Virus record (IMG/VR): IMGVR_UViG_3300033233_001973
Location: 1-37,674 of that record
Length of the DNA: 37,674 nt
Source: a virus
Strand: one strand, 5' to 3'
Part shown: positions 1 to 37,674 of the stretch, piece after piece
How positions within the stretch are numbered: position 1 is the stretch's first letter
Layout: each line of letters opens with the position of its first letter
Notes under the pieces: model-generated
The model's database searches: none
What the model was told of the DNA's origin: nothing
Seen by the model: the letters and a program-made list of their open reading frames with translations, nothing else
Made by a program: the position numbers and the translations under genes

Positions 1-183
1 TTAAGATGACGGTACTTCGAGTTTCTTTGCCAGCGCGTCTATTTCGGCGCGGAGTACTGTGTTGTTGCGCTCCAGTTCCACGTTGCGGGCTATTACGTTG
101 AGGAGCATGGCCGTGCGTTCGGCGATGATTTCGGCGAGGGCTTTTTCGTGTTCGATGGTGCTGAGGGATACTTGTCCGTTCAT
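1..183 (-). CDS. Small coiled-coil protein at the distal end of the late block
   Basis: 60-aa protein, complete: its TAA stop is the first three bases of the window. An excellent Shine-Dalgarno (AAAGGAGG, 5 nt before ATG) supports the start. The sequence is Leu/Glu/Ala-rich with heptad-like spacing over residues 10-55, so a short helical coiled coil is likely; there is no signal peptide or membrane segment. It follows the tail hub in the direction of late transcription but is separated from it by a plus-strand lipoprotein gene. Family not recognised; a small tail-fibre chaperone or a lysis accessory are possibilities only. Confidence 0.7.
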   Translation of the reverse strand: MNGQVSLSTIEHEKALAEIIAERTAMLLNVIARNVELERNNTVLRAEIDALAKKLEVPSS

Positions 184-189
184 GGGACC

Positions 190-235
190 TCCTTTAAAAT
201 AAGTTCAAAGTTCAGGGTTCAAAGTTCAACGTCGG
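190..235. repeat. Low-complexity 'gttcaaagttcagggttcaa' tract
   Basis: Short imperfect direct repeats of GTTCAAA/GTTCAGG lie between the 60-aa gene and the moron promoter. A similar tract occurs at 24719-24750. Such tracts are common in intergenic DNA of some environmental Gram-negative genomes and are unusual between phage genes. Confidence 0.55.
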
Positions 236-242
236 TTTATAG

Positions 243-270
243 TTGCGTTTTTGTTCCATTATGTTATAAT
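243..270 (+). promoter_or_regulatory. Putative moron promoter with consensus -10
   Basis: A perfect TATAAT at 265-270 follows a weak -35 (TTGCGT, 243-248) with a 16-bp spacer. It points at the lipoprotein gene, which runs against the surrounding late genes, so an own promoter is expected. Confidence 0.55.
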
Positions 271-303
271 TTTATGCATCAAATGTAACCCATCCCCACC
301 CCG

Positions 304-326
304 ACCCTCCCCTTGAAAGGGAGGGT
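304..326. repeat. CCCTCCC/GGGAGGG hairpin element, copy 1
   Basis: Perfect 8-bp inverted repeat ACCCTCCC (304-311) and GGGAGGGT (319-326) with a 7-nt loop, preceded by a C-rich single-stranded tail. It lies in the leader of the lipoprotein mRNA just before the ribosome-binding site. Related elements occur at 8194-8215, 10560-10581 and 14364-14385. Confidence 0.7.
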
Positions 327-341
327 GAAAAGGAGATTGAA

Positions 342-926
342 ATGAAAAAGTTTATTATGAGCATTGTGATTTTGTCCTTTCTGTTCGGCTGCGGAGCATC
401 TTCCTCGACCAGTACCACGCCGTCGCATGTTTACAGCGGCAAAATTTGGATTGACTGTATGAGCATTTCTAATGATGCTCAGTGTAAAAAGTCCGCTGCC
501 GTGCCTCTTGCCTCGGCGCTGGCTTCGGATATCACGGATACAACCTTGCTTGTGACTACCATTACGACGACATTCAATCTCGGCAATATTTCCCGTGCCG
601 TTATGACAACGGGCGGTCAAATCAACGGCATAGTCATCAACGATACTCCGAATGCAATCACCGGCTTATGGTACGCATGGGATGGTGGTTTTAATTGTGG
701 CTTCAAAACTATTCCACCGGGTGGTAATTTTGCTATGGGAGGCGGCGGATACATCGACTCCGGCACACCTCTTGGTGACTACAAAATAACCGCCTACTTT
801 TTTAATATCACCAATGACCCAAATGCTCCAACACAAAACAATGCCGCGATAGAAAACGTTACCGCATATAGCCTTACCCATTCTCCTGCCGCCGTCGGAG
901 TTGCATTGTATTCGGTTGTCGATTAG
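342..926 (+). CDS. Predicted lipoprotein, phage moron candidate
   Basis: 194 aa. The N-terminus is a typical lipoprotein signal: two lysines, a hydrophobic stretch and the lipobox LFGC, so Cys17 should be lipidated and the protein anchored in the cell envelope. The mature part starts with a Ser/Thr-rich linker and then looks beta-rich and Gly/Thr/Asn-rich; no family recognised. The start is supported by AAAAGGAG 7 nt before ATG. It is the only plus-strand gene in the tail end of the late block, has its own promoter-like sequence and overlaps the hub gene tail to tail by 3 nt. This fits a lysogenic-conversion moron (for example surface change or superinfection exclusion), but that role is inference. 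Confidence 0.8.
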   Translation: MKKFIMSIVILSFLFGCGASSSTSTTPSHVYSGKIWIDCMSISNDAQCKKSAAVPLASALASDITDTTLLVTTITTTFNLGNISRAVMTTGGQINGIVINDTPNAITGLWYAWDGGFNCGFKTIPPGGNFAMGGGGYIDSGTPLGDYKITAYFFNITNDPNAPTQNNAAIENVTAYSLTHSPAAVGVALYSVVD

Positions 927-3900
927 TATTTTTCATAGTAAACGGTAATAGTGCCTCCACTTGGATTATAAAGACGAACCTCGTAACCATCAGTACACAA
1001 AAAGCCTGAGAAGCCTGTTACATTGCCGTACCAGTTATTGTCTCCCATTCTCAATTGCAAGGTCAGAGCAGTTGCATTGCTACACTGGATCATGTAGCAA
1101 CCTTTGGGTAATGTCCATGATGCAGTAGTCAGAATATCGCGTTGACCTCGTAACGTCATAGCTAATTTAAGAGCGCCACTATCCTCCAGTGAAGTCCCAG
1201 TGGATGCAAATTGCGCCGCAAAAGAAGTATAGGATACGCCACCAAAAGCAGACCCAATATGTGACGTTGCATACACGGCTTTTCCCGAATAGGACATCGC
1301 TATAATGGCATTTGCTGTATAGGACCGAAAGCGTCCGGCTACCTTACTGTTGTTTTCACTAAAAGACCCATAGTCCCCGATAATCCAATCCGACCCATCT
1401 TGCTTCAACCCATTAGAGATCAGTTCTTCGTACCCCGCGCCCGCATCCCCCCAAAAGCGCATTTCATTCACGGTCTTGTCAATAATCATCGCTTGCTGTT
1501 TTGGAAATACCGTCGCGCCTATATTGTGCGCGAGAACATCAGAGCAACCAGTGAGTGTTGAAGCCGTCTTGCCTGTGTAAGCGAACTCAACCCGGTCATT
1601 CGTGGTATCGATGACACAGGCGGTGCCGGACGAGGGAAAGTCTATGGTATCTTTGACATATACGGTCCCGGCCCCTGCGCTTGGGGCCTGCGTAAAGTAG
1701 CTGCCCACCGTCATGATGCCGCTGCCCTGGATGTTGAAGCCGCGGAGGGAGTCTATGTGCACACTCATGATCGTCGCATCCCGGATGATCGCTCCTTCGA
1801 TCATCATTGAATTCGCCTGCCGCACGTAGCAGATATAATTCCCCGCGCTATTTGCTGTGGATGAAGTCGTGGCAATGATGACCTGGTTTGCGGTGAGCGT
1901 GGGGATGCCGGAGGTAATGCCTGCCAGCGATAACGTCGCGGCGCTACCTGACAGTGTGGCAATCACGTACTTATTATTTGCCGACTCAAGACTTGATGCA
2001 GACAGGGTATACTCTACTCCACCGCGTGAAACATATCCCGCTGTCCAGGACAATGTTGTCCCCGCATCGGTGTTGTTGCCGAAACGGAAGATGGAATCCC
2101 GGACAAGAAAATCCGTCCGGAGCGTGGTATACAGTTCATCCGGCAAAATTACTGTTGTGCTGTTCGATGTGGTGATGGTGCCGGACTCGTTGTTGAATAC
2201 GTCAACGGCCTTGACTTCTATGACTACTATCGCACCGCCTACGGCGTTTGCGCTGGTCCAGAGGTAGGACGGAGTGGACAACACAGTGGACCAGTTAGAC
2301 CATGTGCCGGAATCCACCTGGGTGCGAACCTTGTAGCCTGATAGGGCTGACTCTGTGTTCGCGGTCCATTTGAAATCCACAGAGCGCGAGAATCCAACAG
2401 AGGTCAGACCGGACGGCGTAGAGGGCGCAGCATGTGTGAGCGCAAGCTTCATCTCCGGTGACGGCTTGTTGCCCGTGGCCCACCGTCTCACGCGCACTTC
2501 ACACGCGCCGTTCGCGGCGGTCAATAGCGCGTCGAGGTAGGCGTCTTCTCCATCGCCATAGATGTATTCCCACCGACAAGACTGACCGACCTTCCATGTC
2601 CCGGCGCATACTCCACCGATCCATAGCTCAAGATCATCATACGCCCAGCCTGGATCACTGATCCATCCGCCCGCGCCGTATTGTTCCTGGCCTGCGGGTT
2701 CGATGCCCGCGCCGCCGATTGCGGAGTATGGTCGCCAGGTGACGGCGAATTTGAGGCCGTTCCAGACGCTGCCGCCGGGGTTGCTTTCGAGGCCGAGGCC
2801 GGTGATGGCGGGGAAGGCGGCGGGGCCGGAGATGGTGATTGCCTGCGTGGGGCTGGTTGTGACGTCGGCGGGGATTCCCTCCTGGTTGATGGAGGTGACG
2901 CGGACGGTGACGGCATCTGAAACGCGGAAGCCGCCCTTGTCGCCCTTGATTGTAAAGCTCAAGCCGCCGCTGTCATCGTTGTCGTAAAAAGCATAGGCCC
3001 CGCCGTTGATGGAAAGCTCCACAACAGCGCCGCCCCAATACAGGGAACTTTGGGGCAATGAATAGGTGAGCGTGATTTTTGGAATATATAAGCCGTCCGA
3101 GGAATAGTAGCCGCCCTCGACAAGCACGAGAGTTGTAACATGCTGCGGGGCGGCATACGGAGACGCGAGAAGTGACGCAAGAGCCGGAGGCGGGATGTTA
3201 ACCGCCTCATCGTACACCGTCGCGTCATAGCGGCCCAGGATATAGTCAACCTCTTCATCCATGGACTCCGACGTTTCGATGACGTGGAACTTTGAATCCA
3301 CCCAGCCCGGGTCTGAATGAGTTACAGCAACAACATCCCCCGGCGTAAGGTGCAGGCTGTCCATGCGCCCGCCGTGTTCGCACCGTTGCGCTTCGGCGGC
3401 GGCTTTCTTCCCAAGGTACGCGGCGATCTTATACGCCTGCTCGTGGTTCGGGATGGCGCTGCCGTCAATTTGTTTCGGGATGAAACGCCGCGTATCCTTG
3501 ATCGCTTTTTCATTTCGCCATGTCGCGGTTTCCTGCGTATAGAGCTGTTGCCCCTGATATATCGGATACCCGGCGGGATATGCCGCGGCGCGCGCGGAGC
3601 AGCCGGTGAACTGTGTGCCGTTGTTTCCGGTATACGTGAACGCTTCTCCGTTGATATATGCCGTGGCCGGATATCCCGTTGAAATGAAGGTTTTGTTTTT
3701 ATCTTTGTATGGGACCGTTGTATCCGTCGCGGCGATGTATGTCGTAGTGAGCGCCACGGTATCCCTGACCTGTTCATCCGTGAATTTCACAACGAGCAGG
3801 TTAGGGATGTCATTCAGCCGCGTTTTTGGAAACTTGAACGTGCCCGGCAGAATATTATTTTTCGTTTTGCCGTTTGTGTAATCGTCAAACGAATGAGCGA

Positions 3901-5551
3901 CATTGCCCGCAAGAGCCTGCTCGACATTCAGCGCGCGCTTGCCGTTCGGAAAGGTCACATACCCGCGACATGCGGTATAGAACCAGGCCAGCGTGTCGGT
4001 TTCGCTCTTCGCTTCCGAGAGCAACAGCCCCACCCGGTAATTGTTTGCCGTACACGCGGCGGCGGCGGCATAATAATAATCATATGCTATATCGGCGGAG
4101 GTAAGTGGCATCAGCGAGCGCCTTGTTATCAAATCCAGCTCACACCAGGCCGCATTGTCCTGCCACACGGGGGCGCCGTCCGCGTTACCATTAGATAAAT
4201 ATTTCTGCACCTTCAGCCCGCGAATAACGGCCACAACAGAGTCCGACAAATCCCCGCCAAAAAGATTTGCAAACCAGGAGGTCGGCGCCGGATAAAGGAA
4301 TTTGTAGCGCATGGTAATAGCTACTGTCTCCCCCTTGATGACGATGAAGAGGCAATCCTTGAAGCGAACGGAGGCTACATCCAGGTCCCACGCGTTGTTC
4401 ATTTCCGATTTGTTGACCACGTCGCCGGATGCGCCGAGCCGTATTTGAACTTTATTTGTTTGCGTGAGGTCTACCTTTTGATCCCTCACCCACAGCTCTT
4501 CCACCGCGTCGTTTTCCCCAGCGGCGAAAACATAAACGCGCGTCTGTCTTACGCTGGCGGACATATTCGTCTCGCCGTATTTTACCAATGTTCCGGCAAC
4601 GGCCCGGCGACCATAAACATATGGCAGCACATTGCCGGAAATACCCGGCTCGCGATATTTGCGCGTACTGTCCGGACTAATCCGTCCGTGCGGGTACAGC
4701 GCCATCGGATTTATTCCGCTCTGAATGATTGACAGGCCCGCATCAAAGCCGCCGAAATTATTGGTATTGCCGAGGTTCTTGCAGGAGCCTTTGGAGCGGT
4801 CGCAGTCCAGCGTAAACGTATCACCCGCAACCACCGCATTCGTGAGCGCGTCGAACGTAATTTGACCCGTGCCTGTGTTGTGGTTTTTAATCCAGCGCTC
4901 TTTACCTCCGCTCGTGCCGGTGAGCAGCTTCAGCGTCGCGCCGTACATCGAGGATATACCGACGAGCGCCGACGAGGTAAGCGAGGTGGTAGCGCCCGCC
5001 GAGGCCGTGCCGGAAGGACGACTGCCGCCGTTATACGCGCAGTTCGTATCGCAGAATTCGAGCCAGGGGCAGGAGCGTATCAGCGTGCGCCACGGGATAT
5101 CCGTCCGCGTTCTGTCCTGCGTCGAAATGCCCTGGAAAGAGAAGTTGATCGTTTCCGGGGTAAGCTCATCCATCTCGCCCCGAAACTGCAAAAGGCTGTC
5201 ATCATACGTCGGCCAGGCGTCTATAACAGCGCCGGTGGAAGTGTTGAGGAATATTTTCGAGATGGTGAATTTGCGCCCGTCAAAAGGAGAAGCCGCGTGA
5301 TAGCCCGCCACTTCGCGGTTGATGTCCACGATATTGACCGCTACGGAATCTATTTTCCCGGTGGATGAAGTTTTTATTTTCCCGTGCTTCCAGCGTCGGG
5401 CTGTGAGAGTATTCCCCTGAAAGGACAGATTCGCGTGATGGTCCACATAGCGGAGAGTGGACCCATCCAGAAAAATCGTAAGCACGGACCGGGGCATGGC
5501 AAGCCCGGCGGCGATCTGTGTTTGAAGTGACGGGGAAAGCGCGCGGCTCAT
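923..5551 (-). CDS. Giant tail tip/hub protein (gpL-like N-terminus fused to gpJ-like tail tip)
   Basis: About 1542 aa from the ATG at 5551, which overlaps the stop of the upstream gene as ATGA; an upstream in-frame start at 5608 would add 19 residues but lies inside that gene. Residues ~1-270 look like the lambda gpL/DUF2163 family, with five cysteines (about 161, 167, 171, 250, 257) in the pattern that binds an iron-sulfur cluster in gpL, followed by an NFGGF-type end. The next ~600 residues resemble tail-tip attachment proteins (gpJ/phage-tail_3). Further on are fibronectin-III-like segments (about residues 1110-1220) and a beta-rich C-terminus likely to contact the receptor. There is no separate gpK or gpI gene. 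It is the last structural gene of the late operon. Confidence 0.85.
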   Translation of the reverse strand: MSRALSPSLQTQIAAGLAMPRSVLTIFLDGSTLRYVDHHANLSFQGNTLTARRWKHGKIKTSSTGKIDSVAVNIVDINREVAGYHAASPFDGRKFTISKIFLNTSTGAVIDAWPTYDDSLLQFRGEMDELTPETINFSFQGISTQDRTRTDIPWRTLIRSCPWLEFCDTNCAYNGGSRPSGTASAGATTSLTSSALVGISSMYGATLKLLTGTSGGKERWIKNHNTGTGQITFDALTNAVVAGDTFTLDCDRSKGSCKNLGNTNNFGGFDAGLSIIQSGINPMALYPHGRISPDSTRKYREPGISGNVLPYVYGRRAVAGTLVKYGETNMSASVRQTRVYVFAAGENDAVEELWVRDQKVDLTQTNKVQIRLGASGDVVNKSEMNNAWDLDVASVRFKDCLFIVIKGETVAITMRYKFLYPAPTSWFANLFGGDLSDSVVAVIRGLKVQKYLSNGNADGAPVWQDNAAWCELDLITRRSLMPLTSADIAYDYYYAAAAACTANNYRVGLLLSEAKSETDTLAWFYTACRGYVTFPNGKRALNVEQALAGNVAHSFDDYTNGKTKNNILPGTFKFPKTRLNDIPNLLVVKFTDEQVRDTVALTTTYIAATDTTVPYKDKNKTFISTGYPATAYINGEAFTYTGNNGTQFTGCSARAAAYPAGYPIYQGQQLYTQETATWRNEKAIKDTRRFIPKQIDGSAIPNHEQAYKIAAYLGKKAAAEAQRCEHGGRMDSLHLTPGDVVAVTHSDPGWVDSKFHVIETSESMDEEVDYILGRYDATVYDEAVNIPPPALASLLASPYAAPQHVTTLVLVEGGYYSSDGLYIPKITLTYSLPQSSLYWGGAVVELSINGGAYAFYDNDDSGGLSFTIKGDKGGFRVSDAVTVRVTSINQEGIPADVTTSPTQAITISGPAAFPAITGLGLESNPGGSVWNGLKFAVTWRPYSAIGGAGIEPAGQEQYGAGGWISDPGWAYDDLELWIGGVCAGTWKVGQSCRWEYIYGDGEDAYLDALLTAANGACEVRVRRWATGNKPSPEMKLALTHAAPSTPSGLTSVGFSRSVDFKWTANTESALSGYKVRTQVDSGTWSNWSTVLSTPSYLWTSANAVGGAIVVIEVKAVDVFNNESGTITTSNSTTVILPDELYTTLRTDFLVRDSIFRFGNNTDAGTTLSWTAGYVSRGGVEYTLSASSLESANNKYVIATLSGSAATLSLAGITSGIPTLTANQVIIATTSSTANSAGNYICYVRQANSMMIEGAIIRDATIMSVHIDSLRGFNIQGSGIMTVGSYFTQAPSAGAGTVYVKDTIDFPSSGTACVIDTTNDRVEFAYTGKTASTLTGCSDVLAHNIGATVFPKQQAMIIDKTVNEMRFWGDAGAGYEELISNGLKQDGSDWIIGDYGSFSENNSKVAGRFRSYTANAIIAMSYSGKAVYATSHIGSAFGGVSYTSFAAQFASTGTSLEDSGALKLAMTLRGQRDILTTASWTLPKGCYMIQCSNATALTLQLRMGDNNWYGNVTGFSGFLCTDGYEVRLYNPSGGTITVYYEKY

Positions 5552-5913
5552 CGGCGGTCCTCGATAAATTCCATGGTCTGCATTTGATATAGCCCGGCCC
5601 GAAACCAATCGCGCTTCAGGCCCTGTTTGTGGAAACGGACCGTATACTGTACGGATGAATCACCTGATCCTCGGGATGGCCGAGTCCAGTAGAAGGCCAC
5701 TCCGAGATGGGCGGTATAAAACGTATAAACCGCATCGGCGTCGGATACGGACTGAAAATTTATAGGGCAGCGAAACAACAGGCGAGGATTGCCACCTTTG
5801 ACACGAATCTGTTCAGGCCCACAGGAATCCTCGCCCGCGGAAATCAGCATTTTCAATCCGACCTCTTCTTCTGAAATCGGCAGTTCCACTCTCCAAGTAA
5901 AAGAATCAGGCAT
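5548..5913 (-). CDS. Minor tail tip protein (gpM-like)
   Basis: 121 aa. It sits between the tape measure and the hub, where lambda-type phages encode gpM, the first tip protein added after the tape measure. Mixed alpha/beta sequence with conserved-looking aromatic segments; no membrane segment or signal. It overlaps the tape-measure gene by 8 nt and the hub gene by 4 nt (ATGA), which suggests coupled translation. Assignment rests mainly on position and size. Confidence 0.6.
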   Translation of the reverse strand: MPDSFTWRVELPISEEEVGLKMLISAGEDSCGPEQIRVKGGNPRLLFRCPINFQSVSDADAVYTFYTAHLGVAFYWTRPSRGSGDSSVQYTVRFHKQGLKRDWFRAGLYQMQTMEFIEDRR

Positions 5914-7450
5914 GATTGTTCACCAAGTCGTAAGTTTCACCGCGCTTCCGAATATCGCCACTGACCGCCTTGACCACTTTCGTGGTAAAAGCGTCGTCGT
6001 TCACCACAACCTCTACCCGCACGTGCTGCGGAGCGGACTCCGGCCTCCATGCGGAACCGTAATTACTTTGTTCATACGAATAATATTTATACGGAGAGCC
6101 ACTGGAATCGGAGGGCTGGCCTGTCGCGGGATTAGCGGCATACGTGCCGGACGCGCCGCCTCCGCCGCCGGAAGAGGTGAACGCCTGCGCCATGATCGCC
6201 GCCGCCGCCGCATAACCCTGCGCCCGCGCCCAGAAAGCAAGCGGCGCGCCTAACTCCGGGCCGACCCCAATGGGAGGCGGAGCGATGGCCGCCGCCGCCG
6301 CTGCGTTGCCGTGCATGATCGCCTGCCCCGCGAGCATCGCCTGCTGCGCAAGATAGATCGCTTTGTATTTCCCGTGCGTCAAAGTATTGATGGCGTCGAG
6401 CGAAGACCTCGCGGTTTGGAATTTGTAATCGTTCAACTGCTTTTCCATTTTCGCCTGATTCTGCTGGCGCTTCAAATCCTGTTGCGCTTCCTTGTCCTTG
6501 CGTTCCGCTATCTGGATGCCATACGCCTCTTCCAGCTGCTCCTTGGCCGCATGATTGTCTATAAGTTTCTGAAACTCTTCCGCGTGCTTCGTATCTAATT
6601 GCTGAAGTTCTTTGTTGTCCGCGTCCAGACCGAGCAAAACCTCGCGGTTACGGAAGGACTGCATCAGCTCCTCGACTTTTTTGGCCTCGGCCTCTTTCGC
6701 GTCGAATTCCTTTTGCTGCGTGGGCGTCGGCCCGCCGCCCTTGACGGCGTTGTAGGTCTCCTGGTCAAGTTTCAATTCCAGCTCTTTGAGTTTTATGGTC
6801 TCAATTTGCTTCGTGTTTTTTTGCGTCATGGCAAGTTGCACTTTCGCGTCAACTTGCTCTTGCGTCCCTCCGCTCGCCGCCATCACGATTTTTAACTTTT
6901 CCCAATTACCTATCCCCTCTTTCTGTTCTTTGTGAAGTTTCGCAAGCTCTTCAGTCTCCACCCTGATGCGCTCTTTCGCGTCTATCAGATAGATGTCTTT
7001 TTTAAGCCGCAACAAATCTTCATGTCCGGCAATAACTCCCGCGGTCTGAAGTCCATTCGCGTAAAGCGCTTTTATTTCCCCTTCAAGCGCTTTCACGTTT
7101 TTATCTATTTCATCCCGTTTCGCCTTGGCCGCTTCCGTGAAGTGCTCGTAAACTTTATAAGTTACCATCGCGGCCAAAGACACGGCCCCGAACGCAAGCG
7201 CCCCGCCGCCGAGGCCCGCGGCCAGGGCCCCGACCTCGTGGCCCAGATACCGGGCCATCGAGCCCGACACGCCGAGTTCGTGCGCCATACCGTTGGCCGC
7301 GAACATGAGGCCCTTCGCGCCGACGGAGGCGCGGCCTGTGCCGGCCTCCATGTTCCCGGCGGCGTTGGCGACCCCATTCAGGTCCGCGGCTGTTTGCGCG
7401 GTTCCTTCGGCACTCACTCTTATTTCTATATTGCTTTTTTCGTCGCTCAT
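5906..7450 (-). CDS. Tail tape measure protein
   Basis: 514 aa. An Ala/Gly-rich N-terminus is followed by a hydrophobic, membrane-like segment (about 74-99), a long charged coiled coil (about 105-345, Lys/Glu/Gln-rich) and a very Ala/Gly-rich C-terminus (370-440). This architecture and the place between tail chaperone/minor tail genes and tip genes identify a tape measure, which sets tail length during assembly and leaves the tail at DNA injection. At 514 residues it is short compared with lambda gpH (853 aa), predicting a shorter tail. The ATG follows the upstream TAA directly. Confidence 0.85.
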   Translation of the reverse strand: MSDEKSNIEIRVSAEGTAQTAADLNGVANAAGNMEAGTGRASVGAKGLMFAANGMAHELGVSGSMARYLGHEVGALAAGLGGGALAFGAVSLAAMVTYKVYEHFTEAAKAKRDEIDKNVKALEGEIKALYANGLQTAGVIAGHEDLLRLKKDIYLIDAKERIRVETEELAKLHKEQKEGIGNWEKLKIVMAASGGTQEQVDAKVQLAMTQKNTKQIETIKLKELELKLDQETYNAVKGGGPTPTQQKEFDAKEAEAKKVEELMQSFRNREVLLGLDADNKELQQLDTKHAEEFQKLIDNHAAKEQLEEAYGIQIAERKDKEAQQDLKRQQNQAKMEKQLNDYKFQTARSSLDAINTLTHGKYKAIYLAQQAMLAGQAIMHGNAAAAAAIAPPPIGVGPELGAPLAFWARAQGYAAAAAIMAQAFTSSGGGGGASGTYAANPATGQPSDSSGSPYKYYSYEQSNYGSAWRPESAPQHVRVEVVVNDDAFTTKVVKAVSGDIRKRGETYDLVNNHA

Positions 7451-8173
7451 TTATCGCCCCGCGAATTTCAGTTGGAAAGCTTGCCGGAAATTAGGCGCAA
7501 AGTTTTTGTTGAAATAAGACTTTACGCTATAATAAAAATCGTAGCTTTCCGCTTCGTATTGAGGCGGAGAATTCGTAAAAAAAAGCACAGGGTAAGTAGT
7601 CTTCGCCGTAACCCGCCAGAATATTCCCACGAAAGGCACACAGTAAGCTTTTTCGGCAAAACCTTTTTTTCTCCCTGACCCCTCCGTCTGATTCATCAGA
7701 AAGCCGGATTCATTAAAGAGTCCCGCGGCGGATAGGATCTTCACCATTTGCGGGCCCGGAATGTTTCCGTATTGGTCTACGGGAGCCTGAGGCCCCGGGA
7801 CAATGAATTGATTCGGGCCGAGAACTCCGATCCTTCGTAAAGAACGTTCCGATCTTTTTATTGAGCGGATGCCGCCCGAAACATGAGGCGCGAGCACCTG
7901 GCTGGGTGTCGGCGTTCCTTCTTTTCTTTTTTGCTCGGAAGAAATGTAGATGCGGCCTGTAAGTGTTTCTTTTCCCGACTTCTCATAAAGAACACTACTC
8001 AGAATAAACGGAGTTGCCGTGGGAAATGAATCTTTGATTTCTTTTTTCTGGTCCTGCATGGCCCCACGAAGCGTCGTGTTAATCGCCGAGGATACGGCGG
8101 ATGGAAGTTTTTCACGCGCCGCGTTGTTAAGGTTTTCACGAAGTTCTTTTATGCCGGTGATTGTGAGATTCAT
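7451..8173 (-). CDS. Minor tail protein Z-like (GPZ family)
   Basis: About 240 aa from the ATG at 8173. An upstream in-frame start at 8203 would add ten Gly-rich residues encoded by a hairpin element, so I prefer 8173. The N-terminal motif (TGIKELRENLNNAAREKL), the Lys/Arg-rich middle and the overall length match the prophage minor tail protein Z family. Such proteins act in tail completion near the head-tail joint. It is translated just before the tape measure. Confidence 0.75.
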   Translation of the reverse strand: MNLTITGIKELRENLNNAAREKLPSAVSSAINTTLRGAMQDQKKEIKDSFPTATPFILSSVLYEKSGKETLTGRIYISSEQKRKEGTPTPSQVLAPHVSGGIRSIKRSERSLRRIGVLGPNQFIVPGPQAPVDQYGNIPGPQMVKILSAAGLFNESGFLMNQTEGSGRKKGFAEKAYCVPFVGIFWRVTAKTTYPVLFFTNSPPQYEAESYDFYYSVKSYFNKNFAPNFRQAFQLKFAGR

Positions 8174-8193
8174 TAAACCCCCACCCGCCCCAA

Positions 8194-8215
8194 CCCCTCC
8201 CATGCCAGGGAGGGG
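8194..8215. repeat. CCCCTCCC/GGGAGGGG hairpin element, copy 2
   Basis: Perfect 8-bp inverted repeat (8194-8201 and 8208-8215) with a 6-nt loop and an adjacent C-rich tail (8176-8191). On the minus strand the G-rich arm and tail lie directly before the start of the minor tail gene and supply its G-rich ribosome-binding region. Confidence 0.7.
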
Positions 8216-8236
8216 CTACAACATAAGGAGAAAACA

Positions 8237-8503
8237 TTATCGCCGCTCCAGCGCCTTCTTCAATAACCCAAGTCCTACCCACTCGGCGGGCGTCAAAGTA
8301 TTATTTCCGAACCAATAGCCGCCGAGTTGCCACAGGTATAAATCATAAATATGCTGAAACCATTTTGACGGTTGATATTGTTCTCGCCGCCCGCATTGTC
8401 CACACATCCACTGTAAACGCTCTTCACTGTCGCCCGCTCCGCTCAGGCACTTTTCCCGGCGTCTTTTGTTACAGGACTCGGCGAGCCTTCGGAGTTCTTC
8501 GGA
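8237..8503 (-). CDS. Tail assembly chaperone, -1 frameshift extension (gpT-like part)
   Basis: An open frame without its own start, in the -1 frame relative to the end of the upstream chaperone gene. It gives 88 residues: a charged helix, a CGQCG zinc-knuckle-like pair, then a Trp/Tyr-rich segment (IYDLYLWQL) and a TPAEWVGLGLL helix. This ending is typical of downstream halves of tail assembly chaperones. The 0-frame gene contains C CCT TTT at 8509-8503, a heptamer of the form X XXY YYZ, in the correct register; slippage there gives a 222-residue fusion. The frame stays open from the slip site to TAA at 8239-8237. Confidence 0.7.
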   Translation of the reverse strand, partial: SEELRRLAESCNKRRREKCLSGAGDSEERLQWMCGQCGRREQYQPSKWFQHIYDLYLWQLGGYWFGNNTLTPAEWVGLGLLKKALERR

Positions 8504-8904
8504 AAAGGGACAGGCTCCGGGCTGACCTCCCCTCGGTCGAATAGTCCGCCGAACACCGCATCGGCCAGACCCGCGATCATGATCCGCGCAATGTCTATTT
8601 TGCCGACTACGTCTTTCCAGTCCGCCCGATAATCCGGGCTTTCCGGATTGCTTGATATCGGCTTGCCGTTGTCCGACCAGTCGCCGTCCTGTATCTCAAC
8701 GAGCAATTTTATTCCGGCGCCGAAATCGAAAGCCTTAGCCTCGTCGGCGCCCTTTGCGAATTGCGAGCGCATGTATTCGTTTTTGTATTCGCGTATTTCT
8801 TCCGTGCTCGGCAGCCGCCAACCCAGCACGGCCTTGACTCCGAGTGGAAGATATGAAAGTTCGTTGCGCCGGATTTTCCCGCTGTCCTTTGTGTCGTATG
8901 CCAT
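8443..8904 (-). CDS. Tail assembly chaperone, 0-frame product (gpG-like)
   Basis: 153 aa, between tail tube and minor tail/tape-measure genes, the standard place for gpG/gpGT. The protein is mostly helical and charged with a Pro/Ser-rich C-terminus (about 130-153) where the slip heptamer lies. Known members coat the tape measure during tail tube assembly, with a minority frameshift product as second component. Start supported by TAGGAG 7 nt before ATG. A 48-nt low-complexity tract separates it from the tail tube gene. Confidence 0.75.
   Translation of the reverse strand: MAYDTKDSGKIRRNELSYLPLGVKAVLGWRLPSTEEIREYKNEYMRSQFAKGADEAKAFDFGAGIKLLVEIQDGDWSDNGKPISSNPESPDYRADWKDVVGKIDIARIMIAGLADAVFGGLFDRGEVSPEPVPFPKNSEGSPSPVTKDAGKSA
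8503..8509 (-). promoter_or_regulatory. Putative programmed -1 frameshift heptamer C CCT TTT
   Basis: Read on the minus strand, the 0-frame codons are CCT TTT; moving back one base re-pairs both tRNAs as CCC TTT. The downstream -1 frame is open for 88 codons. The bases GGGAAAA at 8457-8451 are in the wrong register for a canonical -1 slip. Confidence 0.6.
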
Positions 8905-8952
8905 AGATCACTCCTATTTTCTTATTTCCAATTCTTACTTCTTACCTTCCCA

Positions 8953-9900
8953 TCACTGCGTCTTAAAGTGCAGCCGATCATTACCCGCAGCCGTTGTCAC
9001 TGTGCAATCAAAGCCGAGCTCGTAAACCTTGATTCCATCCCGCGCCCCAAGGTCCACTTTCGATTTCAACACACGGCTGGAGCTTACAACAAGCTTGTTG
9101 CCCGTGGCCGAACCCAGCGTTATTGTAAGCGCCCCGGCCGTGCCGTTGTCAAAGGTGGTCCACGGATTGTACGTGGACAGCGCCACCATTTCAGGATCGC
9201 AGGAGCCTGTAATTTTACGATCCGTCACGATATACCGATTAATCCCGTAAGTAGCCGAAGCGTCCTTGCGCGGAGTAACCGTATTCTCAACGCTCAAGGC
9301 TAATTTCGATATCAGCGCGGAATACCCATCAATGGCGAAGGCCGCGGCCTGAAGCACCGGCGGAAGCTGAAGCGTTCCGAACGTGGGCGAGGGTAACGAT
9401 ACCTCCGTCGCGAAAGCGGCTATGCCCGCGAACATGCCGACCATTTCAACGTCGAACAGCCCCGGTTTGTTCGCCTCGAAATTCGCTTTTATGGATTTCG
9501 TCACGAGGCCGCTGGCTTTGTATAGTTTTCCCCCGGCGTACCAGTAGGCCGTGCCGGACTCCGCATCCGTTGCGCTCGTTTCGTCATAGTCCACATTCGT
9601 GGCGACGGTCTGCGCGAATCCGGCACAACGGAGGAACATGCCGAGCTTCGTCGGAGTGGCCGCCGCGCCGCCGCCCCTGAACTCCGTCTGAAAGCTGAGG
9701 GATATTCCCTGCCCTATCTGGATATTCGGGATCTCTCCGAAATACGGCAACGCGGGTTTCGGCTGATGCGCTTCGTATATGGGGGCAACTTTGATGTTAC
9801 CCACGAGGATGGGGTCCGTGGCCGCAGCCGGTGTCGGGTCGGTGTTGTATACAGTTTCCATTTTAAAAAGTAGAAGCCCTAAGTTCTCAAGCTGTGACAT
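8953..9900 (-). CDS. Major tail tube protein
   Basis: 315 aa, abundant-structural-protein composition (Gly/Ala/Thr/Val-rich, beta-rich, few Cys). The N-terminal part (METVYNTDPTPAA, then a segment starting GEIPNIQIGQGISLSF) resembles siphophage tail tube proteins. A good Shine-Dalgarno (CAGGAGG) precedes the ATG, and the start overlaps the end of the small upstream gene by 14 nt. Gene order (tail terminator, small gene, tail tube, chaperone, tape measure) is the classic siphophage order. It should polymerise into hexameric rings around the tape measure. Confidence 0.85.
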   Translation of the reverse strand: MSQLENLGLLLFKMETVYNTDPTPAAATDPILVGNIKVAPIYEAHQPKPALPYFGEIPNIQIGQGISLSFQTEFRGGGAAATPTKLGMFLRCAGFAQTVATNVDYDETSATDAESGTAYWYAGGKLYKASGLVTKSIKANFEANKPGLFDVEMVGMFAGIAAFATEVSLPSPTFGTLQLPPVLQAAAFAIDGYSALISKLALSVENTVTPRKDASATYGINRYIVTDRKITGSCDPEMVALSTYNPWTTFDNGTAGALTITLGSATGNKLVVSSSRVLKSKVDLGARDGIKVYELGFDCTVTTAAGNDRLHFKTQ

Positions 9901-10039
9901 GTTTTTTACCTCCTGATTTTTTCACCGGCTCCGGTGGTTTCTGCTCTCCGGCATATCTGCCCGCCATCGCGGGATCGTTCATATCCGGCCGCAATTCTCC
10001 GTTTTCATCGAGCACCCACGCCCCTGGTTGTCTGTCCAT
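9887..10039 (-). CDS. Small hypothetical protein before the tail tube gene
   Basis: 50 aa, charged, Pro/Gly-rich with a basic C-terminus; begins MDRQPGAWVLDENG. Supported by GAGGTGA 5 nt before ATG, tight packing (27 nt after the tail terminator gene) and a 14-nt overlap into the tail tube start, suggesting coupled translation. Short acidic/basic peptides at this position occur in other siphophages, but no family is recognised. Confidence 0.65.
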   Translation of the reverse strand: MDRQPGAWVLDENGELRPDMNDPAMAGRYAGEQKPPEPVKKSGGKKHVTA

Positions 10040-10066
10040 TTTTCACCTCGCTTTAATGTGCTATTT

Positions 10067-10543
10067 TCAAGCCGCCGTAAACGCATCCCATGCGAGCGTC
10101 CGATATGTGATGTAAAACTCAAACGTCAAACCCGCCGCCACTTGCGCCGCCTGTTCCGCCCTCATGCTTGTCCGGCCCGGTTCGGTAAGCAAGGCCACTC
10201 CGCCCCAGCGAGCGGGCGCGGCGCCCGCAGCCTCCACTCCGATGGCTTTATGCAGGTCCGCTTCCATGCTTCGGAGCGTCGCAATAGGAGTACTGCCCGC
10301 CGCCCGGACCTCAAGTGTTATTTTCATTTTGTGCCGATGAGTGCCGAGCAGATCGTCGGCGCTATCCACGTCCGCATCTCTGTATTCAACCTCCGCAGGA
10401 TTCAATTCCTCAAGCGGCGTCGGGTCCGTTTGCCAGGAGATAACGTAGTTACCGAGGTTAGTTGAGTAACCTCCCGTGGTCAAAATAGTTTTGAGCCGGG
10501 TATCAAGATTTGATAAAATTGTCTCTCGTACTGTTGACGGCAT
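10067..10543 (-). CDS. Tail terminator/completion protein (gpU-like)
   Basis: 158 aa from ATG at 10543; an in-frame ATG at 10555 would add four residues. The N-terminal amphipathic helix (VRETILSNLDTRLKTIL), the central beta segment beginning HRHKMKITLEV and the C-terminal FEFYITYRT strand match tail completion/terminator proteins, which cap the tail tube and join it to the head. Its place after head closure and before tail tube fits. Confidence 0.75.
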   Translation of the reverse strand: MPSTVRETILSNLDTRLKTILTTGGYSTNLGNYVISWQTDPTPLEELNPAEVEYRDADVDSADDLLGTHRHKMKITLEVRAAGSTPIATLRSMEADLHKAIGVEAAGAAPARWGGVALLTEPGRTSMRAEQAAQVAAGLTFEFYITYRTLAWDAFTAA

Positions 10544-10559
10544 ACCACCCCTCACCTAA

Positions 10560-10581
10560 CCTCTCCCGCTGAGGGGAGAGG
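10560..10581. repeat. CCTCTCCC/GGGAGAGG hairpin element, copy 3
   Basis: 8-bp inverted repeat (10560-10567 and 10574-10581) with a C-rich tail (10547-10559), in the short gap between head-closure and tail-terminator genes. Confidence 0.7.
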
Positions 10582-10583
10582 AA

Positions 10584-10880
10584 TTAAAGCTTTAGAAGCA
10601 CTGTTGTGAAGCCCGTTCCGTCCGGTTGTATATCCGCCACTTTGTAAACCACGCTTCTCACCGTGAAAGTGTCCTTCTTACTAAGATTCGGCACATCGGA
10701 ATCAGAGACTATCACCCTCGGCCCGCCGCTTCCGAGTACGCCCATATCAAACCTAATATCCTGATTCGCATTGTCGAAAATAGTCGGAAGGTTCGCGGCC
10801 TGTCCGCCGAACGGCGTATAAACAACCGTCTCCGCGAAATCAGACAAAAAGACCGCTTTATCCGCGTTGAAATCCAGCAT
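10584..10880 (-). CDS. Head-tail joining/head closure protein (gpFII-like)
   Basis: 98 aa. It begins with a short helical segment (NADKAVFLSDFAETV), then beta strands and a typical small beta-barrel ending (FTVRSVVYKVADIQPDGTGFTTV) seen in lambda FII/HK97-type closure proteins. Its start directly follows the stop of the holin-like gene, and it precedes the tail terminator. It would plug the connector after DNA packaging and bind the tail. Assignment from pattern and position. Confidence 0.65.
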   Translation of the reverse strand: MLDFNADKAVFLSDFAETVVYTPFGGQAANLPTIFDNANQDIRFDMGVLGSGGPRVIVSDSDVPNLSKKDTFTVRSVVYKVADIQPDGTGFTTVLLKL

Positions 10881-11174
10881 CTACTTCCCCTTCCGAATCT
10901 GACCGACAATGACCATAGCCGCGCCGTACAACGCGCCGCAGGCGGATATGACTGACATGATGTTGTCAGTGATCTGTGCGCTCTGCGTGCCGCTCATCTC
11001 CGTGCCGGTGTAAACCGCCACGGCCCCGAGCACCACAGCCACAACGCCCCCGACCGCCCGGCGGGAAACTATCGCGGGCTTCTCGGCCCCCGTCTCCGCT
11101 CGAACATCAGCTGCCACATCCTTCATTTTCAAAAGCGCAGGAAGATATTTCAAAAGCAAAATTAATGTCGGCAT
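10881..11174 (-). CDS. Small membrane protein, holin candidate
   Basis: 97 aa with a hydrophobic N-terminus (about 2-16), a transmembrane segment around 44-58 and a second around 75-92, ending in a basic tail (RKGK). Strong Shine-Dalgarno AAGGAGG. It is next to the predicted peptidoglycan peptidase and another small membrane protein, so a holin or antiholin role in host lysis is plausible. Similar proteins are often called holins on topology alone. Confidence 0.6.
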   Translation of the reverse strand: MPTLILLLKYLPALLKMKDVAADVRAETGAEKPAIVSRRAVGGVVAVVLGAVAVYTGTEMSGTQSAQITDNIMSVISACGALYGAAMVIVGQIRKGK

Positions 11175-11194
11175 GGTAGCCTCCTTGTTATTTG

Positions 11195-11255
11195 GTAGCG
11201 TCGGGGTTTATCCCCGACGAATGACTTTGTCGTTGCCCGTAAAGGGCAACGCTAC
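11195..11255. repeat. Composite double-hairpin element at the end of the peptidase gene
   Basis: A 61-bp unit with 7-bp terminal inverted repeats GTAGCGT/ACGCTAC enclosing two perfect 8-bp hairpins: CGTCGGGG-TTTAT-CCCCGACG (11199-11219) and CGTTGCCC-GTAAA-GGGCAACG (11230-11250). It has the look of a small non-autonomous palindromic element. It covers the last ~15 codons and stop of the peptidase gene. Confidence 0.7.
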
Positions 11256-11807
11256 TAAATCAATATGCACACATCCATTCCCGTGCTCTATCGTGATGTT
11301 CTTGATCGGAATACCGGAAAGTTTCGCCTGCTCCATTATTTCCGCGACGCGGTGGATATCCGGTCGGGGTCCGCACATCTGCGAGAAATCAATCGGGCAG
11401 GCTTTCACGCGCGGATCAAGGTCCGCGTCAATGATGTGGTTGCTCGCCTGAATGAGCTGGCCTTTTTTGTTCACCCCTTCCCGGAAATAGTCAAAAGGCG
11501 CGACAACGACAAGGGGCGGATTTACGATAATCCCCCGGTGCAGGCACTCGCCCCAGGTGCGGAGCCAGCGGAAGCCGTGCACGGCTTGCCCGTCAAGCTC
11601 AAAGGTGGTTGTTGCAAACACGTCTTGAGGCGTAAACTCAGGATATTGGAAACCCTGAGAGTAAGCCCCGATAACATGGAGTTGCTCCAACGGGGTCCGA
11701 TGGCCGCTTGTGGCTATGAGTGAGACCGCCGGGAACATGGCCTCTATCCGGGAGAGGATACTTAGTTGGTAGTCGTCGAAGACGGCGTTTTCTTTGCGAG
11801 TAATCAT
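11208..11807 (-). CDS. Predicted D,D-peptidase-like endolysin (M15-type pattern)
   Basis: 199 aa, no signal peptide. Motifs recall M15/VanY-type zinc peptidases: SGHR near residue 35, SNHIIDAD with a candidate His ligand near 123, CPIDFS with a candidate Asp near 137, and GCVHIDL near 180 with a second candidate His. Such enzymes cut peptidoglycan cross-bridges during phage release. Neighbours (holin-like gene downstream, small membrane protein upstream) form a lysis module. The last ~15 residues are encoded by an inserted hairpin element. The start has only a weak Shine-Dalgarno. Exact family uncertain. Confidence 0.6.
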   Translation of the reverse strand: MITRKENAVFDDYQLSILSRIEAMFPAVSLIATSGHRTPLEQLHVIGAYSQGFQYPEFTPQDVFATTTFELDGQAVHGFRWLRTWGECLHRGIIVNPPLVVVAPFDYFREGVNKKGQLIQASNHIIDADLDPRVKACPIDFSQMCGPRPDIHRVAEIMEQAKLSGIPIKNITIEHGNGCVHIDLVALPFTGNDKVIRRG

Positions 11808-11811
11808 GAGA

Positions 11812-11873
11812 GTACAAGTAAGAAGTAAGAAAATACGAAGGATGAAATTTTCTTAATTCTTAACTTCTCCTTT
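11812..11873. repeat. Low-complexity intergenic tract
   Basis: AT-rich, with repeated 'aagtaagaagtaagaa' and 'ttcttaattcttaacttct' motifs; no gene seen. Similar tracts at 8905-8952 and 13430-13485 separate late genes that are otherwise tightly packed. Confidence 0.5.
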
Positions 11874-12110
11874 TTAATTGTCCGAATTCGCCTCATGGTC
11901 CCGGAGCAACTGGATAATCAGGTCCATTTTTTTATCCATCAACACCGCGGCCTGATAGAATTCCGTGCGGTCCAACTTTTCCGTTCGCACGGTCTTGACC
12001 TCGGCGTACAGATCACGCATCAGGAAGCCGCCGATGGAAAAGAGCAATGGGAGCGCGATGTATAAAAGCACGGCCTGATATGTGATTGATCGCCTGTCGC
12101 CTGATGACAT
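11874..12110 (-). CDS. Small single-span membrane protein with coiled-coil tail
   Basis: 78 aa from ATG at 12110 (GGAGG, 5 nt spacing; an upstream in-frame ATG at 12122 would add four residues). One N-terminal membrane span (about 13-32) is followed by a charged helical region with heptad spacing. Position in the lysis cluster suggests an inner-membrane spanin-like or holin-accessory protein. No outer-membrane lipoprotein partner was found beside it. Confidence 0.6.
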   Translation of the reverse strand: MSSGDRRSITYQAVLLYIALPLLFSIGGFLMRDLYAEVKTVRTEKLDRTEFYQAAVLMDKKMDLIIQLLRDHEANSDN

Positions 12111-12129
12111 AGGGGCCTCCAAAGGTTGC

Positions 12130-12411
12130 TCATTTTTTCATCTTCGCCTCGGCGGGCAATATCCCGGCCTTTACTACGGGGATGATGTTCTCCTTCGCCG
12201 ATTTCGGCATCTCCGCCGTGGTGCCTATCTTTTCCCCTGCCTTGAACTGGAGCGGAGCCGTTGCCGTGAACACCGCCATCTCCCATTTTTCGGGCAGGGG
12301 CACGGACGGAATGACCGCATGTTTCCGGACCTTATATTGCTCGGGCGTCAACTCCACAACCGAGCCCGCCGGGATATCAAGCGGCCTGTCTGTTGCAATG
12401 TAGTATTTCAT
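12130..12411 (-). CDS. Hypothetical protein following the capsid gene
   Basis: 93 aa from ATG at 12411 with AAAGGAG Shine-Dalgarno; a longer reading from 12447 lacks one. Starts MKYYIATDRPLDIPAGSVVEL, rich in Pro, Lys and Val; probably a small beta-rich protein. Lies directly after the major capsid gene. No function is claimed. Confidence 0.6.
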   Translation of the reverse strand: MKYYIATDRPLDIPAGSVVELTPEQYKVRKHAVIPSVPLPEKWEMAVFTATAPLQFKAGEKIGTTAEMPKSAKENIIPVVKAGILPAEAKMKK

Positions 12412-12433
12412 GGGGCGTTCTCCTTTAACGGAA

Positions 12434-12460
12434 GGGGCGGGCGGCAAAACCCGCCCCCTG
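12434..12460. terminator. GC-rich hairpin after the capsid gene (possible attenuator)
   Basis: GGGGCGGG and CCCGCCCC form a perfect 8-bp stem with an 8-nt loop immediately downstream of the capsid stop in the transcribed direction. There is no U-run on the minus strand, so full rho-independent termination is doubtful; mRNA protection or attenuation is possible. Confidence 0.4.
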
Positions 12461-12471
12461 ATTTTTACTGC

Positions 12472-13413
12472 CTACGTCATTGTCACGTAGCAGGCATGCT
12501 GCCAGAAGCCATAAGCTACGTTACGCCAGGTGTCCACGCCGAACTGCCATGCGTCGTTGTCAAACTCATACTCGCTGCCCTCAGCCTTAGCCTTGAGCTG
12601 TACAGCCGTCTCCTCCTGCCGAATGAAGGCCTTGGTGTTGCCGTCGGCGCGAAACACGGCGAAGCTGTCGGTCCAGGTAAGCCTAGGATTCATGCTGACC
12701 GAGATGGACATATTGGCCGGCACGTTCTGCTCGGAGACCCCCACGCCCATGGGCATGGAAACAGCCTTGCTGGCAACGATGAAGAGCGAGGCCGGGACGA
12801 TGACGCGGAACTTCTGCGCGCTCTCATTCATGGGCTCGCCCGTGTCGTCCTTGAAGCCGAGGATAGCAGTAATCCCGCTGATGATGGACTGCTGCATTTC
12901 CTCGACCGATGGCGCCGTGACAACGCCGTGGACCACTGCGGGCAACGCACTGATGTCAACGGTGATGTCGTTGTTCTGCGTGCCGCTGTCGCCTTCGGAA
13001 TGGTCGGTGTCGAAGAAATACTGACTGTCGTAGCAAACCGCAGACGGTGCCGCGAGCAGCAGGGTGCTGAGCAGGCTTGCCCAGTGGCTGTTGGTGCGGA
13101 CCGCCAGTTCGCGGATGCGGACCATGGCCTGGCCGGTCTTGTCCCGCCGCAGGTGCCGGAGCAGGATGTCGATGGTGGATTCATAGTGCTTATTGGCCAC
13201 CGTGATGCCGTTGTCGCGGAAGCCCTTGGCCTGACGGCCTCCGACCCACTCGCGCATACCCGGCACCATGCCGAGCCATGCATACGTCTCCGACTCCTGA
13301 TCGGACTGCATCATCATGGACGTGTCGTTGATCCACTCCATGCCTGCATCCGCCTGAAGTGTGTTGTAAAATTCGCCGATTATTGCCCGGCTGGAAAGTC
13401 TCTCTAAACCCAT
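12472..13413 (-). CDS. Major capsid protein (Mu gpT-like)
   Basis: 313 aa. N-terminal region (LSSRAIIGEFYNTLQAD, later WLGMVPGMREWVGGRQ and KHYESTIDI) matches the Mu gpT major head subunit family, a HK97-fold capsid protein. Strong Shine-Dalgarno AAGGAGG. It follows the decoration and protease/scaffold genes as expected. A Mu-type capsid combined with lambda-type portal and terminase is a mosaic head module. Confidence 0.9.
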   Translation of the reverse strand: MGLERLSSRAIIGEFYNTLQADAGMEWINDTSMMMQSDQESETYAWLGMVPGMREWVGGRQAKGFRDNGITVANKHYESTIDILLRHLRRDKTGQAMVRIRELAVRTNSHWASLLSTLLLAAPSAVCYDSQYFFDTDHSEGDSGTQNNDITVDISALPAVVHGVVTAPSVEEMQQSIISGITAILGFKDDTGEPMNESAQKFRVIVPASLFIVASKAVSMPMGVGVSEQNVPANMSISVSMNPRLTWTDSFAVFRADGNTKAFIRQEETAVQLKAKAEGSEYEFDNDAWQFGVDTWRNVAYGFWQHACYVTMT

Positions 13414-13429
13414 GGTAAGGTCCTCCTTG

Positions 13430-13485
13430 AAAAAGATTTAATATTCAAAACTCAAAATTCAAAATTAAATCTTGAATCTCAAATA
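13430..13485. repeat. Low-complexity tract between capsid and decoration genes
   Basis: AT-rich repeats of 'aaaactcaaaattcaaaatt' type; no coding signal. Confidence 0.5.
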
Positions 13486-14250
13486 CTATGCCGCCCGCGC
13501 CCAGACGCCCTTCATGTTCGTGATCACCCAGCCGTTCGCGTCGCTGTACTCGAACTCCACGAAATCCCCGCGCTGCGCGGTTGCCTTGGTGTTCAGCACG
13601 CCCTTGGTGTCCGCTGCCGTGATTCCCGGGCCTTCGATCATGTCCGCGGCGTTCGGGGTGATGGTCACGAGAACCGCTCCGTAAGCGCCTATGTTCACGA
13701 CTTTGATGCCCGCCATGCCTTCGACCGCCGGCAGCGTCATGGTCTGCGCGTCGGTGTCCACGAAGAACACCTTGCCGCTGTCAACAGCGGAGAGCGTGGC
13801 GCTGGCGCTGAACGTGGCCGCCACTTTTCCCGCATAGGGATCGATGAAGTGCGGTGTGTTGTATTCCACAACCACCACGCCTGAGGAAACAAAGCGCTTC
13901 ACGAACCCGATAAACACGGCGCCCGTGGGCAGGAATACGAACGTGTCGTCGTCCGTGGCATAGACCGGCTGGCCGATATCGGTGATGACCGCGCCGGAAA
14001 CAGAGAGCTGCGCCTCGCCCTGCTTGTATACTCGCACATTGATGGCCGCTGCGGCGCCCGCGCTATTGTCCGCTTTTGCCTCGCAGAAGCCGACGAACTT
14101 GTCCACGCTGGTGAGCGGGCGAGCATGACCGGTGCCGTTCACTACGCCGACTGCCGCGCCTTCGTAAATGATGTCCGATGCGATCACCGGAATTTCGTTG
14201 ATGTTCCCGAGCTCTTTGGAGCGGGGCTTGTTGGCTGCTAATGTCGTCAT
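13486..14250 (-). CDS. Head decoration/stabilisation protein
   Basis: 254 aa, Ala/Val/Gly/Thr-rich and beta-rich. The N-terminal half (residues ~20-130) resembles DUF2190/lambda gpD-like capsid decoration proteins (IIYEGAAVGVVNGTGHARPL, VGFCEAKADNSAG). The C-terminal half (about 135-254) is a second beta domain. Encoded between protease/scaffold and major capsid protein, the usual location; a GGAGG precedes the start. It would bind the expanded capsid surface. Confidence 0.75.
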   Translation of the reverse strand: MTTLAANKPRSKELGNINEIPVIASDIIYEGAAVGVVNGTGHARPLTSVDKFVGFCEAKADNSAGAAAAINVRVYKQGEAQLSVSGAVITDIGQPVYATDDDTFVFLPTGAVFIGFVKRFVSSGVVVVEYNTPHFIDPYAGKVAATFSASATLSAVDSGKVFFVDTDAQTMTLPAVEGMAGIKVVNIGAYGAVLVTITPNAADMIEGPGITAADTKGVLNTKATAQRGDFVEFEYSDANGWVITNMKGVWARAA

Positions 14251-14289
14251 TTCTTTTTCCTCCTGTATTTTCTGATTTAAGGTTTATGA

Positions 14290-14385
14290 TCCCGATGAAT
14301 CGGGACCCCTCACCTCTCCCCCAAGAACATATAATCCTTGCGGGATTCCCCCTCACCTTCCGTCCTCTCCCACGATGGGGAGAGG
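14290..14385. repeat. Compound hairpin region, copy 4 of the CCTCTCCC element
   Basis: Contains CCCGAT-GA-ATCGGG (14291-14304), a second unpaired C-rich tail, and an 8-bp inverted repeat CCTCTCCC (14364-14371)/GGGAGAGG (14378-14385). It fills the gap between decoration and protease genes. Confidence 0.65.
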
Positions 14386-14409
14386 AAACTTAAAGCGGGG
14401 AGCGGTGAC

Positions 14410-14910
14410 TTACTTCTTTGCGCCGATGATCCTGACCGAGCCCGCGTCCATGGCTTTGTAATACGCGAGATAGCCTTCAAAGCTACCGCTGAACTCCGTG
14501 CGGAGATCCGCGCTGGCATCCCACGACTCTTTTGCCCGCTCCTCAACCGGGAGGGACTTGTCCTCTGCGGGCTTCTGTGCTGCCGCCAGGTCCGCTGCCG
14601 TGCCGTCCGACACAGGGACGAGTACGCTTGCGCCGTCGGCCTTGAAGTCAGCCAGGCGTCCGGCGCGCTTCTTGTTCTCGGCGGATACGACCGCCATGGC
14701 CGCTTCCGGGCCGGAGGTCTTGCCGTCGAACATGAGGCTTTCGATGAGCGCTTCGTGGCCCGGCATGGCAACCGCCTTGACGGACTTAATGCGCTCAAGC
14801 TGTGCTGTGGACCCTGCCGCCGCGCCTTCTTCGAGACCGGTCTTTTTGCCTTCCTCGAAAACGGCCGTGTACAGGTCCGCATGTTTTTCTTTCAAATCTT
14901 TAAGATCCAT
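14410..14910 (-). CDS. Nested scaffold protein (Nu3-like), internal start in the protease gene
   Basis: In-frame internal ATG at codon 313 of the protease gene, preceded by AAGGAGG 5 nt upstream, one of the best ribosome-binding sites in the window. The 166-aa product is Ala/Glu/Lys-rich and helical, typical of scaffolding proteins that template capsid assembly and are then removed. This is the same arrangement as lambda C/Nu3. Translation from this site is inferred. Confidence 0.7.
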   Translation of the reverse strand: MDLKDLKEKHADLYTAVFEEGKKTGLEEGAAAGSTAQLERIKSVKAVAMPGHEALIESLMFDGKTSGPEAAMAVVSAENKKRAGRLADFKADGASVLVPVSDGTAADLAAAQKPAEDKSLPVEERAKESWDASADLRTEFSGSFEGYLAYYKAMDAGSVRIIGAKK

Positions 14911-15846
14911 GGTTTCCTCCTTGGTTGCCTCGGCGCTACCGGCCTCGGCTGATTTTAGTGCTGCGGGAACAACCGCTTGCATGACAACACCGGCCCTGCG
15001 TTGCGGGATATTCTTATTGATGATCTCTTCCATGGTTGCAACCCCATCGACCAGCCCGGCGTCTACCGCCTGCTGCCCCATGAAGGCGCTTTTGACATCC
15101 GTGGACATGTCGGCAAGCACCTGCTCCGACGTTACCCCGCGATTACGGGCGACCGTATCCACGAACACGGAATAGAGGTAGTCCACTTCGGACTGTATGG
15201 CGTCGCGGCCGTCCTGGGAAAGCGGCTGGTATGAGGAGGCTATGCGCTTGTACTTGCCCGCGTATATCTCCGTGGTCTTGATGCCCATCTTCTCTTCCAT
15301 CTTCGATACGTCTTCGTGCCCGACTACCACGCCGATGGACCCCACGCCGGCAGCCATGCTGGAGATGTATGCGGCATCCGCAGCCGACCCGATCGCATAG
15401 GCCGCCGAATACATGCTCCCATCGGAGAAGGCGATGATGGGCTTTTTGCCCCGGTTCGCGTATATGAAGTTCGACAACTCGAAGGTGCCGTCAACAGTGC
15501 CGCCGGGGGAGTCCACATACAGCATGATCTGGCTTACCGTGTCGTCGGCAAGGGCCTGCCGTATGTCCCGTTCCACCAGCTGGGTGCTTGCCCCGCCGCA
15601 AAGCGCCATAAAAATGTTCATCTTCTTGGCGATGACGCCTTCGATGGGGATGATGGCGGTCCCGTTGACGATCTCCAGGCCTTGCGCCGCAGCCTGCTTC
15701 TTCGCCCCGTTCGCCGCGGCGAGCTGCTCCAAGACCGCCTTGTCGATCTTCTCGCCGCGCATGTGCTTTGCATAGATGCTGCGGATCTCGTTCAGCATCT
15801 CCGGGGTGATGGCCCAGGGGCCGTTGATGATGTCGATCAAACGCAT
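14410..15846 (-). CDS. Head maturation protease, S49/SppA-like, with C-terminal scaffold
   Basis: 478 aa. Residues ~55-270 form an S49 peptidase domain: VDSPGG (111-116), SMYSAAYAIGSAAD with probable nucleophile Ser147, GVGSIGV (167-173) and AGKYKR with the candidate catalytic Lys198/200. Residues 313-478 are the scaffold region, also producible alone. It should cleave scaffold and portal/capsid tails during head maturation, like lambda gpC. It overlaps the end of the preceding gene by 10 nt, whose sequence supplies GAGGAGG. Confidence 0.9.
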   Translation of the reverse strand: MRLIDIINGPWAITPEMLNEIRSIYAKHMRGEKIDKAVLEQLAAANGAKKQAAAQGLEIVNGTAIIPIEGVIAKKMNIFMALCGGASTQLVERDIRQALADDTVSQIMLYVDSPGGTVDGTFELSNFIYANRGKKPIIAFSDGSMYSAAYAIGSAADAAYISSMAAGVGSIGVVVGHEDVSKMEEKMGIKTTEIYAGKYKRIASSYQPLSQDGRDAIQSEVDYLYSVFVDTVARNRGVTSEQVLADMSTDVKSAFMGQQAVDAGLVDGVATMEEIINKNIPQRRAGVVMQAVVPAALKSAEAGSAEATKEETMDLKDLKEKHADLYTAVFEEGKKTGLEEGAAAGSTAQLERIKSVKAVAMPGHEALIESLMFDGKTSGPEAAMAVVSAENKKRAGRLADFKADGASVLVPVSDGTAADLAAAQKPAEDKSLPVEERAKESWDASADLRTEFSGSFEGYLAYYKAMDAGSVRIIGAKK

Positions 15847-16556
15847 ATTTCCTCCTCATCCCATGCCGCCATCATGAGCGCCATAACAAGCGCGGCATCT
15901 TCGGGACGGTCTTGTGCGGCTGTTTCTGCAACTGCTGATTTTTTCTTTTTCTTTTTGCGCACCACCGGGAAGTAGAGCGGTTCTTCACCGGTGCCTATTG
16001 CAACGACGGCTGTATATTCCCCGAGCGCATCCGCCGCGCCGCCCATTTCAGCCCCGCCGAACATTTCGAGCGTAACGGTCTGCGCGCCGGAGGGATGCGT
16101 TTCTATGTCCGCCGATCCCGCGGCGATTGCACCGGCCAGCATATCGAGCATGTCCGCAACGAGCTCTGATTCTTCCGCGCCAAGGATCGCGCCGCCCGTC
16201 ATGTCGGATACTTCGGAAAGCTCCGCAGCTGCCGAACCGCCGGAAACCCCACCGCCGGATGTGGCATTGATGCTGCCCAAGGCTTCCTCTGCCGTTCCGC
16301 CGGACACCGCGCCTGAGACCGGGGCATCAAGCACCGCAACGATTTCGACTTCATCCGCTCCCGCGAGCGCACCGTCCGCCATAACCTGGGCGGCGGCAAC
16401 GAGTACCAGAGCGGCACCGCCGATGATTGCGCCGGATTCCGGGGCATCGAGTACGCCTACAAGCTCAACCTCTTCCGCTCCGGCGAGTAGTCCGCCGGAC
16501 ATGGTGAGCGTGAGGGTTTGCGATCCTCCAGTTTGGTTTGCAAGTAGTAAGCTCAT
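15837..16556 (-). CDS. Ala/Gly-rich repeat protein, putative virion component
   Basis: 239 aa dominated by Ala, Gly, Ser and Glu. Three imperfect internal repeats (about residues 20-50, 62-92 and 118-150) share the pattern GG-x-LAGA-(E/D)EVE-(L/I)V-x-VLDAP-x-SGA. A run of six lysines (200-205) precedes an acidic C-terminus. No family recognised. It overlaps the protease start by 10 nt and follows the lectin-like gene, so it is part of the head operon. A low-complexity capsid fibre or a protease substrate/scaffold partner are possible roles. Confidence 0.65.
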   Translation of the reverse strand: MSLLLANQTGGSQTLTLTMSGGLLAGAEEVELVGVLDAPESGAIIGGAALVLVAAAQVMADGALAGADEVEIVAVLDAPVSGAVSGGTAEEALGSINATSGGGVSGGSAAAELSEVSDMTGGAILGAEESELVADMLDMLAGAIAAGSADIETHPSGAQTVTLEMFGGAEMGGAADALGEYTAVVAIGTGEEPLYFPVVRKKKKKKSAVAETAAQDRPEDAALVMALMMAAWDEEEICV

Positions 16557-16563
16557 TTAGACC

Positions 16564-18003
16564 CTATTCAAAATAGTGATCAGAGAACACAGTAATTGCA
16601 AGCGCGCCCGCCGACGTTACTGTGCCAACGTTCCGCATGGTTATTGCAAAATATTCGCCTGGGTTTACGGTAATAGGGCTGACAAACGGAACATAGATAC
16701 CAACTGCCCCCGATCCTGCCGGAGCGGTAACGAGGAAATCTATATTCCCCAGGGGAACCCTTCTTGGTGCTTTCGCGGTGGCCGTAACAAATGACCCTGT
16801 TTCAGCGGTTGCCAGTGACAGCGCGGTGTGTCCGTAGGCTGCGCCAAAGATAAGCGTAAGGGGTCCACCGGTAAGCGCAACCTGTACACTGGCATCTATA
16901 CGGATTCCTTTAATCACAAGCGTTTTTGGCGGTTGCGTAACTGAGCCAACGGGGTTTAGATAGGAAAACAGGATTCCGTCTGTTCCGGCGGTAAGTGTTG
17001 GCAGTACCAGAACAACCCCACCGAGCCCAACGTTCGGCGCGGCAGCGGTTGTGTTCGTCAGCGCGGCGGCAGCGGCAAGAGCGGAATTGCTATACATGGC
17101 CAGCGATCCCATCGTGTCGCCGTCCTGTCCCTGATAGGCGTTGCCTTGCATGGCCATTTGTTCCGACCAGGGCTTTGAAGTGTGCAGGTCCACTTGGGAA
17201 ACGTGCGCCGATCCCATTTTTACGATAGCTCCGCCGGTTACGGTGCCCGCATTCCTCATCATCCAGCACAGGGGCAGATTTACCGATAGAAACGGGATTG
17301 CGTTCCCGGCAGGGGTATCTATCTTTCCTCCGAGGCTGCCATCTACCCAGAAGCAAACGTGTCTTTGCGTGACGATGATGGTGTACTTACCATTCGTATT
17401 CAGCGGAAGGGATGCTACAAAAACTCCCGTTGAATAGGGTGTTCCGTTGTTTACCACGACCCCTTCGAGTCCTGCCGAGGTCAGCCGGAAGAACACTCCG
17501 TCAGCGGGCACGACACCCGCCGTCCCCAGGAACAATCCCGTTTCAAATATCTGGTTTGATGGAGGCATAGCTGAAATCTGCCCCACCATTTCGATGTGCA
17601 GTTCTCCATCAGCCTGTAAGGAAAAATGCTTCCATGTCTGAAGAAATGCGTAGTTTCCTGATACAGTTGCAAGGGCGGGATTGATGTTCAGAAAGCCACC
17701 GCTCTGCGTCATGGTCATGGTGGTGAAAGCATGTTTGAATTTCCCGGTGTTCTGTAAAGTAGTGGTGAAATTGTAAACTGCTGATACCGTGTCAATGCCG
17801 ACACTTAAACGGTCGTCGTGCGAAACGTACTGGCTTTTGAATAAACGCGTGCCGGTTATGGCTCCCGCATCAACTTCAATGACAGGAGAGTTATATCCTG
17901 TTTTTGTTTTGTCAGTCGGACCTGTTACCTGCAAACTCCCGCTTGCATCAACGTTCGCCTGATAAAGTCCCGAGGCCCCAAGTATTTTTTGAAGGATGCC
18001 CAT
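16564..18003 (-). CDS. Hypothetical virion protein with lectin-like beta-sandwich pattern
   Basis: 479 aa. Residues ~70-270 look like a concanavalin/laminin-G-like jelly roll (VFFRLTSAGLEGVVVNNG, then a segment ending VCFWVDG). Residues ~300-479 form a second beta-rich domain ending in a region (about 445-465) resembling phage structural C-terminal domains. AAGGGG precedes the start. Its location between portal and protease is unusual for a receptor-binding protein; a capsid-attached carbohydrate-binding fibre is one possibility. Fold assignment is by pattern only. Confidence 0.6.
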   Translation of the reverse strand: MGILQKILGASGLYQANVDASGSLQVTGPTDKTKTGYNSPVIEVDAGAITGTRLFKSQYVSHDDRLSVGIDTVSAVYNFTTTLQNTGKFKHAFTTMTMTQSGGFLNINPALATVSGNYAFLQTWKHFSLQADGELHIEMVGQISAMPPSNQIFETGLFLGTAGVVPADGVFFRLTSAGLEGVVVNNGTPYSTGVFVASLPLNTNGKYTIIVTQRHVCFWVDGSLGGKIDTPAGNAIPFLSVNLPLCWMMRNAGTVTGGAIVKMGSAHVSQVDLHTSKPWSEQMAMQGNAYQGQDGDTMGSLAMYSNSALAAAAALTNTTAAAPNVGLGGVVLVLPTLTAGTDGILFSYLNPVGSVTQPPKTLVIKGIRIDASVQVALTGGPLTLIFGAAYGHTALSLATAETGSFVTATAKAPRRVPLGNIDFLVTAPAGSGAVGIYVPFVSPITVNPGEYFAITMRNVGTVTSAGALAITVFSDHYFE

Positions 18004-18012
18004 GTTGTCCCC

Positions 18013-18294
18013 TTATGCTGTTGCGTAATGGACGGTGAATGTGCCTGTTGCAAAACCAATCATCACGTCTGCGACGATATTCATGTTTGTGGCTGAAACA
18101 TATTCACAATAAAATCGCGCCCTCATTGCAAGTTGCTGGTGAGCGTCCACGCTGTTGTCAACCGTTGAATCGCTACCTTGGACAAACGGCTCAAGATGAG
18201 AGTTTACGGTCAACCCTGACAATCCTCCGACGAGCACTGTTGCGGTATCCGTGGGCGTTGCGCCGAAGTCTATGGTTGCGGTGCCGGTTGCCAT
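18013..18294 (-). CDS. Small hypothetical structural protein
   Basis: 93 aa, Thr/Ala/Val-rich and beta-prone, no membrane span. Start overlaps the upstream stop as TAATG, so translation is coupled. N-terminal segment (TATIDFGATPTDTATVLVGG) resembles small uncharacterised phage virion proteins. It belongs to the four-gene insert between portal and protease. Confidence 0.6.
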   Translation of the reverse strand: MATGTATIDFGATPTDTATVLVGGLSGLTVNSHLEPFVQGSDSTVDNSVDAHQQLAMRARFYCEYVSATNMNIVADVMIGFATGTFTVHYATA

Positions 18295-18722
18295 TAGCTC
18301 GGGGTCCCCTTGCTCATCTGAAATTTAGGCGTGATCTTGATGTTGTCGCCGTTGTTTGCCGGGGTGTATGGCGCGGCGAGCGCCTCTTCCCATATCAGCA
18401 CGCCGTCTGCATCAACCACGAAATAGCCGTATACCGTGGCACTGCCCGCGAGCGCGCCGGTGAAGGTAAAGGTCTGTTGCGCATAGACGGCGTCACTCGG
18501 ATCATTCGCCGGGGTTACGGTCCAACTACCCGCCGTGAGCGTTAGCGCCGCATATCCGCCGCCCGAGGCCTCGGTGCAGGATCCCGCCGTGTCCGTGTCG
18601 GCGATGGAGTGGTTGTTCGTATACAGCTTGAGCGTGAGGTTGTTCCCTCCCGCGGGCTGGCTCTTGTTGAAGTAGCTTTTAAGTATCTGATCCGCGCCTA
18701 CGTCTGCGAGTGTAAGTGCCAT
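18294..18722 (-). CDS. Hypothetical beta-rich phage protein
   Basis: 142 aa with good Shine-Dalgarno (AAGGAG). N-terminal helix (LADVGADQILKSYFN), then strands rich in Thr/Gly (LTLKLYTNN, YAALTLTAGSW, YGYFVVDADGVLIWEE). This pattern is seen in phage proteins encoded beside fibre or decoration genes. The function is not established. Confidence 0.6.
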   Translation of the reverse strand: MALTLADVGADQILKSYFNKSQPAGGNNLTLKLYTNNHSIADTDTAGSCTEASGGGYAALTLTAGSWTVTPANDPSDAVYAQQTFTFTGALAGSATVYGYFVVDADGVLIWEEALAAPYTPANNGDNIKITPKFQMSKGTPS

Positions 18723-18725
18723 GGC

Positions 18726-20783
18726 CTACTCCTTCATCTCCACCGTGCTGGTGAGTTTTCCGTTCTTGTCCCGCACTTCCATGCTTTTTTTATCCGTCGA
18801 TTTCATCACATGCAGATGGGCGTCAACTTTTATGTCCGGCTGAGTCACGGTGATCTGCGCGGGCGCTATGTTGACCGTCGGAGATTCAACCGTGACGGAT
18901 GGCGGCGTCACGTTCACAGTCGGGGCCGCCACGTTTATCGGCGCGGGCGTTACATTCACCACCGGCGCGGCCACATTCACCACGGGAGCTGGTTGTTCTT
19001 TGTTGACAAGCGCGGTGATCAGGTCTTTGTGCTGCTGGTCTCTCCGCGCCGATTCCTGCTGTTGCTCTTCCTGTTTTTGTTCCCGTTTCTTTTCGTCTTC
19101 GGTGTCCTGTTGGTCTTGCTGGTCCTGCTGATTTTTATTGTCCTTGTTCTGCTGCTCCTGCCGCGCCTGATTCTGTTCCGCCTGCAGCCGTTGCTGCTCC
19201 AGCGCATTGGCCTCAACATCGAGCCCTGCATCCTTGACCATCTTGGATTCCTTGACGCGCTGCGGGAACTTGGCCTCCCAGTCGCCTCCGGTGATGGCGC
19301 TGGTCTCTTCGTCCAGCGTGGTGATGGTGAGCGCCACGCGCTCCTTGGCAGCGGCGATCTCATCTTTTTCATTGATCATTCCCTTGGCGGGTCCGATCCA
19401 GTCGGCGTTCGTATAAGCGGCACGAATGATGGAATCGTCGAAATATCCGGGAGCTGCGATCCTGCCGAGGGCCACAGCCTCGTAGAAGAACAGCTCATAG
19501 ATGGGCTGATTAAATCTCATCGCCTCGAACTCGCGCTCCATGATGAAGTAGGCCCAGGCGTCGAGCAGGGCGCCGCGCGCTGCGGTATAGGATGCGGTGA
19601 ATTTCTTGAGCAGGACTTCAGCGGGCAACCCCAATCCGACGCCGATCTGCTGCGAGATGGCGGAAAAGAACGGGTCAAAATTCGGGTTCGGTCTGCCGGG
19701 GTTGGCGGTGCTGATGTCTTCGTTCGGCCCGAGGCCGACGATGCTGCCCTTGCCGAGACGGTATTCGTCGGTATTTCCCGCGCTGTCGCTGCCGGGCAGG
19801 GCGGAGTTTTTCTTGATGTTCAGACCGGTCTCATTGTCCGGGTCTGTGCTCCGTACAAACACGGTGAAAAATGAGGAAAGCACGGCGGCGGATACTTCTG
19901 CCTCGCTGTAGCGGCCCAGTTCTTTCAGCATCTCGATGACCGGGGAAAAATCGGGGATGCCTCGGCTCTGGCCGGGGCGTTCCATGCGGAAATTGTGCAA
20001 CACGTTGGGCAGGCCGGTCTTGCTCCCGAATGCGGGGATGATGTCCCATTCCAGCTTGCGCGTGCCGATGAGTTTGCCGGGGTGCTGCTTCAGGATGTGG
20101 TATTCGATGGGTTCGCCGGTCTGCTTGTTTTTCCTGACGCCGCCGGCCAGTTCGTCGCTGTCTGCTGCGCTGTCCTTGTTGTAGAGCCGGTCCGCTTCGA
20201 CGAGCTGCACTTTTGTGGAGTAGGGCGAGCCGGTGCGCTCGATGCGCGGGAACAGCACAAGCACTTCGCCATTGACTTTACGCTGTTTGCAGTGCATCCA
20301 TTCCAACTCCGGGCCGGAGCAGATGCGGGATGAGTCTACTTCGCGGTTCATCCAGAAGAGCCGCCATTCACGCTTGATCGTTTCTTCCAGTTCATCAGCT
20401 GCGGCGTCTTCGAGGCCCAGCAACTTGCGGTCGAGTTGAGGCCGGAGCTTTAGACCGGAGCCGATGATGCGCATGACTTTGGTCTGAATTGCGCCATGGG
20501 CCAGCGGGTTATTTCGATCCAGGTCCCGGCAACGTTCGCGCATGGTGGGCAGGTCCATGAGCAGGTCGGTATCGGCATCGCCGCCCGACGTCACCCATTC
20601 CTGCGTTGCTTTGCGAGCGCGCGAGCCTCCGACGTATGCGCCGGACAGCGCCAGGGCCGCGCGGCTTTGAGCGCGTTTGAGCGCAGCGCCGGGGGATATG
20701 GTGGCAAGGGCGCGCTCGAATACGTTCATTTTCACGGCTTCGGAGATGCGCTGGAGGGCTTCGTTTTTGCTAAGCCTTGGCAT
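18726..20783 (-). CDS. Portal protein, lambda gpB family
   Basis: 685 aa from ATG at 20783; a GTG at 20804 would add seven residues and overlap the upstream gene. Residues ~1-500 match lambda-type portal proteins (SGAYVGGSRARKATQEW; MRERCRDLDRNNPLAHGAI; NGEVLVLFPRI; LKKFTASYTAARGALLDAW). The C-terminal tail is unusual: a Gln/Lys/Asp-rich coiled coil (about 510-590), then about 60 residues of APxVNVx(P) repeats and a short charged end. The dodecameric portal is the DNA entry vertex and terminase docking site. Confidence 0.9.
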   Translation of the reverse strand: MPRLSKNEALQRISEAVKMNVFERALATISPGAALKRAQSRAALALSGAYVGGSRARKATQEWVTSGGDADTDLLMDLPTMRERCRDLDRNNPLAHGAIQTKVMRIIGSGLKLRPQLDRKLLGLEDAAADELEETIKREWRLFWMNREVDSSRICSGPELEWMHCKQRKVNGEVLVLFPRIERTGSPYSTKVQLVEADRLYNKDSAADSDELAGGVRKNKQTGEPIEYHILKQHPGKLIGTRKLEWDIIPAFGSKTGLPNVLHNFRMERPGQSRGIPDFSPVIEMLKELGRYSEAEVSAAVLSSFFTVFVRSTDPDNETGLNIKKNSALPGSDSAGNTDEYRLGKGSIVGLGPNEDISTANPGRPNPNFDPFFSAISQQIGVGLGLPAEVLLKKFTASYTAARGALLDAWAYFIMEREFEAMRFNQPIYELFFYEAVALGRIAAPGYFDDSIIRAAYTNADWIGPAKGMINEKDEIAAAKERVALTITTLDEETSAITGGDWEAKFPQRVKESKMVKDAGLDVEANALEQQRLQAEQNQARQEQQNKDNKNQQDQQDQQDTEDEKKREQKQEEQQQESARRDQQHKDLITALVNKEQPAPVVNVAAPVVNVTPAPINVAAPTVNVTPPSVTVESPTVNIAPAQITVTQPDIKVDAHLHVMKSTDKKSMEVRDKNGKLTSTVEMKE

Positions 20784-20784
20784 T

Positions 20785-21015
20785 TTATGAGTCCACGGGT
20801 ACACCTGAGAAAACTTTTATTCCGCCGGATGAGTTAACAGAAAGTTTTTTAACCCGGGCGTCCCATATTTCTATCCCCTGCTGGACAAACTGAATTTGAG
20901 CACGGTCTAATGACCTGCCGCCTATGGTATAGCGCTGGCCGGACAATATCGCGGTTTCCGCCGCAAGGTATTCGTCAAGCTTTGCTTGTGCCTGCGCGAG
21001 CGTTATTCCGGGCAT
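20785..21015 (-). CDS. Head-tail joining protein, gpW/DUF6148-like
   Basis: 76 aa. Pattern ITLAQAQAKLDEYLAAE, then YTIGGRSLDRA, then a helix (IEIWDARVKKL) is characteristic of small gpW-type connector proteins. AAGGGGGG Shine-Dalgarno. It directly precedes the portal gene (TAA, A, ATG). It should form the first ring below the portal. Confidence 0.8.
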   Translation of the reverse strand: MPGITLAQAQAKLDEYLAAETAILSGQRYTIGGRSLDRAQIQFVQQGIEIWDARVKKLSVNSSGGIKVFSGVPVDS

Positions 21016-21028
21016 GATTCCCCCCTTG

Positions 21029-21067
21029 CAAAAAGAAAAAGCCCGCCTGTTGATGAGACAGGTGGGC
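21029..21067 (-). terminator. Rho-independent terminator inside the late block
   Basis: On the minus strand a 10-bp stem with one mismatch (GCCCACCTGT/ACAGGCGGGC, 7-nt loop) is followed by TTTTTCTTTTT. It would stop transcription coming from the terminase side before gpW and portal. Confidence 0.75.
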
Positions 21068-21150
21068 TATCTGAAAAGGAGCCGAGACCGATATTTGAAT
21101 GTGTGCGGTTCATTGCCCGCACGATAGCAGGTATTTACCGGGAGATGAAT

Positions 21151-21180
21151 AGGGCAAACCAGGGCAAATCAGGGCAACTG
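21151..21180. repeat. Three tandem 10-bp repeats AGGGCAAAYC
   Basis: Units at 21151, 21161 and 21171, the last diverging to AGGGCAACTG. They lie just past the stop of the 89-aa gene and upstream of the terminator. Could be a protein-binding site or an expansion; no match known to me. Confidence 0.6.
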
Positions 21181-21438
21181 GACGGTTTTTTCTGTTTCTA
21201 CGAGTTTCTCGATCCGGGCAAGCATGGCATCGGCGGCGTTCGTCGCCTCTGCCGCGGAGCCGGGGATTCCTGTTCCGATCATGGTTGCTATTTTTGTGAG
21301 GAAAACATTCACGATCTGAATGTTCCGGGCCTGTTGACGATTGAGTTCGATGAGCCGCTTGTTCGCTTCGATCAGCGACATGCGGCGGTGCTCTCTGCTG
21401 CCTGGATGGATTATCCCGGGTTGAATGAGCTTTGACAT
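21169..21438 (-). CDS. Small helical protein of the packaging region
   Basis: 89 aa, strong Shine-Dalgarno AAAAGGAGGG. Helical, with a central hydrophobic helix (IVNVFLTKIATMIGTGIPG) and Ala/Glu-rich C-terminus; no membrane topology is clear. Located between the HTH gene and the terminator. Family not recognised. Confidence 0.6.
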   Translation of the reverse strand: MSKLIQPGIIHPGSREHRRMSLIEANKRLIELNRQQARNIQIVNVFLTKIATMIGTGIPGSAAEATNAADAMLARIEKLVETEKTVQLP

Positions 21439-21450
21439 TTTACCCTCCTT

Positions 21451-21693
21451 TTATTCGTTCCACTTATTCGGAGCGACTTTTATTTTCTCGAAATATTCCT
21501 TGATCTCAATCGTTGGGATACATATCCCCTTTACCTTTGCTCCGCTTGCGCAGTGCGCGGTGAGCACTCCGTCGCGAATGAGTTCATATATCTTTGACCG
21601 TGACAACGGGAAACTGGCAACGATCTCATCAATCCGCAAATACGGCTTTGAAAAACTAACGCCTTTTATCACAATTGCCGTTATCCCCGCCAT
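21451..21693 (-). CDS. Excisionase/MerR-type HTH DNA-binding protein
   Basis: 80 aa. Residues ~18-65 form a helix-turn-helix-17-like domain (LRIDEIVASFPLSRSKIYEL, then a turn and a wing ending CIPTIEIKEYFEKI). Strong Shine-Dalgarno AAGGAGG. It follows TerL in the late block, so it may regulate late genes or assist packaging rather than excision; the lambda Nu1 DNA-binding domain has a related fold. Confidence 0.7.
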   Translation of the reverse strand: MAGITAIVIKGVSFSKPYLRIDEIVASFPLSRSKIYELIRDGVLTAHCASGAKVKGICIPTIEIKEYFEKIKVAPNKWNE

Positions 21694-21709
21694 GCGACCT
21701 CCTTGAATT

Positions 21710-23728
21710 TTACACTACTCCCTTGCTGATGATCCTGCGGCCTCTCGTTTGAGGTTGCGCCACCGGCTCTTCTTGCGATTCAACCCCACTCTGTTTTCTG
21801 CCCGCCCATTGCCGCTTGAACGCCTCCACATACGGCTTCGGGTCTTCACCCGAACTCTCGAACGCGGCCAGGGCGCCGACGCACATATCAAGCGCCTCGT
21901 TCCGCGCGCCCGGTCGGGCCTCAACGTATACTCGGAGTTTCCCTTTCCACTCCGCCCGCTCCGAGGTCAGCAGTTGTTTAAAATATTCTTCATCATAATT
22001 CTGGTTGAAGTGCATGTACCCCGGCGCGGGTTCATGCGGGCCTTGCTCCAGCAACTCCGCCTCGGGTACTCTGCCGGCCTGCCGCAGGTCCCGGGCCTGC
22101 GTGACATAGTCCGGCGGGTCTTTCAGCGCGTTGCCGAGTACGATCTCTTTTCCCTCGTTCGGGCCGATGGGGTAATACCGGCACCGGTTCGCCTTGTCAT
22201 CTTTCGGCCTCTTCGTTACAAGCGGCGCGCGGGAAGTTGTATCGCTCATACCTTTGGCCGGCCAGACCTGCGGGCGCTTGCCCCGGCAGAATTTCAGGAC
22301 CGTACCCTGAATATACCCCATGTCCACGAACATGCGGGCGATGAAGCATTTCTCTCCGCTCTCATGTTCCCAGGTTTTGAAGCGGTATTTCTCAAGCTCT
22401 GTCCAGACCGGTCCCAGGTGTCCACCGTAAAGTTCCGACGTATCGCCCCAGAATATTTTATGCTCCAGGCCCCAGCGCTCTCCCATCGGACCGAAAGCCC
22501 AGACGTCAACCTCCAGCCGGTCCTTCTGCACGTCGGCGAATGCGAAGAGGCGATGATAGGCACCGAGCGGTACCTTCGTATAATGCTCACAACGCTTGAG
22601 ATACGGCGACGTTACTTCCTTGGAATCTATTTCCATGTCCGGGGTCCAGGGCTGGCCCATCCATTCGTTCACGAAAACTTTTTTAGTGTGGCGCTGCCGG
22701 GACATCCTGATCCATTCCTCGGCGTACTTCTTGAGTGTGACCCAGGGCGAAAGAAACGGCAGATAATAACCGAATGACGCCTTGCCCTCGAACGGTCTCG
22801 CGGCGATCCATTTTCCACGCGGTCTCATGCCCTGCAAGTGCATCTGACGGATTTTTTTTATCGTACATTTTGGATTTTCGCACTCTAACCATACGTCCTT
22901 GACGTTCTCCGACGTGCTGCTTTCCCGCGTGTATTTCACCTGCTCGTGGTGAAAATTCTGCATATGTCCACAGAACGGGCATGGGAGATATGGCTTTCTC
23001 TGGTCGCCCGCAAGATACTTGCCGTATATACGGCTGGTTACTCCGGCGTCGGGATCGTGTTCCAGCGGGGTTGAGAGATTGATTATTTTCGCGCGGGTCA
23101 AAAAAGTTGACGTGCGCTTGTCCGCGAGGCTGTCCGGGTCCCCGGCCTTTAGCGTTTTCCATTTGTCCAATTCATCCTTAAAAACGATCCTGACCGGGCG
23201 GGAGGACAGGTCTCCATGGCTCCCGGAGTTTCCGGTGTTGAGCGCTCCGCCGGCGAACTTTTTATAATCAAGTTTGTTGTTCGTGCTGTTGCCGTGGTCA
23301 ACATCTATTTTCGCGCGAAGACACGGCGTCGCCATGACCATGGACATCAGCCGTTCAGTTGACCAGGCTTGCTCCTTTGCCTCATTCTCAAAAATGACGA
23401 GCATGGCGGAAGGGTCCTGGTCTATGAAATACCCCACAGGATTGTTGACAAGACTTTCGGTCCCGCCGATCTGCGCGGGCTTCATAAACGAGGTCTCCTG
23501 CACAAACGGGTCTGAGATGCAATCCATGATCTCGCGCAGCAACGGATTCCGGGACGTGCGCCACGCCCCGCCCTCGGAATTGTTGTCGAAGGAAAGAATA
23601 CGATTTTCATCCGACCACTGCGAAATGGTAAGGTCCGGCGGGGGCGCCTTGATAGCCCAAATGCGGGCGACAAGCTCCTCGGCCTGAGCAAGGAGCGGAG
23701 AATCGAGTATGTTAAGAGTGCAATTCAT
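21710..23728 (-). CDS. Terminase large subunit, lambda gpA family
   Basis: 672 aa. Deviant Walker A-like segment FMKPAQIGGTES (81-92) and a Walker B-type stretch IVFKDELD (181-188) lie in the N-terminal ATPase. A Cys-rich segment (CPFCG ... CENPKC) follows at about 255-300. The C-terminal half, starting near AFADVQKDRLEVDVWAFG, carries the nuclease acidic residues. Start overlaps the TerS stop (ATGA). The gpA family usually cuts at cos sites, so cohesive ends are likely. It is the packaging motor. Confidence 0.9.
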   Translation of the reverse strand: MNCTLNILDSPLLAQAEELVARIWAIKAPPPDLTISQWSDENRILSFDNNSEGGAWRTSRNPLLREIMDCISDPFVQETSFMKPAQIGGTESLVNNPVGYFIDQDPSAMLVIFENEAKEQAWSTERLMSMVMATPCLRAKIDVDHGNSTNNKLDYKKFAGGALNTGNSGSHGDLSSRPVRIVFKDELDKWKTLKAGDPDSLADKRTSTFLTRAKIINLSTPLEHDPDAGVTSRIYGKYLAGDQRKPYLPCPFCGHMQNFHHEQVKYTRESSTSENVKDVWLECENPKCTIKKIRQMHLQGMRPRGKWIAARPFEGKASFGYYLPFLSPWVTLKKYAEEWIRMSRQRHTKKVFVNEWMGQPWTPDMEIDSKEVTSPYLKRCEHYTKVPLGAYHRLFAFADVQKDRLEVDVWAFGPMGERWGLEHKIFWGDTSELYGGHLGPVWTELEKYRFKTWEHESGEKCFIARMFVDMGYIQGTVLKFCRGKRPQVWPAKGMSDTTSRAPLVTKRPKDDKANRCRYYPIGPNEGKEIVLGNALKDPPDYVTQARDLRQAGRVPEAELLEQGPHEPAPGYMHFNQNYDEEYFKQLLTSERAEWKGKLRVYVEARPGARNEALDMCVGALAAFESSGEDPKPYVEAFKRQWAGRKQSGVESQEEPVAQPQTRGRRIISKGVV

Positions 23729-24513
23729 TTATGCTTTTTTCGTTTCTCTTTTTTCTTCGCCGGAATTTTTTGTTCCGTCCCTATCGGCGGGGCGTTCTTG
23801 ATTATTTCCATTATTTTCTCGCGCGAGGAGAAGGACTTTAAATGCTCCCGCACCCAGTCCATCGCCGCTATCTCAACCTCTGCGCCGAATATCGCACCCA
23901 TTAGTTTAGGCATGTTGAGCAGACCATTGCGCTCCTGCGCCTGGACCGCCGACTCCGCCTGTAGCAGCCGTTCGGTGTTGGTAAGCTTCCCTTCCTCTTC
24001 CGCGTTTTTACGCTGATCTTTCCTGAGCCGCTCCTGCTCGCGCTGAAGCTTTACATCCCGCAGTAGATTACCCTGGACGGACTCGGCGTCTTTCCATGCT
24101 TTTCTCAGCGAACCGCACGAGGCAAGAACGTCATACTGACCGCGACCACTCCGAACAAGAGCGCCCTTCTCCGCATCAAGCTGGACTGTGCGCGGGTCCA
24201 CGCCTAAAACTTCGGCCATAACTTCAACAGGAACAAGATATGAAATAGCATCGTCCGAGCGACTTCCTTTACCCTGAAGAAGGGGGGGCCTGTCAATTGC
24301 CGCCATATCTGACTTATCGGACAAGAGCGCGTCTATTTGATCCAGAGAACACGGCACAAAAAAGAAAACACCAAGAGCATTAACGCGATCCATGAAAGCC
24401 TTCGCATGCCCTTCGTATTTTTTCGGAGTGACAATCGTAAAGGTAAATTCACCCGTGGACTTTTTAAATCCAGGGGCCTCAATTTCCGCCGGCAGTTTGT
24501 CCCATTCAACCAT
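23725..24513 (-). CDS. Terminase small subunit, Nu1-like
   Basis: 262 aa. Residues ~90-145 (YLVPVEVMAEVLGVDPRTVQL ... LRKAWKDA) match the Nu1-type winged-helix DNA recognition domain; a long charged coiled coil (150-195) and a Lys-rich end follow. The first ~85 residues are an extra domain not usual for Nu1 and unrecognised by me. Partner TerL starts at its stop codon. Role: binding of the packaging site and regulation of TerL. Confidence 0.75.
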   Translation of the reverse strand: MVEWDKLPAEIEAPGFKKSTGEFTFTIVTPKKYEGHAKAFMDRVNALGVFFFVPCSLDQIDALLSDKSDMAAIDRPPLLQGKGSRSDDAISYLVPVEVMAEVLGVDPRTVQLDAEKGALVRSGRGQYDVLASCGSLRKAWKDAESVQGNLLRDVKLQREQERLRKDQRKNAEEEGKLTNTERLLQAESAVQAQERNGLLNMPKLMGAIFGAEVEIAAMDWVREHLKSFSSREKIMEIIKNAPPIGTEQKIPAKKKEKRKKHK

Positions 24514-24519
24514 GATTTT

Positions 24520-24711
24520 TCATAACAACCTCGGCTCCCTCTCGTCTTTTTCCCGCTGCTCCGCGCGCTTCTCCTGCGCTTTGCTCATCCCGGTCTTTGC
24601 GTGTTCCAGGCACGGCCCTTGACGCTTCCCGCTTACGCTGTGCTGTGTGGTTTTGCCGCAGACGTTACACCATGCGGACATTGATATCATGTTTTTGGTT
24701 TCGTGAAACAT
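24520..24711 (-). CDS. Small zinc-knuckle protein
   Basis: 63 aa from ATG at 24711 (GAGG 5 nt upstream; an upstream in-frame start at 24726 would add five residues). A CNVCG pair and a later PCLEHAKTGM segment could bind one zinc ion. The C-terminus is a charged helix. Lies just upstream of TerS; some phages encode small zinc or HNH proteins there, but no HNH motif is visible. Confidence 0.6.
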   Translation of the reverse strand: MFHETKNMISMSAWCNVCGKTTQHSVSGKRQGPCLEHAKTGMSKAQEKRAEQREKDEREPRLL

Positions 24712-24749
24712 GAAAACCTCGTTCAAAGTTCATAGTTCATTGTTCAGAG

Positions 24750-25190
24750 TTAAAACGGGATATCCCCTTCATCCACCAGCTGCGCATCCGGGAACGCATC
24801 CGAGACTCCGGAGGGAACGGCGCCCGTGTCGTCGGGGTTGAACACACGGTCCTGCTTCTGTCCGCGATTAAGAAACAACACGGACCACGCAATGACGCCA
24901 ACCTTGCTGCGCTTCTGCCCCGTCGCCTTGTCTTCCCACCGCTGCTGAGCAAGCTTCCCATCAACAAGTATCGGGTCGCCCTTTTTGCGGTACTTCGCCA
25001 CGTTCTCGGCCAGCTTGTCGTATATCGCCACATCGATATAATCCACATGCTCTTTTTTCTGGGCTCCCTTCCCCCGCACGGAATTGAGCGCGAGAGAAAT
25101 TGAAACGTGCGCCATCCCGCTCGATAAATATTTAACCTCCGGGTCGCTCACGATGTTCCCTACCAAAATAACTTTATTAAACGCTTGCAT
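24750..25190 (-). CDS. ssb: Single-stranded DNA-binding protein
   Basis: 146 aa. The OB fold begins NKVILVGNIVSDPEVKYL and continues through KKEHVDYIDVAIYDKLAENV, WEDKATGQKRSKVGVIA; an acidic C-terminal tip ends DIPF, the contact for replication and repair partners. Good Shine-Dalgarno (GGGAGG). It is separated from the replication operon and leads the late block, directly after a 53-aa gene (TAA then ATG). Confidence 0.92.
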   Translation of the reverse strand: MQAFNKVILVGNIVSDPEVKYLSSGMAHVSISLALNSVRGKGAQKKEHVDYIDVAIYDKLAENVAKYRKKGDPILVDGKLAQQRWEDKATGQKRSKVGVIAWSVLFLNRGQKQDRVFNPDDTGAVPSGVSDAFPDAQLVDEGDIPF

Positions 25191-25352
25191 TTAAACAACC
25201 CTCCCGCTTTTTGTTTTACATAAGCTTTTACGCAAAATAGCCATGAGCCCCGAAAACCCCACCACACGCCACGGAACTCCATCCAGGTCAACCATGAAAT
25301 TATCCCTGCGCGGCCCGGGATGGAGTAGGAGCGTATGTGTTTTACCGTTCAT
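25191..25352 (-). CDS. Small protein upstream of ssb
   Basis: 53 aa starting MNGKTHTLLLHPGPRRDNF, basic, with a short hydrophobic middle. Its TAA is directly adjacent to the ssb ATG, and the ssb ribosome-binding site lies within its last codons, which suggests an operon. The start has only a weak Shine-Dalgarno. Family not recognised. Confidence 0.5.
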   Translation of the reverse strand: MNGKTHTLLLHPGPRRDNFMVDLDGVPWRVVGFSGLMAILRKSLCKTKSGRVV

Positions 25353-25407
25353 TAGATTTTTTACGGTTATCTCTTAAAAAAAATATTTAAAATCTTGCAT
25401 TTTCCCC

Positions 25408-25436
25408 TTGACAAATAGCGAACTGTTCGCTATACT
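25408..25436 (+). promoter_or_regulatory. Consensus sigma-70 promoter with embedded 19-bp operator
   Basis: TTGACA (25408-25413), 17-bp spacer, TATACT (25431-25436). A perfect palindrome ATAGCGAACTGTTCGCTAT (25415-25433) fills the spacer and the first half of the -10, so a bound repressor would block polymerase. It drives three plus-strand genes. A TTGTCA on the opposite strand (25414-25409) could serve a divergent promoter toward ssb. Confidence 0.85.
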
Positions 25437-25487
25437 GTATCTCAGATAGAACAAAACAGGCGGCGGCCATACGCGGAGGCGGACAAA

Positions 25488-25742
25488 ATGACGATCACAG
25501 CGAAATTCCCCGGAACCTGCAAAAAATGCAATAACCCCATCTCGGCAGGAACTCAGATCGAATGGAGCAAGGGCAGCGGAGCCCAGCACGTCACCTGCCC
25601 GGAACAGACAACGCAGGCCGCCAAACCAGTCAGCAACGCGCCTAAATTCATGCGCTGCCGTTCGTGCGGGCAGACCGGCTACACGCGGCAGTATCCGTTT
25701 TCCACGAATCCCGGTTCTGGCCTCTGTGACGATTGCCATTAA
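25488..25742 (+). CDS. Small zinc-finger protein
   Basis: 84 aa. Two probable zinc sites: CKKC ... IEWSKGSGAQHVTC in the N-terminal half, and CRSCG ... CDDCH at the C-terminus. The first half resembles a small finger seen in many phage and bacterial proteins (FPGTCKKCNNPI). GGAGG 8 nt before ATG. First gene of the operon behind the operator-promoter. Likely nucleic-acid or protein binding. Confidence 0.75.
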   Translation: MTITAKFPGTCKKCNNPISAGTQIEWSKGSGAQHVTCPEQTTQAAKPVSNAPKFMRCRSCGQTGYTRQYPFSTNPGSGLCDDCH

Positions 25743-25790
25743 ACTAAACCGGGGGCCGCGCATCCCACACGCGGAGAATGGAGAAACAAA

Positions 25791-26450
25791 ATGTATACGG
25801 ATACAGCCACAGACAAACACATCAGTGCAATATTGAACGGACAGGAAACGATCAACGATGTTCCCACCGAAATGCAGGCCGAGGTTTCCGAGCGCGTCGA
25901 GCGCGGCAAACGGGTTCGGGCGATATGCCATTTCGGGCACGAGGAATATGCCAACAGCGACGGCACTGTAACGGTCGTAAACGACAGGTTGCGCGTCACC
26001 CTGCCGCAATCCGAATATCTCGGCAGACATAACGTATTCACCCGCGCAATGCGTATGATGGGAAACCGATCCGAACTCGGCCTGCTCGAACAGGAGTCTA
26101 TTCCCTACGAGGAGCTGGAGCGGGTAGCGCTGGAATGCGCCCGCGATGAATATCTGATCGAACACACCCGTTATGGTGCGTCGTGCGTGCTGATGCGGCT
26201 GTACGGCGGACATAGGATGAGTGAGGGGATGCAGGCCGATGTATCTGCGGCCACGACGCACGCATTGCACGAATTGCGAGAAAACCGGAGTGCTCTGTTG
26301 TCGCAGGCGAGAACGGCACTTCAGTTCCAGCGCGATTGCGAAATCAACTATCGTCGGCATTATGCGAATGACTGTCAGGGATGGAAAATTGAGATCATCG
26401 CTCCCATGCCCGAACAAATCGGAATGTGCCGTTACCAGGAGGCGGTATGA
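25791..26450 (+). CDS. Hypothetical protein, middle gene of the plus-strand operon
   Basis: 219 aa, mostly helical, charged, no signal or membrane span. GGAG precedes the ATG. Overlaps the next gene by 4 nt (ATGA). A minus-strand frame across this region (25374-26702) is open only as a shadow. No family recognised. Confidence 0.7.
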   Translation: MYTDTATDKHISAILNGQETINDVPTEMQAEVSERVERGKRVRAICHFGHEEYANSDGTVTVVNDRLRVTLPQSEYLGRHNVFTRAMRMMGNRSELGLLEQESIPYEELERVALECARDEYLIEHTRYGASCVLMRLYGGHRMSEGMQADVSAATTHALHELRENRSALLSQARTALQFQRDCEINYRRHYANDCQGWKIEIIAPMPEQIGMCRYQEAV

Positions 26451-26848
26451 ACCAGTCTGAATTTGAGCGCAACATGCGCGGCGCGAAACAGATTTCCACG
26501 TTATCCGACGAACCGAACGATCAGGATTTTTGGTCAGGCTATCAGCGCGGAATGCGACGGCACTATCACGGCGAGAAATTCGGGACTGAGGCAGAGCACG
26601 CCCTCTGGATGGCCGCAGCCGATCAAACACGCGACGAGCAGCGCCGTCACCGTGGCCTCGGCTATCGTGCAGGTTTTGATGGCATGTCAATATCCGATGC
26701 AATTAAACACCTCGCCAAATTTACAGCTGCATCCTCTGCGGGGTCTGTCAGTTCCCGCGCTAAAACTCTCGCTGCCCGTGAGAATGCTAAACAACCGCGT
26801 CCAAATGCTCAGGGACAGAAAAAACCACGCTTGCCAAAATCCGAGTAG
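26447..26848 (+). CDS. Hypothetical protein ending at the first attC site
   Basis: 133 aa from ATG at 26447, coupled to the upstream gene by ATGA. The N-terminal half is acidic/aromatic (FWSGYQRGMRRHY, then EHALWMAAADQT, then GYRAGFDG), the C-terminus basic and Pro-rich. Its TAG is one base before the attC R'' box at 26850, the canonical spacing between a cassette gene and its attC. It is thus the only gene here in normal orientation relative to an attC. Confidence 0.7.
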   Translation: MNQSEFERNMRGAKQISTLSDEPNDQDFWSGYQRGMRRHYHGEKFGTEAEHALWMAAADQTRDEQRRHRGLGYRAGFDGMSISDAIKHLAKFTAASSAGSVSSRAKTLAARENAKQPRPNAQGQKKPRLPKSE

Positions 26849-26849
26849 G

Positions 26850-26909
26850 GCCTAACAATCGGGTCCACGACGACCTCCCTACGGTCGGCGTGTGACCCGG
26901 TCGTTAGCT
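26850..26909 (+). repeat. attC 1 (left end of array)
   Basis: R'' GCCTAAC (26850-26856), R' GTTAGCT (26903-26909). Arms GGGTC-c-AC...CGACC and GGTCG...GT-GACCC pair with an extrahelical C on the left. Follows the plus-strand 133-aa gene. Confidence 0.85.
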
Positions 26910-27056
26910 CTTAGAATCCTTCTCTTTTCCCTTCCGTTTCTTTTCGCGGGCCTCTACCATTTTCCGAGCCTGTTCCGGTGTTAAAATACGGCGGGATTTG
27001 CTCCCGCCTTTTGCGCCTATTTTTGCGAGGTATTTTGAAAGGTCGCTTTTTTTCAT
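26904..27056 (-). CDS. Cassette A gene 2: small basic KGG-type protein
   Basis: 50 aa, starts MKKSDLSKYLAKIGAKGGS, very Lys/Arg-rich with a KGGSKSR turn and an LTPEQARKMVEARE helix. Resembles short KGG-motif proteins; function unknown. Start overlaps the stop of the preceding cassette gene (ATGA). Its TAA is formed by the first three bases (TTA on plus) of the cassette, at the crossover point. A near copy is at 29590-29742. Confidence 0.75.
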   Translation of the reverse strand: MKKSDLSKYLAKIGAKGGSKSRRILTPEQARKMVEAREKKRKGKEKDSKS

Positions 27057-27322
27057 ACTTTCCCTCTCAGTTTGCCAGCGGCCGCCTCAGCAACAGCGTG
27101 TTTTTCCTCGGGCGTGAGTTTGTAGAATTTTCCTAATGCATCTGCATATGCCGCCAGTTTGCTCCTGTTCTCGATGATGATTCTAACGTCCATGATTCCC
27201 TGATCGTGCATTGTGGGTCCGGCATACCGCAGCAAATTGTCAATCTGTTCCCCAGTCAAAACCGTTTTTTCCAAAATCTCTGCTGCCCATTTGTTCTGTT
27301 TTGCCGATCCGTTGAATTTCAT
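27053..27322 (-). CDS. Cassette A gene 1: conserved small helical protein
   Basis: 89 aa beginning MKFNGSAKQNKWAAEILEK, helical and soluble; no family recognised. GGAGG 8 nt upstream. It has its own promoter (27368-27396) and is the first gene of a two-gene unit with the KGG-type gene. The same unit recurs in cassette E (29590-30026), where the N-terminal half is closely similar and the C-terminus diverges. Pairing of two small genes with a private promoter in an antisense cassette recalls toxin-antitoxin cassettes, but neither protein is a known toxin. Confidence 0.78.
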   Translation of the reverse strand: MKFNGSAKQNKWAAEILEKTVLTGEQIDNLLRYAGPTMHDQGIMDVRIIIENRSKLAAYADALGKFYKLTPEEKHAVAEAAAGKLRGKV

Positions 27323-27333
27323 TTTATTGCCCT

Positions 27334-27383
27334 CCGCTTATGATTTGTACTCCCTGTATCTGAGACAATACTATCATAAGCGG
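27334..27383. promoter_or_regulatory. 11-bp inverted repeat across promoter and leader of cassette A
   Basis: CCGCTTATGAT (27334-27344) and ATCATAAGCGG (27373-27383), 28 bp apart. One arm overlaps the -10/spacer, the other abuts the ribosome-binding site; a candidate operator pair. Repeated identically in cassette E. Confidence 0.6.
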
Positions 27384-27396
27384 CTTACGTTGTCAA
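27368..27396 (-). promoter_or_regulatory. Cassette-borne sigma-70 promoter (cassette A)
   Basis: On the minus strand TTGACA (27396-27391), 17-bp spacer, TAGTAT (27373-27368), reading into the 89-aa gene. An identical copy is at 30072-30100. Confidence 0.8.
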
Positions 27397-27431
27397 GGGG
27401 TAAATTAAAAATAATTTCAGGTCCAAAACCG

Positions 27432-27486
27432 AGCTAACAAAACGCTCGACTTTGACGCTTCGCGCAAGTCAGCTAAAGCGTTAGGT
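27432..27486 (+). repeat. attC 2
   Basis: R'' AGCTAAC, L'' GCT-c-GACTT, L' AAGTC-AGC, R' GTTAGGT. The C between GCT and GACTT is unpaired, as expected for an extrahelical base. Identical to attC 6 up to GCGTTA. Confidence 0.9.
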
Positions 27487-28220
27487 TACTCGTTCCATAC
27501 TTCTTCGCTGTTAGTTTCCGACGGCAAATAAGACCCGTCTTTTTTGTCGGGCCGCACGTACTTGCAAAGGAAATCAACCACGCGCACCCGTTCCGATGAA
27601 TTGTTATTGATCTGCTTATTTCGCTCTACACGCCACATTGCGCCCTCAACCGGATCAAGCGCACCATGAAAACCGTACTGCCCGATCATCGCCATCACAG
27701 CCTCGATGCTCAAAGGTTCTCCCCGGTGAAGAAGGTGCGGGACCGTGAACACTCCCGCCTCTACCCTTTTCAAAAAATCATCATAGGGCATCCGGTTGTT
27801 GCCGTGCATCAGATCGAAAACCACAAACGGTTCGTGCTGCAACTTGTACCGTGTACCGTGCGCCTGGACAAGCCACTCCCCGCAAAGCCTTTCTCCGTCT
27901 CTCAATACGCGCAAAAACCGCGCTTCGTTCGCGGCAACCCAATCAAAAAACTTATGATGCTGAACATACTGTGAAGTGTTGGCAACGTACCCAGCCCGAG
28001 TCAGCGCAACGATCACGCCGTCTATTCTGGCAACTCCAACATTAGAGCCGTCCAGCTTCTCCTGTACGATTACCTCGTCATGCTTATCGCGCAACTTTTG
28101 GCAGGCGATCCGCTCTTGCCCGTCGTGGCATTTGTGATCTCCCGGCCCGAGACGGCTTCCCGGCAGATGTGCGATTGAACCGTATGATTTTCCGTTCAAT
28201 GGCTTCTTTTTCTCTTCCAC
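27486..28220 (-). CDS. Cassette B: RNA ligase family nucleotidyltransferase
   Basis: 244 aa from GTG at 28220, which has GGAGG 6 nt upstream; reading from an ATG at 28280 would translate the attC. Motif I VQEKLDGSNVGVARI places the AMP-binding Lys near residue 54. Motif III-like CGEWLVQAHG, motif IIIa-like FVVFDLMHGN, motif IV EGAMWRVER and motif V FLCKYVRPD follow in order. This is the covalent nucleotidyltransferase fold of ATP-dependent RNA ligases, which seal broken RNA such as tRNA cut by host nucleases. It lacks an extra C-terminal domain, so polynucleotide substrate is uncertain. Sole gene of its cassette. Confidence 0.82.
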   Translation of the reverse strand: MEEKKKPLNGKSYGSIAHLPGSRLGPGDHKCHDGQERIACQKLRDKHDEVIVQEKLDGSNVGVARIDGVIVALTRAGYVANTSQYVQHHKFFDWVAANEARFLRVLRDGERLCGEWLVQAHGTRYKLQHEPFVVFDLMHGNNRMPYDDFLKRVEAGVFTVPHLLHRGEPLSIEAVMAMIGQYGFHGALDPVEGAMWRVERNKQINNNSSERVRVVDFLCKYVRPDKKDGSYLPSETNSEEVWNE

Positions 28221-28237
28221 AATAAACCTCCATCGTA

Positions 28238-28295
28238 AACTAACTAAACGCTCTTGGGGCCGCTGGGGGACGCGCCCCACAGCTCAGCGTTATAC
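28238..28295 (+). repeat. attC 3
   Basis: R'' AACTAAC, L'' GCT-c-TTGGGGC, L' GCCCCAC-AGC, R' GTTATAC. Its core differs by one base from attC 5. Confidence 0.88.
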
Positions 28296-28937
28296 GAAAA
28301 CCATCTTTCCTTGCCGCTTGTGTTCTTCCAGTCGCTTCTTTGCGTCCGCGTAATATTCGGTGTCAATCTCGTATCCGGTGAGGTCATATCCCAATATGTC
28401 ACAGGCAATCGCCAAACTAAAACTGCCGCCGTGCGTGTCAAGGATTCTATCTCCCGGTTTCGCGTAGTTTGTTAAAATCCACTCGTACAGCTTCACAGGT
28501 TTCTGTGTCGGGTGGATGCGCTGTTCCTTGTGCATCATGTCTTCCTGCCAGAACCCTTCCCAAAGAAAATCAAATCGCCTTACCGCTGTAGGAAAAGAAG
28601 TCCAGGCTAATTCGCAATCTGCCGTATTTCCCGCCGTCTTTTTATTCCAAACCAACCAACATGAAGAATCAAACGGTATCCGACTTATGAAATGGTTTGC
28701 GCCCCAGATAATTTGATTCTTTGACACTCGGCGGAGTTCAATAAAATACTCTGGCCGCTCCGGCTTTCTGTCCCATTCTTTCGCTGTGTGCGCTGTTGTT
28801 TCTGTTCTTCCGCGTGACGGTCTTTTCGTCTTATCCTCTCCGATGCCATACGGAGGATCGACAATAGCCAGATCAAACGCCTTGTCCGGCATCTCTCTCA
28901 TGGCTTCCATGCAGTCTATGTTGTGCAGTTCGATCAA
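28290..28937 (-). CDS. Cassette C: DNA N6-adenine/N4-cytosine methyltransferase
   Basis: 215 aa from the TTG at 28937 (GAGG 8 nt upstream); an ATG-initiated reading from 29039 would run through the attC and the neighbouring cassette. Motif IV DPPYGIG sits near residue 25-31, HPTQKP near 147, and a motif I-like segment ILDTHGGSFSLAIAC near 165-179, the motif order of class-beta methylases (PF01555). It transfers a methyl group from AdoMet to DNA. No partner restriction enzyme is present, so protection from host restriction is a likely use. The TAA stop is the crossover TTA. Confidence 0.85.
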   Translation of the reverse strand: MIELHNIDCMEAMREMPDKAFDLAIVDPPYGIGEDKTKRPSRGRTETTAHTAKEWDRKPERPEYFIELRRVSKNQIIWGANHFISRIPFDSSCWLVWNKKTAGNTADCELAWTSFPTAVRRFDFLWEGFWQEDMMHKEQRIHPTQKPVKLYEWILTNYAKPGDRILDTHGGSFSLAIACDILGYDLTGYEIDTEYYADAKKRLEEHKRQGKMVFV

Positions 28938-28949
28938 AGTCAAAACCTC

Positions 28950-29006
28950 GTACAACCAGGATGCTCCAGCGCGACGGCTACGCCGCGCCTGAGCACCGCG
29001 TTGGAC
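28950..29006 (+). repeat. attC 4
   Basis: R'' GTACAAC, L'' GCTC-c-AG-CGCG, L' CGCG-CCT-GAGC, R' GTTGGAC. Arms pair with an extra C on the left. Confidence 0.8.
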
Positions 29007-29008
29007 AC

Positions 29009-29524
29009 TTACGACTCTATCCGCTTCCGGCCTTCCCACGGCGCAGCGTTCATACCTTGCATCAGTTGCATAATCCGCATTGCCCGCGCTCTGGCATCCG
29101 GCGTTGGTTCTTTTGCGGGATCGTTTTTCCCATCCGGCGCGAAGAGATGATTTGCATTCACAAATGCCGCCATCATATCAGCCAGTTGTTTTCTCCATGC
29201 TCTTCTGAAATGATTAAAACAGTCCTCAACGTCAATAGCTTGGGCCTTCGTCAACTCGTAAAACCGCAGCCTGCCTCGCTTCCAGTTCGCTATCTGGCTC
29301 GTCTGGCAAACGTGAAGCACTACGTGTGCCAGGAGAGTTGCGTCGAGTTTATTTTGTACGGAGAACCGATACCCTTGTTTGTCCTGTGAAATTATTTGAT
29401 CAAGCGTGATCCCGTGCTTTTTGCAGAGAGCGTCAAGCATTCTCTGTGCCGTCTCTCGCTCGCCGCCTATGCCGCACTTCGCCAGGGCTTCTATTTTTTT
29501 CAGCTTATCAATTAATAGTTCCAT
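29009..29524 (-). CDS. Cassette D: DUF2786-like protein
   Basis: 171 aa. The N-terminal ~45 residues (LIDKLKKIEALAKCG ... AQRMLDALCKKHGITLDQI) match the DUF2786 pattern of small phage and bacterial proteins; the rest is helical with an aromatic/basic centre. Molecular role unknown. Weak Shine-Dalgarno. Sole gene of its cassette. Confidence 0.72.
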   Translation of the reverse strand: MELLIDKLKKIEALAKCGIGGERETAQRMLDALCKKHGITLDQIISQDKQGYRFSVQNKLDATLLAHVVLHVCQTSQIANWKRGRLRFYELTKAQAIDVEDCFNHFRRAWRKQLADMMAAFVNANHLFAPDGKNDPAKEPTPDARARAMRIMQLMQGMNAAPWEGRKRIES

Positions 29525-29537
29525 AGTTCAAAACCGT

Positions 29538-29595
29538 GTCCAACAAAACGCTCGTGGGGCCGCTGGGGGACGCGCCCCACAGCTCCGTGTTAGCT
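29538..29595 (+). repeat. attC 5
   Basis: R'' GTCCAAC, L'' GCT-c-GTGGGGC, L' GCCCCAC-AGC, R' GTTAGCT. Perfect arm pairing apart from the extrahelical C. Confidence 0.9.
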
Positions 29596-29742
29596 CTTAG
29601 AATCTTTATCTTTTCCCTTCCGCTTCTTTTCTCGGGCCGCTACCATTGCCCGTGCCTGCTCCGGTGTTAAAATACGGCGGGATTTACTCCCGCCTTTTGA
29701 TCCTATTTTTGCGAGGTACTTTGAGAGGTCGCTTTTTTTCAT
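29590..29742 (-). CDS. Cassette E gene 2: small basic KGG-type protein, second copy
   Basis: 50 aa, near-identical to the cassette A protein with a few substitutions (IGSKGGS, ARAMVAARE, KGKDKDSKS). Start overlaps the upstream gene by ATGA; stop TAA is again the crossover TTA. The two copies keep this reading frame intact, which argues for selection. Confidence 0.75.
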   Translation of the reverse strand: MKKSDLSKYLAKIGSKGGSKSRRILTPEQARAMVAAREKKRKGKDKDSKS

Positions 29743-30026
29743 TCTCCGAGATCCCGCTTCGCTACGGTTCTCACCATACCAGCGGCCTCCTCAGCAACGG
29801 CGTGTTTTTCCTCGGGCGTGAGTTTGTAGAATTTCCCTAACGCATCTGCGTAGGCCGCCAGTTTGTCCCTGTTTTCAATGACAATGCGTGCTACCATTAT
29901 TCCCTGATCGTGCATTTCCGGTCCGTTATATCTGAGAAGATTGTCAATTTGTATTTCGGTCAAATTCGCTTTTTCTAAAATCTCTGCTGCCCATTTGTTC
30001 TGTTTTGCCGATCCGTTGAATTTCAT
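29739..30026 (-). CDS. Cassette E gene 1: conserved small helical protein, second copy
   Basis: 95 aa. Starts like the cassette A protein through MKFNGSAKQNKWAAEILEK, diverges at scattered sites and has a longer C-terminus (ends VAKRDLGE). Same promoter, leader and ribosome-binding site as cassette A over about 200 identical bases. Function unknown. Confidence 0.78.
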   Translation of the reverse strand: MKFNGSAKQNKWAAEILEKANLTEIQIDNLLRYNGPEMHDQGIMVARIVIENRDKLAAYADALGKFYKLTPEEKHAVAEEAAGMVRTVAKRDLGE

Positions 30027-30071
30027 TTTATTGCCCTCCGCTTATGATTTGTACTCCCTGTATCTGAGACA

Positions 30072-30100
30072 ATACTATCATAAGCGGCTTACGTTGTCAA
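30072..30100 (-). promoter_or_regulatory. Cassette-borne sigma-70 promoter (cassette E)
   Basis: TTGACA (30100-30095), 17 bp, TAGTAT (30077-30072), identical to the cassette A promoter including the flanking 11-bp inverted repeat. Confidence 0.8.
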
Positions 30101-30135
30101 GGGGTAAATTAAAAATAATTTCAGGTCCAAAACCG

Positions 30136-30190
30136 AGCTAACAAAACGCTCGACTTTGACGCTTCGCGCAAGTCAGCTAAAGCGTTATCC
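30136..30190 (+). repeat. attC 6
   Basis: Same sequence as attC 2 from the R'' box through GCGTTA, then diverges (TCC instead of GGT), marking the crossover. Confidence 0.9.
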
Positions 30191-30394
30191 GTTCAAATAC
30201 GCCAGTTTCATGTCCTGGTACACGCGCCGAAATCCCGTGCTCGTGACGGTCCCGCGATGGTCCATGATCTTGTCGCCTTTGCCGTCGAACTTTCCGGTCC
30301 GGCGTTCGTACCATTTCACTTTGTATTGTGTCGGGGCCGTTTCCGCTGACTCTCTCGCTGCACGTCTGATTCTTTTGGCTACTGTTCCTCGCAT
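30185..30394 (-). CDS. Cassette F: small basic protein
   Basis: 69 aa from ATG at 30394 with AAGGAG Shine-Dalgarno. Begins MRGTVAKRIRRAARES; basic N-terminus, aromatic centre. Similar short basic proteins are common in phage early regions; no function known. TAA stop is the crossover TTA. Confidence 0.7.
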   Translation of the reverse strand: MRGTVAKRIRRAARESAETAPTQYKVKWYERRTGKFDGKGDKIMDHRGTVTSTGFRRVYQDMKLAYLNG

Positions 30395-30442
30395 GATAGT
30401 TCTCCTTTTCAATGGAATATATTTTGGAATAATTAACGTCAC

Positions 30443-30500
30443 GGACAACAAGGTGGTCCAGATCGTCGCGCAAACCACGCGACTGACCACCGCGTTGGAA
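30443..30500 (+). repeat. attC 7
   Basis: R'' GGACAAC, L'' GTGGTC-c-AG...TCGCG, L' CGCGA-CT-GACCAC, R' GTTGGAA. Extrahelical C present. Confidence 0.8.
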
Positions 30501-30502
30501 TC

Positions 30503-30676
30503 TTAAATTCTCAGCGCCTCTATCTCTTTTCGTAGACGTTCAATCTCGTCCTTTGCCTGTACCAGCGTATTTCTGTGGCGCGGATCACACGCGACCATTG
30601 ATGCCATGTGTAATAGGAGAACGATGTCGAAAGGCTCTTCCATTTTTTTATCTGGTATTCCGCCTGCCATACTCAT
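30503..30676 (-). CDS. Cassette G: short helical protein
   Basis: 57 aa from ATG at 30676 (GGAGG 4 nt upstream; a second ATG two codons later has 10-nt spacing). C-terminus is a Lys/Glu/Arg coiled coil (AKDEIERLRKEIEAL). Function unknown. Confidence 0.6.
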   Translation of the reverse strand: MSMAGGIPDKKMEEPFDIVLLLHMASMVACDPRHRNTLVQAKDEIERLRKEIEALRI

Positions 30677-30688
30677 ACGACCTCCGAA

Positions 30689-30745
30689 ATTTAACCAGTC
30701 ACCCACCCGACCAAAAGCGTCGGGCGGGTGACTTCCGCGTTAGCC
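30689..30745 (+). repeat. attC 8
   Basis: R'' ATTTAAC (perfect RYYYAAC), arms GTCACCC-CCCGAC / GTCGGG-GGGTGAC, R' GTTAGCC. The extrahelical base is not clear here. Confidence 0.75.
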
Positions 30746-30862
30746 ACAATACGGACACTCCGGTAACGTTTCAGTTCCTCCGGCGTTCATTGCCCGTGCT
30801 CGATCAATAAAATCTACTCCTACTCCTGCTCGTGCTGCAATCGGTTCATGTTTATATGCCAT
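30740..30862 (-). CDS. Cassette H: 40-aa protein with terminal CPYCG
   Basis: Start ATG at 30862 with GGAGG 6 nt upstream. Ends ETLPECPYCG, a single zinc-knuckle-like pair. Its TAA is the crossover TTA. It almost fills its ~200-bp cassette, the smallest in the array. Confidence 0.6.
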   Translation of the reverse strand: MAYKHEPIAARAGVGVDFIDRARAMNAGGTETLPECPYCG

Positions 30863-30878
30863 AGTCAACCTCCGAAAA

Positions 30879-30947
30879 TCATAACCAGTCATTCTGGCAA
30901 ACCAATATACAAATGTGCCATCAAAACCTCACGACTGGTTGTTATGT
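30879..30947 (+). repeat. attC 9, degenerate (right end of array)
   Basis: AACCAGTC (30883-30890) pairs with GACTGGTT (30933-30940); R' candidate GTTATGT (30941-30947). The interior is less paired than in the other sites. It overlaps the end of the 152-aa phage gene. Confidence 0.55.
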
Positions 30948-31387
30948 TTTATCGGGTTATCTTCCCCGTTCAATCGCCCCACTTGTTCAAAAAAATCTTT
31001 CTGTGAAATGTCCCTTACTACACACAATCTGCGCACGAGCCCCGAATACGCGCGGAATTTGACCAGGTCCACCGGCTCAGGCAGTCCTGGCGCCCGGAAG
31101 TTTTCGTTCGGGCCACCAGAGTGCAGCCCATCGAAAAATTTCCAGACCTCTCGCATATGCCCCGTGTGCTCACCCACTCTCAACAGCTTCCACGGCGGCA
31201 CCTTCGATAAATCCTCCAGCCAAATTTCCAACTCCCCGGCGCTGAGCGTCAACAGGCTGCGCGCCTGAAGGCGTTTCAGCGCCCTCTGCACGAGCGCGAA
31301 GTCTGGCAGTGGCCTGCTCGATGTTCCGGTCTCTTTGCGCGTCTCGTTCTGCGCCGAAATCCCGCGTTCCGTTTTTTTGTTTTCCAT
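30929..31387 (-). CDS. Hypothetical early protein next to the replication gene
   Basis: 152 aa, starts 217 nt inside the replication gene in another frame. AGGAG 6 nt before ATG supports this start, and no alternative start exists before the overlap ends. Central segment (LSAGELEIWLEDLSKVPPWKLLRVGEH) is helical. Its position after the initiator is where helicase loaders often lie, but no P-loop is visible. Its stop lies within attC 9. Function unknown. Confidence 0.65.
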   Translation of the reverse strand: MENKKTERGISAQNETRKETGTSSRPLPDFALVQRALKRLQARSLLTLSAGELEIWLEDLSKVPPWKLLRVGEHTGHMREVWKFFDGLHSGGPNENFRAPGLPEPVDLVKFRAYSGLVRRLCVVRDISQKDFFEQVGRLNGEDNPIKHNNQS

Positions 31388-32183
31388 CGGCTTCTCCTAA
31401 AGGTTTGTCTTCCGGTTGTAACCAATCAAGCCACACCCGGTTTAAAAAAGTCATAACGTTGCAAATACCAATACCCCGCAACACTCGCTCACTCGCCGCA
31501 TAATTTTTTACAGCGGCAATCCACTGGTTCCACTTCGCCGGGTTCCGCGCCCAGTATTCCCGGCACGCCTCAAGGTCTAAGTGTTTCCCGTTGACCTTCG
31601 GCATATCCGCCAGAAACAAAACCCACGCATGTTCCGCCTGCGTGTTTAGCTCTACGAACTTGGGCTCGTCCGGTTTTCCCTCCGGTCGGTCGAATTTGTC
31701 CGTTTCAAAAACATCCCCTTCCCCCGGTCCCCCTACCCCTAAAATCTTATTCATGTTCTTATTCTCGTTCTCGTTCTTGTTCTTGTTCTTGTTCTTAGCC
31801 CCTTGCAAGGGGCTTATTGGCGTGTCGTAAGCCCCTTCTTTTTGAAGCAACGAGATAACAGAGGCGTGCACTCTGTTGTCTGGATTAAGCCCCTCAACCG
31901 GTACTTTGTACATAGCTTCGATGAATGGTTTTATGAACCATTTTGCGCCGTTTTCTAGAACCAGGACACGGCCAAGGTCGGCATTGAAAAGGGTCAGGGC
32001 GACGTCTGGATCTACGGGCATATCCTTCCCGAGATATACCTGGGCTATCTCAAAATCCACATTCCAGAGCGCGGCGTGATCGCATTCGTGGTACAGGAAA
32101 TCCCACAGCTGCCGATAAGGGCCTGGCAGAGATCGGAAGAACGGTATTTTATATTTATCCGTATTTGTAAATCTTGTTGACAT
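31170..32183 (-). CDS. Phage replication initiator/replisome organiser (putative)
   Basis: 337 aa. The N-terminal ~120 residues resemble the winged-helix domain of phage replisome organisers (FFRSLPGPYRQLWDFLYHECDHAALW). A (KN/EN)n linker (about 129-144) is encoded by tandem hexamers. A second domain (180-260, with EACREYWARNPAKWNQWI) follows, then a disordered Arg/Ala tail that overlaps the next gene. Likely binds the phage origin and recruits host helicase. No clear lambda O or DnaD match is claimed beyond pattern. Confidence 0.65.
   Translation of the reverse strand: MSTRFTNTDKYKIPFFRSLPGPYRQLWDFLYHECDHAALWNVDFEIAQVYLGKDMPVDPDVALTLFNADLGRVLVLENGAKWFIKPFIEAMYKVPVEGLNPDNRVHASVISLLQKEGAYDTPISPLQGAKNKNKNKNENENKNMNKILGVGGPGEGDVFETDKFDRPEGKPDEPKFVELNTQAEHAWVLFLADMPKVNGKHLDLEACREYWARNPAKWNQWIAAVKNYAASERVLRGIGICNVMTFLNRVWLDWLQPEDKPLGEADGKQKNGTRDFGAERDAQRDRNIEQATARLRARAEGAETPSGAQPVDAQRRGVGNLAGGFIEGAAVEAVESG
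31750..31797. repeat. Eight tandem hexamers TTCNNR inside the replication gene
   Basis: Units TTCATG, TTCTTA, TTCTCG (x2), TTCTTG (x3), TTCTTA encode a Lys/Asn/Glu linker. Lambda-type origins lie inside the initiator gene, so this could be part of an origin; it could equally be a simple linker repeat. Confidence 0.7.
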
Positions 32184-32189
32184 ATGTTT

Positions 32190-32372
32190 TTATAAAACCC
32201 TGGAGCGGGATAGAAGCCGCCCCAGGGGTCCCGGCCCCGCATAATCATGGCGCGGCCTGCTGCTCGTCCTGCCCTGCTGGTGGGCGGGCATTTCTAATTT
32301 ATAAATCCACCCGGAGATTAAAAAACCGAAAACAACGCCTGACATCCCGACGAATATAATAAGTGCGATCAT
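32190..32372 (-). CDS. Small membrane protein in the early operon
   Basis: 60 aa with one N-terminal membrane span (2-25) and a basic cytoplasmic tail. Start overlaps the upstream stop (ATGA). Function unknown; small membrane proteins here may act in superinfection exclusion. Confidence 0.6.
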   Translation of the reverse strand: MIALIIFVGMSGVVFGFLISGWIYKLEMPAHQQGRTSSRPRHDYAGPGPLGRLLSRSRVL

Positions 32373-32956
32373 ATGGCCTCCTGTGCTTTAGTGGCAGCGA
32401 ATAACTGCGCCCTGTGTTCCGCGCAAAACGGCGCGCCACGATGATCCTCTGTGAGCGGAATACCACAACCTGAGAAAACACACACGGGCGCTCCTATATT
32501 CGGCGGATCTGTCCGATGTCCTCTGTCCTCTGTTCTCTGTTCTCTGTTCTCACCCCGCACCAATAACCCTGTTCGATCAACGCGCCAGCGGGGTATCCAG
32601 CCGGGCGCTGCAAGCAGATAATACCGGGGCCTGCCATCGTGCCAGGGATAGGCCGGAGAACGTACAAAAAAAGTCACGCTCTTGTCGTCGTTGACCCGCA
32701 TGACCTGTTCTGGATTCGCGGAAATCTTCCATGCCGTGGAAAACGAAACGTTGTATCCCGCGTCTCTGTTCACCCCAGCGCGGATCTCTCCGATGTTTGT
32801 CGATATGTTCAACATGATTCTGCCGGAATTGTCCAGGTCATAGGCGCGCTTTGCAATTTCCTCGGATGATAGAGGGTATTCCGCCTCTTTCAAAATCTCT
32901 ACTATTCGGGCCAGTCTTCGGCTCGCGTCCACCCTGCCCGCATTTATCCCGCTCAC
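32369..32956 (-). CDS. Winged-helix protein with C-terminal Cys/His region
   Basis: 195 aa from the GTG at 32956 (GGAG 7 nt upstream, GTGA overlap with the upstream stop); an ATG at 32989 is also in frame. The N-terminal ~85 residues look like a winged helix (LARIVEILKEAEYPLSSEEI). The C-terminus has CVFSGCG ... FCAEH, a possible zinc site. Between them lies a Glu/Arg-rich segment encoded by heptanucleotide repeats. Confidence 0.6.
   Translation of the reverse strand: MSGINAGRVDASRRLARIVEILKEAEYPLSSEEIAKRAYDLDNSGRIMLNISTNIGEIRAGVNRDAGYNVSFSTAWKISANPEQVMRVNDDKSVTFFVRSPAYPWHDGRPRYYLLAAPGWIPRWRVDRTGLLVRGENREQRTEDRGHRTDPPNIGAPVCVFSGCGIPLTEDHRGAPFCAEHRAQLFAATKAQEAI
32519..32551. repeat. Heptanucleotide tandem repeat TYCTCTG inside a gene
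   Basis: About 4.5 units of 7 bp (two TCCTCTG, two TTCTCTG, then TTCTC). Because 7 is not a multiple of 3, gain or loss of one unit would shift the frame before the zinc-like C-terminus. Confidence 0.75.
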
Positions 32957-33339
32957 GATATCACTCCACAACGCTCCGCGGCCCGGCACAAGAACCCGAG
33001 GCGCTCCTGTGTCCGCATGTTTTCGAGATCCACATATTCCTGCCGTTGCTTCCGGGCCGGCAGCATGACGACCCGGGAAATGGCCGCTTGAATGTCGGCT
33101 TCATCCACGCCGGATTTAATCACCCGGCGCCCGATGTTGCGAGCACGGGAATTATAATCAGCGCGACATCGGTCGCTGAAATATTCCTTGCTTGTTCCGT
33201 TGCGGTTTCGGGTGGTTTTAAACGTCCGGGAGCACCCACAAAGGCACGCTGTCAAGCCGTGCATGGCTTGTAAGTTTATTTTGTTGTGGCCGGAGGCGGG
33301 CTTGCCTTGTACAGACCGTTTAATGTGTGTTTTTGTCAT
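32953..33339 (-). CDS. Zinc-finger-like early protein
   Basis: 128 aa. CLCGCSRTFKTTRNRNG ... SDRCRADYNSR forms a single C-C...C zinc-like pattern common in small phage proteins. The rest is basic and helical. Weak Shine-Dalgarno for the first ATG; an internal ATG at residue 26 is an alternative. Confidence 0.6.
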   Translation of the reverse strand: MTKTHIKRSVQGKPASGHNKINLQAMHGLTACLCGCSRTFKTTRNRNGTSKEYFSDRCRADYNSRARNIGRRVIKSGVDEADIQAAISRVVMLPARKQRQEYVDLENMRTQERLGFLCRAAERCGVIS

Positions 33340-33364
33340 ACGTTTAAAACGTTATCCCGACCCT

Positions 33365-33655
33365 CTACTTATTCAGACGCCGATGGTTATTCCGCGCCGT
33401 CGTCAGTTTACTCCTGACTACGCGCAGGCAATCGTCACAATATTTCCGGGTCCCGGGAGATGAAATATATATCCTGTCCCCGCAGCGCTCACAGGCAAAG
33501 GCGAAAATTTCCGCGCCGTCTTTCGCCTGCATCATCCGCGCGGGAAATAAATAGTTCTGTTTTCCGCAGATCGGGCACGGTTGCGACGTTACACAGTGAT
33601 CTATTTCATAGCTCGCGGGAAAGACGGTGTTGCCGCACTTCGTGCATTCAGGCAT
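33365..33655 (-). CDS. Double zinc-ribbon protein
   Basis: 96 aa with CTKCG ... CPICG and CERCG ... CDDC pairs, enough for two zinc ribbons, and a basic C-terminus. Overlaps the upstream gene by 8 nt. Probably binds nucleic acid or protein; no named family. Confidence 0.7.
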   Translation of the reverse strand: MPECTKCGNTVFPASYEIDHCVTSQPCPICGKQNYLFPARMMQAKDGAEIFAFACERCGDRIYISSPGTRKYCDDCLRVVRSKLTTARNNHRRLNK

Positions 33656-33866
33656 GGGCCGTTTCCTCCTCGGGGAAAATATAATCCGGCAGGGGACAAC
33701 TATAGCCGACGGGGCCGCTGTGTGGATATAAAATGTCTTCCCCGGTCAGGCCGCATTTTGGGAAGATGAAATCCCGACATAAACCGCAAACATGCAGCAC
33801 CACATCGCCGCGAATTTTGTGTGGATAGCTGACTGCTGTGTGTTGTTCGTGGCGCCGGGTGGTCAT
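33648..33866 (-). CDS. Small Cys-containing early protein
   Basis: 72 aa from ATG at 33866, which overlaps the previous stop as ATGA; a longer reading from 33995 would overlap the previous gene. VCGLCRDFIFPKCG may bind zinc. Function unknown. Confidence 0.6.
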   Translation of the reverse strand: MTTRRHEQHTAVSYPHKIRGDVVLHVCGLCRDFIFPKCGLTGEDILYPHSGPVGYSCPLPDYIFPEEETAHA

Positions 33867-34057
33867 ATCCCCAGCTCCCCGCCGAAGCCGTCTGCCTCGA
33901 CCATTATCCTTTTTTGATGCTCGATCTGCTCCTCTGATTTCCGTTGCGCGGCGCTGAGCCGGACCGCGCATAAAGTGTGTTTCAACGTGCCGCACATATT
34001 ACGCGGGTTGATATCTATCACACATCTGTTGCTATTTAATCGGTAAATGCAAGCCAT
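33863..34057 (-). CDS. Small hypothetical early protein
   Basis: 64 aa from ATG at 34057 (GGAGG 8 nt upstream; TGATG overlap). Four Cys in the first half, helical second half. No family recognised. Confidence 0.6.
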   Translation of the reverse strand: MACIYRLNSNRCVIDINPRNMCGTLKHTLCAVRLSAAQRKSEEQIEHQKRIMVEADGFGGELGI

Positions 34058-34308
34058 CACCGCACCCTCCTGATATAAGCCCGGGCGCTTTTAGCCGCAT
34101 GGGCCTTAGCCTCGACATCATTCTCCGCGCGATATTGAGGCATATCACGCGCAACCTGCGCCTGCATTATTTTCTGCTCGGCAGCGGTCCGGTGCGCCCC
34201 GTCGTTGACGCGGTCCCCGATGTATAGCCCCATGAAAAGCCCGCAGATGAAAAGCAATCCCGCAATGCCGGAAGCATCGTAACGTTTCCAATGTCCCATC
34301 AATTTCAT
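34057..34308 (-). CDS. Single-span membrane protein
   Basis: 83 aa: membrane span at about 14-32 (GLLFICGLFMGLYIG), then an Ala/Glu/Arg helix. ATGA overlap with the upstream gene and TGATG with the downstream gene. Function unknown. Confidence 0.6.
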   Translation of the reverse strand: MKLMGHWKRYDASGIAGLLFICGLFMGLYIGDRVNDGAHRTAAEQKIMQAQVARDMPQYRAENDVEAKAHAAKSARAYIRRVR

Positions 34309-34511
34309 AGTCCCACCTCCTCAAGATCGGCGATCATGTGGTTCGTCGCCGTTAATGCGTGGTGTGTCTGTCCGTTTTCTATCGCCAGCAGGATCACGGC
34401 GAGGCTGTTGCGCAGATGATGCCGCAGATGCCTATTCATCACCGGGCAAAGCTGAACGAGCGCCTGGAGTTCTGCTACATCTTCTTTATGCGTGGGGTTG
34501 TTCATTCCCAT
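34305..34511 (-). CDS. Small helical protein with H-box-like motif
   Basis: 68 aa, GGAG 7 nt upstream. Residues 28-42 (HLRHHLRNSLAVILL) resemble the phospho-accepting H-box of histidine kinases or Spo0B-like phosphotransfer proteins, but there is no ATPase domain. May be a short four-helix-bundle protomer; phosphotransfer is speculative. Confidence 0.55.
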   Translation of the reverse strand: MGMNNPTHKEDVAELQALVQLCPVMNRHLRHHLRNSLAVILLAIENGQTHHALTATNHMIADLEEVGL

Positions 34512-34731
34512 GGTTGCACTCCGTCCCGGACCGGTCCCGAGCGTGAACTTTTCTCCAGTGTTCCTGTATCAGCGAGTGGTCCCCGGTCTTCCGCGCGTGG
34601 GCGATTGCGTCTTGAAAATCATATTTGTCAAGCGCCTCCTGGTCCATACCGAGGCGAGCCATGATCTCCGCGTTAAGGCGTTCGAGCTTTTCTATCCGGG
34701 CGAGGAGCCGCTTTTCGAGCGAAGCGGTCAT
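34486..34731 (-). CDS. Hypothetical helical early protein
   Basis: 81 aa; N-terminal Leu/Glu/Arg coiled coil (LEKRLLARIEKLERLNAEIM). ATGA overlap with the CII-like gene. Function unknown. Confidence 0.6.
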   Translation of the reverse strand: MTASLEKRLLARIEKLERLNAEIMARLGMDQEALDKYDFQDAIAHARKTGDHSLIQEHWRKVHARDRSGTECNHGNEQPHA

Positions 34732-35117
34732 AGCTTTTTTCCCCTTAAACGCGATTCAAGCATCTTCAGTTCTTCGGATTCCCTCTTCATATGCTTTTTC
34801 TTCTCTTCTATCTTCACGGCCAGGCGCTGCTCATCGCTGAGCGCGGGGTACATATTCCATGCCGTCATGAATTTTTCATCGAGCGACCAAGACACGAGCG
34901 GGATAAGCAAGTCCGCGGGGAAATGCTGCTCCCCGCCGATATAGCGATATAAGGATCGGGCGCCGAGTTCATAGGGCCGGTTTGTGAAAGGGTTTATTTT
35001 CGTGGTGAGGAATTCCAGAAAAGCGTTGACGCGGTGAGACTCCTGTATCTCATCGCCGTAAATGAATATACGCTGAAGGTGACTTGTGATTCCCTCGTTG
35101 TTTTTCAACTGGCTCAT
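34728..35117 (-). CDS. CII/CP76-like phage regulatory protein
   Basis: 129 aa from ATG at 35117 (AGAGG 11 nt upstream); a TTG at 35126 is also in frame. Pattern LEFLTTKINPFTNRPYELGARSLYRY, then GGEQHFPADLLIPLVSWS matches the phage regulatory protein CII (CP76) group, lambda-repressor-like DNA binders. First gene of the leftward early operon, after a ~330-nt leader. Probably controls lysogeny establishment or early genes. Confidence 0.7.
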   Translation of the reverse strand: MSQLKNNEGITSHLQRIFIYGDEIQESHRVNAFLEFLTTKINPFTNRPYELGARSLYRYIGGEQHFPADLLIPLVSWSLDEKFMTAWNMYPALSDEQRLAVKIEEKKKHMKRESEELKMLESRLRGKKL

Positions 35118-35446
35118 TTGTCTCAAAACCTCTATTTTGCGACAATAGATTTACCGCAACCTGTCAAAAAAAAAGCCCGAAACCTGAAAAAAAATGAATT
35201 TGCGGGACAAGGCCGACGTGATAAGCTCCGACCATGAAAAGCGAAAACAATAAAACGCCCGCCGGGACGCCGCGCTCATGGGAAGGTAAACACTGGGATG
35301 CTGTACGATCCAGAGAGGCACGGGCACCGGCGGGCGAGTTATCCTGTTGAGCTCCACGGACAAGCCGGACAAGCCGGGACTCACAGAATTCTTTTGACGA
35401 AGGTGATTGACTACGATATTTTGCTATACAGCATCCCATGGTTGAG
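35118..35446. other. Leader of the early operon, no convincing gene
   Basis: About 330 nt between the early promoter and the CII-like gene. Near 35164-35210 the minus strand has a weak CCCG...CGGG stem followed by a run of nine T, terminator-like. GGACAAGCCG motifs occur three times (near 35205, 35361, 35370). GGGATGCTGTA occurs at 35294 and, inverted, at 35425-35435. A 38-codon plus-strand ORF (35234-35350) lacks a ribosome-binding site. Confidence 0.5.
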
Positions 35447-35475
35447 AGGATACACAATCATTGTGTATTTGTCAA
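35447..35475 (-). promoter_or_regulatory. Leftward early promoter with embedded 19-bp operator
   Basis: On the minus strand TTGACA (35475-35470), 17-bp spacer, TATCCT (35452-35447). A perfect palindrome ATACACAATCATTGTGTAT (35450-35468) covers the spacer and half of the -10. The probable target of the adjacent Xre repressor. Geometry is identical to 25408-25436. Confidence 0.85.
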
Positions 35476-35537
35476 GGTCTTTTTCTATTTTTTTCTGAAT
35501 GTGAGTTTATTCTACTTTTTTGGGAGGTTTAACTAAG

Positions 35538-35999
35538 ATGCTCTATAATTTTGGGAATAGACGCGAAAGTGAATTTCCGCTATCGTTATTCACAATGCCC
35601 GACATTGATTTACTTATCAAAAAGAATTTTAGGCGTATTCTTGATCGCCATAGATTGCAGCAAAATACGCTTGCATTGTCAATTGGGAAAAGTCCATCTG
35701 AGATAAACGATATCTTGGCCGGCCGTAAGCCGATGGGTAAGGATACAATGACCCGTATTTGTGTCGAATTAAAGATAGATCCCTGGGAGTTTTACTGGAC
35801 GGAGAAAACGCCCATCATAAAAGATCAAGCGGAACAGGCGCAGCTCAGCCTGTACAGACAGGCCGAGCAACTCGGCATTGCCGACCAGGTCCGTGAGCAG
35901 GAAGAAATATGGATCGAGCGGGCTAAAAAAAAGGAGGGCGCTGGAAGCGAGGGCAAAACGAGCGGGGTTCCGCGGCGTAGTCATAAACGGGCGGGATGA
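35538..35999 (+). CDS. Xre-family repressor (cI-like, no S24 peptidase domain)
   Basis: 153 aa from ATG at 35538 with GGGAGG 10 nt upstream. Residues ~25-75 form an Xre helix-turn-helix (LQQNTLALSIGKSPSEINDI, then LAGRKPMGKDTMTRICVEL). The C-terminus is a charged coiled coil and basic tail, not a LexA/cI-type autoprotease, so induction is unlikely to be by simple RecA-stimulated self-cleavage. It diverges from the early operon and should bind the 35450-35468 palindrome. Confidence 0.8.
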   Translation: MLYNFGNRRESEFPLSLFTMPDIDLLIKKNFRRILDRHRLQQNTLALSIGKSPSEINDILAGRKPMGKDTMTRICVELKIDPWEFYWTEKTPIIKDQAEQAQLSLYRQAEQLGIADQVREQEEIWIERAKKKEGAGSEGKTSGVPRRSHKRAG

Positions 36000-36057
36000 T
36001 AGACAGTGTCAGTTGATGTTATTCGAGTAACCATATAATAAAAAGCGCGGGCTGCGC

Positions 36058-36080
36058 AATACCCCGGTCGGGGTATTTTA
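36058..36080 (+). terminator. Short hairpin terminator after the repressor gene
   Basis: AATACCCC / GGGGTATT 8-bp stem with 4-nt loop, followed by TT then A. It may end repressor transcription; the U-run is short. Confidence 0.5.
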
Positions 36081-36097
36081 AGGGGAGGTAAAAAGCC

Positions 36098-36388
36098 ATG
36101 GAATATTTTATCTTATTCACGATCTGGCTCACGTTCGGGATTGCCACGGGGATCATCGCGTACTCAAAAGGAAGGAGCACATTTGGATTCATGATGTTGT
36201 CCATATTTTTTTCGCCCGTCATCGGAATGACCGCAGCAGTCGTAGCCAGGCCGGACGACGCTGTCCTGGAAAATCGATTTTACTCCACGATGAAAGTCAA
36301 ACGTTGCGAAGGGTGTCACGAACTCGTGCGGATCGAAGCGAAAATTTGTAAATATTGCCACGCCGCAGAATTCGTCAAACGCCTATAG
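36098..36388 (+). CDS. Two-span membrane protein with zinc ribbon
   Basis: 96 aa. Membrane spans at about 3-22 and 30-50, then a cytoplasmic CEGC ... CKYC zinc ribbon (70-88). AGGGGAGG upstream of ATG. Located between repressor and integrase, so probably expressed in the lysogen; superinfection exclusion is a plausible but unproven role. Confidence 0.72.
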   Translation: MEYFILFTIWLTFGIATGIIAYSKGRSTFGFMMLSIFFSPVIGMTAAVVARPDDAVLENRFYSTMKVKRCEGCHELVRIEAKICKYCHAAEFVKRL

Positions 36389-36624
36389 TCGCCCAGGCCT
36401 TAAGCCGTACTATTCGCAGCACCACGATAAACTAACGAAACGAAAAACCATAATTTTATCAATTAGCTATCTATACATCGCGGGTTTAATAGTCCGCAAG
36501 GTTTTTGACGCTGGAAGGACCCATGATTTTTATTGGGAGCATGATGAATAGATATTATTTATTCCGACCGATGTTGACGTTGATTAAATGAGTATGGGGA
36601 TAATACCTTTAGGACGCGCGGGCC
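36389..36624. other. Region upstream of the integrase; no gene seen
   Basis: 236 nt, AT-rich toward the integrase. No clear promoter with correct spacing and no attP core could be recognised by eye; attP would be expected here or just past the window. Confidence 0.4.
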
Positions 36625-37674
36625 ATGGCAGTACATGAAAAGAACGGCAGGTACCTCGTTGACTACTATCCAAACGGGGCAAAGGGCAAGCGGCGTAGAC
36701 TCATACTGCCTATTGGTACGACCGAGAAGGAGGCTAAACAAACAGAAAAAGAACTCCGCAGAAGTAAAGACTATCCAATCATATCGAAAGACGATGGCAT
36801 CTCTCGCCTGGCCAAACACTACTACGATTACATTGCTCTACATCTTGCCGAAAGCACCTGCAAGGACATAAAGAGTTGCTTTGACAATCACGTCATACCC
36901 TACTTTGGGAATATGCGCGTATCAGAATTATCGACGCCCCTCATCTCGACCTTCCAGAAGCTCAGGAAAATAAAACCGAACATAAGGAACAGAGAAGAAA
37001 AGTCAATCAATCGGACAATCAATAAAGAGCTGTCTTATTTCTCCGCTTTTCTTTCGTGGGTTGAATCAGAGATCGGCGCTATTCCCGCATCGCCGTTGAG
37101 ATTCAGGGCGCTCCCGTACAAACGCCCACTACCTGACATTATGCCCACCTCGGAGATACGGGCAATCATAAACGCAGCAGAAGAGCCTTACAAGGGGATC
37201 ATCATGGCCATTGCTCACCTTGGTCTTAGAATCACGTCGGCGCGGTTGCTAAAATGGTCGGACGTTGACTGGCCTTCGATGACCGTTGTTGCTCACGGGA
37301 AAGGCAATAAAGAAATAAGACTTCCTCTGTCTGATGAACTCGCCGAATGGTTGAAAAAGAAAAAGCAACAGAACATATATAATAGCCCGTGGCTTTTCCC
37401 GAGCGTGCTCAGGCCGAAACATCCGATTATCAACATCAGAAAACCGATACAACGAGCCGTCGAAAAAGCGAACGTGAAAAGAAAGGTCCATCCTCATCTA
37501 TTCCGACATAGCGCGGGCGCGCATCTTATCGAGTCAGGTGTGGATATACGAACCGTGCAGGAAATTTTAGGACACTCGGATATCAGAATGACCGAATGGT
37601 ATACCCAGGTTGCAATGAAAACGAAAAGGGAAGCGCTTACAAAAGCGGGGCATATAAAGCCCGGCAAAATGTAG
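36625..37674 (+). CDS. int: Phage tyrosine recombinase (integrase)
   Basis: 349 aa. N-terminal AP2-like arm-binding and SAM-like domain (about 1-150), catalytic domain with Arg202 (HLGLRIT), Lys226 (GKGNKE), His291/Arg294 (HPHLFRH), His317 (LGHSDI) and Tyr326 (YTQ). It lacks the extra patch typical of integron IntI, so it serves prophage integration and excision rather than cassette movement. Its TAG is the last codon of the window. Weak Shine-Dalgarno. Confidence 0.9.
   Translation: MAVHEKNGRYLVDYYPNGAKGKRRRLILPIGTTEKEAKQTEKELRRSKDYPIISKDDGISRLAKHYYDYIALHLAESTCKDIKSCFDNHVIPYFGNMRVSELSTPLISTFQKLRKIKPNIRNREEKSINRTINKELSYFSAFLSWVESEIGAIPASPLRFRALPYKRPLPDIMPTSEIRAIINAAEEPYKGIIMAIAHLGLRITSARLLKWSDVDWPSMTVVAHGKGNKEIRLPLSDELAEWLKKKKQQNIYNSPWLFPSVLRPKHPIINIRKPIQRAVEKANVKRKVHPHLFRHSAGAHLIESGVDIRTVQEILGHSDIRMTEWYTQVAMKTKREALTKAGHIKPGKM

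Follow-up and report, generated by a model that had tools for sequence, protein, structure and literature searches.

Bacteria trade antibiotic-resistance genes through the cassette slots of integrons, and in class 1 integrons the cassettes are read from the Pc promoter. Class 1 integrons share with the locus described here the geometry of the attC sites (5-nt spacer, 3-bp outer stem, one unpaired C/G, inner stem), but their cassettes are forward and their IntI belongs to a separate clade. The archaeal-integron review PMC9668308 describes ORF arrays as "generally in the same orientation", and reports reverse orientation only for spirochaete IntI genes. A complete integron is also found in Shewanella prophage M16-3 (MZ568829), where the IntI is 37% identical to the phage-type integrases discussed below and the genes are forward.

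In phages, 17 arrays of attC sites without an integron integrase (CALINs; TJE1, P12002L, PH101 and others) and phage integrons are reported in sections of Qi et al. 2023 (PMC9892861), with IntI1 recombining five of six phage attCs tested. The mere existence of an attC array in a phage is therefore not new, and the remark in the initial annotation that no well-described phage carries one has been superseded by these sections. As in the present locus, the published arrays lack IntI and include methyltransferase cargo. The cassettes of TJE1 and PH101 are described there as lying in one direction, typical of bacterial arrays, and the TJE1 genes were forward relative to attC in the present scan, whereas the genes of the locus studied here are reversed. 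Neither a phage integrase clade nor a terminase-adjacent location is described in those sections of the paper. Within the literature covered, most subscription journals lying outside it, no phage IntI clade, terminase-adjacent integron or all-reversed array was found.

The window analyzed in the current study is the whole 37,674-bp virus contig IMGVR_UViG_3300033233_001973, in which eight attC sites form an array at 26850-30745 (Table 1). The region is likely an integrase-less (CALIN-type) member of a phage-adapted integron group, whose closest cellular integrase relatives occur in MAGs of Geobacteraceae and other 'Deltaproteobacteria'.

The attC sites and their phage surroundings

Sites were searched with two home-made covariance models, the E-values of which are rough. 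Model R1 was trained on phage sites only, including those of the window, while R2 combined 15 attCs from viral contigs other than the window with four of class-1 integrons and two of phage TJE1, and contained no window site. The initial annotation had listed nine attC-like sites and proposed a covariance search of both strands. With R2, a search of both strands of the 37.7 kb gave exactly eight matches, all on the plus strand (E 2e-10 to 3e-5), and none besides. Eight of the nine are thereby confirmed, whereas the ninth (~30878-30947) was matched by neither R1 nor R2. In control searches, R1 recovered the attCs of TJE1 and the class-1 attCs carried by a P1 isolate, each in its true orientation, and over 50 kb of P1 sequence beyond those integrons it matched nothing. 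The strand assigned by both models was the established one in all the controls (class-1, TJE1 and Shewanella). Rfam at gathering threshold gave no match in the window, and the strict consensus RYYYAAC/GTTRRRY found none of the eight sites, because their outer box bases diverge.

A geometry scan derived from class-1 attCs gave 8 matches in 26800-31000, compared with a mean of 0.2 in dinucleotide shuffles. The stems covary, with 63 cells changed on both sides where shuffles gave 23 ± 3.6, and sliding the partner lowered the fraction of paired cells from 87% to less than 44%. The sites consist of AAC, five bases, three pairs, one unpaired C, an inner stem and then usually GC-GTT. They have R''/R' boxes with the core G^TT, in which AAC and GTT are invariant, paired L arms and an unpaired left-arm base, the last being the extrahelical C that had been claimed earlier. 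This class-1-like layout assigns the attCs to the plus strand.

It is highly improbable that the hairpins, lying between accessory genes, act as bidirectional terminators or belong to another kind of phage repeat, moved by homologous recombination and with no integron recombination involved. Phage accessory genes are often flanked by terminators, and the stem of attC H (30697-30733), when read on the minus strand, resembles an intrinsic terminator by its score. However, the invariant AAC/GTT boxes, the unpaired base and the covarying stem match attC, the sites are recognized by models trained elsewhere, related arrays adjoin IntI and attI, and the homology between cassette copies ends at G^TT.

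The initial annotation placed the array inside a phage genome, between a replication gene and phage genes and without an IntI. This position was borne out, with the packaging module on the other side from the putative replication gene. The small and large terminase genes overlap, and the portal gene likewise lies on the minus strand. For the putative replication gene (31170-32183), searches of Pfam and PHROG gave no family match. The sole TIGR02249 match of the window (36625-37674) was far under the cut-off and belongs to an ordinary phage integrase. Neither an IntI (TIGR02249 profile) nor an attI (match to the conserved motif YAACATnnnTTA, see below) was found in the window. With eight attC sites in 3.9 kb and no integron integrase nearby, the locus is thus a CALIN; of the parts of a complete integron (intI, attI and array), it holds the array only.

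Table 1. Coordinates of features in the window (R2 match coordinates carry two flanking bases on each side; cassettes are given on the plus strand).
Feature	Position	Strand	Details
Terminase large subunit, terminase small subunit, SSB	21710-25190	-	phrog_15, phrog_57, phrog_44; co-directional with cassette genes
Three phage genes	25488-26848	+	left neighbor of attC sites
attC A	26850-26909	+	core G^TT at 26903; R2 41.1 bits, E 4e-8, match 26848-26911
Cassette 1	26904-27480		two minus-strand genes, 26904-27056 (50 aa) and 27053-27322 (89 aa); duplicated as cassette 5
Promoter-like sequence TTGACA-17-TAGTAT, cassette 1	27368-27396	-	consensus scan; conserved in L067
attC B	27432-27486	+	core 27480; R2 E 3e-9, match 27430-27488; near-identical site in L012/L067
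Cassette 2	27481-28289		RNA ligase gene, -, 27486 to ~28222; PF09414, E 2e-21
attC C	28238-28295	+	core 28289; R2 E 9e-8, match 28236-28297; same type in L014, L024
Cassette 3	28290-29000		DNA N6/N4 methyltransferase gene, -, 28290-28937; PF01555, E 1e-16
attC D	28950-29006	+	core 29000; R2 E 2e-7, match 28948-29008; same type in L034 beside IntI gene
Cassette 4	29001-29589		171-aa gene, -, 29009-29524; phrog_421, E 3e-10
attC E	29538-29595	+	core 29589; R2 E 2e-10, match 29536-29597
Cassette 5	29590-30184		two minus-strand genes, 29590-29742 (50 aa) and 29739-30026 (95 aa); second copy of cassette 1
Promoter-like sequence, same, cassette 5	30072-30100	-	consensus scan
attC F	30136-30190	+	core 30184; R2 E 5e-10, match 30134-30192; stem identical to attC B
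Cassette 6	30185-30494		101-aa gene, -, 30185-30490; minus ORF ends at core
attC G	30443-30500	+	core 30494; R2 E 5e-8, match 30441-30502
Cassette 7	30495-30739		67-aa gene, -, 30503-30706; minus ORF ends at core
attC H	30689-30745	+	core 30739; R2 E 3e-5, match 30687-30747; same type in L012, L034
50-aa gene, array right end	30740-30892	-	stop inside core H; no recognizable attC of its own
Putative phage replication gene	31170-32183	-	right of array; relatives in viral contigs L003, L004
Phage integrase	36625-37674		right end of window

Cassette movement, cargo and gene orientation

The cassettes measured 245-809 bp, in agreement with the earlier estimate of about 200-810 bp. One cassette is present twice, as cassettes 1 and 5, whose sequences are 87% identical and differ by substitutions mostly at third codon positions. 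Their homology runs from core to core only (26903-27483 versus 29589-30187), and their left attC stems differ. Contig L067 shares the attC and promoter-like end of this cassette, the similarity stopping at the core, and the homology of methyltransferase cassette 3 to contig L055 starts at core C (28289). Like mobile cassettes, the units by which the arrays differ are complete and delimited by G^TT. The earlier proposal of such exchangeable units is upheld by cassettes 1 and 5 and by the shared end in L067. A relative of the 89-aa protein of cassette 1 (82% identical) is encoded in viral contig L005 (6001-6261), where no attC was found nearby; this gene thus also exists outside a cassette.

DNA methyltransferases dominate the identifiable cargo, being found in the window, L055 (two), L041 (two), L067, L038, L045 and L022, while the function of the remaining cassettes is mostly unassigned. 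The methyltransferase was the only match of the cargo in a defense-system library, and no relative of the RNA-ligase cassette protein was found in viral contigs. The DNA methyltransferases and the RNA ligase probably counter host restriction or tRNA cleavage. The candidate promoter in cassettes 1 and 5 suggests that some cassettes may not depend on the phage operon.

The most distinctive feature of the array, absent from the initial annotation, is the reversal of the genes relative to attC. In canonical gene cassettes the gene has the same direction as its own attC, but in all seven cassettes of the window the genes lie on the minus strand and the attC sites on the plus strand. The coding strand is fixed by known genes (RNA ligase, PF09414; methyltransferase, PF01555; phrog_421). 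At 8/8 cores a minus ORF of at least 45 aa ends 12 nt or less from the core, compared with 26 of all 275 GTTR sites in the window (9%, the eight cores included; hypergeometric p 2e-9); at the eight cores the distance is never more than 9 nt. Often the stop codon is a TAA that forms the complement of G^TTA. When run on class-1, Shewanella and TJE1 arrays, the orientation script gave forward genes in every cassette with an ORF.

The longest ORF was also reversed in nearly all cassettes of five viral contigs (L067, L055, L022, L034 and L017), with the stop mostly exactly one base into the core. Three 'same'-strand calls, made by the script from the longest ORF, were overridden by hand, two via homology (window cassette 3 and L067 6316-6731) and one via reading of the ORF in the sequence (L022 3870-4347). 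In the IntI loci L037, L044, L046 and L048 neighboring ORFs run in both directions with no clean reversed layout, and these four were not counted as support.

Nothing would be reversed if the sites were minus-strand attCs, with ordinary forward cassettes. The R boxes are nearly symmetrical, a few sites fold well on the other strand too, and in bacterial cassettes the stop codon of the gene commonly falls at the R'' box of the cassette's attC. It is nevertheless very unlikely, since both covariance models, which find the known strand in the controls, call only the plus strand in the window, and the strand calls in L034 and L055 agree with the position of intI and attI. Moreover, the site common to cassettes 1 and 5 is the one on the right, while their left sites differ, as expected if each attC forms part of the unit to its left. 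With the sites on the plus strand and the cassettes reversed, the attC hairpins would end up inside phage mRNA.

Phage-type integrases in related contigs and MAGs

The relatives of the array are metagenomic contigs or MAGs throughout. In pattern scans the same attC types and the reversed layout recurred in other viral contigs; a plain attC pattern gave 23 matches in viral contigs, of which about five were attCs by eye and by model. The array DNA had no match among plasmid records and short matches only among phage records. Contig L022, with a terminase 62% identical to that of the window, carries an array with a methyltransferase between the small and large terminase genes, and the 90-kb viral contig L017 has three attC sites of the same family. 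The full set of intI, attI and cassette array is present in related contigs L034 and L036/L055.

L034 encodes a 333-aa integron integrase above the TIGR02249 cut-off, adjoining sites of the window D and H types. A scan with this IntI detected eleven more viral contigs and six MAG loci (54-65% identity), the MAGs being labelled Geobacter, Geobacteraceae or Deltaproteobacteria. The catalytic residues and the IntI-specific insertion were present in the aligned sequences. At about residue 290, the phage-type IntIs (P0001 and others) carry some five extra residues, placed between HTFRHSFATHWLE and the LGH motif, that are absent from IntI1, the Shewanella IntI and one Geobacterales chromosomal IntI.

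Phage structural genes were found on the IntI contigs. One of these belongs to a Mu-like phage and encodes a transposase, a terminase, a portal, a sheath and a tape measure protein, and in others intI lies just before a phrog_15 terminase, the terminase type of the window; in L047 it is followed by a primase, not a terminase. The sequence YAACATnnnTTA and a following inverted repeat are conserved ~60-90 bp upstream of most phage-type intI genes, and probably mark attI.

In an unrooted tree, 16 phage-type integrases were split by a long branch (100/100) from Geobacterales chromosomal, class-1, Shewanella and Vibrio integrases. GenBank phages contained no member of this clade, the best being 37% identical. 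In Virus Rctr41k (L103, KX853513), from a methane-oxidising enrichment, an IntI-like 'xerD' (4680-5678) is 36% identical to phage-type IntI and is accompanied by methyltransferase-like genes; the first 14 kb of this record gave no attC match with R2. The phage-type IntIs come from different phage types, so they may not descend vertically as one system.

An IntI above the cut-off was present in 57 of 141 genomes of the order to which the Geobacteraceae MAG belongs, mostly of the chromosomal type. These sedentary chromosomal integrons of Geobacterales resemble the phage type in having such an IntI and an ORF array, and occur in the same order as the nearest phage-type MAG loci. They differ in that their integrases fall on the opposite side of the 100/100 branch and their genes point away from intI. 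The ORF nearest intI points away in 7/8 Geobacterales chromosomal loci versus 3/17 phage-type loci (p 0.0017), and is co-directional with intI in 14/17 of the latter.

These comparisons bear on the explanation that the array is a fragment of a host chromosomal integron taken by a prophage, with no phage adaptation and an accidental reversal. The frequency of chromosomal integrons in Geobacterales, the good R2 score of one Geobacterales attC (L109) and the host integrons that Vibrio and Shewanella prophages do carry would be consistent with such an origin. It is, however, unlikely and already disfavored: the attC type AACAAAACGCTCG...CTnAGCGTTR was found in several viral contigs but in none of 84,980 species genomes, the reversed layout occurs in 5-6 viral contigs while chromosomal arrays have the opposite one, and the related phage integrases are not of host type. 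The chromosomal attC itself (L109:5456-5519; R2 E 1.4e-11, as high as phage sites) is possibly a meeting point of the host and phage cassette pools.

A proposed viral cassette pool

The sequence itself has attCs in one direction, duplication and movement bounded by G^TT, and reversed genes co-directional with the adjoining phage genes. In the mechanism proposed for the phage-adapted integron, IntI would recombine the folded bottom strand of attC, here the strand that would read like cassette mRNA, and cassettes would be captured, exchanged and lost. As the window lacks an IntI, the enzyme must act in trans, supplied either by a related phage that shares the cell or by the host. Supply by the host, as put forward in the initial annotation, is one option only; since related phages that carry these attC types have an IntI and an attI of their own, a co-resident phage is at least as likely a source. 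The 'backward'-facing cassettes would be retained because only these are transcribed by the leftward phage operon. Since the reversed genes are readable by that operon, selection on expression would account for the reversal more readily than altered recombination.

On balance, though with some reservation, the data favor a wider proposal, in which different phages of Geobacteraceae and their relatives share a dedicated integron, with its own integrase clade and attI among early/packaging genes and with operon-reading cassettes. This integron would form a viral pool of mainly counter-defense genes, apart from the host pool, which the phage of the window would use without encoding an integrase.

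So far, work on integrons has treated them as tools of bacteria and as vehicles for resistance genes, and the proposed system, if true, would be their viral counterpart. Phages would run their own integron with a distinct integrase, swapping genes such as methyltransferases, which probably protect the viral DNA against host restriction. Recombination of other phage attCs by IntI1, reported in the sections of Qi et al. 2023 (PMC9892861), suggests that the phage pool could exchange cassettes with bacterial integrons. The reversed genes would represent a recombination platform fitted to another transcription direction, and would predict directly which cassettes a phage can use.
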